Assembly: GCF_020360975.1 (NCBI RefSeq)
Contig: NW_025408667.1
Coordinates: forward strand, 7,254,001-7,318,000
Reading direction: 5' to 3'
Length of the DNA: 64,000 bases
From: Hirsutella rhossiliensis
Lineage: Eukaryota; Ascomycota; Sordariomycetes; Hypocreales; Ophiocordycipitaceae
Shown here: one piece after another, positions 1 through 64,000 of the stretch
Layout: each line of letters begins with the position of its first letter
How positions within the stretch are numbered: the stretch's first letter is position 1
Made by a program: the position numbers and the translations under genes
The notes under the pieces: generated by a model
The model's database searches: none
Told to the model about the DNA's origin: nothing
Seen by the model: the letters and a program-made list of their open reading frames with translations, nothing else

Positions 1-355
1 CGTAGGCGGGACTGAAGGGCGGCTGCGTCGGTTGGGGAAGGTCGGTAAAGGACCACCCACAGGAGGCGTAGCAACGAATGAATAGTGCTACCCTGTATCT
101 GGTTACTCGCAACGCCTGTTGGCGCCACGCGGCAAATTGGGCTAGGATTCGGTAGGGCGGCTGCCTGAAGATGGGAGGAAAGCACCTTGATAAGGAATGA
201 CTTGCCTGTGCCACCACCACCATCAACGTGAAGAAGGATTTGAGTAGGATTTTGCGCCTGGAAGTGACCTATGAATGTGTCGTACACGAGCCGTTGTTGT
301 GGGTTCAGCTCATCACGCCAGTGAGGGCCAAGGACCTCCACATTGTTGGCTACGG
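1..355 (-). pseudogene. Helitron Pif1-like helicase, N-terminal part (cut by window edge)
   Basis: Minus-strand frame beginning ELNPQQRLVYDTFIGHF and containing a perfect Walker A motif, VDGGGGTGKS (codons across 198-224), the nucleotide-binding loop of Pif1/RecD-type helicases fused to Helitron Rep domains. The helicase unwinds DNA during rolling-circle transposition. Only the first 110 or so residues lie in the window. Whether the rest is intact cannot be judged. Confidence 0.85.
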
Positions 356-487
356 GTGGCTAGCGATAAGGTCTTTCCAGTAGCCATCTCGAAGCTCCGG
401 ATAAGTACCCACATGCCGGGACCAGTCGTAATTGACGTCGATATCGCGGTGGCCAAGTATGTCAAGGTCTTCCTGGGTAAGGGGTGG

Positions 488-1375
488 TCAGGTAAAGGGC
501 GGCCAGGCGAATCCAGTCTTCGTCATCAAATTCTTCCTCCACAGGCAGAGCCTCGTATTGATCCTCTTGAGGCTGTAATCGAGCCTCACTTGGCTGGCCG
601 TAATGGTCATCATCGTGACTGTGATGCTGCCAACAATAGGAGAAGGCCTGAACGTGGAACTAAAAAGCTGGCCGTCGAAAGTGAGGAGCTCATCGAGCCG
701 GCGATGTGGGTGATTTAAAGTCAGCTTTACACGGCAGTAGTCTGGCCACTGCTGGCCTTCTGGATCAGCCTGATAGCGAGGAAAGTAAACCAACACACGG
801 GGCCTGCCGTGGACGTTGCCTGGCTGCCATTGCTTCCACTTGGAAGGGTCTCTAGAGCGGAAATTCCAGAATTTGAGGAAGGAGACGTAAGTGAGGTCCG
901 TTAGAGCTTCTGGGCGTTGACTGTACTTCTCGTAGACGTTGGGTGCCTCATCAACCTCATCGCCGTCAATGCGGAGGTAGCGGGAATGCCTATCAGAATT
1001 ACGGCAGTCAACGTATAGGCAGGTACGTGAACCCTCCTGTAACGGCAGGCCGAGGAGCAAGTGGCAAACCTCCTGCTTCGAGTAATCCCGCTCAGAAACT
1101 AGCTGATTTAGTAGCTTTGACGTAAAGGAAATCAGGGGGTTGTGGTCCTTAACCCGGGGCATCAGGGCCTTCCCAATCTGGGCAAAAGAATCGCTCTTCT
1201 TTTCTGACTTGGAGCAGTATTTTGCTGCGTAGTCGATCACCTGCTGTAGACTCGTGCAGGGCGAGACATCTGTATTGGCTAGCCACGCAACGGTAAGCAA
1301 GCGGTTATAGTGGTTAATCTGGCCATCGTTCCGCGCCCCTAAAGCTCCAGTGCTTAGAGTGAGGAGCCTTGTCAA
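488..1375 (-). pseudogene. Helitron Rep catalytic-tyrosine region and Rep-helicase linker
   Basis: About 295 codons in one frame. The Rep tyrosine motif YAAKYCSK (1209-1232) matches the Y..KY..K signature in which the Tyr residues attack DNA during rolling-circle replication. It is preceded by an HYNRLLTVAWLANTD block typical of these proteins. Downstream the frame ends at a stop next to a CCC run (488). In the shifted frame the text continues as EDLDILGHRDIDVNYDWSRH, a conserved pre-helicase block. One further shift near 350 is needed to reach the helicase. Confidence 0.85.
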
Positions 1376-2095
1376 GGGAGGCTAGTAGGCGCTGGCCGTG
1401 AGGAAATCCGAAGCGGCACTCCATCTGCTTGGTATGCTTGCTGAGGTGCATACAGTAGTTGTTACAGTGGTGGCGTTGCACGCGGTTGACTATCATCGAT
1501 AGGAATTGAACGGTAAGGGGGTGTTGCAACAGATTAATGATCAGAGGGTTTCCTTCTCCGGGTGCCTGTATGCGCCGAGGCTCCGGGTTGATAGCAGATA
1601 TGTAATATCCCCAGATACGGGCGAATCGCTCTCGGGACCGATCATTGTCAGGATCCAAGTCTGGGTGGCCACTTAGCCAATATAGGCCATGGTGGTGACT
1701 GGAACCCCTGCCCTGCCACTCGTACCGACCCCAAAAGTCCGTTAGGTTGAACTTCCGCTTCAGGACAATAGCCTAAGCAATGTATAGCGCTTATGGAAGT
1801 GGTAAGCGGCGATGTGGGCGTTGTCTCGCAGCAGTTGCCGGGACAGAGCAATCCGCGCCGCCTCGGGAGCTGCTTGCCACTCGTCGAATCGAGGCATATG
1901 ACGGTATAGGGATTCCCAGTGGTAATCAGCTGCACTTACAGTAGCGAAGAGGCCGGGCCTGCCTAGATTATAGGCATATGCTTCCAACTCCTTCCTTTGC
2001 TTATACCAATACGGTCGGGTTCCCCTGATTACCGCTGCTTGGCGCGTGATCGACTGGATCAGGGCCTGAGCCTCCGGCTCGTCAGGCTCAGCCAT
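1314..2095 (-). pseudogene. Helitron Rep domain with HUH motif
   Basis: Continuation of the transposase in three overlapping frames (1760-2095, then about 1640-1790, then 1314-1658). The minus-strand text WGRYEWQGRG...HHHGLYW contains the HUH metal-binding motif, with the His codons at 1686-1697. An ARIWGYY block follows. HUH histidines hold the divalent metal used for single-strand nicking at the element ends. At least one frameshift lies near 1780 and one near 1335, each a single base, with protein similarity continuing across them. Confidence 0.85.
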
Positions 2096-2103
2096 CGCCT
2101 CCT

Positions 2104-3033
2104 CTAGGTCAGCGCGTGTAAGGGTTGGCGGCGGCTGTCGCGTTGCCTGACAAAGTAGTCACTTCGCTTTCGGACCTGCGCGCGTAACAGCGTGTTGAGG
2201 GCGACGAAAGGCCACGTCTTATGGCGGGCAAAACGTCCATCACGCCATCTCATCGCATGGCCAAGGTAGTCCTGGTACGTGATGCTCCGTAGGCGAGGCT
2301 CCACGAAGTCGGCCTTGCCGTCAGGGTAGAGGGTGGGGAACGCGAGCGTTAACAGCGGCTGGGAACGGTTGAACTCGTTGATGGGGGTCCTGCGAATGGA
2401 AGGCAATGGCATCTGGTGGTGAGCCTGCGCGCTACGCGGCATGTACTCCAGATCAGCCATACGCTCAGGGTCAGGGGTACCGTTGAGAAATCTAGACTGC
2501 AAGGCGTTCAATTCGGTATCGGTAACCTGCAAATTCGGGATCGCTGATGCGTCGGCATCGCTAGGATCCTCATCCATAGCCTCCTCAACGGGGCCTTGGG
2601 GGACCTCGCCGTCAGGTATGTCAGCCACTTGGCTTGCAATGGAACCCACTATACTTCCATCAAGAGGAAGCCGGTGCAGGCGATCCTGGCTCACGACAAT
2701 ATCGCGATAGCCCGGGTGGTGGCACTGCAGGTAATGCAGCCAGGTCAATAGGCATGAACGGCGTACCCGGAAATCGCGAGCAAACTGTTGCTGGAAGTGA
2801 GGGTCGCCTTCCATATTAGGAGGCCGTAGGAGCACGATATCTAGCTCCTGCGGTAGCACTGGGAGCTCTTCAAATAGCCTACCAACGTTGCGAAGAAAGT
2901 GGACAACGTGGCCTCGATATTTGTATTGAGCGCCGCGCACTTGTAGGACCTTGACGTGTACGTGAACCCTAGCAATGAGCATCTCCTCGACCATCGTTAG
3001 ATCAGGTAGATTGCCGGGACTTCCCGAAGTCAA
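2104..3033 (-). pseudogene. Helitron_like_N core domain segment
   Basis: About 310 codons of uninterrupted frame carrying the conserved Helitron N-terminal core: a TMVEEMLIARVHVHV stretch at the start, the QVRGAQYKYRGHVV block, and the diagnostic LLTLAFPTLYPDG and DGRFARHKTWPFVALN blocks near the end. These blocks are characteristic of Helitron_like_N in fungal and other Helitrons. The segment is joined to its neighbours by one frameshift at each side (near 3025 and near 2140, the second in a CCG/CCA repeat). No RIP-type stops. Part of the rolling-circle initiator protein. Confidence 0.88.
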
Positions 3034-3860
3034 GGTTATTCGCGGCGCTAAAGAAGTAGGGCTCGTTAGGGGCTTTCTTCCTGTCTCGACCGATGCAGCG
3101 GCTGCATATTTTTAAGCGGTTTGGCTTCATATCAAACCAACGCTCCTGGCAGCGAGTGCAACTGTGCATCTTGTCGTCATTCAGGGCGGTATAGAACTCC
3201 CGCACAAGGGCCTGATCTTCCTCATTGAGGGCAGGCAAGTTAAGGTCACCTGTAAAAGGCGGATCAATACTCTGATCAAACAGTCGCACTTGAGGCTGTG
3301 TGCCTTGACGAGTATACCGGCCGCGGTGATGACCCTGTGGCAATAATGAAGGAGTGGTAGGAAGCGATTCCTGTGGTATAGGAGTGCCTTGCACAACAGG
3401 AGCTGTAGAAGCACTGTCTTGAATCGGCGTGCCCAGAACTACTGTTGGCAGGCCAGGGTAGGGGATAGGGAAAGTCCTCGACAATGCTTGGGGTAGAAGG
3501 CCTCAGCGGAGGTCTAAGCATTCTCGAGGGCGCGGGCACCAGGCAACGGAGTAAATCAGGCGTCGTAGGCCGTAAGCCGTTCGCAGACGCAGGTATTGGT
3601 GCAGTCCGCCTTGGAGGCGTCAGGTTAGCTACTGCGTCGGTCCTCTTCGTGGCTCTGCGTGGCGATGGCCTCGAGGCGATATTCCGCATGGCGGCAAGGA
3701 CGGCTCGGGATTCGGTTAACCGCTCCCTTCGGCGTGCCCTACAGTTGGCACACTCTCTTGTAAACTTTGTAGGGTCCTTGACGCTTCGAAACTCGACTTC
3801 GGGCAGGTCTTGCTTGCAAGTACGACAGTTGCGGACTGCCGGGGGTGTATCGTTCTCCAT
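3002..3860 (-). pseudogene. Helitron ORF, N-terminal zinc-ribbon segment (frameshifted)
   Basis: Start of the Helitron protein at an ATG (3858-3860). Residues C12, C15, C37 and C40 form a CX2C-X21-CX2C zinc ribbon, followed by a basic Arg-rich stretch and a Pro/Thr-rich linker. The frame changes near 3450-3484 and continues into a second Cys pair set (CTRCQERWF ... CSRC), a signature I associate with fungal Helitron proteins just before the Rep domain. This second frame ends near 3025, where another single-base shift is needed to enter the core domain. There are no in-frame stops other than those created by the shifts. Likely role: DNA or partner binding by the transposase. Confidence 0.75.
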
Positions 3861-4210
3861 CTGACCGTATATATATCCACCTCTTATCCACTTTGACTGC
3901 TAGATATCGCTCGGGCAGGAGGCTTTGCGAGGGCTTGGTGATGCTAGCAGAGCTGTCTGACGGTTGAGAGGTCCGAGACCGTGGTGGAGCTCGATAGGGA
4001 GTGTCTTTGAGGTAGTCGGCTCAGATCTGAATGATCTGGGAGGAAACTGCACTACCTGCCCGGGTAGGCCGGCTGCGGATGTGATTTGCGAACCTAGACA
4101 CCGTTAGCAACTCGATGGGTTCGACAGATTCGACGGGAAAGGGAAGTAGAAGCGTGCGTATAAACCAACAAATTGATTGCGTTGAAGAAAAGAACAACTG
4201 AAAGCTGTCG

Positions 4211-4231
4211 GCGAGCTCTCCGAGAGCTCGC
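4211..4231. repeat. Perfect 10-bp inverted repeat in Helitron 5' region
   Basis: gcgagctctc at 4211-4220 and its exact reverse complement at 4222-4231, with a 1-nt spacer. It lies about 160 bp inside the 5' end. It could be a hairpin recognised by the transposase or a regulatory palindrome; function unknown. Confidence 0.85.
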
Positions 4232-4378
4232 TAGTTACCTAGTCAACGCTCAGGGGTTTGTGGTGGGCCTTCATTTGGTGGCGTTATCAGCCGACCAATT
4301 CGTTCACGAGTTGAGGACAGGGGAGGCCAAGTAGCCAATCAGAACAGGGTTTATGCTCTTCTTTTTGACTGAATAAAC

Positions 4379-4392
4379 GCCCTTCGGGCTGA
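4379..4392 (-). other. Helitron 5' terminus with subterminal hairpin
   Basis: On the minus strand the element opens TCAGCCCGAAGGGCG. GCCC and GGGC pair around GAA, and a host T precedes the TC. Immediately outside (4393 on) the text is RIPed Gypsy reverse transcriptase. The sharp change of base usage at this point supports the boundary. Confidence 0.7.
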
Positions 4393-5000
4393 ATTAAAAG
4401 GTAGCTAGTATATTTATAAGTCTAAATAGTATTACTAGATATTTAAATAGTCTAAATTTCGTTTTAAAGGCTATTATCTATTTATATCCCTTTTTTATAT
4501 ATATTAAGTTATAGGCGCCTTTAAGGTTAAGGGCTATAAACTATTTTTTACTATATAGTCGATCTCGTAGTTTTAATATAAGCGGTAATAGTATTCGGTC
4601 CTTTATTATAATATCGTTTAAGCGTCTATAGTCGATAACTAGTCGTAGCTAGCCGTTTTTCTTTAAAATAAATATAACTAGGTAGCTTACTTTAGATATT
4701 AACGTTCGTATATATCCCTTTTATAGATTCTCGTTAAGGTAGTCGCGTAGTATTTATAGTTGCTTTTTATTTAAGTTATAGATTTTATAGAACGTTAGCG
4801 TTATTCTATCCTTAAGATAAATTTCGTAGTCTTATTAGCTATATTTAGGTAACCCTATCTTAAGTTCTTCCTTAAAGAGTTTATTATATTTCTAGTATTC
4901 CTAAGGGATATTCTTTATTCTATCTTATAGGCTTTATTCTTTCTTTTAAGAGCTAGTTTCTCTTAATTTAAGCTCTTTATTAATTTATTTAAGGTCTTTC
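4393..5000 (-). pseudogene. Gypsy-D reverse transcriptase, truncated by Helitron
   Basis: Minus-strand text gives KKNGKLR-like, DYRRLND near 4650 and PLPLI at 4570. The GAYNLI and AFKTKF...YLV blocks follow towards 4400, all standard Ty3/Gypsy RT motifs A and B. The catalytic YxDD would come next but is on the other side of the Helitron. RIP stops and Tyr-for-Cys/His changes are present. Confidence 0.85.
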
Positions 5001-5269
5001 CTTAGAGTAGTAATAACTCTTTAGATCTTTATATTATATCCTTTATTCTATTTATATTAGATACTAGGTTATATAGCTATATTAGTTAGTATATAGGTCT
5101 TATTAATCGATTTTATTATATCCGCTAGTTTAGTTACTATTTTCGTTTATATCGCTAAAGCCTATAATAATTTACTTAAACGGTTATCCCTTTTATCTTA
5201 TTTAGTAGCTAAATTATTATAAAATTTTACTTTCTTTTAAATCTATTAGTCCTAGAAACTTATATCTTT

Positions 5270-5640
5270 ATTTTAATATAGCTAGCTAGTTCTTTAGTTA
5301 ATTAGTAGGTTGCTCTCCTATAGCTATAGAAGCCCTAATATAAAGTTATATTCTCTAATATCTATAATATTAAAGTTAACTTATTTATCGTAACCCTAGA
5401 TATTAATATCGAGGTAATTAATCTCTATATTAATAATTCCGTTATTATAGTTAAAGGCCTCTCTTTTAATATTCGTAAGTTTATATAGATCTTTCTTATA
5501 TCTCTATATAAGTCGGTAACGATTAATAACTCTAAGTAAAACGTAATTACCTATCGCGCCGTAGTCTAAAAGTATATATATATAATATCCCGCGATTTAA
5601 ATATCTAATACTATTTAGTCGCTATAGCTTACCGTTACTA
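5270..5640 (-). pseudogene. Gypsy-D aspartic protease
   Basis: Minus-strand text contains a retropepsin-like start (LLD-x-G-A, the x codon reading Tyr, probably from Cys or His) near 5590. It ends in the typical YNFILGL..L block at 5330, followed by residues that fit the usual GLPWL continuation after RIP is allowed for (TGG to TAG). The protease would mature Gag-Pol. Broken by RIP. Confidence 0.7.
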
Positions 5641-7229
5641 TATATAGGGTCCTTAGATCTTATTATATCGTACTAGTCTATAGCCCTTTTATAGATAGTA
5701 TACCTTATTTTTTACTTAATCCTTATTTATTTTATTTAGGTATTCTTCTTCGATTTATTATTAATATTATTTCTTTATATTTTTATCGCGTAGTATTATA
5801 TTAGGGCTTAAGAGACTAATTTCTTATAGCTAATTAAAGATTTTTTATTTCTCGACGCTATATCGTTTATATTATACTACTTCGTAGTTAATTACGTACT
5901 ATACTTTATAATTTTATTCGTTTTTATACTAAAGGTTAAGTTTTTATTTAGCGTCTTTTTATTTTTTATATAGTATTTCTATATTAATTCTTCCTTAGTC
6001 GAATATAGCTTATAGCCTTTATATATATTACTAATAATCTTTTAGTATACCGTTATATCGTTTATACTATACTTATACTTTTTTATATTTATAAACTCTA
6101 TAGTTTAGGTATATATACTTATTATAATCTTCTTCGTTATATTTAACTCGTTATATAAGTCTTTAAAAAACTAAGGGTTTAAATATCTTAAAGCGAGTAG
6201 CGTTATACTATTCTTTTATTTTAGTATATTTATAGATTTTATATATCTCTAAAAGATATCTTATTAATAAACCGTAATTATCGCGGTATTTAAGTAGTAT
6301 ACCGTAATTAGGTTCTAATAATATAACTTAGTCGTTTAGGTAGCGTTAATCGATTTTCTAGTAGTTTAGTTTTATACTTAAGTAGGGTTTCGAAAGTACT
6401 TATCCCTTAAACCTAACTAGGAAGGCGTCGTATTATACCTTTATCTAAAAGTATATTATATAATCTAGGTAGATATATAATATCTATAAAATATACTTAT
6501 AGTACTTATAAGTAAGTAGTATTTATAGATTATCTCTAAATTCTCTTTATAGTTACTATTCTCGTTATAAAGCTATAAAGGTATCGACTACAGCGATAGC
6601 TATAGCGTAGTCTCTTCTATATAATGCTAGTTAATATCGAATTAATATAGCTTATTAGTTTTCTATAAGGATTTAAGGTATCTATTAAGTTCTAATTTTA
6701 AGTATTTCTTTAAATTCTTTAAAGTATAGAGCGTATTCTTTAATTATAGCGTTTTCCCTTAGTAGTAAGGGTAGTAGTATAAGTTCGTTCTTATCTTTTA
6801 TTTCTCTAAGTATTTCTTATTCTTTAAAGCTTATATCGTCGATACTTCGTTATTTCTTTTTACGTTACTATCTAAGTTTCGTAAGTATAAGGGCTACGTC
6901 TATATCTTCTTTACTATATTATTAGTAGACTACCTATTATTATTATCGATTTTTATTTTATATATCTTCCTAGAATTATTTACCGTTCTTCTTAATTTAG
7001 TCTTAAGAGACTCCTTTAAGATAAGGGTATTTTAGTTCTACGAATTTAACTTATTTCTATATTTTAAGATCCCTTCGTTATATTATTATAAGGGTCTTCT
7101 TTAATAGCTTTAGGAACTATTTAATACCGTTCTTATTACTTAAGTATACTATATATTCGTCGTTATAGTATATAGTCTAACTAAGGAGTTTATACTTTAG
7201 TTCCTATCTATTAATAGCGTTTAAGTATT
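5640..7229 (-). other. Unresolved spacer between gag and protease of Gypsy-D
   Basis: About 1.6 kb between the CCHC knuckle and the protease, much more than the usual few hundred bases. Minus-strand text reads protein-like in places (for example near 6800 and 5850), but I recognise no domain in it. It could be an extended gag C-terminus, a gag-pol linker, or a fragment of a different element inserted here. RIP saturation prevents a decision by eye. Confidence 0.4.
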
Positions 7230-8070
7230 TCTTACCTTTTAAGGCTAGTACTTAGTAGGTTTTCTTTTCCTTATAGGGTTATTTATATTCCTTAGAGTAA
7301 TATCTAAGTTTCTTATAGTTAAAATACTTTCCTTTACTTTTCTATATTATATCTAGATCTATCTTACTTAAGTTAGTTATATAAGTATAGGTAATAGGAG
7401 TTTCGCGCTTCTTTTTATAGTTAGCGCGTTAGTTAAAGTTATTCTTATAAGAAGGGTTTTAGTTTCCTCTTCCTTATTTCTTTTCTTAGTATCGCGTATA
7501 CTATCTATTATCGATTTATACTACTATAGTAATATAGTCTAAGAGGTTATTAAGTCGATTTTCCTTATAGAGCTCGTCTTTAACTTCTTCTTTAAGCCTA
7601 TTATAGAATCGTAATATAAGAGGTTCGTTGTCTTAATTAAGCTTTAAGGTAACTTAATAGAACTTTATAGTATAATTTAATACTAAGATCCTTTATCGGA
7701 GTTCTTAAAGTTTTTATTTAGCTTCTTATTCTTTATTAGTTATTCTAAATACCTTTATAATAGCTTCTTCGAATCCTTAGAAACTAGTAAAGACTTTATC
7801 TATCTCGTTATTTTATCGCGTTAGTTAGTTATTAAGAAAGTCCCTTATAATAGGTCTAAACTAAGCGAGTGCTATTCTAGATAAATAATTTCCTATATAA
7901 AGTACCTTTTCGACTAGGTCTAAGAGTTTAGTAGGGTAAAACCGGTAGTAGGCCTTAAGTTAAGTAAGAAAGTCTTAAAACGTACTATAAGTACCGTCGA
8001 ATAGTCCTAGCTATTTTAGTTTAATTACTTCTCTAAGGTCCCTAACTTATCTATTACCTCCTTTATTCCT
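7230..8070 (-). pseudogene. Gypsy-D gag with CCHC zinc knuckle
   Basis: Reading through RIP stops on the minus strand gives a retrotransposon gag core: a FLTQLKAYYRF-like block near 7960 and ALAWFRP at about 7870. These are followed by PLILRFYNRLKEEVKDELY near 7620, blocks I recognise from fungal Gypsy gag. A zinc knuckle lies at about 7285-7330, where Cys and His codons have become Tyr codons (TGC to TAC, CAC to TAC) in the spacing CX2CX4HX4C. Gag forms the virus-like particle and binds the RNA. The coding start is not determined. Confidence 0.8.
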
Positions 8071-8711
8071 AAGTAACTATACCTTATATCGAAGGGTAAT
8101 AATCTTACGTATTATATCCTAAGGCAATATAGTAGCTCTAGAGTTAGTTAATCTAGCTTACTATATAGGTATATTAATAGTTATAATATTACTTAGAGTA
8201 ACGCGGTATTATACTAAATAAGAGCTTTTAACGTATAACGACCGGTATTATTCCTAAGGGATAAACCTACTAAGGGGTTTATATTAGTAGATATAATAGG
8301 GCGTGGTCTAAGTAATAATAAGTATATTACGTTAGTAATAAGTTAGAGGTTATAGACCGTAGACTATAACTAGGTAATTAAAATTAAAGATAGAATTATA
8401 ATAAAGATCTATATTAAAAGCTAGAGAGCTATCTATTTAAAGGAGTAAAAGTAAGTAGCTATATATACCTATAAAGACTATTATTAGATTATAGTCCTAG
8501 CCGTAATCCCCTTTATAGCTTACTATAGCTTACTTATAAGCTATACTCCTAAGTAGTAATCTATCTATATAAGGCTTACTTAGCTTATATATACTCTAGG
8601 TAAGCTAAGCCTAAGTAACTTCTCGTCCTAACTATTATTCTAAGCCGCTTTATTATATAAACGTAGCCGGCTCTCCTATAGCCCGCTAACTATAGTTATA
8701 ATATCCTTACC
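8070..8711. other. Leader/LTR region of Gypsy-D up to the junction with Gypsy-A
   Basis: No coding text recognised. It probably holds the 5' LTR and leader of Gypsy-D (minus). The junction at about 8712 is inferred because Gypsy-A becomes alignable to Gypsy-C (minus strand near 56740) from the text ccttagacgataaagaggac onward, and not before. Confidence 0.5.
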
Positions 8712-8879
8712 TTAGACGATAAAGAGGACTCCGCTCCTTTAAGCCTAGAAGAAAAAGAGTAGCTCTAAAGTAAAGATAGGCTCCGGAGCCTTAATTACTA
8801 ATACTAGTAAAGAAGAAGGAGGAATTATCCGCCTATATAAAAGAGGAGCCTACTTTAATATAGGTTATAGTTAATAACT

Positions 8880-11800
8880 CCTTACCCGTCGCCGCCCTTA
8901 TAGATAAGGGCTGCTAGTACTACGCTATAGTTAATAAGGCGCTTATATAAGAGATATAAGTGCCGGTAGAAAAGATCGCCCTAAGGCGAGTAAAGGGCGC
9001 CTTAAGCGTAATAGAGGGTATAGTAATTAAGGGCATTATATAGCTAGCTATAAAGGTCGACGGTTACCGTAAGCTTATCGTAGCCTATATAATCCCTTAA
9101 CTAGAGTTTCCCTTAATCCTTAGGAAACCCTAGTTATTATATATAGAGTTATACTTAGTTCTATACTAAAAGAAGCTATAGTTTAGGCCTATATAATAGT
9201 AGGTCCGCTACGATAACGGTTCTATAGGCGTAGGACTAAGCGTACGAGCTTTATACTTAGTATAAGAAGTCCTTGCCTCTATCTTTATAGGAACCGTATA
9301 ACGGTTAAAGCGGGAGGAAGGCTAGGCAGCGGCTAACGTAGCGGTCTACGTAGTTAGCTTAGCGGATATTAATAAGGCCCTTTAGGCGAAGAAGCTAAAG
9401 TCGCCCTCTAAGCTATAGTAGTAGATACTAAAGCGCTTTTATAACCTCTTACTACTATTTAAGTCCTAGGAAGCGGATAAGCTTAACCTATATAAGCTAG
9501 GGGTAGACTATAAGATTATACTCTATATTAATAAAAAGGGGTAAGAACTACCTATACTATTTAGACCGCTATATAGTATATTATACGCGGAGCTACTAGT
9601 ATTAAAAAAGACGCTAAGGGACCTCCTAGATAAGGGTTTTATTTAAGTAAGTAGCTTTAAAGTAAGAGCGCCGGTCCTATTTATACGTAAACTAAGGGGC
9701 GGGATATAGTTTTATTATAACTATAGGGCTCTAAACGTAATTATAAGGCTAGACCGCTACCCTTTACCCTTAATCTTAGATACGCTTTATAACCTTTTAA
9801 AGGCGAAGTAGTTTATAAAGCTAGATATAAAATAGGCGTTCTATAAGGTATAGATCTTAGAGGGTAACGAGTAGAAGACGGCGTTCTATATACGCTATAG
9901 CTTATTTAAGTAGCTTATAACGCCCTTCGGCCTCTTAGGAGCGCCCGCTACCTTCTAGCGTTATATTAATAACGTACTTTAAGACTTCCTTAATAAGTTC
10001 GCCTTTATATATATAGATAATATCCTTATCTATATAAGCGGCTCTTATAAGGACTATATATAGAAAGTATAGAGGGTCTTAGAGCGCCTCTAACTTTATA
10101 AGCTCTACCTTAACTTAGATAAGTACGAATTTAAGGTTAAGAGGGTTAAGTACCTAGGCTTTATTATCTACGCTAGCGTAGGTATATAGGTAGATCCTAT
10201 AAAGATCTAGGCGATTTAGGACTAAGCTGCCCTAACTATATAAATAGGTATACGGAGCTTCCTTAGGTTTATAAACTATTATAGGATATTTATTAAGGGC
10301 TTCTCTTATATTATAATACCCTTAAACGAGATTACTAGGAAGTAGACCGCTTTTCGCTAAGGGCCTATATAGGAAGGAGCGTTCTATACGCTTAAGGACC
10401 TATTCTCTTAAGCCCTAGTACTACTTTAGTAGGACTTTAACTAGTCTACGTTAGTTAAAGCGGACTATAGCGGCTAGGCACTTAAAGGAACGCTCTTTTA
10501 AGAGGTAGATAGGCGGAAGTAACTAATAGCGTTCTACTCCTATAAGCTAACCTTAGTAGAGCGGAATTATACTATTTATAATAAAGAGATACTAGCGATT
10601 ATTAGCTACCTTAAGTAATAGTAAGTAGAGCTCTAGAGCTATAAGAGCTTTAAGGTTCTTATAAACTATAGGAACCTTAAGTACTTTATAACTCGCTAGT
10701 ACCTCTTAGAGCGGTAAGCCCGCTAAGCGGAGTATCTCTTATACTTTAACTTCTTAATTAAGTACTAGCTAGGGTAGGACTCTATAGTCCTAGATACGCT
10801 TTCTTAAAGGGATTAAGACTAGCTAACGGGAGCGGATATTAAGGCCTAGGATCTATAGCTTATCCTATAAGAAGCGCTACGGACTTATATAGGAGCTTCC
10901 TTAGTAAGGGAAGGCGCGGCGCTAACGGATAAGCCTTCCCTTATACCTTTGCCTTAGCCTAGCGAGGAGGGATAGACCGGCCTAGGGGCGCGTATAGCGC
11001 GGGTGTTTTAAGATAAGGTCCTTTAGCGCTTATAGGATAGGATATCGTCCCTAGACTATACCTATAAGAGCGTACGCTATACTATTAAGTCCGGCGCTCG
11101 ATACCTTAATCTAAAGCTAAAGCTAAAGGTATAAGTAGCCGACTATTATATCGACCTACGGGGGCACTTATATTAGCGGGGGAGACTATAGGTACCGGGC
11201 GCGCTATATACTATAGAAGCTAGGGAGAAGGATAGACCGCCGGAGCTAGATAAATAAAACGAGCTCTAAGGGAAGCTAGTCTAGCTCGTCTATAACTTTA
11301 GTATTATAGGCTACCTAAGTAGGTAGGGCATAGTAGTAGGCCTTATAAGGGATTTCTACTAGCCCCTCCTATAGTACTACGTTTACCGCTTCCTCTATAA
11401 CTATAATATTTATAGCTATATTAAGATTTAAAGGGTATAGCTTAAGGGGCTACTTAAGTAGCTTTTAATACCCGACCGGTTTTATATATATATATAGATA
11501 GACTTTATAACGGACCTCCTACTTATAAAGGGCGGTAACTACTATATATAGGTAATTAAGGACCGACTTAGTAAGTCTATAGTATTAAAGCTAATACTGT
11601 CTATAGATATAGAGTCCTATATAGAGCGCTTCTTATAGTACTAGGCCCGCTTATATAGCTAGCTAGCCTTTATTATAAGCAATAAGGGATCGAATTAAAC
11701 TAGCCGCTTTTAGTAGTACCTATACTAGCTACTTTAGATTATATAGCTACTTAGTATAGTATATTACCTATAGACTAATAGAGGGCTTAAGAGGGTTAAC

Positions 11801-12600
11801 TAAGAGGCGTAGGCTTACTTATAGGCCGTCGTAGCCTATAATTAAGTAGACTAAGACCGTTAGCTCCCCGCGGCTTAACTTATATTAAATAGTAAACTAT
11901 ATACCTTTATTAAGATAGCCCCTTTTTTTATAATATATAGCTTTAAACTACCCTTACTAGTTCTCTTTACTATAGATATAATAGCGGAGTAGTATAGTAA
12001 TTTATTACTAGAGGGCCGCGCCTCTACGTTTATATAAAAGCTATAAGAGACTATAGATTATTACTAATCCGCGATAGCCGCTATAGTATAAGATTAAGAG
12101 CAGCACGCTAATAAGACTAAGGCCCTAGTAAATAAGTTTATGGTAAGAGATAAGGTATAGCTAGACCTCCGTAACTATAGGTCGGCACGGCTAAAGAAGA
12201 AGCTTAACTAGCTATACGCGAAGTTTATAGTATAAAGGGTTATTAGCCTATAAGTTATAGAGCTTAATAGTCTCTTAATAGGGGTCTATAATAAGATTAA
12301 TATAGACCTCCTTTATAAAGCTTCCTTTAACCCGCTACCTAGATAAAAAGTAGCGGACGCTTAACCGCTTATAATTAAGGTAAAGGGAGAGGATAAGTTT
12401 AAGGTCGAAGAGATATAGGCCGCGTGCTAGAAAAAGGTCGGTAGGGGGAAACGCTAGGAGGTCCTTATTAAGTAGCGCGGGTATCTCGACCTTATATAGG
12501 AACCTATATATAAGTTTATAAGAACTATAGCCCTCGATAAGTTTAAAGCTTTATTTAGAATAGTAAATAAGAATAATAGACTAGTGGACTACTAATAGTA
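8880..12600 (+). pseudogene. Gypsy-A pol (protease-RT-RNase H-integrase-chromodomain)
   Basis: Protease start ALIDKGC at about 8894-8914: the catalytic triplet reads D-K-G instead of D-T/S-G. RT has the NYRALN and DRYPL blocks near 9720-9770 and the catalytic box reads YIDN (about 10010), a RIP product of YIDD because the second GAT follows a T. RNase H lies near 10440-10640 and the integrase core at 11480-11700. A chromodomain with VLIKWRGYLDL-like text lies near 12460 (Trp codon RIPed). The chromodomain would target integration to heterochromatin. Dozens of TAA/TAG stops, all compatible with RIP. Confidence 0.88.
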
Positions 12601-12979
12601 GCTTAAGCTAGGACTATAAAGTAGGTATAGCGGAGGGGGCAGTTATAGTAATATAAGTAATATAAGCGTAATAGTATAAGTAGAGATAAAAATAGCGTTT
12701 ATTATAAAGCGGAGCCCTTAAACTACCTAGGCCTATTCCTTATCATTATTATTATTATTATCTTTATTATCGTCGTCCTTATTAGCCTCCTCTTTCTTAT
12801 TAACGGCGGCGGCGGTCTCTAAGGCGCTAAGGCGGCCCTCTAAGCCTATAAGCTAGTTAGCGGCGGCGGTGGCTTTAAGGGTAAAGGGGCGGCGGCTAGC
12901 GGCGGCGGTAAGGGTAGCGGCGGTAGCGGAGGCGGGCATAGCTAAGGGGACCGCCGATAGGGCGACGGAGGTAGTATCC

Positions 12980-13033
12980 CTAGCGCCGGGTACGTTAGAG
13001 GCGGAAATAAGGGAGCGGAGGAGTAAGACTTAC
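12980..13033 (-). other. Intron 2 of Gypsy-A antisense gene (54 nt)
   Basis: Minus-strand donor GTAAGT (13028-13033), branch TCTAAC, acceptor GCTAG. Because 54 is a multiple of 3 the frame also reads through here. In Gypsy-C the intron is 55 nt and does not. Confidence 0.78.
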
Positions 13034-13326
13034 TTAGGTATAAGGCCCTATCGCTTAAGGGCGCGGAGGTTACGGTAGGCAGCGGCGGCGGCGGTAAGGC
13101 GCTTCTTAGTAGCCCCCCGCGCCTACCTATATAAGCCGGCCTTCTAAGCCGACGCCGTAGCGAGTAGGATAGGAGGCGCCGCCTTATAGGCGCGGCCGGC
13201 TCGCGCGTACTAGTAGTAGCTACCGCCGCGGCGGCGCCCGGCCTAGTCGGAGTAGTCGAGCTCCTATAATATATAACGTATATAGGGGGCTAAGCGGGCG
13301 GCGCCGGCTTATACTTAGCGCTTATA

Positions 13327-13379
13327 CTATAAGAGGTTAGCGGATAATATCTATTACGCTTACTTAACTATAGACTTAC
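13327..13379 (-). other. Intron 1 of Gypsy-A antisense gene (53 nt)
   Basis: Minus-strand donor GTAAGT (13374-13379), branch point GCTAAC, acceptor TATAG. Same position and length as intron 1 of Gypsy-C. Phase 0, joins ...P to YKR. Confidence 0.8.
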
Positions 13380-13845
13380 GGGGGTAGCGGAAATAGAGGC
13401 GGGGGCCGAGGGGCTAGGCGTTATAGGTAGCGGCGGGGACGGCGTCGTTACCTTAAGGGGCGACGTAAGAGCGAATAACGTAGTAGAGGCGGCGGCGGCG
13501 GCGGTAGGAGCGGTAGTAGCGGCGCGGGTAGGAGCGGCGGCAGCGGCGGAGTCGTCGTTAGCCACGGCTAGCGCGGCGTCGACGAACGACTCTATACGCT
13601 CTGAGAAGGAGGAGGTAAGAGAGGGAGAGGCGGATATATCTATCGCGGAAGTTAGTATAACGGAATACGGCCTCCTACTCTATAAGGCGTAGAACTTATT
13701 AGTTAAAGTTATTATTATTATTAAGGCTATTATTACTACTACCGCTATTACTATAAGTATACGTTAATAAAGCGGCCTATATAACTAAGAATAGACTAAT
13801 ACCTTAAGTAGAGTAGAACTTACTTATTAATACTACTATTATAGT

Positions 13846-13899
13846 TAAAGAAGAGAGAGAAGGAAAGGAAGGGGGAAGAGAGGGATACTACTTTATATA
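13846..13899 (-). promoter_or_regulatory. Promoter of Gypsy-A antisense gene (TATA box and pyrimidine tract)
   Basis: On the minus strand TATATAAAG (13891-13899) is followed by a pyrimidine tract of about 40 nt (13846-13885), the usual fungal core-promoter arrangement, about 139 nt upstream of the proposed start. The same TATA and tract occur in Gypsy-C. Confidence 0.7.
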
Positions 13900-14202
13900 C
13901 CCCTTAGTAAAGGATACTACTTAAGGTAGAGGGGATAGGCAACCTAAGGCTTATATAGGTCTAAACTAGCCGCCGGCTACTTAAAAGCGTATATAATAGG
14001 TTACGCCTTTATTTAAACGGCTAGCCGGCTAATAAGTATAGAGCTAGGTCCTAGCTACCTAAGCTAACGGGCGTAGGGATAATAGGGCTAGTAGGGCTAG
14101 CCCTATTAATAGGAAAGGGTAAGGAAGAGCCCGCGGTATAGGCCTAATTATATAGGAGCCGTTAATAGGGCAGCGCTATACTATACTTAAAGAAGGGTAT
14201 TA

Positions 14203-14389
14203 TATAAGAGTCTTTAACTATTATAGGTAATAAGCTTAGGCCGCGGCCTAAGCTATATAGTTATATATAGAGGGCCGGATCCTATAAGTATAAGGGCGGG
14301 CTAGCTATATATAAAAGAGCTCTATATAGCTTATTAATATTATCCTATAAACGGTACTTATATATACGCCTTTACTTACTCTATAATAT
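14203..14389 (+). repeat. 3' LTR of Gypsy-A
   Basis: Begins TATAAGAGTC (RIPed TGTAAGAGTC) after a purine-rich tract (aaagaagggtatta, the polypurine tract) and ends against the Copia LTR at 14390. Its length, 187 bp, compares with 189 bp in Gypsy-C. It contains a 20-bp perfect palindrome at 14234-14253 centred on GCCGCGGC. Confidence 0.82.
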
Positions 14390-14601
14390 TAGCTAGTATT
14401 CTAAGCTAGCTCTATTCCTTCGATTCCTAATTATATAATAACCGGTAACCCGTTTAATATATAATAATATATAAAATAACGAGCAATTCTTACTCTATAA
14501 GATAAGATTTTATTTATAATTAATATACTACTTATTAGCTTATATAATTAGGAGAGTATATTATAGCTACTTTATTTATAGTAGGAACACCGTTCCTTAT
14601 A
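14390..14601 (-). repeat. Copia-1 LTR (left, 3' LTR)
   Basis: Matches 19861-20072 over its length with a few transitions. In element orientation it starts TATAAGGAAC, with the near-palindrome AGGAACGGTGTTCCT, and ends GCTAGCTA. The TG...CA termini are RIPed to TA...TA. Confidence 0.92.
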
Positions 14602-14949
14602 GCCTCCCTTAAAGAGTAGATTTATATACTCTTTACTAATTTATTTATAGTAGTATATATATAAGTAAAACCTAATATAGGAAAACTATTCTTATACCTT
14701 AATAGGATATATAAAAACCTATTCTTTCTTAGGAAAAAAAATCCTTAGGTATATACTAATAGAAAAACCTATAGTAGGAAAAATCTATAGTTATAATAAT
14801 TATTTATAGGATAACCTTATATAAGGTAAAACCTATTATTACTAGGAAAATCTTAATAGATAAAAACCTAGTAAATATTTCTCTAGGAAACCTAAAAAAG
14901 GAAAAACCTAATAGGGGAAAGATATAGAAAGTATAAGAAATATCTAAAA

Positions 14950-17900
14950 CCCCCTTTTAATTGCTTAGGAACTTATATTAAGGATAGACCGTTTCTAAAT
15001 TTATAAAGTAATCTAGGTCTTAATTCCTTCGTAAAAATATTAGCTATATTATCTTTTAATTTAATATAAAAAACTTTAATTTCCCCTTCTCTTATAATAG
15101 TTCTAGTATAGTAATAAGCTAATCTTATATACTTAGACCTTTTATAAAATTCCGGATTTTCTATTAATTTAATAGTAGTAGTATTATCCGTTAAAATAGG
15201 AGGTATAGTATTAAGAATCTTAATAAATAGATCCTTAGTAATATTTTTAAAAAGTATATTTAAATAAATAGCTTCTTTATTTGCCTCCCTAAGGCTAATA
15301 TACTCTACTTTATAGGTAGAAAGGGCAATAGCTTTCTACTTAAAGTAAGCCTAGCTTATTATATTATTATATATATAAAAATAGTAACCGGAAAAGGATT
15401 TTCCGTCCGTTAAATCTAACGCCTAGCTAGAGTTAGTAAAACCCTTTATATATAGATAGGTAAAAGGGATATTATAATTATATTTAATCTTTAGGCTAGG
15501 GAATTTATTTAAATATTTCTAAATTATATTTAAAGCCTTAAAATACGTTTAGTCGGGCTTAGCATGAATCTAGCATAGGAAATTATAGAATATAAGATAT
15601 CTAGCCTAGTAAATAAGGCTAAGTATAATAGAGATCCTATTTCTTTTAAAATTATAATATATCTTCCTTAGAAGGTAATTCCTTTGCTTTTATAAGCTTA
15701 AAGCCTACTATAGCAGGTAAATTCAAGTTCCTAAACCTTCTTTATTAAATTCCTTTAATTTATTTAAGGTATAATTTTCTTAGGATATATATAGCTCTTT
15801 ATTTTCTCGGTTTATTATAATATTTAGACCTAAGAAGTCTTTTATATCTCCTAAGATAGTAAAATCTAGGAATTTAGATAATTCTTTAAATAATCTTTCT
15901 TCTATTATAGATTTAAAGGGCCCTACTATAAGAAAGTCGTCGACGTAAATTACTAAGGCTATACTATAGTCCTTATTTATAAATACTCCTTTATATATTA
16001 AAAGAGGAAGAAATCCGAGATTATTTAGTATAATTTTTAAATAATTATACTAAAGCTTAGGACTTTATTTTAGGCTATATAATACTTTCTTTAGCTTTGC
16101 TTTAATTAGACCGGTTTTATATAGGTCTAGGAATTTAGTTAATTTGATTCCTTTAGCTCTATAAGCTAATCTATATTTTAAATAATATTCTTTAAGAGCG
16201 TATTCTTTATAGCCTATAGGAAGATCGATATATACTTCGCTATCTATATCGGTATATATAAAGGCATTTATTATATCTATTTATTAAGCTTTAAATTTAT
16301 AGATAATAGCTAAAATAAGTAGAATTCTAATAGATTTAGGTCTAGCTATAGTCGAGAAGGTATCTAGGAAATCTAAGCTATAGATCTACTTAAATCCCTA
16401 TATTACGAAACGGGCTTTATATTTTATTATATTATTTTAACTATCCTTCTTAATAGTATAGACCTAGCGGCCTCCTATAGCCTCCCTATCTTTAAGGAGG
16501 TAGGAAAATTCCTAAGTTTTATATTTAATTAGCTAGATAATTTCCTTAATTATAGTATCTTTCTAAAATGCTATTTTAGGGCTATTTATTGCCTATTTAT
16601 AGGTCTTTAGAATCTTTAGATCTTAATTTTCTATACTAGCTAGAATTAACTCTATAAAATCGTAGTTTAGAAATAAATTAACGTTAGGGTATTCGATATA
16701 GTTAAAATCGAACCCTTCTAGCTTCTTAGGTAATTCTACTACTATTTTACTAGTAGTAAGAATAGGATCGTTATATAGAGACTCTTCTTCTATAGAGGGC
16801 GAGGGACTTTTATCTCTAAGTTCTTTAGTAGCTTCCTCTATAAGGATATAGCTTTCTAGCTTATCTTTATTCGGAATAAAATTAAAATTAAAGGTATTAT
16901 TACTACTAGAGATTTCTAGAATTTTTATAAATTTATTTTCTAGTATAGTAATATCTTTAAAGATAGTAGTCTTTCTCTTAGAAAAATCCTAGATTTTATA
17001 TATATTTTCTAAATAGCTTACTATTATTCCCTTAAAAGCTCTATTATCTAGCTTATCTTTAGGGTCTTTATTCTTATAATATATAAGGCTTCTAAAGGTC
17101 TTAATTTTATTTAAGGTCTCGAAGGGTAGTATTATATTATCCCTCTTTTCTATAGGACTTTTAAATCCTATCGTAGAATACGGTAATCTATTATATAAAT
17201 AAGTAGCTATTAAAACAGCTTCTCCCTATAGATATTTAGGAAGCCTAGCAGTAAATAAAAGAGCTCGTACTTTTTCTAATATAGTACGATTTATTCTTTT
17301 TATTCTACTATTAGATTCCGGCGTCCTAGGAGGACTAGAATTAAAGGTAATTCCTTCTTTTTTATAGTAGAGCTTTATTTTATATATAAATTCTTTAGTA
17401 TTATTAGAAAATGCTTCTCTAATCCTAGTATTTTTAGGGTTATTTTCTATTTTTAAATTCTAGGAACCTATCTAGAGCTTCTCCCTTTTTTCGAAGAAGG
17501 TATATTTCTAGATATCAGGTTCCTACGTCTAGGAAAGAGATATAATAGTAATATTTATTATAAGTAAGCACTTTAATTAGCCCCTAAATATCTAATACTA
17601 TTTTTTCTAAATAAGAATAAGACTTATATAAAGGTTATTTATTAACCTTATTTATTACTTTAGCTCTAATATATATTTCGTATTGCCTTATTTTATTTTC
17701 CTCTTTTAAAGGTATTTTTATATCCTTATTATATCTTTTTAATATTTCTAAAATAGCCCTACTATTTATATGCCCTAAGCGTAAGTGCTAAGTATAAAAA
17801 TCTATATCCTTTACTTTTAAAGACGTAATAAGGATTAATTGGCTTTTTAATAAAGGTTCTATAAGAATATAATATAATTTATTTCTAAGAAATCCTTTAG

Positions 17901-19700
17901 TAAGGACCTTAGCCTTATTATCTAATAAAAGGACTTTATTTCCTCCTATTAAGGCATAGGTATTATTAAAATAAGATTAGGATAGTATATTTACCCCTAA
18001 TTCGGGTATATAAAAGTAGTCTTAAAGGATATACCTTTTTCTACTATATAGGAACTTAAATACTAAGTCCCCCTTTCCTTTTATTAATATAAAGGAAGCT
18101 TTTCCCTAGTAAACTTTAGACTTAATTTCTTTATAGTTAATAAGGAAATTCTTATTAGATACTATATACCTAGTAGCTCTAGTATTATAGATAAAATTAA
18201 AGATCCTTTTATTCTTATAACTAGGAAATCCTCCTTCTCTTACCTTTAAGACTAATTCCTTTATTCTAGGAATCAAGGCTTTTAGAGGTCCTAAAAGAGA
18301 GTCTTTATTAGCTTTTACTATAGGGGTATTTATAGAGGTTAAAATTACCTTTAAATCCTTAAACGTTTATATAGGGGTCGGAGCCCTAGAAAGGTCTATA
18401 AGGTCAATATCTAGGTCTATATTTTCTTACGAAGCTATATTTAAGACCTTCGTCTAAATCGGACTCTAGCTCTATAATTTAAGCCTTCCTTCTTTTATTA
18501 GTAGTAGAAATACTATTAAAAAGGGATTTCTTCCTAGAAGAAGAAGATAAAGAAGAAGATTTTCTCTTCTTAGAAATTCGAGTCTTATTATCCTTCTTTC
18601 CTTTATTTAAAACCTAATAAGCAGGAGCCTTATTCGGGTATAATTTATAGTAATTTACTATAAAATGCCCTGGTTTTTTACATTCCTTATAATAAGGAGT
18701 ATCTATAGAATTTCTATAGGATTTCTAAGGCTTCCTTTATATTAGGAAGGCTTTCTCCGAAGATTTATCTATATCCTCTATTCTTCTAGCTTCGTCTAAA
18801 AGACTAGCTATTAGGGATTTAAGGGTAAACGCCGTAGAATTATACCTAAGGCTCTACGTAATATTTATAATATAGCTTCTAAATTCCTTATTAAGGCAAT
18901 TAAGAATCCATGCTATAAGGATAACTTCTAGAATTTCTATCTTATAGGATTTTAAATCCTCGTAGATTTCTTTTACCTTATAAAGGTATTTCTCTAAATT
19001 AAAGCCCGAGGGACTAAGATTAAAGAGCTGCTTTATAAGCAAATAATTCGACGAGAAATTCGACGGATTATATAGCTTTATAAGCTTATCCTAAGCAGCT
19101 TTAGTATTTATTAAATGCTTAATTTATATTAAAGGGCTATCTTTAACTTAAAGAAAAATCTAGGATAAAGCTTCTATAGTCTTTATATAATTTTCTTACT
19201 CTAAGGTAGCGATAAGCTATTCCTTAGTAAGGATAGCTCTTATCCTCGTAGTCTAAAGAGTATAATTTAAATTTCCCTTAAGTCTAAAGAATTTATATTC
19301 TTTTTATCTACCTATTTTATATAAATTCGGTATTATTTCGTTTATAGGGATCGAGAAGTCTAGGCGGGAGTTTAAGAGCGTAGGAAGGTAGAAAAAGTCG
19401 TTAGGAGGATTTTTAAAAGGAATTTTAATCGGGTATTTCGACAAGGAATTTTAAAGGTATAAGTTAATTTCCCGGCTTAAAAGGAGTAAGCTAGGCTTAT
19501 AACCTCTAAAGGTATATAAGCAAAAGCGGAATTTTAGGAAATTAAGGAATTACGTAAGACTATATAATAGAGGGGAAGAAGGAGTATAAGGTAGGATTTT
19601 CAACGGAATTTATTAGTAGTATATTAGTATATAGAAGAGGTGTTAAAGTTAATAATTCTTAATCTATCTACTAGCGGACATGCTGTCTTATATAGATAAT
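14950..19700 (-). pseudogene. Copia-1 gag-pol
   Basis: Gag: an open 62-codon piece at 18854-19042 matches the Copia gag helical core, and a knuckle near 18660-18700 reads Y-x2-C-KKPGHF-x3-Y (RIPed CCHC). Integrase: HLRLGHIN-type zinc-finger block near 17780. RT: the IYVDDFLIVG block near 15940 is intact. RNase H ends with a DNIA..F.KELRPRLLYKF-like block near 15000. Domain order gag-integrase-RT-RNase H is diagnostic of Copia. The many TAA/TAG stops agree with RIP. Confidence 0.88.
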
Positions 19701-19860
19701 TATAGCTAAACGGAAGAACCTTTCGGGACTAGATTTAGGCTACCGTATAGCCCTAAGACTAGGAAATTCCGTGATATCTCGAGTAAATCTAGAAGTGTCT
19801 TAGTTCTACTAATATTCGTGTTTAGAGGAGGTTAGTCGTACTAGTATTCTTAAGAGGTCT

Positions 19861-20072
19861 TAGCTAGCATTCTAAGCTAGCTCTATTCCTTCGATTCCCG
19901 ATTATACGATAACCGGCAACCCGTTTAATATATAATAATATATAAAATAACGAGCGATTCTTACTCTATAGGATAAGATTTTATCTATAATTAATATACT
20001 ACTTATTAGCTTATATAATTAGGAGAGTATATTATAGCTGCTTTATTTATAGTAGGAACACCGTTCCTTATA
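19861..20072 (-). repeat. Copia-1 LTR (right, 5' LTR)
   Basis: Partner of 14390-14601. Keeps a few more CpA/TpG sites (for example agctagcat and ggcaacc) than the left copy. Confidence 0.92.
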
Positions 20073-23000
20073 ATAGGTATATATATTTAAAAGCTTATTA
20101 TATACTAAGTAGATATATAGCTAGACTCCTTTATATTACTACTTATAAAATAGGTTAAAGCTATAGTTATATTATCTTACTTAAATTAAGCTACTAGTAA
20201 AAGAGAATTTAGTTTCCTAAACTAGTTCTAGAAATATAGAAGCCTATATAAGTAGAAGCTAAGGAATCTAAAAGTAAGCGATATAAGAAAAGAAGTAAGA
20301 AGGATATCGGTTATTATAATTATAGATAATATATAATAAAGTAATATATATAATTAAATAATCTATATAACTATAATAGGGATTAATGCCTATAAAAGGA
20401 AAAGATAAAGAGTTAAAGAGGATATAGAGGAAATCGAGATAATAAGAATAGTAAAAACTAGCTTAAAGATTATCCTTATATACTATAGATATAGAGTAGA
20501 TCTAGATAAGAAGTTTAATAGACTTATAGATAAAATCGTTAAAGAAATTATATATAAAAGAATCTTAATCCCTTTAAATTACCTAATTAACTTTATTCCT
20601 TAACTAAGCGAGAGACTTAGTATAAGATATATAGATATAGCCTAAGGTATAGAAAACACTAAATTCTAGACCCTAGAGAAAGTAAAGAGTAATATAAGAC
20701 CTTATAAAGCTATAATAACGGTTATAAAAGCAGCTAAAGATAATATAAAGAGTAGTTTACTCCTCCTTAAATATCTATAAGGAAAACTTATAGTAGCTTT
20801 AGTATAAGTTAAAGAATAAGATAAAGAATACTAGGTCGAACTAATTAAGCTTACTTACCTTACTTATAAAAAATCGGATTATAAGTACCTCGAAGTTTAA
20901 TAAGTACTAAAGGAAGTTAGGTTTATAACTAATATAATTAGTATAACGTAACTAGCCTAAGGACTATTTAATTAATAAACTCTAGAAGTAATAAGACTAA
21001 AGAAAGATAAATTTATTATATAAGAAGTAGTACTCTTAATAAGATACTAAGAGATAACTCTAAAGGACCTTATAGTAATTCCTATAATATATATAAATAT
21101 AGTCCTTATACCTTTCCGCTCGCTTAAGTATATATAAGACCTACCCTATATTTAAGTATAGCTTAGTAGCTAGAAAGCTAAAGTTCTAAGCGCCTTAATC
21201 GATACTAGGTTTAAAGGAAACCTTATTACTAAAAGATACGTAAACGTATATAGGCTTAAAATCCTATTAATAAGAGTATTAATAACGGCGTATACTAAGT
21301 CCCTTATAGATATAGTTAGGGAGGTAGAGACTAACCTCTATCTAAGTACGGCCTAGATACTAATCCGTCTTTATATTATACTAGATAGAGTCTTAGTCCC
21401 TTTTATCCTAGGTATACTATTTATTAGAGCCGCGCGTATATTATTTAATTATTCCTTAAAGAACGGCGATATATAGGTTAAATATTAAATCGGTACTATT
21501 TAGGTAGTTACGCTAGCGGTAAGAGCTATTAAATAAGAGCTTTTAAATAAGGTCGATATAGTAAAATCCTTTTAGACTATAACCTTAATAGTTAATAAAG
21601 ACGTATATAAAAGACTAAAGCTTAAGGAGACTATATAGGAAATAGCTACCTAACTCCTAAGAATTTTTTTTTAGGCTTTAGTAATAAAAGTTAAAGAAGA
21701 TAACTTAGGAGCTACTTAATAATTATAGAGAGAACCCCTTACGGACACCTTAATAGCCGAGATTCTCTTACTAAGAGGTAAGATCCTTAGTTATAAAGGG
21801 GGCGCTAACTAAGTCCTTAACCTAGCCTACGCTAGCGTAAATAAGCCCTTAATAGTACTAATATAATAGCAATTAATTATAGATAAAGGAGATAAAGCGA
21901 TTCTAGCTATTAGATCTAAGATAGTAAAAGAGATTATTAAAGTTATAGTTATAGAGGCTATAGGAGAATTTAAGAAAAATATTATTAAAGCTAGAAAGAA
22001 GTTTAGAAAGATCTAAAAGGTTAAAGTTAAGATAGGGAGGAAACGACCTATTAAATTATATAATCTAAGAGTTAATACTCTCTTTAAAAGAAAAGTAAAT
22101 AAGATTAACCTTATTAATAATACTTTATTAAATAGCTTAATACTAAAAGGGGACCTTAACTAAAAGAAGATTAAATAGAATACTGTTAAAGATAAGATAT
22201 AGCCTAGACCCTACCTAGAATACTTAATAGGAAAATTCTTAAGTATATAGAAAGGAAAGCGGCTAATATAAGAAAGACTTAAAGTAATTTATAGATAATT
22301 TAAGGGCTTTCTTATAGAGGTAGAAATCCGGATCTTCGATAGTATTCTATTTAATAAGGAAGTAGCGTTATCCTAGGACTTTATAGAAAGAGGTAAAGTT
22401 AACCTAGCTATAGCCCCCCTATAGGTTATTAGGATAATAAAATATAAGGCGTAGTAAGTAGCCTTAATCTTAATCCTAAAAGCGATAGAATAGAAAGTTA
22501 TTAATATCCTTAAAATTAAACTAGAAATAGGAGTCCTTAAAGAAGGGTATAGGCCTTATAAGAACCCTTTTTTTCTAGTAGTAAAGAAAGATAGAGGACT
22601 ACGCTTAATTAATTCCGCTATATATATAAATACCGTTATAATAAGAGATATAAACCTACCGCCGAATATAAATAAGTTTAGCGACTACTTCTCGATATAT
22701 AAGATCCTTTCCCTCCTAGACCTTTTTTTAGGCTATAATTAGATCCCTCTTAATATTAAAAGCCGTAACTTAATAATATTTATAATACTTATTAGCCTCT
22801 TACGTATATATATACTCCCTTAAGGGGCTATAAACTTAGTCGGCTAATTTATAAGGATAATATAAAGAATCCTATAAGACCTTATACTAAATATCTATAG
22901 GAATTTCCTTAATAATATAGGTATTAAGGGGCTTAATATAATATATAATAATAAAGAGGTAGTACTAAGAGTAAGGAGATTTATCTTTAAATACCTTATT

Positions 23001-25540
23001 AACCTTAATAAAGTCTTAGTTAATATTAAACTCTTTAGTTATACGATTATAAGGGCTAAATCGAAATTCTACTAGTAAGTAATTAAAGTTATCGGTTATA
23101 TTTATAGAATAAATAAAAGGTGCCCTATAGAAGCTAAAGTTATTAAAATTAAGGAATAAATAAGATACCTTAATATAATATATATTAGAGCTTTCCTTAG
23201 TATCGTAGGATACTATTAAATCTAGATTAAATAGTTCGCTATCTTAGTAAAACCCCTTATAGACCTACTAAAGAAAGAAGTCTATTAAGAATAAGGAGAT
23301 AAATAAGTAAAAGCGATAGCTGCCCTTAAGGAAGCTATTACTAATCTAGTCTTTTTAGTACCCCTCGACGTCGGCCTAAGAAGAGGAGATATTATTCTAA
23401 TATATAATACTAGTCTACTTAGCTAGGGGGTAGTCTTAATATAAATCGTCGATAAAAAGAAGCGCCTTATAAGGTTCGAAAGTAAAATATAGTTATTAGT
23501 AGAAACTAAATATAATATAATAAAGAGGGAGTATAAGGCTATATTAAGTACGCTTAAGAGACTAAGAATATACCTATATAGCGTATATTTTATCCTAGAA
23601 ACTAATATATAAGTCTTAGTCGATTAACTAAAAGGTGCCTTTAAAGACGTCCTTAGAGCTATAGTAACTTACTAAATAAGCCATATTTTCCTCTTTAACT
23701 TTACTATATAATATATCGAAGGTAAGAAGAATAATATAGCCGATAGACTCTTAAGAAAGCCTAAAGGACCTTTTAATATATTAAATAAGGAAATAAAAGG
23801 CGATATTAAAGAATTTATAGACTTTTACTTAAACGTAGTATAAGGGACTAAGCTATAAGGGGACTACTTAAAGGAATCGAGGATAATTATAGACTTCCTT
23901 TAAACGTTAAAACGGCCGAAGGGCTTTTCTAAATAAGACTATAGGAAGCTATGTCTAAAGAGTTTAAATTTCTACGTTAAAGATTAAAAGCTTTAGCGAC
24001 TCCCTAAGAAAAAAGAAAAGGGACCTATACTAGTCGTAAATAACTTAAAAGAATAAAAAAGGATTATTATAAAGTACTATATATAAATAAGATATAAAGG
24101 ACGATAAGTTATATATACGTTTATAAAGAATAAGTATTAGTAAGCTAGCTTTTAAAACGATATTTATAACGTAATCTCTTTTTATAAAGAATACTAATAC
24201 TTTATAACTAAGAGACCCTAGGAAGTTATAACCGCGACTACGCCTAGCTACCTTATAAGTAAGATTTACTTTAATAGCTAGTATATACTATCTAATTATA
24301 GGTATTTATACCTTATAAAAGCATAAGACGACCTTACTAGATAGGTAGAAGTAACCTTAGTTAAGGAAATTACTATAAGAGCTATAACTAAATTTATACT
24401 CTTTAGTATTTATAGGTATAGCGTAATACTATATACTATAATTAATAGAGGGCCTGAAATAAAGAAAGACTTTAAGTATATCTTAAAGGATATAGGCGTT
24501 AAAGTTATCTAAACTTTAATATATAATCTAAAGGCAAACGCGGTAGTAGAATAAGGGTATTAAAGGTTAATAATAGTACTTATAAAAATAGTAGAGAAAA
24601 AAGGTAAGTAAATTAGATACCTTAACTAAGTAATCCTTATAAACTAAATAGTAGTTAAAGAGTCTTATAGAATATTAGCTTTCTACCTACTATATAGATA
24701 GGAACTAGTACTACCTCTTAAAGTAAAATACCTAACTTAGCGACTAATTAACTAAGATAAAGTAAAGATAAGAGAAGAATTATTTAAAGTATAAGTATAA
24801 GTTTTAGAAAGGAAAGAAAAAGATATAGAAGAAGCTAAGAAAAGAGTAATAAGATATTAGAATCGATTAATAGAAAGGATAAATAAAGCTAATAAGTATA
24901 TAATAAGGAAAGAAAGCCTATAACCTAGATACCTTATCTTACTATTTAATATAAGATAATTAAATAATCTAAGGAGGTAAGCTAAGTATTAAATAAGGTA
25001 GAACGGTCCCTTTTAAGTAGTATTGCGCTTAGAGTAGTCTAAGGTATATAAAATTAAGACTTTAAATAAAATCGTGCTTAATAAGATAATCCTAGGAGAG
25101 TATTTAAAGAAGTTTAAAAAGGATAAGAAAGGTTAGTAGTACTCTATTAAGGACGACTAGTTACTCTAAGATAAGATTACTCTTAATAAGAGAAGAAAGG
25201 AAGAAATAATAAATAAAGTAGATAATTTACTACTCCTACTAAGTAAAGAAGCCTTAGATTAAATAGTACTATAGTTATAATAACTCCCTAACGAACCTTA
25301 GAAGGATTAAAGCTAGGAAGAGGAAGAAAAGTAACTATAAATACTTAAGAAAGGCCTAAGGTATACGATCGAGGTTTAGCTACCGTAACTTAGTAAAGTA
25401 AAAAAGGATATCTATATAAGAGCCCTAAAAACGCTAATTTAACGAGAAAAGAAGGAGGTAAAAAGGAGCTAAGGAGGAAAAGGTAGTAAAGATAAAAATC
25501 TATAACTATTATAAGAAGCACGCTAGAACCTAACTAGTAA
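20073..25540 (+). mobile_element. Gypsy-F: second Gypsy lineage, 5'-truncated
   Basis: Plus-strand element starting directly after the Copia-1 LTR, so its 5' LTR and gag N-terminus are missing. Gag zinc-knuckle text lies near 20310-20360, protease near 21200, RT near 22560-23100, RNase H near 23380-23800 and integrase near 24350-24950, with a Lys/Glu/Gln-rich tail to about 25500. The RT carries the FL-DD-IG-KGP type catalytic box (reads FLNN after RIP), which marks a fungal Gypsy group different from A/B/C/E. No 3' LTR can be identified. Confidence 0.82.
20280..25500 (+). pseudogene. Gypsy-F gag-pol remnant
   Basis: Knuckle text GYYNY (RIPed CX2C) at about 20312. The protease start IDTRFKGNLIT at about 21207 shows D-T-R where D-T-G is expected. 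The RT block KKDRGLRLINSA lies at about 22590. Later blocks (RFIFKYLINLNKVL and a GYY.I.IK.FA stretch) match the known fungal FLDDIG-type RT. Integrase core and a long coiled basic tail follow. No chromodomain is evident. Reading frame destroyed by RIP only, as far as can be read. Confidence 0.78.
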
Positions 25541-27240
25541 TTAAGGCACCGTCTAACTATTTAATCGAAGGATAATTATAGTAGCTAAGATATTTACGAG
25601 CGCCTTACCTACTACCTTACTATTTTAAATTTTCTACTTAAAGCTCCTTAAGTAAATAAAGATAATATTTCCTACCCTTCCTTAATAATAACCTACCTTT
25701 TACTACCTTAAAGAAAATAAATAAAGATATAATTAAATAATAAAGTAAGAAAACGAATATTCTTATTACTTACCTCCCTTAAAAATAGGATTTTTTACTT
25801 TATAAATAAAGATATCTATTCTTTATTATAAAAGGGAGACCTACTATAGCGAAAATAAATACGCTTATAAGATAAATTTTAATATATTTTTAACTTACTA
25901 AATTAAACGTATATAACCTTAAGAGAAAAACTTTTACTACTAAAGATAGCGACTAAATAAGGCTACCTACTCCTAGTAAACTTATTATAAACTACTATAA
26001 AGCGAACTTAAAGACTATTTAATTATTACTTAAGAGAGAGCTTATTAAACCTATATAATCTCTTTCTAAGTAAAATAGGCGTAAGGTTAATTTCCTCCCC
26101 TTCTTTTAAATCCTTAATAGGACTAAAAGGATTAAGGATATTATAAAAAAGATAAAGGGCGGTCTTATTATTAATATACTTATTATAAAATTTATTAGTC
26201 TTAAGGTTAGTATAGAAATTATAACTATATATACGGTTAGCGAATCTATTAAGGTCGTAAGTAGCCCTATAGTATTTAGGGAAGTACCGCTATTTATAAA
26301 CGGGCGCCTTAGTTAAATCCTAGATATAGTTAATATAAGAACTGCCGGTAGTACTTAAAAGAGAGATATACTTATAAAAAGGAAATATAACGTACTTATA
26401 AGTAAAAGTTATAGTTATTTAATAAGTTTAAATATACCCTTAATAAAGGTAAGGATTATAAGTTCTATATAAAGTAATTAAGACTACTTAAGAGTATTCT
26501 TACTACTCTAAACTAAGCTAAGAAAAGAAGTATCCGCGTAGATAAGCGATTTTTATAGGGATATAAGTTACTAGCCGACGTCTATAATAAAGGGCATAGA
26601 AGACGATTTAATTATACTAACTTAGTATACTCTCGAGAAAGTAAGAGAGAGGAGAGCGACCGCGCGCTTTAATCTTAATAATATCGGGAGCTTCTAATAA
26701 AACCTATAACTAAAAGGCAATTTCTATATAAATTAAAAACCCTTAGTAACCGATATTATTTCTACTATAGACCTAGGTCTTAAAGTAACTATAGATCTAT
26801 AAAAGAAAACGGTTAGAACGAGCTAAGCGAGATTAAATAAGTTAAATAGTCGTTACTTAAAAGTACTCTATATAAAGAGGAAAGACCTTAGTATAATAAT
26901 TCTAAGTAAGAAGAGTAGTAGTAATAAGGGAAGGTTATAAAAAAGTAGTTAAGGAGAGGTTAATAATATTTAGTAGCTCTTTAGTTTTAAGTTTAGCGGT
27001 CTTATAAGATATAATAAGGAAGAAGAGGTAGTCGTAAAAGGAAAAGATAAGAGGCAGTGGTCTAGAGAAATAAAGAAAATAAAGGAGAGAAGAAGAAAAA
27101 AAGGAATAAAAAGAGTAAAGAGGAAAAGAAAAAGGTAGAGATTAGATAGCTTACTAATCGATAACTAGTAGAAGAAGCTATTTAAGCGTAACCCTTAAAT
27201 ACGCCTAAGACCTTACCGCTATAAAGGCTAGCTAAAGTAA
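25540..27240. other. Unresolved region between Gypsy-F and the unknown gene
   Basis: Probably contains the 3' end of Gypsy-F. Text can be read as protein-like on either strand (plus from about 26100, minus from about 26900), and because RIP stops must be tolerated neither is proven. The plus strand at 27060-27150 is very purine-rich, which on the minus strand would look like a fungal pyrimidine-tract promoter. No LTR partner, TIR or known domain recognised. Confidence 0.35.
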
Positions 27241-27284
27241 CTAATAACCGCGCGCTTTAATAATTATTTATTCCTCTTACTATA

Positions 27285-27497
27285 CCCTCCTTCTTTCTTC
27301 CTTCTTCTTCCTTTTATATATATATATATATATATACTTTATACGCTTTCCTACTTATAATAATCCCCTTTACTAATATAACTCTTATATATATATATAA
27401 TACTTAGCCTCTTAGCGTTATAACTTAGAACTACTTACCTTAACTATTTAATCTTATCTTTTCCCTCTCTTTCGCTTACTTTACCCTTTCCTAAGAT
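27285..27497 (+). promoter_or_regulatory. Promoter-like region of the unknown gene
   Basis: Pyrimidine tract (about 27290-27314), then an alternating TA run (27315-27336), then a second pyrimidine-rich stretch directly before the start codon (27460-27492). This is the layout of a filamentous-fungal promoter and supports a plus-strand gene starting at about 27498. Confidence 0.55.
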
Positions 27498-30130
27498 ATA
27501 GCGGCGAACCTAAATAGTATCTTAGGCCTAACTATAGACCTCCCTAAGAATACCGCTATCTTCTTTAGCGTACTACTATTTAGGAGTAAGAGCTTTATTT
27601 TACTTACTTACTATAGTAAAGTTAAAGTAAAAGGTAGCGAAGGGCGCTTCTATACTAAAGATAAGGAAAAGTTTATAGACTAAGACTAATAAGACGTTTA
27701 TAGGCAAAAGCAACCTCCTTAGTATATTTATAGAGATCGTTAGCACTTAATATTAACGGGCCTTATTAAGCGGCGGGATATTACCCTTAAAGACGCTCGG
27801 ATAATATATAAGGGCGTTAAAAAGATAAACGGATTTACTAGAAATAAGGCCTACTAAGAAGAGTATATCGTTAACGTATATAACTTTCTTTATAAAGCTA
27901 TCGATAAATAATAGGCTATAAGCTTTAGCTTTAGCGCGATAATTAAAATCTTAATAAAAGGTATTAAGAACGCGGTATACCCCTTACTTTACCTACTATC
28001 GGTTTATACTAACTACTAAGGGGAACCTATTAAAGATATAGAAGATAGATATAAGAAGTACTATAAATATCTAAATAATAAGGAGTATCTACTTAAGTTT
28101 ACCGCTCTTACCTTTAACCTTAGTCCCTTTATATATAAATAAAGGTATACGACTAAAGTTATTAACTTTTTAGTAGGTATAAATAAAGAGGGACTTTACT
28201 AAGGAGCGTTCCTTTAAGACTATAAAGAAGGAAACCTAGTTATTTTTAATACTTAGAAAGAGGGACGATACGCTAGACTCTATATATTCTTATAAGTATA
28301 GCGGTAGTTTCTTTATATCCTCTAAGTTCCTTATAACTTTACCTATACGCTAGTCCCTTATACCGCTTAATAAGAAGGGTAGGAATATAGCTACTTAGCC
28401 TTAATAATAATCTAATATTAGGTTAAAAGTATAGTCGGGCTATACCTTAAGATAATTAAATAGCGATACTTAAAAGTTAAAGTAATTCTAAAGTAAAGGT
28501 ATAAGGTAATATAAGAAGCCCTATAGATAGATAAGATCTTATACCGAGACTAGTATTTCTTTAAGCTAAATAAGAGGATAAGTATAAAAAGCTACGTCGA
28601 TAGGCTAATATATAGAATCTAAGCTATTACGGTAAACGAGCTTAATTATATATAAGCGATATTATAAGGCGGTAGAGTTTCCTAGTAGTTTAATAATAGG
28701 GTTAAACGACTATAAAGGATACTATTTAATTAAGGTCTAATAACCTTTAGTAGAGTCTTTCTTATAAGGATTCCTAGGAGCGAGCGGATTTACTAATATA
28801 ACTATATTATCTTAGGAGACTAGGAAGAATAAGACTTCTAAGAAGTCCTAAAGGTATTTAACCTCCTAGATAGGCCTACTAGATAGAGACTATTGCTTTA
28901 AAGAGATATAGAACTAGCTTATATAGTAAGGAAAGCGAGAAAGGAGCTATCTACGCTAGCTACCCTTATAGAGTAACCTAACCCGATCGCTTAAGCTACG
29001 CGCGGTTTCTTTACGAAACTCCTCCTTAAAAAGACCCCTAACTATTTAATTACGCTAATAGGAATCGAGAATAGACCTAGTCCTTTATTACCTTAAGCGT
29101 TAACTAAATCGAGCTCTTTATTTAAACTAAGTAGCCTTTCCTTAAGTAACCTTAAGATAGGACCCTTACCTTAAAGCCTATAAAGGAGAGAGCTAAGCGC
29201 CCTTACTAGTCCCTTTATCTATATAAAAACAATGCCTTTATTCTCCCCTTTTAATATATAGCTAATTAGGCTTACTCCTCGCCCGCTACTAATAACTCCT
29301 TTAAACGTATAGAGGAGTAAAAGACTTATAACTATACCCTTACCGATAACTTAATAAGGAGCTAGTAAGGAAGAAAGGTAAATAGCCCGACTACTAACTC
29401 GCCCTAGGACTCTAAAATTACTTAGCGCTCGGTTAATTACCTTAAGGCTAAAGACTTTAGTAATACTTATAGCACGCCCTATTACTCCCTAGAAACAAAG
29501 TATAGTAATAGCCTCTCTAGCTACGGTCCTTATAAGGTTTATACTAGGTTTTAAACCCTCCTAAGTTAAAGGAGTTAAAAACCTAGGAATATATTAGAAC
29601 TACTACTAGGATATTAACGACTATAATTCTATATATTTATATAAGACTACTAGTAATATAATAACGATTAGCCTATAAGACTTTATAGCTTATTTAATCT
29701 AGCTATACTTAAAGCTATAGACTAGTAAAGACGCTAACTACTTTATTTCCCTAACGCCCTTAAGAATAATAAGCGCGAATACTTAGGAGTATATATAGGG
29801 GGTAGTAGATAATTATTTAAAGAAGGAAGTACGCGAGTAAAAATAAGAAAGAGCTAAATAAGTAGCTTATAAGTAAAAGGAGGAATAAAGAAAGCAAAGG
29901 GAAAGGATTATAGTAAAGGAGAAAAGTTCTATTAATAGTTTATTTACTTACTTATATACTTAAGAAGAGAACCTTACCTATTATTATCGCGCCCTTTCCG
30001 TTAGTATCTTAAGTTAGAAAGTTACTAAGGAGGAGTTTAATAAGTAATTACGATTATACCCCTATAGATATTAGCCCGTTAAGGGGGGGGGATAAGACCC
30101 CTAGCACTCCCTTTCTAACTTACTTCTAAG
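27498..30130 (+). pseudogene. Unknown gene: one RIPed reading frame of ~870 codons
   Basis: I do not recognise this protein. Starting at ATA GCG GCG AAC (RIPed ATG), a single frame holds without indel for at least 2.58 kb; I checked phase at 27720, 28965 and 30078. Stop-free runs reach about 30 codons or more, and every interruption is TAA or TAG, as RIP of CAA/CAG/TGG would give. The predicted product is basic, rich in Lys/Leu/Ile/Tyr, with a Lys/Glu/Gln-rich probable coiled coil near 29800-29940 and a Gly run (9 G) near 30082. No RT, integrase, transposase or zinc finger was seen. It abuts LINE-2 at the right. Because RIP requires duplication it should have other genomic copies. It may be a gene carried by a mobile element or a duplicated host gene. 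Confidence 0.6.
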
Positions 30131-30419
30131 TATACTTAAAGGCGTTATAAAGACCTTAATTATTTAATTAGGTATCTTCCTTAATTATAGTTAATTTAAA
30201 TTTTTTTTTCCCCTTTAAAGTAAAGGCCGCTAGTTACGCGACTCTAGTAGAGATAAAGAGGTATAAAGTAAAGAAATCTCTAAGACTTATATCTATAACC
30301 TAAGGCCCTTAAAGCTATATATAGGACCGATAATTAGATAATTATATAGTTAATTACTCTATTAATCCTTAGCTACGTACTACGTATACTTTAAGTATAT
30401 ACCCTCGTCCCCGTTAAAG
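30131..30419. other. Short unassigned stretch
   Basis: Between the unknown gene and the point where LINE-2 becomes alignable to LINE-1. Contains a 9-T run near 30205. No feature recognised. Confidence 0.4.
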
Positions 30420-32295
30420 TAGCTTTTAAGTTATACCTACCTTTAATAAGAAGAACTTAGCGGCTAATATCTAAGCCTTCCTTTTAAAGGTTTCTATTAG
30501 TTAGTCCTTACTTTCCTTAATTAATAATAAGATATAGGTTAGTTTTAGTAGTAGCTTATTATAGAGTCTAGCCTACCTTTCTATATTCTAAAGCTTAGTA
30601 TTATTAGTATTAAATTCCTTTAAGAACTTACGTTAGTAAGCTCTCTTTACCTTATAAATAATCCGCTTTTAAGCTATAAACGCCTTATATAGGTCTACTT
30701 AGTTTACCTTACTCTTTTCCTACTTATACTTTCTCCTTACCTTCTTAGCCTCCCTTATTACCCTCCTTACTTTTAAGGTAAACTATATATTGCCCTTAAG
30801 TAATACTTACCCTTAGTATAGAACTATAGCTATCGCGATCTACGTTAAAGTAATAAAGATATAGTCTAGGTCTTAGTTAATATCCTTAAGCGTTTAGAGC
30901 GTTAGCTAGTATAGTCTTAGCTAGGATATAGTCTTAGCTTTAACTAGCTTTACCTTTACTTCTTTTTACCTTAAGGCCGGTTTAAGTACTTAGGCTTAAG
31001 TATCGACTTATAATATAATAGTTTAAAGGATATAGTTTAACCTAGTTAGGTCTAGGTTAGGCTTAGTATACTATATCTTAGTCTTTAGCGTTACCTAAGC
31101 TAAGTTAATAGTACTATCCTTTTAGCTATAGAAAAATCTTATATACTCTCCTCTTAAGGTAGTAAGTTTAAGTTATAATCTTATTACTTCTTATATAAGT
31201 TATATTACGCTATCTAAGGTTCTATTATATTTATCTTAAAGTAAGTAATAGATATTAAAGTCCCTTACTATTACTATAAGGTACTTTAGTTTAATTACGC
31301 TTAGGTTATATAACGCTCTAGCCCTTATAGCCCTTAATAGTAAGTAAATTATATATAGTTTAGTACTATCCTTAAAAATTACCTTACTTTAGTTTAGTTT
31401 AAACTAAGGCGACTAAGTCCTTAGCCTAAGCCTTTTATATATATATAGCGTATACCTTCCCTCCTTATAAACTAAGCTATAAAGCGCTACTTTAAGGGGG
31501 GGGGGCTGCCTCTTAATATAGCTTTTACTTCTTATAATACTATTAAGTTAAAGCTAGCTTAGTAGTAAAGCGCTAACTAAGCTAACTTATATTTCTTTTA
31601 TATATTTTAAAATAGTACTTTTAGTTATATATAGGTAGGGTTAAGGTAAAAGAGGTCGTTTATATAAGAAAGGAGGCGCTTTATCTCCTAGCGCTTCTTT
31701 ATTTACTATATCTATAAATATCGTTTATAGTTAGTTTAGCCTCCCTAGCCCTATTAGCCGGCGGGTATCTTAAGCTTAACCTTATATCTTAGCGCGGTCT
31801 ACTTAGTCCTTACTTTTAAACTATAGTTAATTTAAGAACGCCCTAAGTTTCGATAGTAGAAAGTACTTATTACTTAACGTACGTTTAAGTATTTATAAAC
31901 TATTAAGGTTATTATAAGTAGTTTTCTCTTACCTTTTCCTAGGCTTTATTTACTATAAGGTAAGTCTAGGTCTATAATAAGTAGTCCCCTTAATATAAGA
32001 TATAGTTATAAGGGATTTCGCCCTTCTTAGCTTTATATTTATCCTTACTTTTATTATATACTATACTCTTATATTAGCTATAAAGTTATATTAATATATA
32101 CTATTTAGCGATATAGCTATACTTATAGTAATTATAGTAACTTTATAGTTAAACTAACTTATTATAAGGTTTATATTAAAAGATTTATACTTTAAGGACT
32201 AAGCCTAAGTTATAGAGCTTATTAGCTTCCTTTAAGCTACTAACTTTAATAAGTATAGTTATTACTATTAATATCTTAGATTAAGGGTATAGCGC
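30420..32295 (-). pseudogene. LINE-2 ORF1 end, endonuclease and start of RT
   Basis: Minus-strand text aligns with LINE-1 60785-62645: CCHC-bearing ORF1 C-terminus (~32000-32250), apurinic-type endonuclease with the DFNIYY (GDFNIHH-type) block near 31270, and a C-run coding a Pro tract (10 G on plus, 31496-31505). Ends in RT N-terminal text. RIPed. Confidence 0.8.
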
Positions 32296-32494
32296 TATAA
32301 GGGTATTTACCCTTTATATAGGTCTAGGTATTAGCTTAGACCTTAGCTAATAAGCGTTATAAGTTAAGGTAAGCCGTATATATAAATACGTATTTAGTAG
32401 TAGTAGGCGCGGCGTATAGTTAGATCCTATATAGCTTATTATTATAATATAATAGAAGGCACCTATAGTATAACCTTCTACCTACCCTATAATA
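32296..32494 (+). repeat. Gypsy-B 5' LTR
   Basis: 199 bp, starts TATAAGGGTATTTACCC (itself an inverted repeat) and ends CCCTATAATA. Contains a hairpin ggtctagg...(t)tagacc near 32320-32345, partly broken by RIP. Confidence 0.93.
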
Positions 32495-32699
32495 GTATAA
32501 GCTATTATTATATTAAACCTAATATTAGAACCTTAGTAGTACTAGCTAGGGTAGTAGTAGTAGTAGTAGCTACTATAAGAAGAAGCTTAGTACTAATAGC
32601 TATAGTAATAAGTAAAAGAGCTATACTAGTAATACCTATAGGAAGAGGCCTAGTAGTAACGGGACGAATAAGCCCGGTTTATAAAGCTATTCTACTAGA

Positions 32700-33780
32700 T
32701 ATTATAAGACCTAAACTAACGAGTAACCCTACGCTAGATCCTTAATACCCTCCTAACGCTAGCTCCGATAAATACGCCCTTTACTACTAGGAGGTTAGAG
32801 CACGAGGCGGCCCTTAGTAGACGGAAGCTACTACCTTAGCCTACCTAAGATAGTAAGCTAGAGACCTTTTACTTCTTCTTTAACCGCTTAATAGCGAAAT
32901 ACTATATTAACGAGAAATAGGGCCTTAATAGCTATAAAGAGACGGCTTAGTTCTTACTCTTCTATACGCTACTAAAGCCCTAGATATAGCGAATAGCGGG
33001 CTTCTAAGAGCGGGGTAGTCCTAAGGGGATAAAAGACCCTTAAGTATTCTTTAACTACCTAGTCTACGCCTTCGGCAACGTATAGGAATAGGAGAAGGTA
33101 TAGGATAGGCTATAGACCCTTACTTAATAAGAGGGGCAGTCCTTTAAGGAGTTCTTACCGGAATTCGAAGAGACCTTAACCTAGGCGGCGGGTAATACCG
33201 CTTAGGATAACGGCGCTAAGCTTACCTAGCTACGGAACTCGATCTCCCTAGCGCTCTAGGAGCTACTTATCCCTATTATAATGCCCTCTACCTACGAGGG
33301 CTACGTAGGCCGCCTTATAAAGGTAGCCTAGGGATATAAGTAGACGCTACGCTTTTAGAAGCTACGTAAGCGCTTAGCCTCGAGCGGGACTAATAGGCTA
33401 GATAGCTCCTCCTTACTTAACCCGTCTACGCCTAGGCCCGCTCCTAAGTCGGCGGTCGATACGGACGGCGATATCTAGATAGCGGCTATACGCCTTAGGG
33501 GGCGCGGTAATAGTAAGACCCTAGCCGCTCCGCTAGCGGTATAGTCCGGTAAGACGGCTAAGTAAGTGCCTTATAAGGAAATTAGTAAATAATATAAAGA
33601 GGGCCGCTATATATATTACGGCGTAAGCACGTATATAGTTAAGTCTTGCCCCTACCTCTTAGTAAGGAGGCTAGTAGAGATATAGGTTACCCGCGCTTTA
33701 TTAGAATCTAACGACGAGGGAGATAAGGGAACCTCCGCTATATACGAAGCGGAGGGAAAAGCTTAGCTCTAGTATAAAGG
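32700..33780 (+). pseudogene. Gypsy-B gag
   Basis: Plus-strand text shows a gag capsid-like core (KLETFYFFFNRLI ... FNYLVYAFGNV ... FKEFLPEFEETL) and then a zinc knuckle at 33602-33652 reading Y-I-Y-Y-GVST-Y-IVKS-C, that is CX2CX4HX4C with three of four ligands RIPed to Tyr. Gag-A is missing, so this and Gag-C are the family's only complete copies here. Confidence 0.82.
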
Positions 33781-33879
33781 TAGGCCCCGGAGCCTAGTAA
33801 GCTAATACTAGCTAAGGAGGACCTAGTAAGGCATATTAAAGAAAAACCTACTTTAATACTAGTTATTATTAACTAAACT

Positions 33880-36800
33880 TACCTCCTCTCCGCTTTTATA
33901 GACGAGGGTTACTAATATTACGCCGTAATTAATAAAGCGAAAGCTCTTAAGCTATACTTACTAATAAAGAAGATTCGCCTTAGGCGTATAAAGGGCGCCT
34001 TAGCCGCGATAGAGGGCGCGGTTATTAAAAGCATCGCCTAGGTAGCTATAGAGGTTAATAGCCTCCTACGGCTACTAGTAGTATATATAGTCCCCTAGCT
34101 TAAGTTTCCCTTAATTCTTAGGAAGCTATAGTTAATATATACGAAGTTATATTTAGTACTATATAAGGGGAGGCTATAGTTTAGCCCTATATAGTCCTAG
34201 GTCCGGTATAGTAGTAAGGAGGGAGCGCTAGACGCTCTACCTAACTTATAAGATGCCTAGGAAGTCTTAGCCTCGGTATTCGTAGGCATAATACGGTAAA
34301 TCTATAAGCGGAAAGGGCCGGCTATAGCTATAGCGTCGATCTACGCGGTTAGCCTAGCGGATATTAAGAAAGCGCTACGACTAAAGCGCCCTTTATCGGA
34401 AGAGGAGCTATAGTAGGCTATCCCGCCGCGGTTCTATAACCTACTACCGCTCTTTTAAAAGAGCGAGGCCGATAAGTTAAACCCCTATAAGCCGGGCGTA
34501 GACTACTTAATACCGCTTTATATAAGGGATAACGGTAAGGAGCTTCCCTTACTATTTAGGCCGCTATATAGTATATTATAAGAGGAACTACTAATATTAA
34601 AGAAGTCCCTTATAGACCTCCTTAATAAGGGATTTATTAAGGCTAGCTCCTTTGAGGCGGCGGCTCTAGTCTTATTTATATAGAAGCTAGGGGGGGGACT
34701 TCGCTTTTACGTAGACTACTAAGTATTAAACGTAATTATATGCCTAGACCGGTACCCCCTTCCGCTTATAGGAGAGACCCTCTATAACCTAGTAAAGGCG
34801 AAGTAGTTTATAAAGCTCGACGTTATCTAAGCGTTCTATAAAGTGCGAATAGTATATAAGGAGGAGTAAAAGACAGCGTTCTATATAAGATACGGCTTAT
34901 TTAAGTAGATAGTTACCCCCTTTAGCTTAGTAAGTACCTTAGCTACGTTCTAACGTTATATTAACTAGGTACTTAAGGGTTTCCTTAATAAGTTTACGTC
35001 TATATATATAGATAATATTCTTATCTATTTAAGTAGGAGCTACGAAGACTATATATAGAAGGTATAGAAGGTACTAAACCGCTTAGTAGAGTACGGCCTA
35101 TACCTAGACCTAGATAAATATAAATTTAGCGTTAAGCGCGTTAAATACCTTAGCTTTATTATTATCGCGGGTATAGGCGTATAAGCGGACCTAGCTAAGA
35201 TTTAAGCTATCCGCGACTAGGCGACCCTAATATCGTAACGAGGCGTATAGAGCTTCCTTAGCTTCGCTAACTACTACCGGGTCTTTATTAAGGAGTTCTC
35301 GTAGATCGTACTACCGCTTAACGAGCTAATAAGGGATAGGGCCCTCTTCTCCTAGGGACCTATATAGGTAGAGGCGTTCTTAACCCTTAAGGACTTATTT
35401 TTATAGGCCCTAGTACTACTATAGTAAGACTTCGGTAATCCCTTAACCGTAAAAGCGGACTATAGCGGCTACGTACTTAAGGGAACCCTATCCTAAGAAG
35501 TAGAAGGGTAGAGGAGGCTAGTAGCGTTCTACTCGCGTAAGCTTACTACGGCGGAGAAGAACTACTTAATCTACGATAAAGAGATATTAGCGATTATTAG
35601 CTACCTTAAGTAGTAGTAAGCAGAGCTCTATAGCTATAAGAGCTTTAAGATCCTTATAAACTATAAGAACCTTAAATACTTTATAACCTAATAGTATCTC
35701 TTAAAGTAGTAGGCGCGCTAGGCGGAGTATCTCTTACGCTTTTAGTTCTATATTAAGTATAGACTAAGTAAGGAGGCTATAGTCCTAGACGCCCTCTTAT
35801 AGAGAGAGTAAGACCGGCCTACCTTTATAGACCTTAATATACGAGATATATAGATAATCCTAGATAAGGCGCTCTAGACTTACCTCGGCGCTACTCTATT
35901 AAGGGCGGAGGGTAACCCCTTAGGAGCGGCCGGGGTCCCGGCCCTTCCTAAGGGTGCGCCTAACGTCCCTTAGCGTATCTTCTAAGATAAGGAGCTCTAA
36001 CGCCTATAGGACTAGCTAGTAGTATAAGATAGTATATATATAAGCGTATGCTACGCTATAAAGGTAGGGGCGCGCTTACTTAACCGCGGCCTTAGTTTAA
36101 AAGTCTAAGTAGGCGACTACTATATCGACCCCCGTAGCTACCTTCGCTATAAGGGTAGGCTATAGGTCTTAGGCGCGCCGGCGATAACGGAGGCTATAGC
36201 TAGGGCGGCCCTCTTAAAAGTTAAGGAGCGGGATAGGTTAAGAGGGTAGATCGTATAAATAATCTATAACTTAAGCGTAATCGGCTATCCCGGCCGCGAG
36301 GGCACGCTAATAGCAATTAGCTAGGACTTTTACTAGCCGCTTATAGCACCGTACGTCCGCCGTTTCCTCTATAACTATAATATCTATAGCCGCTCGAAGA
36401 TCTAGCGAGCGCTTAAAAGGGGGCTATTAAAGTTACTACCGGTCCCTAACCGGTTTTATATATATATATAAATAGACTTTATTATAGACCTCCCCCTTAT
36501 AGCGGGCGGCAACCGTAATCTCTAGGTAATTAAGGACCGTTTAAGTAAGGAAGTAGTACTAAAGCTAATACCGTCTATAAAAGTAAAGGCCTACGCTAAG
36601 CGCTTCCTTTAGTACTATGCCCGCTTCTACTAGTAGCTAGCCTTAATTACTAGTAATAAGGGCACTAATTAAACCGGCCGCTTTTAGTAGTACCTCTATA
36701 AGCTACTCTAAGTTACTTAGTTACTAAGTATAGCCTACTACCTATAGACTAATAAGGGGCCCGAACGCCTTAACTAAGAAGTCTAAGCTTACTTTTAAGG

Positions 36801-37800
36801 GGTAATAGCCTATAACTAAGCGGACTAAGATAAGTAGCTTCCTATAGCCTACATAGCGCTTAATAGTAGGTTAAACTTATTTATTAGTATATCCCCCTTC
36901 CTTACGTTATATAGGTTTAAACTACTATCGGCATAGCCTATTACTATAGATATAGGCGTAAAGCGCTACCTAGCTAGCTCCCTAAAAGGTAGGGCGTCTG
37001 CCTTTATATAGAAGCTATAATAAGTTTCGGAGTTCTACTAATCCTCGATAGCGTCTACCGCCTAAGACTAAGAGCGGTAGGCTAATAAGTCGCGGGATCC
37101 TATAGATAGGTTCGCGGTAGGGGATAAGGTCTAGTTAGACCTCTATAACTATAGGTCGACGAGGCTAAAGAAGAAGCTCGACTAGCTATACGCTAAGTAT
37201 ACGGTAAATAAGGTACTAAGTCTATAAACTATAGAGCTAGAGGGGCTACCCTCCGGTATCTATAGTACGATTAACGTTAACCTCCTTTATCGCGCCGCTA
37301 TAGACCCTTTACTAAGCTAAGAGATAGCGGATCCCTAACTAGCCGCTATCCTCGTTAAGGGGGAGGAGGAGTTCTTAGTAAAGGAGTTATAGGTAGCCTA
37401 TTAAAAGAATATAGGCCGCGGTAAGAGGCGCGTAGTCCTCGTTAAGTAGCGTAGCTACTAAGACCTAATATAGGAGCCGGCTTCTAAGTTTAAGGGCGCG
37501 GTAGCTCTAGATAGGTTTAAGGCCCTTTATAAGCTAGTAAAAGAAAGCAACGGCCTAGTAAGAGAAGCTACCCCCTTAGCGGTAAAGTAGCTAGTACCCT
37601 AAGACGTAAGGGAGACTACGCCCCGCCCTTAAGGAAGCGGCGGGGCACTAAGCCCGCGGCGGTCGCTACGCTAGTATAAGCTATAGGCGTATATTATAGA
37701 TACCGCGACTACGGATAATAAGTAGGGCGCACTTAGGTCGGCGGTAGTATAAATAAATCGTATTAGCCCTTATAAGCGCGCTTAAGAGCGTATAAACTAG
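33880..37800 (+). pseudogene. Gypsy-B pol with chromodomain
   Basis: Protease start AFIDEGY (33892-33912): D-E-G in place of D-T/S-G. RT: GGGLRFYVDY near 34700, DRYPLPL near 34760, YIDN (RIPed YIDD) at about 35010. Integrase zinc finger with HPGREGT-like text near 36290 and the CX2C text NYNIYS near 36380; core near 36450-36720. Chromodomain VLVKWRSY-like at about 37440-37490. The frame seems to continue towards 37850, where it would meet the 3' end of the antisense gene. Confidence 0.87.
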
Positions 37801-38043
37801 GCCTAGCGGGCCTTCTTCTTTAGTAGGGTCTCGACTACTAAACGGTTATCCTTATCCTCCTCCTTATCCTCCTCCTCGTCCTCCTCCTTAGTATAAGGCG
37901 CGGCCCCGGCCTCGAGGGCGCGGATCCGGCCCTCTAGGCTACCTAGCTAAGCAGCGACGGCGGCGGCGGCGGCGGTGCCGGTAGTAGTAGAGGCGGCGGC
38001 GGTAGAGGTAGCGGGGGCGGCTAGGGCGGCGTCGACGGTGCCC

Positions 38044-38097
38044 CTAAGAGAGAGAGAGTTAGCGCCGTAGAGAGTATAGGAAAGGGAGCTTACGTAC
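38044..38097 (-). other. Intron 2 of Gypsy-B antisense gene (54 nt)
   Basis: Minus-strand donor GTACGT, branch GCTAAC, acceptor CTTAG. Splicing gives PKGT..., aligned with PKDT... in A and C. Confidence 0.72.
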
Positions 38098-38387
38098 TTA
38101 GGCACGAGGGCGGCGCGCTCGAGGAACCGTAAGTTATAGTAGGCGGCGGCGGCGGCGGTTAAGGCGCGCTTAGCCTTATTCTAGTCCTTACCCGGCTCCG
38201 CGGCGCTCTAAGCTATAGTAGTATAGGTAAGGACGGGCGGCGTAACCTTATATATATAGCTAGCCCGGGCGCATAGGAAGTAGCTGCCCTAAGGGCGGCC
38301 GGCCTAGTCGGCGTAGGGGAGGGACTACGAGGTATACTATACGTAGGGGGAATCGCGGGTAGCGCCTCGGGCCACGGCGCGCTTATA

Positions 38388-38438
38388 CTAGTACGGGGAG
38401 TTAATAATACTCGCGAGAATAGGGGTAGAGGGGCTTAC
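38388..38438 (-). other. Intron 1 of Gypsy-B antisense gene (51 nt)
   Basis: Minus-strand donor GTAAGC, branch ATTAAC, acceptor TACTAG. Phase 0, followed by YKR as in A and C. Confidence 0.72.
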
Positions 38439-38949
38439 GGAGGAGGGCGGCGAGGACCTACGCTTATTATTATCGTCGTTATCGTCGGCGTTATCGCGGC
38501 GGCCGGTAGCGGAGAGCGTAGCGGGGGCGGCGGCGGCGCAGGCAGTAAAGTTAACGGCCGAGAAGCTAGGCAGCGGGTAGCGCGGAGCGGCGGCAGGCGC
38601 GACTAGGGCGGCGGGGGTAGTAGGTAGGGTAGCGGGCGAGGCGAGGGCGCGATCGACGAAGTCGTCGATCTTAGTAAAGAAGTAAGATAAGGCGGGGGAG
38701 GATATATTAAATTATTTAAATAACTAGCGGGGGTATAAGTTAGCTCGTATATAGGCGGCAGCGTATAGCTAGGCGCTAAGAGACTTATAGTTATAGTTAC
38801 GGCTACTACTACTAATAATAATAATAATAATATAGTTAAGAGGAAAGAGTAATAGGAGCGCTAGTAAGTTATTTACCTCCTAGCCGCGCGCCGAGGTATA
38901 GGATTAACGTTATAAGGGACCGCCTATAAAGAGAAGGGCGGGGACCTTA

Positions 38950-39148
38950 TATAAGGGTATTTACCCTTAGTATAGGTCTAGGTATTAGCCTAGACCTTAG
39001 CTAATAAGCGTTATAGGTTAAGGTAGGCTATATATATAAACGCGTATTTAGTAGTAATAAGCGCGGCGTATAGTTAGATCCTATATAGCTTATTATTATA
39101 ATATAATAGAAGGCACTTATAGTATAACCCTCTACCTACCTTATAATA
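38950..39148 (+). repeat. Gypsy-B 3' LTR
   Basis: Partner of 32296-32494, same length. Here the internal hairpin (38975-38996) is a perfect 8-bp stem, GGTCTAGG/CCTAGACC. Confidence 0.93.
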
Positions 39149-39437
39149 AGCGCCTAAGCTTAAAGGACCTTAACTTTATTTACTTTTATAATCTTATAAA
39201 GTAATCGCTCTTTATTTACTATTACTACCCTTAAAAGGATATTCTTAGCGACTACTATATATATATAGTAAGTAATTATAGCCTTTAGTTTAAATATAGC
39301 CTTAACCTAGCCTTAGTCCCTTTAGTAAGCTCTTACCGCGGTATTAAATATAACCGCGATATCTTTACTTTAAAGGTACCTCGCCGCTATAGCGCTTATA
39401 GCTTTTAAGGCTATATTTACTACTTTTACTATATCCT
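39149..39437 (-). pseudogene. LINE-2 ORF1 middle fragment
   Basis: Short LINE-2 piece lying between Gypsy-B and Gypsy-E, aligned to LINE-1 62650-62940. Begins with AGCGC (duplication of B) and ends with ATCCT (39433-39437, duplication of E). Confidence 0.88.
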
Positions 39438-39694
39438 TATAAGAGCGCTACTAAGAAGTATAGGCTAATAAAGTACTTAGGTATATAGTACTAATATATT
39501 AGTAAGGTATTAATAAGGAATTATACCTACCCTACTTATATATTATAGACTACTCGCTACTTTAACTAAAAAGGAGAAATCCCTCTTCTTATAAGCTTTA
39601 GTCTTATAATAAGGAGAATATAATATATATAGCGTAGTACCTCTAGCTATCTCTATTACCTAACTAATTATACTATAATATATATTCCCTTATA
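39438..39694 (+). repeat. Gypsy-E 5' LTR
   Basis: 257 bp, TATAAG...CTTATA termini (RIPed TG...CA). Near-identical to 47024-47280. Confidence 0.95.
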
Positions 39695-39759
39695 ATTTCT
39701 AAAGCTTCCCTTTTTAGTTACTTAATAGAAATAGCTACTTAGAGAAGACTATATAATAC

Positions 39760-42700
39760 TCCTATAGCGCGACGTAGTAGTTAACTAGTCGAGGCCTCTT
39801 TATTACGTATATTAAGTATTTACTTAAGAGATAAAGAATAGGAAGATATATCCTTAGAATAGACCCTTATTATAGACAGCGTTATAACTATATCGAAGAT
39901 ATCGCTACCTATAGGTATAAGATAACTATCTTATAAGGAAAAGCTTATAGCCCTATAAGCGAGCGTTAAGGAGCTAGAGGAGATAAAACGCTTATAAGAT
40001 TACGTTATATAATTAAAGGAGGAAATTACTAAACGCGCTAGTACTATCGCTATCTATTTAAAGAAGCGTTAATAGTCTTACTCCCCTAAATTAAACGGTA
40101 GTCGCGGTAGCGAGGTTAAGATTAAAAACATCGCTTAATTATCTTAACCTATTAATATACGGAAACGTTTAGACTAGACTTATAATCTAAAGGACGCCTT
40201 TAAGGTAGCGCTTAGATACTTTTATTATAACGAAATAAAGATCCTCTACGCGGTAGATTATATATATAGCGACTATAAAGTAAGATAGCGCCGATACTTT
40301 AAAGAATAAACGCCGATTAACTAAACTAAATATAGTATAGATTAAGTATACTTTAAGGAATAGATACTTATCTTAATTAAGGATACTATAAATAAGGAGA
40401 TACTATTAGCGATATAATTAAAGGAGGCTCGCTAATAAGAAGGCTAGTCCCTCCTAGAGTTTAGCTTATACCTTAACTCCTTAGAGAGGTATTTTAAATA
40501 CCTATTAGAAAAGGCGCGTACTCTTATATTTTTCGCTAAGCTAGAGCTATAACTTTAAGACTAAATTAACCTTTATTCGATACCTATCTATACCTATTAA
40601 TAGGAAGAGCTTATATAAGTCGCTTAACGATATTAAGATACTACTACTAATAAGAAGCAATATATTAATACTACTTTTACCTTTAAAGGAACCGGGAATA
40701 GAAGTAGTATTATACCTTAAGGCGGTATATATAAGGGAAGGAATTAGAGAGGCTAATAAGCTAGGCCGAATTATTAAGGAAATACTACCGATTAGACTAA
40801 TAACTAGTAAGCTAGCGATATACCTATTAAGGGCTAAACTAAGGGACGTTATTAAGAAAGAGGATCTTTTACTTAATTAGGAATTATATATTTCTAATAT
40901 AATAAGCTAGGATACTTATCTATAGAATATACTAATTCTCTAAAAGTAGAAACCTTAGTAAAGACTCTTAGACTTAATACTATAAAATAGGGAAAAGGTA
41001 AGATATTAAGGTAAACGCTTCTCCCTTAATAAACTTAATACTTATAGGATAGTTACTTAAAACTCCTATAACGATATTAAGGCGAAACCCTATTAAAGTC
41101 CCTATATACTTAAATACTTATAGTACTATTAACCTTATAGATATATACTTTACCTAATAATAGGGATTACTATAAGTAGCGCTATTATACCCTAAGTTAT
41201 TAGGGCTTAATAATAGTAAGGTAAGGGAGTATAGAGTATAGTTAGTGCTACTCTAAATAATAGATATAAGGGGTACTAAAAAGATAATTACTTATTTCTA
41301 TATTAGTATTAATAAGTTAACGCTAAACGATTAGGTATTAATCCTTTTATTAGTTACTACCTTAAAGGATAAACGTATCTATATTATTTTATAGAAACGA
41401 TAGTAGTAGTTTAAGTATTAACTAAGTAGCGAAACCTTATAAAACCCCTATAAATTCCTTTAAGAATATAAGAACGAAGTAAGGGTATATATAATAGCGC
41501 TTAATCCTAAGCTAATCCCGCTACTAGATAAAGATAAAGATAAAGGGATTCTATAAGAAGAATAGGCCGAAATCCTACTAACTCTTTACTAGTTTAAAGA
41601 TACCTTCTCGGCTAATAAATCTAATTTATTATTAGCTAAAAAAAGAATAGATTACTTAATTAATTTAATCCTTAATATAGAACCTCCTTATAGACCGATT
41701 TACCTTTTATTATAAAGGGAACTCTAAGTATTACGCGACTAGATCTAAGATATAATAAAAAGGAAAATAATCTAGGAGTTAAAGAGCCTAGCTAAGGCGC
41801 CTATCCTTTTCGTTTTAAAAAAGGATAGTACCTTACGGCTATATATAGACTACCGAGGACTTAACTAGGTTATATAAAAGAATCGGTACCTTTTACCCCT
41901 TATTTTAGAGATTATTAACCGCTATTAAGGAGCTAAGTATTTTTCTAAGATTAATATATAGAATACGTATTAACGTATTTAAATTTAGGAAGGAGATAAA
42001 TAAAAGACCGCTTTCTAAATATATTATAGATATTTCGAATACCTAGTAATACCCTTTAGACTTACTAACGTACTAGCTATATTTTAGAGCTATATCTATT
42101 AAGCGCTTAAGGGGCTTATAGATATAATCTATATAGTCTACCTTAATAATATCCTTATATACTCTAAAATAAGAGAAGAATATACTAAATACTTAGGATA
42201 AGTAATAGAAAGGCTAAGGGCTATAAAGCTCTATATAAAACTATCGAAGTATATCTTTTATTAATAGTTAGTTAAGTTCCTTAGGTTTATATTATCTATT
42301 AATAGGGTATCGATAGACCCTTAATAGGTAGAGGTAATAGCTTAATAGCCTAAACTTATAACCTACTATAATATTTAGGTTTTCCTTAGGTTTTATAATT
42401 TTTACCGACGATTTATATATAGGTACTTAGGAGTTATAGCGCCCTTAACTATATTATTAAAGGGGAGTAAGAATAAGAAGAAGCTAAGGAGTATAAAGCT
42501 AAACCTTATTAAAAGGGCAGCGTTTTAAGCTCTTAAAGATACTTTTTAAGGAGCCTTACTCCTTTAATATTACGATCTAGAAAGACGTATTTATATCGAA
42601 ATAAATATATCGTAATTTATAATAGTAAGGATTATCTCTTAACCTAATAATAAAGGGCGTTACTATCCGATTATATTCTAGTTAAGGAAGTTTACTAGAG

Positions 42701-44720
42701 CTAAACTTAATTATAGTATTTTAGACTAAGAACTCTTTACTATCGTTAAGTTATTTAAATACTAGCGATATTATATTAAAGGGGTAGTATATAAAGTAGA
42801 GGTATTATTAAACTACTATAACCTTTAGACGTTTATATACTAGACCTCCTTAAATAGGAGGTAAGTAAGATAGTATATATATTTAGTACTATTTAACTTT
42901 ATAATTAAGTATTATATAGGTAAATCTAACCTAGCGGACGCGCTATTAAGAATGCTTAGATATAAGGGCGAGAAGCCCTTATTTATAGAACTATTACCGG
43001 AGCTATAAGCGAAGCTAGCTACTATTAATACTATATTTATATAGAGAAATAATAAGGCGTTTTTATAAGTAAAGAGATACTTAACCTTAAGTTAATATAA
43101 GTATAGTAAAGTGCCTTTATATAAGGAAAATATATAAGCTTATCTATAGTAAAATTATAATAATTTAGGCGTAAGACCTAAATAATTAGCCGATTAAGCT
43201 AAAGAGAGAGCTAGTTATAAATAGTTACTCTTAAGGAAGACCGCTAAAAAAGCGGCCTATTATATAAAGGTTTATATAGTAGAAGTTCTAGAACTATTAC
43301 TAGAGTTACTAAAACGTACTTAGTTAGTTAACGTAGTAATTAATAGGCTAAAGGAAACTAAAGACTTTTTAAAAGGGAAGGGTTTTTAGTTAGTACGCTT
43401 AAATAGACTATTACTATAAAAGGGTTATATCGTAGTGCCTTTAAAGGCAGCCTTATAGTAAGAGCTAATATAGCTTTTTTATAACGATCTATTAGTAGGA
43501 TACTTTAGCTCTTAATATACTAGTAAACTACTAGTAAGGAACTTTTACTAGGATAGAATAATAAAAGATATAAATAAATACGTTTAATTATACCTAGTAT
43601 ATTAAGGTATAGTATCTAGGAGGCATCGCCCTTATAGTATTATATAATCGTTACTATATCCTATATAACTATAGGAAGAATTATTAATAGACTTTACTAT
43701 AGGTTTACTTAAAGTATAGTATAATAGATAAGACGTTAATACGATCTTAGTAATTATAGACCGATATACTAAGTATTGCCTTTTCTTTCCTATCTCTAAG
43801 ATAATAATAGCCCTAGAACTAATAGAATTATTCTATTACTAAGTTAAATTAGTATATAGACCTTTAAAAGGTATTATTTTAGATAAAGGGTCCTTATTTA
43901 TAAGTAAGTTTTAGTTAGATCTTTATTTTATTATATAAGTAAAACGTAGGCTATCGACGGTATTTTACCTATAAACTAATAGGTAAATAGAATAAATAAA
44001 CTAAGCTATATAGTACTACTTAAGATACTTTACTAACTTAGAATAAACTAACTAAGCGTTACTCCTATATATTACTTAATTTATATATAATAATATAAAG
44101 AACGTAATAACTAGGTTATTACTTAACGAAGCGTTAATAGGTTACTAACTAAACTTCTATATTAATACTAAGGACGATATTATTTAAAGGGGGGTACCTA
44201 AAGTAAGAGTAAGAGTTACTAGGCTATAAGAGCTATAAAAGAGGCTTAAGGAATACTAAGGAAAAGCTATTAAATCGTAAGCGAAATACTACGATTTAAG
44301 GCACTAACCGCTTATACTAAAAGTAAGAGACCTTATAGTATTATCGATAAAGAACTTACGCCTTAAGGATAAAAAAAGAAAACTCTTACCTAAGTATATT
44401 AAACCGTTTTAGGTCCTATAAGCTATTAGAAAGTAAGTATATTATCTTATACTCCTTAAGAAGTACTTATACCTTTATAACGTTTTTTATATTAGTCTCT
44501 TAAAGCTATAAAAGGAGCGTAAAGGCACCTATAAAGATAGCGAAACCCTATTAATACTAAACTTAGAGGATAATAAAGGTAAATAGGAAGTCTAAGAGAT
44601 TAAAGACTAAAAGAGATCTAAGGGTAATACCTTTTTCCTTATTAAATAGAAAGGATAGCTAGCTAAGTATAACTAATAGGTTAAGGCTAAAAATATAGCG
44701 AATAGCTAAGACCTTATTAA
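39760..44720 (+). pseudogene. Gypsy-E gag-pol with chromodomain
   Basis: Gag knuckle at about 40882-40925 in the spacing CX2CX4HX4C (ligands RIPed to Tyr, text YF.YNKLGYLSIEY). RT: LRLYIDYRGLN at about 41840, YLNN (RIPed YLDD) near 42135. Integrase: CX2C and QEELLIDF near 43680, DRYTKY near 43760. A chromodomain-like block near 44570-44700 reads EI.D.KRSKG...FLIK.KG. Full set of domains for a chromovirus. Stops are RIP-type. Confidence 0.87.
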
Positions 44721-45049
44721 AGAATATACTACTCGCTTAACTAGGAAAAAGAGGCGTAAGACTAAGTAAGGTAGGGAAACCTATTAGCGTAGGGAGACGC
44801 TATTAAATCGGTAACGAATCCCTACTAAATCGCTACTAACTTATTAATATATTAGTACGCCTAAATATCCTATAACTATATATAAAATAGTAAAATAAGA
44901 GAATAAGGAAAACTATCTATACTACCTATTAAATATTATTAAGGAAAATAAAACTAAACTATAACTCTACTAAGGCCCTAACGATAAAGGAGAGAAGGAT
45001 AGTTATAGCTAAATAAAAGAAAGATAAGACCTATCTATTACTTCTAACT

Positions 45050-46631
45050 ACCCCTCTTCTTTACCGGTATAGCGGGAACTAACCGAGGCGCCCCCTCCGC
45101 TATATTAAATACCTCCGGAAATACTAGAACCACCCTATCCTCTACTCCTTCCTTATCCTCCGCGTCGAGACCTATCTCTATTAGCACGGCACTTACCTCG
45201 GCCTTAGTAAATAGTAAGGCGTATTACTATAAAGTATAGCCTATATTACCGTCGATAAGGTAGAGTTTTAACTAAGATTCCTAGGCCTAGTACTCTAGGC
45301 TTATATAAGCGATATCGAATAAGGGCGCGGGGTTAAGGTAAATAATAAGCTCGCGGCGCTTATTAATTAGTATATAGTAGTTAGTACGCTTAACCTAGTA
45401 TATTATTAAGCGGTCGCTAATAAAAGGGTTAAATAAAACTTATAATAGTAGACTTTTATATACTTATAGTCCTAAAGGACTTATAATAGGCTATCTTAGC
45501 GGTATTAAAAGCCTTAGCTAAATACTATACCGTAATAGTAAGATAGCACTAATTAGCCTCCTTAAAAATAAGTATACTTATATTTAAGCTATCGTCCTTA
45601 GTATCCTTATTACTAGTCTTTAGCTTATTAAGCTCGCGTAGGTACTTAACGATAGCGACTATATCGGCCTAGTTACTAAATATAAAAGTAGCGGCCTTAA
45701 AAAAGATTAGCTTATTAATTATAATATTTAAAGTTAAGGGGAAACTTACTTAATTATAGGTCGCGGCACGTTTATAGTACTACTTATAGCGCGTTAAGGA
45801 AACCCCTAAGAAAATATAGCTAATTAAGAGCACCTTAATAGGCTTAGGCTCGGTTATACTATACTCCTTAATAACCGTCCTAAAATAATATATATACTAG
45901 AGCTTATAAGGGATAACCTTATAGGCCTTAATTAAGCGGGCTTTAGCCTTAGATTAGGTACGCTTCTTTATAGGAGCGCGACCGCCTTATACCGCCGCTT
46001 AGGTGCCCTCGTCTCTAGCGCCGCTATTCTTAGGTTTATTAGTAGGAAGAGTTAGATTATAGCTATCTCTATTATTACTATTATCGTTATCTTAGCCCTT
46101 ATTTAGCTAGGTATTAAGATAGTCTTAGCCCTTATTTAGCTAGGAATTAAGATAGTCTTAGCCCTTATTTAGCTAGGCCTTATCGTTAATATCGGCCTAC
46201 TTATTCTAAGGAGCGGCCTAGGCGATAATCTCCTATTAGCTAGAGCCGCCCTATTAAGATAGAGTAGCTAGGTTATTGGTACTTACCTAAGAGCGCCTAA
46301 GTACGATCTCCTCGCTAATATTAGTATCGCTAACGGGGGTAATAGACTTATAAGTTTCTAGGCCTATAAAAGTAGGCTTATCGGTAGTTAGAGTTAGGGT
46401 ATTTAGTAGGGTAATAAGGGTATAACCCTCGCTAATATTAGGTCCTAGACTAAAAGTCTCTTAGAACTAGGATTCCCTTATACCTTTCTTAGCTTTCTTT
46501 ATTAAAGGGGAACTAGCGTCGCTATAAGACTTCTAGGCCGATCGCTTACGCTTTAAGGGCGAACCCGCCGCTACCTACTCCTATATATAGTATAGGAAAT
46601 CGGCGTTATAGTTCTTTATTTTCTTTAGCAT
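45050..46631 (-). pseudogene. Antisense ORF of Gypsy-E, unknown product
   Basis: On the minus strand an intact ATG (46629-46631) opens a frame starting MLKKIKNYNADFL, with stop-free runs of about 60 codons, then an 11-residue tandem repeat (DYLN..LNKGQ type, 46091-46178), a Lys-rich segment, and protein-like text to about 45500. The frame then appears to shift and continues to about 45050 with an acidic C-terminal part. No similarity seen to the A/B/C antisense protein. Strand assignment rests on the ATG, the long open runs and the upstream promoter signals; the 3' half is less certain and may contain an intron or indel. Confidence 0.55.
46091..46178 (-). repeat. 33-bp tandem repeat, 2.7 copies
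   Basis: Units 46091-46123, 46124-46156 and 46157-46178 (partial), starting cttagcccttatttagctag. The period of 33 keeps frame (11 residues per unit) in the antisense ORF. Confidence 0.92.
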
Positions 46632-46732
46632 AGAAGGTATTATTATTAATAAATCGTCGATAAAAAGTAATATAAAAAGGTATAAAAGATTAATAAAAAA
46701 AAAGGCGTAAAACTCTATAGTAATTATAAGCG

Positions 46733-46784
46733 GAAGAGTTAAAGAAGAAAAGAAAATAAAAGAAGTAAGAGATATATATATATA
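46733..46784 (-). promoter_or_regulatory. Promoter-like region of the Gypsy-E antisense ORF
   Basis: On the minus strand an alternating TA run (46772-46784) is followed by a pyrimidine tract (46733-46771), about 140-150 nt before the ATG. Same geometry as in Gypsy A and C. Confidence 0.55.
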
Positions 46785-47023
46785 CTCTTTATATTATAGT
46801 TACGCGGCTAATATATAAGCGATACTATAATAGTTACTTAGCGGTAACCGCTAGTATAATAACTATTAACGTTATAAAGTATAGACTAACGTATACTTAT
46901 ATAGGTATATACGCGCGATATATAACTAAAACTACCTCTCTTCCTAACTAAATATATATAGCGTAGCGAAAGTAATATATATTAAAGATATAGCTAAGAC
47001 GTTTATATAGGAGGGGAGATAAT

Positions 47024-47280
47024 TATAAGAGCGCTATTAAGAGGTATAGGCTAATAAAGTACTTAGGTATATAGTACTAATATATCGGTAGGGTATTAGT
47101 AGGGAATTATGCCTACCTTACTTATATATTATAAACTACTTACTATTTTAATTAAAGAGGAGAAATCCCTTTTCTCGTAAGCTTTAGTCTTACGATAAGG
47201 AGAATATAATATATATAGCGTAGTACCTTTAGCTATCTCTACTACCTAACTAATCGTACTATAATACGTATTCCCTTATA
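47024..47280 (+). repeat. Gypsy-E 3' LTR
   Basis: Partner of 39438-39694, differing by RIP-type transitions. Followed directly by the ATCCT duplication. Confidence 0.95.
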
Positions 47281-47939
47281 ATCCTTTAGTTCGTAGCTTA
47301 GGATTTTAAGTAGCGCCTTAGTAAGGACTATAATAATCTTATATTTATAGCGCGGTAGGACCTATTTTACTATAGCTTTATATTAAGTTAGTCTTTTAGT
47401 CTTAGCTATAACTATAGCCTAGGTTTACTTAGAGCCTATTAGGCCTAAAGCGATACTTAGGTAAAGTTCTTCCTTAACTACCTTCTTAATTACTTCTTAG
47501 ATTATTATCTTAAAGCTTTTATTTATATAAAGTATCGCTGATAACGTATTACTAGCGCGGCCCTTTACCTTAAAGAGCCGTTTAACTATTACCTATACCT
47601 TATTAAACTATACGCTTAGGATAAAGCCCGTAAGTTTATTATATACTATTTTTTTATAAGGTCGCTTAGCGCTTAAGCTAGTATTATATTACTACTTTAA
47701 GTTTATTAACTTACCCTATTAAGGTATATAAATTTAGGTAGCGTCTCTTTACGCTATATACTTTAATTAAGCTTAGTATATCGATAGCTACTACTATATC
47801 TACCTACCCCTTAGCCTTAGCGTAGTATTATTATTAAGGGTAATTAATACCGCTAAATTAATTCTTAGTATTAATTAGTATTTTAGTTACGATATATACC
47901 TACTATAAGCGTATATCGATTTTATAAGAAGTTTTTTTT
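47281..47939 (-). pseudogene. LINE-2 5' end and ORF1 N-terminal part
   Basis: Aligns with LINE-1 62940-63596. Ends in 8 T (minus: 8 A) exactly as LINE-1 does, then Copia-2 RT text begins. ORF1 RNA-binding-like region, RIPed. Confidence 0.85.
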
Positions 47940-48479
47940 AACGACTTTCTTATAGTAAAGCCCTTTAAATCTATAATAAAAGAAAGATTATTTAAAGAAT
48001 TATCTAAATTCCTAGATTTTACTATCTTAAGAGATATAAAAGACTTCTTAGGTCTAAATATTATAATAAACTAAGATAATAAAGAGCTATATATATCCTA
48101 AGAAAATTATACCTTAAATAAATTAAAGGAATTTAATAAAGAAGGTTTAGGAACTTTAAATTTACTAGCTATAATAAGCTTTAAGCTTATAAAAGTAAAG
48201 GAATTACCTTTTAAGGAAGATATATTATAATTTTAAAAAGAAATAGGATATTTATTATACTTCGCCTTATTTACTAAGCTAGATATCTTATATTCTATAA
48301 TTTCCTATACTAGATTTATAGCTAAGCCTAACTAAATATATTTTAAGGCTTTAAATATAATTTAGAAATATTTAAATAAATTCCCTAGCCTAAAGATTAA
48401 ATATAATTATAATATCCCTTTTACCTATCTTTATATAAAGGGTTTTACTAACTCTAGCTAAGCGTTAGATTTAATAGAT
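47940..48479 (+). mobile_element. Copia-2 fragment: end of RT to RNase H
   Basis: Plus-strand copy of the region that in Copia-1 lies at about 15410-15940 (minus). Starts within the YVDD codons (acgactttc) where LINE-2 was inserted and stops at TAGAT (48475-48479) where a smaller element was inserted. The upstream half of Copia-2 is not present on the other side of LINE-2. Confidence 0.88.
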
Positions 48480-49047
48480 TATAAGGAATAGTGTTCCTAC
48501 TATAAATAAAGTAGCTATAATATACTCTCCCGATTATATAAGCTAATAAGTAGTATATTAATTATAGATAAAATCTTATCCTATAAAGTAAGAATCGCTT
48601 ATTATTTTATATATTATTATATATTAAACGGGTTACCGGTTATTATATAATTAGGAATTAAAGGAATAGAGCTAGCTTAGAATACTAGCTAAAACCTCTT
48701 AAGAATACTAGCACGACTAACCTCCTCTAAATATAAATATTAGTAGAACTAAGATACTTCTAGATTTACTTAAGATATTATAGAATTCCCTAGTCTTAGG
48801 GCTATATAATAGCCTAAATCTAGTCCTAAAAGGTTCTTTTATTTAGCTATAATTATCTATATAAGATAGTATGTCCGCTAGTAAATAAATAGAGAATTAT
48901 TAACTTTAATACCTCTTTTATATACTAATATACTACTAATAAATTCCGTTGAAAATCCTACCTTATACTCTTTCTTCCCCTTTATTATATAGTCTTATAT
49001 AATTCCTTAATTTCCTAAAATTCCGCTTTTACTTATATACCTTAAGA
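48480..49047 (+). mobile_element. 568-bp partial Copia insertion (one LTR plus leader) with TAGAT duplication
   Basis: A complete 212-bp LTR (48480-48691) followed by 356 bp of leader matching the region inside the 5' LTR of Copia-1 (reverse complement of about 19500-19860), with no 3' LTR. Both sides carry TAGAT (48475-48479 and 49048-49052), and Copia-2 RNase H text resumes right after. Confidence 0.82.
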
Positions 49048-49284
49048 TAGATAGAAAATCCTTTTTTAGTTACTATTTTTATATATATAATAATATAATA
49101 AGCTAAGCTTACTTTAAGTAAAAAGCTATTACCCTTTCTACTTATAAAATAAAGTATATTAGCCTTAAGGAGGTAAATAAAAAAGCTACTTATTTAAATA
49201 TACTTTTTAAAAATATTACTAAGGATCTATTTATAAGGATTCTTAATACTATACCTTTTATTTTAATAGATAATACTATTATTA
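49048..49284 (+). mobile_element. Copia-2 fragment: RNase H
   Basis: Continues Copia-2 from agaaaatcc to the LINE-1 insertion site (tagataatactattatta). Aligned with Copia-1 at about 15170-15410. Confidence 0.85.
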
Positions 49285-49979
49285 TTATTATTAAGATTAT
49301 ACTAAGGACCTAGCTAAAGGTATCTAGAACTTTAATATTAAATAAGAGGGAAAAACTAAAGTACTTAGGGGAAAACCCTCCCCTCTTTTAGTATAGGTCC
49401 GCCTTAAACGAGGTCGTAGTAGTAGTATATAGGAAATTTACGCTAGCTACCGCGGGCTCCTCCTACGAAATCGCGTTTTAGCGCGGGCCCTCTTAGGCTA
49501 TAGCCGCTACTATCCTAAGCGGCCGCGGCCTAGGCTCGCTAGCCTAGGCCTAGGGTTATAGGTAGTAGTCTTTCTTTAGGGGCCTAACTCGCGGGCGCTT
49601 TTATTTACCTTAGCTCCTACGTTATAGCCGCGTAGCCGTGGTCGCGTTAGCTTATCGGTCTATTAGTTAGTAAGGTAGGTAATATCCGGTTACTAGGCTA
49701 GGCGCTAGTATAGGTCGCTCCTAAGTAGGGCTAGCTAATTGAAATTTAGTCGGCTAGCTCCGCTAATTATAAATTAGTTCCCGTCTAGCTATACGACTTC
49801 CCGATTAAAGGCGCGGCGGCCTATATTTACCCTCTATCTTATAGTTATTAATTACGCGCGCCTAGCTCGCGCCTATATATACCTACCCTCCCCTTTTAGT
49901 TTTATATATGCCTCCTCCTATCCCTTTATTATCTATCTCTTTCGTAGGCCTAACTACTACCTCGCCCGCCTTATTTTTA
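49285..49979. other. GC-richer non-coding stretch
   Basis: About 700 bp just inside the LINE-1 target duplication. Contains an imperfect inverted repeat (aagaggg at 49347 and ccctctttt at 49382), several CG-rich blocks, and near its right end TATA-like and pyrimidine text (cgcctatatatacctaccctcccc, 49870-49894) that could serve as a promoter for the plus-strand ORF that follows. An ATG survives at 49908 but lies in a different frame from that ORF. Confidence 0.4.
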
Positions 49980-51072
49980 TAACTTTAGGTCTCCTTAATA
50001 CTATATTTAGTTCGCTCGTTATTACGTCGTAATATCTAATTAAGAAGCCGACTTAAGTAGTAGCGGCTTACCTCCTTTAAAACCCTCTCTTTATAAGAAA
50101 GTTACTATAGTAGCGGGATCGGAGCGCTCTATCTTATATTTTATATATATTAAGCGTCTTATTAATAAGCTTACCTATAAGTCCTTCGCTAGCTATTAAA
50201 CCTAGTCTTATATATATTAATCCTAGCTTTATCTTAGGTCGGTCTTACCTTTAGTATTTTTACTAACTTTAATAGCTATAAAGGCTAAAGCGTATATCGC
50301 TTACGCTAACTCTAACTAGTTTTATTACTAAATAAATAACCTTTTCTTACTATAGTACTATCTAAGTTCGGTATTAATCTATATTTTAGATTATCTTTAA
50401 AAGTAAGGAGGCCGCTAATACCCTTTACTAAGTATAGTCTAAGGTTAATAGCCCTTTCCTTATTAAGGGTTTAGTATAAGAGCGCTTTTATTATACTACT
50501 TTAGAAACTTATATTTACGCTAGTCGGAAGGCCCTTACTACTAAGGGTAAGGGCGCGTTAAGCGAGTCTACCCTTAGTTTAGCTATAGTCGCTAAGAATA
50601 TAAAGACGCTTACGTTAGCTTTTACTTATTTTATAGATAATACCTACTATATATATAAGTCCTTAAAGAAGTACTTAGGTAAGTTTAGTAACGCTATTAA
50701 GACCTTAGCTTAGGTTAGGCCTAAGTTGCTCTTAGTTACTTAAAAGACTCTTATAGCGGTTAACGATCTCGCTAACTATTTCTATCTTATTACTAGCGAT
50801 AGCCTTAATATAGAGAATAGTGGCTTTAATCTTATTAATCTTACTAAGCCTATTCCGGCCTTAATCCCTATTAATAAAGGGAAGGGTAAAGGTAAAGGTA
50901 AGGTAATAGCCGCGTTTAAGGCCCTATCTAAGGCTAAGGCTAAGGTATCTATACCCGCGGCCGTCGCGGAGCTAGCTTAGGAGCTAACCGCGTCTCCCTC
51001 CGACGCTAAGCTATAGCCCGGTAGTTCTCTTAGCGCCGAGCCCGCCTTAAAGCGTCCCCGTCTTACGTCGCT
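49980..51072 (+). pseudogene. Unknown plus-strand ORF cut by Gypsy-C
   Basis: One frame (phase shared by 50519) runs to the Gypsy-C LTR. It includes a stop-free stretch of about 60 codons from about 50480 (ETYIYASRKAL onward), then a Lys/Gly-rich run (KGKGKGK) and a Lys/Ala- and Pro-rich tail ending LKRPRLT, a nuclear-localisation-like basic cluster. Interruptions are RIP-type TAA/TAG only. I do not recognise the protein. It is antisense to LINE-1 if it belongs to that element; it may instead be an independent inserted gene. Its 3' end would lie beyond Gypsy-C, but the text at 58031 does not obviously continue it. Confidence 0.5.
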
Positions 51073-51261
51073 TACTATCACGGAGTAGGTAGAGGTATAC
51101 GTATAGGTGCCGTCTATAGGATAATATTAATAAGCTATATAGAGCTCTCCTATACGCGGCTAGCCCGTATATATATATACGGGATCCGGCCCTTCGTACG
51201 TAACTATATAGCTTAGGCTATAGCCTAAGCCTATAACCTATAATAGTTAAAGACTCTTATA
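51073..51261 (-). repeat. Gypsy-C 3' LTR
   Basis: 189 bp, partner of 57842-58030. In element orientation starts TATAAGAGTC. Includes a 20-bp perfect palindrome (51211-51230) centred on GCTATAGC. Retains tatcacgg where the other copy reads RIPed tattatag. Confidence 0.92.
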
Positions 51262-51564
51262 TAATGCCCTCCCTTAAGCGCGGCGCGGCGTTGCCCTATT
51301 AATAGCTTCTATACTATAGGGCCCGTGCCGCTAGCTCTACCCTACCCTTTTCCGTTAATCGTACTAGCCCTACTAGCCCTATTATCCCCGCGCCTATTAG
51401 CCCGGGTAGCTAGAACTAAGCTCTATACTTATCGGCCGGCTAGCTATTTAAATAGGGGCGTAACCTATTATATACGCCCCTAAGTAGCCGGCGGCCGGCC
51501 TAGACCTACGTAAGCCTTAGGTTACCCGTTCCCTCGGCCTTAGGCAGCCTCCTCTACCTAGGGG

Positions 51565-51617
51565 TATATAAAGTAGTATCCCCCCCTTTCTTCTTTCTTT
51601 CCTTCTCCTCCTTCTTT
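51565..51617 (+). promoter_or_regulatory. Promoter of Gypsy-C antisense gene (TATA box and pyrimidine tract)
   Basis: TATATAAAG at 51565-51573, then an almost pure pyrimidine tract 51579-51617, then about 87 nt to the proposed start at 51704. The same elements, in the same order and spacing, are found on the minus strand of Gypsy-A. Confidence 0.75.
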
Positions 51618-52081
51618 AACTATAGTAGTAGTAGTAATAAGTAAGTTCTACTCTACCTAAGGCGTTAGTTCGTTCCTAGCTATATAGGCCGCCTTATTAA
51701 CGTATACTTATAGTAATAGCTATAGTAGTAATAATAGCCTTAATAATAATAACTTCTACTAGTAAGTTCTCCGCCCTATAGAGCGGGAGGCCGTAATCCG
51801 TAATACTAACTTCCGCGATAGATATATCTACCTCCCCCTCCCCTACTTCCTCCTTCTCGGAGTATATAGAGTCGTTCGTCGACGCCGTGCTAGGCACGGC
51901 CGACGACGGCTCCGCCGCTGCCGCTGCTCCTGCCCGCGCCCCCGCGACCGCGCCTACCGCCGCCGCCTCTACCTCTACTACGCTAGCCGCCCTTACGTCG
52001 CCTTTCCGGGTAACGACGCCGTCCCCGCCGCCGGCTATAACGCCCGGCCCCTCTACCCCCGCCTCCGCTACTACTACCCCC

Positions 52082-52134
52082 GTAAGTCCGCTACCTAGCG
52101 AGCGTAGTAGCTATTTTCCGCTAACTTCTTAAAG
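52082..52134 (+). other. Intron 1 of Gypsy-C antisense gene (53 nt)
   Basis: Donor GTAAGT (52082), branch GCTAAC (52120-52125), acceptor AAG (52132-52134; TAG in Gypsy-A). Its removal moves the frame from exon 1 phase to the phase conserved with A and B. Confidence 0.8.
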
Positions 52135-52427
52135 TATAAACGCTAAGTATAGGCTAGAGCCGCCCGCGCGGCCCCCTATATACGGTGCGCGTCGTAGGAG
52201 CTCCCCTACGCCGACTAAGTCGGGCGCCGCCGTAGCGGTAGTTATTACTAGTACGCGCGTGCCGGCCGCGCCTATAAGGCGGCGCCTCCCGTCCTACTCG
52301 CTACGGCGTCGGCTTAAAAGGCTAGCGCGTACGGGTAGGCACGGGGGGCTACTAAGAAGCGCCTTACCGCCGCCGCCGCCGCCTACTATAATCTCCGCGC
52401 CCTCGAGCGCTAGGGCCTCGTCCCTAA

Positions 52428-52482
52428 GTAAGTTCCTCTTATCTAGCTCTTCTACTTCCGCTACTAACTCTCTTAGTACTAG
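52428..52482 (+). other. Intron 2 of Gypsy-C antisense gene (55 nt)
   Basis: Donor GTAAGT (52428), branch CTACTAAC (52461-52468), acceptor TACTAG ending 52482. The length of 55 nt breaks the unspliced frame, while the homologous 54-nt introns in A and B do not. Splicing gives PKDT in both A and C. Confidence 0.8.
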
Positions 52483-52929
52483 GGACACTGCCTTTATCGC
52501 CCTATTAGCGGTCCCCTTAGCTATGCTTACCGCCGCCCCTGCCGCTGCTACTAGCTGGGCCCCCCCCGCCCTTAGAGCCCCTAGAGCCGCCGCTACCGCT
52601 AACTAGCTCGCGGGCCTAGAGGGCCGCCTAAGCGCCTTAGAAAGCGCCGCCGCCGCTAATAAGGTAGAGGAGGATAACGAGGATAAGGATAAGGACGACG
52701 ATAAGGATAAGGAGTAGGTCTAAGTAATCTAAGGGCTTTGCCCTAAAATAAACGCTATTTTTATCTCCGCTTATATAATTACGCTCGCGTTATTATAACT
52801 ACTTACTCTACTTTACTTACTTTATAGTCTTAGCCTAGGCTATTATTAGTAGTCCGCTAGTTTATTATTCTCGTTTACTATTTTAAATAAGGCTTTAAAC
52901 TTATCGAGGGCTATAGTTCCCGTAAACTT

Positions 52930-55900
52930 ATATATAGGTTCCTATATAAGGTCGAGATACCCGTACTACTTAACGAGGACCTCCTAGCGTTTCCCCCTAT
53001 TAACCTTTTTCTAGCGCGCGGCCTATATCTCTTTAACCTTAAACTCGTCTTCTCCCTCTACCTTAATTATAGGCAGTTAAGCGTCCGCTACTTCTTATTT
53101 AGGTAGTAGGTTAAAGGAGGCTTTACGAAGAAGGTCTACGTTAATCTTATTATAGACCCCCGTTAAGAGACTATTAAGCTCTATAACCTATAGGCTAATA
53201 ACCCTTTATACTATAAACTTCGCGTATAGTTAGTTAAGCTTCTTTTTTAGTCGTGCTAACCTATAATTATAGAGGTCTAGCTATACCTTATCTCCTACCG
53301 CGAACCTATCTACTAGGGCCCTAGTCTTATTAGCGTGCCGCTCTTAATCTTACGCCGCGGCGGCTATCGCGGATTAGCAATAATCCGTAGTCTCTTATAG
53401 CTTTTATATAAATATAGAGGCGCGGCCCTCTAGTAATAAATTACTATACTACTCCGCTACTATATCTACGGTAAAGGGAACTAATAAGGGTAGTTCGAAG
53501 CTATATATTATAAAGAAAGGGGCTATCTTAATAAAGGTATATAGTTTACTATTTAACGTAAGTTAAGCTATAGGGAGCTACCGGTCTTAGTTTACTTAGT
53601 TATAGGCTACGATAGCCTATAAGTAAGCCTACGCTTCCTAGTTAACCCTTTTAGGCCCTTTATTAGTCTATAGGTAATATACTATACTAAGTAGCTATAT
53701 AATCTAAAGTAGCTAATATAGGTACTACTAAAAGTAGCTAGTTTAATTCGATCCCTTATCGCTTATAATAAAGGCTAGCTAGCTATATAAGCGGGCCTAG
53801 TATTATAGGAAGCGCTCTACGTAGGACTTTATATTTATAAATAGTATTAGCTTTAATACTATAGACTTACTAAGTCGGTCCTTAATTACCTATATATAGC
53901 GGTTACTACCCTTTATAAGTAAGAGGTCTATTATAAAGTCTATCTATATATACGTATAGAACTAGTCGGGTACTAAAAGCTACTTAAGTAGCCCCTTAAG
54001 CTACGCCCTTTAGATCTTTATACGGCCGTAGATATCGTAGTTATAAAGGAAGCAACGAACGTAGTACTATAAGAAGGGCTAGTAAAAGTCCCTCGTAAGG
54101 CTTACTACTATGCCTTATCTGCTTAGGTAACCTACGACGCTAGAGTTATAGATAAGTTAGACTAGCCTCTCTTAGAGCTCGTTCTATTCGTTTAGCTCTA
54201 GCGGTCCCTCTTTCTCCTTAGCTTCTATAGTATATAGTATGCCTAGTACCTATAGTCTCCCCCGCTAGCGTAGATACCCTTATAGGTCGATATAGTAGTT
54301 AGCTACCTATACCTTTAGCTTTAGCTTTAGATCTAGGCATCGAGCGCCGGACTTAACGGCGTAGTATATACCCTTATAGGTATAGTCTAGAGCCGCTATC
54401 CTATCCTATAAGCGTTAAAGGGCCTTATCTTAGAATACTCTCGCCGCGCGCGCCCTTAGGCCGGTCTATCCCTCCTCGCCGGACTAAGGTAAGGGCGCGG
54501 GGGGAAGCTTATTCGCTAGTACCGCGTCTTCCTCTACTAGGGAAGCTCCTATATAAGTCTATAGTGCTTCTTACGGGATAAGCTATAGATCCCGGGCCTC
54601 GATATCCGCTCCTATTAGCTAGTCCTAATCCCTCTAAGAAAGCGCGTTTAGGACCGCGGAGTCCTACCTAAGGCAGTACTTAATCGAGAAGTTAAAGCGT
54701 AAGAGATACTCCGCTTAGCGGGCTTACTGCTCTAAGAGGTACTAGCGAGTTATAAAGTACTCGAGGTTCCTATAGTCTATAAGAACCTTAAAGCTCTTAT
54801 AGCTCCGGAGCTCCGCTTACTATTGCTCGAGGTAGCTAATAATTACTAGTATCTCCTTATTATAAATAGCGTAATTCCGCTCTACTAAGGTTAGCTTATA
54901 GGAGTAGAACGCTATCGGTTACTTCCGCCTATCTACCTCCTAAGAAAGCGTTCCTTTAAGTACCTAGCCGCTATAGTCTACTTTAACTAATATAGACTAG
55001 TCGAAGTCTTACTAAAGTAGTACTAGGGCTTAAGAGAATAGGTCCTTAAGCGTATAGAACGCTCCTTCCTATATAGGCCCTTAGTAAAAAGCGGTCCGCT
55101 TCCTAGTAATCTCGTTTAAGGGCATTATAATATAAGAGAAGCCCTTAATAAATATCCTATAATAGTTCGCGAACCTAAGGAAGCTCTATACGCCTATCTA
55201 CGTAGTTAGGGCAGCTTAGTCCTAAATCGCTTAGATCTTTACGGGGTCCGCCTATATACCTACGCTTACGTAGATAATAAAGCCTAGGTACTTAACCCTC
55301 TTAACCCTAAATTCGTACTTATCTAGGTTAAGGTAGAGCCTATAAAGTTAGAGGCGCTCTAAGACCCTCCGTACTTTCTATATATAGTCCTTATAAGAGC
55401 CGCTTATATAGATAAGGATATTATCTATATATATAGAAGCGAACTTATCGAGGAAGTCTTAAAGCACGTTATTAATATAACGCTAAAAGGTAGCGGGCGC
55501 TCTTAAGAGGCCGAAGGGCGTTATAAGCTACTTAAATAAGCTATAGCGTATATAGAACGCTATCTTTTACTCGTTACCCTCTAAGATCTATACCTTATAA
55601 AACGCCTATTTTATATCTAGCTTCGTAAACTACTTTACCTTTAAAAGGTTATAAAGCGTATCTAAGATTAAAGGTAAGGGGTAGCGGTCTAGCCTCGTAA
55701 TTATGTTTAGGGCCCTATAGTCGTAATAGAACTATATCCCGCCCCTTAGTTTACGTATAAATAAGACCGGCGCTCTTACTTCGGAGCTACTTACTTAAAT
55801 AAAACCCTTATTTAAGAGGTCCCTTAGCGTCTTCTTTAGTACTAGTAGCTCCGCGTATAATATACTATATAGCGGTCTAAATAGTACAGGTAGTTCTTAC

Positions 55901-57830
55901 CCCTTCTTATCGGTATAGAGTATAATCTTATAGTCTACCCTTAGCTTATATAGGTTAAGCTTATCCGCTTCCTAGGACTTAAATAGTAGTAGGAGGTCGT
56001 AAAAGCGCTCTAGTATTTATTACCGTAGCTTAGAGGGCGACTTTAGCTTCTTTATCCGGAGGGCCTTATCGATATCCGCTAAGCTAACTACGTAGACCGC
56101 TACGTTAGCCGCTGCCTAGCCTTGCCCCTACTTTACCTATCGTATGGTTCCTATAAAGATAGAGGTAAGGACTTCTTATACTAAGTATAAAGCTTATACG
56201 CCTAGTCCTATACTTATAAAACCGTCGTTATAGCGGACCTACCGTTATGTAGGCCTAAACTATAGCTTCCTTTAGTATAGAACTAAGTATAACTCTATAT
56301 ATAATAACTAGGGTTTCCTAAGGATTAAGGGAAACTCTAGTTAAGGGATTATATAGGCTACGATAAGCTTATAGTAACCGTCGACCTCTATAGCTAGCTA
56401 TATAATACCCTTAATTACTATACCCTCTATTACGCTTAAGGCGCCCTTTACTCGCCTTAAGGCAATCTTTTCTACTAGTACTTATATCTCTCGCGTAAGC
56501 GCCTCGTTAACTATAGCGTAGTACTAGTAGCCCTTATCTATAAGGGCAGTAATAGGTAAGGAGTTATTAATTATAACCTATATTAAAGTAAGCTCCTCTT
56601 TTATATAAGCGGATAATTCTTCCTTCTCTTTTACTAGTATTAGTAATTAAGGCTCTAGAGCCTATCTTTACTCCGGAGCTACTTTTTTTCCTTTAAGCCT
56701 AGGGGGGCGGAGTCCTCTTTATCGTCTAAGGCGAGGAGCGGTTTTATCTTTACTACTTAAACCGCTATAGGCCGCTTAGCTAAAAGGAAGGGGTATTTTA
56801 ATATAAAGTATATAGATACTCCGTAACGTAGGCAGCGGCCGTTAGCCTTCCTTTTCCCGATTTCCTCGCTCGTTACTTACTTCGCCCGCTACTTAGAGTA
56901 TAGGGCGGTATAGGGGGTAGTCGACAGCGTCTTCTTACCGTGTCTAGCCCGGTCTATATAGGTAGCCGATATTAAGGTGTCCCTATCTATATCGATAGCC
57001 GGTTATTTATCTTATAAAGGGGCGGTAATCCCGTCGCTACTATACGGCGTGCGCTTATAGAGCTTCTAAAAACGCGGCGTCTACTTATAGCCCTAAGCTA
57101 CCTTTATTAACCGGCTTACGTACTCGCCATAGTTAATAGGTATAATTATAGGGATAAGTAGCTCTTATAGGGCTAGCGTAATTAAATTCTATAGCTATAT
57201 AAGCTTTACGCTATCTTCCTATACTATAGTCCCCGCTACCTATAAGAGCGTCTCTTTAAAATTAAGAAGGAATTCGCTAAAGGTTTATCTATCTCTCTAC
57301 TTAAGGGTCTATAGCCTATCTTACGCCTTCTCCCGCTCCTATACGTTACCGAACGTATATATAAGGTATTAAAAGAAGTCTTATAGGTCGCGTCTGCCCC
57401 TAGGGCCGCCCTTATCTTAGAATCCGGAGATCCGCCGTATTTAAGGCTTTAGTAGCGTATAGAAGAGCGAATACTACGCTATATCGCGATAGCTATTTAG
57501 GCCTTATTTCTCGTCGGTTATAAACTTTATCTATAGCCGGCTAAGGAAGAAGTAAAAGGACTCTAGCTTACCGTCCTAAGTCGGCTAAGGGAGCGGCTTC
57601 CTCGTCGGTAGTATCGCTACCGTAACTAGCGTTACGGAGGTCATAGGGGTTAAAGCCGGTCTTATAGACGGCTCCTTTAGTATAGCGAGAACCTCGTCCT
57701 TCTTACTAGCCGTCGCGCTTTTAATCGCTTCTAGGATAGCTACGATACTTCCTATCCGTCTAGGGAGGGGCGGAGTGCTTCCTTAAGGGGGAGGCGCCCT
57801 CTTTAAAGAGATATCTATTAGATCTATTAA
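52930..57830 (-). pseudogene. Gypsy-C gag-pol with chromodomain
   Basis: Minus strand. Gag homologous to Gypsy-B gag (for example the block around 57090). Knuckle C-L-R-Y-GVSI-Y-FILK-Y at about 56790-56841 (CX2CX4HX4C after RIP). Protease LIDKGY with D-K-G at 56530-56538. RT with YIDN (RIPed YIDD) near 55415, integrase about 54330-53480, chromodomain near 52950-53030 almost identical to Gypsy-A. RIPed throughout. Confidence 0.87.
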
Positions 57831-57841
57831 TTAATAGCTTA

Positions 57842-58030
57842 TACTATTATAGAGTAAGTAGAGGCGTACGCGTAGGTACCGTCTATAGGATAATATTAAT
57901 AAGCTATATAGAGCTCTCCTATACGCGGCTAGCCTATATATATATATATAGGATCCGGCCCTCTATATATAACTATACGGCTTAGGCTATAGCCTAAGCC
58001 TATAACCTATAATAGTTAAAGACTCTTATA
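57842..58030 (-). repeat. Gypsy-C 5' LTR
   Basis: 189 bp; palindrome at 57980-57999. Differences from the left LTR are C-to-T or G-to-A type. Confidence 0.92.
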
Positions 58031-58740
58031 CCTACCGATCCTATTAACGCTCTTAACTTCGTTTAATAGCGTCTTTATAGCTATCGCGGTTTAGTCTTAG
58101 CTAAGATTATTACTAATCTTAACCTCGATTAAATCTATAGTTATAGTATAGGCTATAGCGAACGCCTCTATACTACCGCTAGTATAGGTCTTACCTTAAT
58201 ATAGACCCTAGTTATTACTTTATCTTATAAGCTAGCCGTCTAAGCTAGCTCTAGTTTAGGTTTAAGGTTAGGTCTATTTAGTCGTTATTAAGGTTCTTAT
58301 AGTAGTAGTAGTCCCTATACTCCTCGTAAGCCTTAGGTTACTCCCTCCTATACTTTATATATTACCTTAAAAGGGTCTTATTATTCCCGCCGTAATAATA
58401 AGGCGGATATTACTACTAATAAGCTAGGCTAAGGTTATAGTTTAAGGGGGGCTAGTTATTAGCTCTATCTTAGTTTAGTTCTAGGTTAGGTCTTATTTAG
58501 TTATAGTCTTTTAGTAGTAAGTCTTATTTTATAGCTATTAAGGTTAGTTTAGTTAAGTTATATTAGTTTTATTTAGTCTATAGTTTAATTAGCGAGGTTT
58601 ACGCTTAGTTTAGGTCTAGTTTAGTTAAAGCTATAGTCCTATAATTATAAGTCCTCTCCTTTTCTAGGTCGCCCTAGTAAGGGAGGTAGTTAGCTAGGGT
58701 AGTCTTAGTTAGGGCCGCTCTATCTTTAGCGCGACCCTAG
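58031..58740 (-). other. LINE-1 region downstream of ORF2
   Basis: Lies between the RNA-binding C-terminus of ORF2 and Gypsy-C. Minus-strand text is weakly protein-like, rich in Leu/Thr/Lys, but no domain was recognised. Probably 3' untranslated region of LINE-1. Confidence 0.4.
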
Positions 58741-61700
58741 TTCTATTATTTAGTATATCTATATATAGCCTTTAAGCTAGGTTAAACTAGCGGAGCCTAC
58801 TTAAGCGGAGGAACTATTACGCTAATAGCGCCGCTATCCTTTTCCCTTAAAGGCCTACTCTTATATTACCTACGTTCTATGCCTATATTAAGAAGGACTC
58901 CCTTACCTTTATTATTAATAGATAGTTAATTATTATATAGTAAATAATATCCTATCTTTATCTATAGGTATATATTAGCGAAACTACGCTAAGGACTTAT
59001 TAGTTAAAGAGGAAGTTATTAAGCTTAATCTTTCTTATATATATCTAGGTAATTACTATACTAATATACTTAAGGAGGCCCTTATAATAGTCTAGCGTTA
59101 TTGCCTTATTAAACTAAGGTAGGAAGTCGGTAAGGTAAAAGGTAGTTTAGTATTATTAGATCGCGTCTTCCTTAGCGTTTTATTAAGCGGCCTATTCCTT
59201 ATTTAGCCTTTTAAGCGACTTAGCTTTATCTAAGAGGTCGTCTATTCCTATCTAGCTTTAGACCCCCCTTATCTCCTCCGCGAGGGGGGGTCTACCTTAA
59301 GGTAGTGCCGCTAAGGGTTTACCCTCTCTCTAATATCGCCTCTTTTTAAGTATACCTACGACCGCGTTAAACGTATATTAGATTTAACCTAGGAGCCCTA
59401 AGTCCTTTAGCCTTTAAAGGGTATCTATTATTCTTTAGTTTAAGTAGAGGTTAATTAAGGGCACTTATACCTTTACTTTAACTTAGTAGACTAAGGTCGC
59501 GCGGTAGGTACCTATTACTACCTAGAGGTAGGCTAACTAGTCCTAGGTAAGGTCCTATATAATTCCGCGTAGTTTCCCCCTTATAAGCGTTATCTTATAG
59601 AATATAACTATAGTATAAGAGATTAAGGACTAGATTACCTTACTATAGACTTCCTTAGCGCGTAGTAGGGTATAGCCTTATATAGACGCTATAAGCCCGG
59701 TTAGGGCTATAGTCTAGCGCTTTAACTTCGCTTAGAGTTATTTTAAGTACGCCTTTTAGTATAGTTTCTAGTATACCTAAACCCTTAGTAAGCGGGCCTC
59801 TTAGACTAGGGTTACTACGTCGGCCCTAAGGCAGACTAGTATCGTTATCGCTTATCTCTTTTATATAAAGTATAGTAATTCGCTCTTTAATAGTTTAAAA
59901 GTAACCGCGAACTTAGTTACTTATTCCGCGTATACCCTCTAAGCTTCCTCTAAGCGTGCTACTATAATAGCCTTATTAGGTCTAATACTAACTATATTTA
60001 TATCGTCGGCGAAGCTAATAATATAAATACTATATATTATACTAAGCTTTTTATATAAAGGGGTTATATAGTATAAAAATAAGATCGGGGATAAGGGGGA
60101 GCCTTAAGGGACTCCTATTAGTACTTAAGTTAGCTCTAAGGTCTTTTTATTAAAGTAAAGGGTTAATCTCTTATTACTTATAAAGCTCTATATTAAGCTT
60201 ATAAGCTACCTAAGGTATCTCTTAAGCTCTAGTTCCCTTATAAGCTTATTATAGTTAACTATATTAAATACGCCCTTAATATCTAGCTATAAGAATAATA
60301 CGATACCCCTTTAGGCCTACGTCGTGCGTACTAGTTCTATTACTAGTAGGATCGCTGCCTTTATAGAGCGTTCCCTCTTATTCCTTATTTATCCGTTTAA
60401 TAGGATACCGTTCGCCTCTACTACTCCCGCGATCCTTTAAGCTAGTATCTACTTAAGTACTTTTCCTACTATAGGTAGGAGGAAGATTAGTCTCTAACCC
60501 CCTACTATATGGTAGGCGTCTAGCCTCTTACCTAGCTTTTAGATAACTACTACGTTCGCGCTATAAAACCGACCTAGGAAATATAAGAGTTAGGTATAAG
60601 CGTTAAAGATTATAGCTAGTCGCTAGACTAAGGCTAGGCTATACTTCTTAATAAACCTTAAGGGGATGCTATTTAAACCCGCTACTTTCTAGCTTACTAT
60701 CTTACCTAGCGCCCTTATAATATTAGCCGGCTAGATCTATTAGTTAACTATAAGGGTCGCCTTAGCTATAGGCTAGGGTAGCCCTTAAGTTATACCAGCC
60801 TTTAGTAGGAAGAACTTAGCGGCTAGTAGCTAGGCCTTCCTTTTAAAGGTTTCTATTAGTTAGTCCTTACCTTCCTTAACTAGTAGTAAGATATAAGTCG
60901 GTTCCGGTAATAGCCTATTATAAAGTCTTACTTACCTCTTTATATTTTAAAGCTTAGTATTATCGGCGCTAAATTCCTTTAAGAACTCGCGCTAGTAGGC
61001 CCTCCTTACTTCGCGGATAGTCTACTTTTAAGCTATAGACGCTTTATATAGGTCTTCTTAGTTCGCCTTATTCCTTTCCCGCCTATACTTCCTTCTTACC
61101 CTCTTAGCCTCCCTTATCGCCCTCCCTACCTCTAAGGTAAACTATATATTGCCCTTAGGTAATACTTACCCTTAGCGTAGAACTATAGCTATCGCGATCT
61201 ATACTAGAGTAGCGAAGATATAGTTTAGGTCTTTATCGATATCCTTAAGCGTTTAGAGTATTAGCTAGTATAGTCCTAGCTAGGATATAGTCTCGGCTTT
61301 AACTAGCTTTACTTTTACTTCTTTTTACCTTAAGGCCGGTTTAGGTACCTAGGCCTAGGTATTAACCTATAGTATAATAGTTTAAGGGATATAGTTTAAC
61401 TTAGTTAGGTCTAGGTTAAGCCTGGTATATTATATTTTAGTCTCTAGCGTTGCCTAAGCTAGGTCGATAGTACTATCCCTTTAGCTATAAAAGAATCTTA
61501 TATACTCCCCTCTTAAGGTAGTAAGTTTAAGTTATAGCTTTATCGCCTCCTATATAAGTTATATCGCGCTATCTAAGGTTCTATTATATCTATCCTAGAG
61601 CGGGTAATAAATATTAAAGTCCCTTACTATTACTATAAGGTACTTTAGTTTAATTATACTTAGGTTATATAGCGCTCTTACCCTTACGGCCCTTAGTAGT

Positions 61701-62290
61701 AAGTAAATCGCTTATAGTTTAATACTATCCTTAAAAATTACCTCGCTTTAGTCTAGTCTAGACCGGGGCGACTAAGTCCTTAGCTTAAGCCTTTTATATA
61801 TATATAGCGCGTACCTCCCCTCCTTATAGACTAGGCTATAGGGCGCCGCTCTATGGGGGGGGGGGGGCCGCCTCTTAGTATAGCTTTTACTTCCTATAAT
61901 ACTATTAGGTTAAAGCCGGCCTAGTAGTAAAGCGCTAACTAAGCTAGCTTATATCTCTTTTATATATTTTAAAATAGTACTTTTAGTTATATATAAGTAG
62001 GGTTAAGGTAAAAGGGGTCGTCTATATAAAGAGGGAGGCGCTCTATTTCTTAGCGCTTCTTTATCTACTATACCTATAAATATTATTTATACTTAGTTTA
62101 GCCTCTCTAGCCCTATTAGCCGGCGGGTGTTTTAAGCTCGACCTCTTATCTTAGCGCGGTCTACCTAGTCCCCGCTTTTAGACTATAGTCGATTTAAGAA
62201 CGCCTTAGGTTTCGATAGTAGGGAGCACCTATTACTTAGCGTATATCTAGGTATTCGCGAACTATTAAGGTTAACGTAGGTAGTTTTCCC
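58740..62290 (-). pseudogene. LINE-1 ORF2: endonuclease and reverse transcriptase
   Basis: Minus strand. Endonuclease/exonuclease/phosphatase fold with RDFNIYY (GDFNIHH-type) near 61600-61640; a C-run coding a Pro tract (13 G on plus, 61855-61867). RT with VPQGSPLSPILFL near 60100 and an intact FADD box near 60000. The post-RT TYRAT.V block lies near 59510, and a C-terminal zinc-binding region near 58930-59000 (TYTYR.R...YY-type, RIPed CXC...H...C). Domain order and motifs match fungal Tad/I-like LINEs. RIPed. Confidence 0.88.
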
Positions 62291-63520
62291 TTACCTTTTC
62301 CTAGGCTTTATTCGCTATAGGGTAGGTCTAGGTCTATAATAAGTAGTCCCCTTAGTATAAGATATAGTTATAAGGGATTTTACTCTTCTTAGCCCTATAT
62401 TTATCCTTGCCTCTATTATATACTATACTCTTATATTAGCTATAGAGTTATATCGATATATATTGCTTAGTAATATAGCTATATCTATAATAATTATAGT
62501 ACTTCTATAGTTAGATTAACTTATCGTAGGGTTTATATTAAAAGATTTATACTTTAAGGACTAAGCTTAGGTTATAGAGCTTATTAGCCTCTTTTAGGCT
62601 ACTAACCCTAATAAGTATAGTTATTACCGTCGATATCTTAGATTAAGGGCGTAGCGCTTAAGCTTAAAGGACCTTAACTTTATTTACCTTTATAATCTTA
62701 TAGAGTAGTTACTCCCTATCTACTATCGCTACCCTTAAGGGGACGTTCTTTATAACTACTATATATACGCGGTAGGAGATCGTAGCCTTTAGTCTAAATA
62801 TAGCCTTAACCTAGCCTTAGTCCCTTTAATAGGCTCTTACCGCGGTATTAAATATAACCGCGATATCTTTACTTTAAAGGCGCCTTACCGCTATAGCGCT
62901 TATAGCTTTTAAGGCTATATTTACCGCCTTTACTATATCCTTTAGTTTATAGCTTAGGATTTCGGGCGGTGCCCTAATAGGGACTACGATAATCTTACGT
63001 TTATAGCGCGGTAAGACCTATTTTACTATAGCTTTATATCGGGTTAGTCCCTTAGTCTTAGCTATAACCGCGGCCTAGGTTCGCTTAAGGCCCCTTAGGC
63101 CTAAAGCGATGCCTAGGCGGAGTTCTTCCTTAACTACCTCCTTAATTATATCCTAGATTATCGTCTTAAAGCTTTTATCTATATAGAGTACCGCTAATAA
63201 CGCGCTACCGGCGTAGCTCTTTACCTTAGAGAGCCGTTTAACTACTGCCTATACCCTACCGAACTATACGCTTAAGATAAAGCTTACGAGTTTATTATAT
63301 ACTACTTTTTCTATAAGGTCGCTTAGCGCCTAGGCTAATATTGTATCGCTACTTTAGGTTTATTAACTTACTTTATCGGGGTATATAAATTTAGGTAGTA
63401 TCTCTTCGCGCTATATACTTTAATCGAGCCCGGTATATTAAGGGCCGCTACTACGTCTACCTACCCCTTAGCCTTAGTATAATATCGTTACTAAGGGTAA
63501 TTAATATTACTAAATTAATT
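62290..63520 (-). pseudogene. LINE-1 ORF1 (gag-like) with zinc knuckles
   Basis: Minus-strand text holds an RNA-binding-like ORF1 with an AVNIALKAISAIAV stretch and ...NTAVRAY, an IKNVPLRVA block near 62740, and Cys-rich knuckle text (KYYNYYRYSYITKQY, that is CX2CX4HX4C after RIP) at about 62490-62540. ORF1 binds LINE RNA. Same text is split among the LINE-2 pieces. Confidence 0.78.
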
Positions 63521-63596
63521 CCTAGTATTAGTTAGTATTTTAGTTATAATATATACTCGCTATAAGCGTATATTAGTTTCGCGAGAAGTTTTTTTT

Positions 63597-64000
63597 ATTT
63601 AGATAATACTATTACTATTAAATTAATAGAAAATCTAGAATTTTATAAAAGGTCTAAGTATATAAGATTAGCTTATTACTATACTAAAACTAATATAAGA
63701 GAAAGGGAAATTAAAGTTTTTTATATTAAATTAAAAGATAATATAGCTAATATTTTTATAAAAGAATTAAGACCTAGATTACTTTATAAATTTAAAGACG
63801 GTCTATCCTTAATATAAGTTCCTAAGTAATTAAAAAGGGTTTTTAAATATTTCTTATACTTTCTATATCTTTCCTTTACTAGGTTTTTCCTTTTTAGGTT
63901 TCTTAAAGAAATATTTACTAGGTTTTTATTTATTAAGATTTTCCTACTAATAATAGGTTTTACCTTATATAAGGTTATCTTATAAATAATTATTATAACT
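63597..64000 (+). mobile_element. Copia-2 fragment: end of RNase H and 3' untranslated region
   Basis: Resumes Copia-2 after LINE-1, starting with the duplicated site tagataatactatta, through the KELRPRLLYKF-like end of RNase H (~63760) and the poly-pyrimidine/AT leader to the 3' LTR. It corresponds to Copia-1 about 14830-15190, so its 3' LTR should start roughly 200-250 bp beyond the window. Confidence 0.88.

Follow-up and report, generated by a model that had tools for sequence, protein, structure and literature searches.

The window, i.e. the whole analysed stretch of 64,000 nucleotides from the 81.8 Mb genome of Hirsutella rhossiliensis, contains three copies (A, B, and C) of an LTR retrotransposon that, judging from the chromodomain-like C-terminus of its pol (recognised by reading the translation) and the LTR pairs of B and C, belongs to the Ty3/gypsy chromoviruses. 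In each copy a gene is located on the opposite strand between the chromodomain and the 3' LTR and converges with pol, as had been claimed in the initial annotation, whose coordinates hold. This antisense gene consists of three coding exons and two introns; intron positions and phases match in A, B, and C.

51073..51261, minus strand: 3' LTR of element C (partner 5' LTR at 57842-58030, 89% identity)
51565..51573, plus strand: TATA box TATATAAAG of the antisense gene, copy C, read from the sequence; a CT-rich stretch follows
51641..51713, plus strand: probable leader intron 1, copy C, from its motifs (GTAAGT ... ATTAAC ... TAG)
51762..51821, plus strand: probable leader intron 2, copy C, from its motifs (GTAAGT ... 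CTAAC/CTGAC ... GATAG)
51824..52081, plus strand: coding exon 1, copy C, low-complexity Ala/Pro/Ser
52082..52134, plus strand: intron 1, copy C, 53 nt, GTAAGT...GCTAAC...AAG, phase 0
52135..52427, plus strand: coding exon 2, copy C, with Cys cluster, shared stop, and LTAAAAAY block; the best conserved exon
52177..52275, plus strand: Cys cluster, CX2CX6CX10-11CX2CX6C, read over less RIPed copies
52279..52352, plus strand: predicted RNA hairpin, shared stop located in the apical loop
52315..52317, plus strand: shared in-frame stop, TAA in window copy C
52428..52482, plus strand: intron 2, copy C, 55 nt, GTAAGT...CTAAC...TAG, phase 2
52483..52717, plus strand: coding exon 3, copy C, with LEGR..ALE heptads, acidic tail, and terminal stop
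52747..52752, plus strand: AATAAA poly(A)-like signal, copy C, read from the sequence
52846..57600, minus strand: gag-pol of element C, C-terminus chromodomain-like, running towards the antisense gene (5' limit of gag approximate)
12733..13637, minus strand: antisense gene of copy A (start position 13637; exons to 13380, 13326-13034, and 12979-12733)
13146-13144, minus strand: shared stop of copy A
37797..38705, minus strand: antisense gene of copy B (start position 38705; exons to 38439, 38387-38098, and 38043-37797; exon ends counted from translations, splice sites read directly)
38210-38208, minus strand: shared stop of copy B
32296-32494 and 38950-39148: LTRs of element B, with the flank duplication AGCGC

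A target duplication at the LTR ends of element C was looked for and not found, and no LTR pair was found for copy A, which is truncated within gag-pol at 8704 (counterpart in C: 56737). The pol sequences of A and C are nearly identical (purine/pyrimidine class differences of 0-1.7% per 300 nt), unlike their antisense genes with class differences of 3-9%. A mosaic structure of A versus C in gag was considered and rejected, since copy A is merely cut off at 8704. The repeats are strongly RIPed: the observed/expected ratios of CA and TG amount to 0.01-0.06 in element pol and AT-rich DNA and to 0.03-0.21 in the antisense genes; in bases 1-4000 of the window they are about 1.

For comparison across the family, 62 gene rows were cut out, of which nine were dropped (duplicates of a window copy or of another locus, cut short, or badly broken), resulting in 53 aligned copies (11 A, 13 C, and 29 B). 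The introns of the window copies measure 53 and 54 nt in A, 51 and 54 nt in B, and 53 and 55 nt in C, and the reading frame is preserved in each of them, the 1-nt difference between A and C lying inside intron 2. The donor GTAAGT is present at intron 1 in 9/11 A and 11/13 C copies and at intron 2 in 11/11 A and 10/13 C copies, and the intron 1 acceptor AAG in 13/13 C copies; the intron 2 donors of B read GTACGT, GTATAT, GTGCGT or similar. As both B introns are multiples of three without stops, the assumption of splicing in B is founded on homology. In the alignment, the modal lengths of exon 2 (293, 293, and 290 nt in A, C, and B, respectively) and exon 3 (247, 235, and 253 nt) differ between the subfamilies by multiples of three; exon 1/intron 1 of B are misaligned and thereby shifted in it, the actual length of this B intron being 51 nt. 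Annotated H. rhossiliensis proteins use the same junctions (both in P0001, P0002, and P0004, the second in P0003; these are gene models, not cDNA). Upstream of the coding region, two leader introns, a TATA box (in the version TATATAAGG), and a CT-rich start region were read in three A and three C copies with low RIP. Leader intron 1 has the acceptor CAG in low-RIP copies (TAG in copy C), and leader intron 2 ends 2 nt upstream of the start codon, whose position (51824) is occupied by ATA in window copy C and by ATG in copy L044. The poly(A)-like signal and the pol stop lie about 100 nt apart in convergent arrangement.

The splice motifs are present beyond chance: within 51565-52735, GTAAGT occurs four times on the gene strand and not at all on the other (0.46 expected; 1/500 shuffles reached four), and the combination of donor, branch, and acceptor motifs occurs three times (0.14 expected; 0/500 shuffles reached three). 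When a C-type copy is compared with a B-type copy, the exon-2 proteins match with 81.6 bits in the frame of the gene and at most 42.7 bits in the five others; among the window copies, the corresponding values are 53.5 and at most 34.7 bits. With splice positions and phases being the same, this bears out the previous view that the diverged copy B carries a match of the A/C gene. That the frame is open says little by itself, since the DNA is GC-rich and one sense-strand frame is about equally open. A genome search with exon 2 yielded at least 150 matches for each of two queries, and exon 2 was located in convergent orientation within 1.5 kb of at least 84 of the 130 pol 3' ends closest to C; among the remaining 46 pol ends, gene DNA was detected at all eight that were examined, with an at least partial exon-2 protein match at seven of these; two of the eight (L059 and L065) exhibit a similar internal deletion of ~230-280 nt within the antisense gene. 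A coding gene opposite to gag-pol is found in most copies (at least 84/130 plus 8/8), as is the case for the antisense aORFs between pol and the 3' LTR (aORF-3R). Taken together, these sequence comparisons support a real, spliced, and family-wide antisense gene.

RIP leaves the purine/pyrimidine class of a base unchanged; class changes were therefore counted between the subfamilies. For B versus C, exon 2 revealed 14/97, 17/97, and 28/95 changes at codon positions 1, 2, and 3, respectively (p=0.024), and transversions at its positions 1+2 (31/194) are below those of the leader, introns, and 3' flank (157/515; p=8e-5); exon-2 positions 1+2 are likewise below noncoding DNA for A versus B (p=0.001). 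Exon 1 showed no constraint in B versus C (49/166). Positions 1+2 of exon 3 (22/146) are below noncoding DNA in the same comparison, and its position 3 is low too (15/74 or 15/75), so that the exon 3 signal is not clearly coding. Pooled over exons, the codon-position test was not significant (p=0.17-0.34). An omega-like ratio, calculated from transversions in single weakly RIPed copies (B against C and B against A), amounted to 0.57 and 0.66 in exon 2 (p=0.04 and 0.11, respectively), to 1.00 and 1.07 in exon 1, and to 0.74 and 0.99 in exon 3; pol has 0.24-0.27, and values of 0.60 and 0.79 were obtained for one sense-strand frame of exon 2. Comparison of A with C alone yielded no significant synonymous excess in any exon (omega-like ratio of exon 3: 1.61). 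Indels, counted singly in A and C copies against C, are multiples of three in 4/17 cases in exon 1, 1/1 in exon 2, 28/36 in exon 3, and 22/28 in the 5' flank; as those of the 5' flank are also mostly multiples of three, indels are no clean test of phase. The codon constraint on the antisense frame that the initial annotation had proposed to check by dN/dS between A/C and B was in consequence recovered for exon 2 and not for exon 1, and in exon 3 it was not position-specific. According to these counts, purifying selection appears to act mainly in exon 2; it is real but modest, and far weaker than on pol.

The encoded protein has six Cys positions in exon 2 (CX2CX6CX10-11CX2CX6C across the less RIPed copies). 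All six are Cys only if the B copies are pooled; A/C have five of the six (the sixth is Tyr in every A/C copy listed), and no single copy has all six. CX2CX6C...CX2CX6C is the spacing of Zn2Cys6 clusters; a match to the PF00172 profile was not obtained, and basic residues are lacking between Cys 2 and 3. A Pfam search of the antisense proteins revealed no domain above chance. An annotated protein (P0005) that matches GCR1_C and NDC10_II in the Pfam search fuses these domains to antisense exon 1 and is probably a chimeric gene model. Protein searches that needed shared 5-residue words (one of which scored the best 7997 candidates) detected no relatives outside H. rhossiliensis among their candidates, and a PDB sequence search returned nothing below E 0.64. 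The structure prediction of the Cys cluster (three sequences) reached a mean pLDDT of 52.7, a quality that does not suffice for a fold search. Exon 3 encodes LEGR..ALE heptads and an acidic tail, and the C-termini of the B-type proteins P0001 and P0002 read PPKKKARRA, with a basic KKKARR stretch resembling a nuclear signal. Based on composition (linker, Cys cluster, coiled-coil, acidic tail, KKKARR) and on analogy, the product would most likely act in the nucleus, where it would bind nucleic acid and regulate the element.

At codon 61 (A, C) or 60 (B) of exon 2, an in-frame stop is present in 53/53 aligned copies (TAG in 45, TAA in 8). Genome-wide, the A/C site with exact flanks was matched by 202 TAR and the B site by 31 TAR, with 0 CRR and 0 TGG at both (233 matches in total; the flank patterns are free of CA and TG, and copies with altered flanks are outside the count). 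The TAA version accounts for 26 of the 100 A/C matches listed and 4/31 B matches. Control Gln/Trp codons (six per copy in A and C, four in B) were kept as sense codons in 31/66 cases in A, 15/78 in C, and 6/114 in B; the B copy L030, with the highest CA and TG among the aligned copies, kept all four control codons, and the stop is still present. Independent RIP in each copy as the cause of the stop gives log10 P values of -3.4, -1.7, and -2.6 in A, C, and B, respectively, which are overstated since the copies share ancestry. The in-frame stops of the window copies are all TAA or TAG, and most of them are RIP products; the stop at codon 60/61 is common to all copies compared and probably is not one. 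Coding positions downstream of this stop, as judged by class changes, stay constrained: for B versus C, positions 1+2 differ at 13/74 sites in the rest of exon 2 (p=0.027) and at 22/146 in exon 3 (p=2e-4), both together being below noncoding DNA (158/521) with p=3e-5; for A versus B, the p values are 0.04 for the rest of exon 2, 6e-4 for exon 3, and 1.5e-4 together.

A further stop was observed at exon-2 codon 93 (52411-52413 in C), where TGG occurs in 7 of the 100 matches listed (of 128), in all cases after CGA or CGG (A-type); listed matches after CGC (C-type) all have TAG. The codon 93 stop of C would stem from a RIPed master or be a second candidate edited stop. As it is subfamily-wide in C while some A-type copies keep Trp, caution is advised for codon 60/61 as well.

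In the least RIPed A, B, and C copies, the shared stop is positioned in the apical loop of a long predicted stem (z of -6.0 in C, L044; -4.4 to -5.5 in A, L039, L041, and L042; -3.6 in B, L030), which is also predicted for window copy C (about -5.2 to -5.3) and is lost in more RIPed copies (B: L013 -1.9, L014 -0.9; window A -1.0; window B +0.5). When the gene was scanned, the hairpin window was the most extreme one in L044 and L039 and the fourth in L030, behind three at the LTR edge. A second strong hairpin window was observed at gene-row offset ~324-420, at the start of exon 1 (z of -5.65 in L044 and -3.84 in L039). L030 (B) and L044 (C) have 17 pairs at the same offsets, of which six are changed on both sides; folds as stable as the hairpin arose in 9, 1, and 1 of 1000 synonymous shuffles (B, C, and A, respectively), and 18/21 apical pairs of the C-type are formed in B, a number reached in 6/1000 shuffles. 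The A of the stop is located in a hairpin loop in 46/53 copies (in no loop in 7/29 B copies); as synonymous shuffles place it in a loop in 62-72%, little weight can be given to loop position by itself. The gene strand folds better than its complement in A/C but less well in B (-31.8 versus -36.7 for the opposite strand). The loop of the B fold, UUAGAGC, is seven bases long, has U in second and A in third place, and may by analogy be likened to U33-A34 of an anticodon loop, a point made for edited mRNA sites in a passage of PMC11169179; in the A/C fold, two weak pairs reduce the loop to three bases.

Fungal A-to-I mRNA editing, as outlined in PMC11087585, PMC11156358, PMC4817773, and PMC9600606, is the work of Tad2-Tad3 together with Ame1 and occurs commonly in the sexual phase of Sordariomycetes; it favours hairpin loops as well as U at position -1, and about 70 genes of F. 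graminearum have a UAG corrected by it; annotation software is described to invent introns that skip edited stops (PMC4817773), and the RIP gene FgRID is listed among the genes needing such stop editing (PMC11156358). The sequences UUAGAAG (A/C) and UUAGAGC (B) fit the preferences given in PMC9600606 at 5 and 4 of 6 positions, respectively, two of the matched positions being inherent in any UAG, and the gene models HRG_004121 and HRG_003835 place an intron over the shared stop. The shared stop and its predicted hairpin are consistent with the published preferences of stop-codon A-to-I editing in Sordariomycetes, editing itself being a prediction. DUF726 genes, the family of Ame1, are present at three places in the genome as no more than candidates for Ame1, and editing of TAA-type copies would give UGA. 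To our knowledge, H. rhossiliensis has no known sexual stage; RIP on this scale would imply one in the past of the species.

We propose that the antisense gene is a true accessory gene of this Ty3/gypsy chromovirus that would have its own promoter, be transcribed towards the pol end, and be spliced. Its introns presumably survive retrotransposition because they run backwards on the gag-pol RNA, the template of reverse transcription, and cannot be spliced there. The unedited message would end after the Cys cluster and result in a predicted short form, while recoding of the UAG at the hairpin tip would give rise to a predicted long form with coiled-coil and acidic tail; recoding would most likely occur by Tad2-Tad3 A-to-I editing in sexual reproduction, the stage of the RIP attack. 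As a whole, the explanation by a spliced accessory antisense gene with a short form by default and a long form via an edited stop appears quite possible, and we stop short of calling it probable. More speculative, and on the doubtful side, is the idea that the retrotransposon gates its accessory gene by the conserved stop, at which only the sexual-stage Tad2-Tad3 editing of the host would make tryptophan, with the full-length protein being formed when RIP threatens.

Alternatively, the gene could be real and the shared stop either its true end, so that a short protein of N-terminal part and Cys cluster is made, or a lesion inherited from RIPed masters, with the hairpin reflecting GC-rich Ala/Arg/Gly codons; we regard this as conceivable but rather questionable. 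Codon 93, with its C-type stop where some A-type copies keep TGG, demonstrates that one damaged master suffices, B alone (6/114 control Gln codons kept) fits RIP fairly well, and the loop position is frequent in synonymous shuffles. An inherited lesion or true end is, however, difficult to reconcile with constrained positions 1+2 beyond the stop in B versus A/C, with hairpin pairs altered on both sides, and with a stop common to A, C, and B, including L030 with all four of its control Gln codons intact.

It seems unlikely that the antisense transcript acts as an RNA that encounters the gag-pol RNA at its end and thereby enters into dsRNA/siRNA control, the frame being a leftover: the codon constraint in exon 2, the intron positions and phases, and the modal lengths differing by multiples of three argue against it, although the convergent layout with a poly(A)-like signal ~100 nt from the pol stop would suit such a role, a dsRNA/siRNA role for genes of this kind is discussed in part of PMC7264820, and exon 1 is without constraint and exon 3 without a position-specific one. 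We consider it very unlikely that the stop is bypassed by readthrough or by splicing of the intron 1 donor to TAG as acceptor, by which a form without the Cys cluster would arise. Indeed, TAG provides an in-phase AG, the annotated model HRG_003835 splices the intron 1 donor to it, and P0003 joins exon 1 in frame to the codon after the stop; annotators are, however, described in PMC4817773 to invent introns over edited stops, and a scan for in-frame introns that span the stop and have a YTRAY branch site was negative in 4/4 copies (intron length 40-130 nt, donor at most 130 nt upstream; the longer P0003 intron is outside this range).

The initial annotation knew of no comparable spliced antisense gene in fungal chromoviruses; as a claim of novelty this goes too far, as Boty of Botrytis cinerea is described to carry the antisense gene brtn (PMC7264820, PMC8365987) and a CHROMO domain in its gag-pol (PMC4227169). 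Like the present gene, brtn of the Boty-like retrotransposons of Botrytis cinerea/Sclerotinia (Zhao et al. 2011) is an antisense gene between pol and the 3' LTR of an element with chromodomain gag-pol, the two being compared by the description of position, orientation, and chromodomain, not by sequence or introns. The plant aORFs (Grande gene23, RIRE2, Retand TRP28, PvRetro13) correspond in position, orientation, and presence in most copies, and for Grande gene23 a promoter of its own and a nuclear location of the product are described; they differ in their plant hosts and other protein domains, Retand represents a non-chromovirus lineage, and the plant aORF passages of the two sources mention neither introns nor a shared stop (PMC7264820, PMC11963269). 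HBZ of HTLV-1 is named as antisense, nuclear, and near the 3' LTR in a passage of PMC11963269. HTLV-1 is a retrovirus and HBZ a bZIP protein; its likeness to the present gene is an analogy in the way of working only. HBZ is spliced and has the coiled-coil of a bZIP protein. With PUK1, CHE1, and FgRID of Fusarium/Neurospora, as described in parts of PMC4817773, PMC11169179, and PMC11156358, the present gene has in common the in-frame UAG with coding sequence on both sides, the hairpin-loop preference, and the introns set by annotators; those are host genes with RNA evidence, whereas here editing of a transposon gene is predicted from sequence. The splice structure across diverged subfamilies, the Cys-cluster protein, and the shared stop in a conserved hairpin are without parallel in the passages of the antisense-gene and editing literature consulted; transposons with edited stops were no target of these literature searches.

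Antisense genes have been known from LTR retrotransposons without being explained; the present one is spliced and has been retained by a single fungus in two pol lineages that have diverged strongly. The shared stop hints at when the antisense gene would be expressed. Should this stop be edited, fungal stop-codon editing would be exploited by mobile elements as well, with a timing that coincides with the RIP stage. In B, the TATA-like sequence is part of a palindrome, CCTTATATAAGG, on the inner border of the 3' LTR (38945-38956 of the window); the 3' LTR may therefore serve as antisense promoter in this subfamily.
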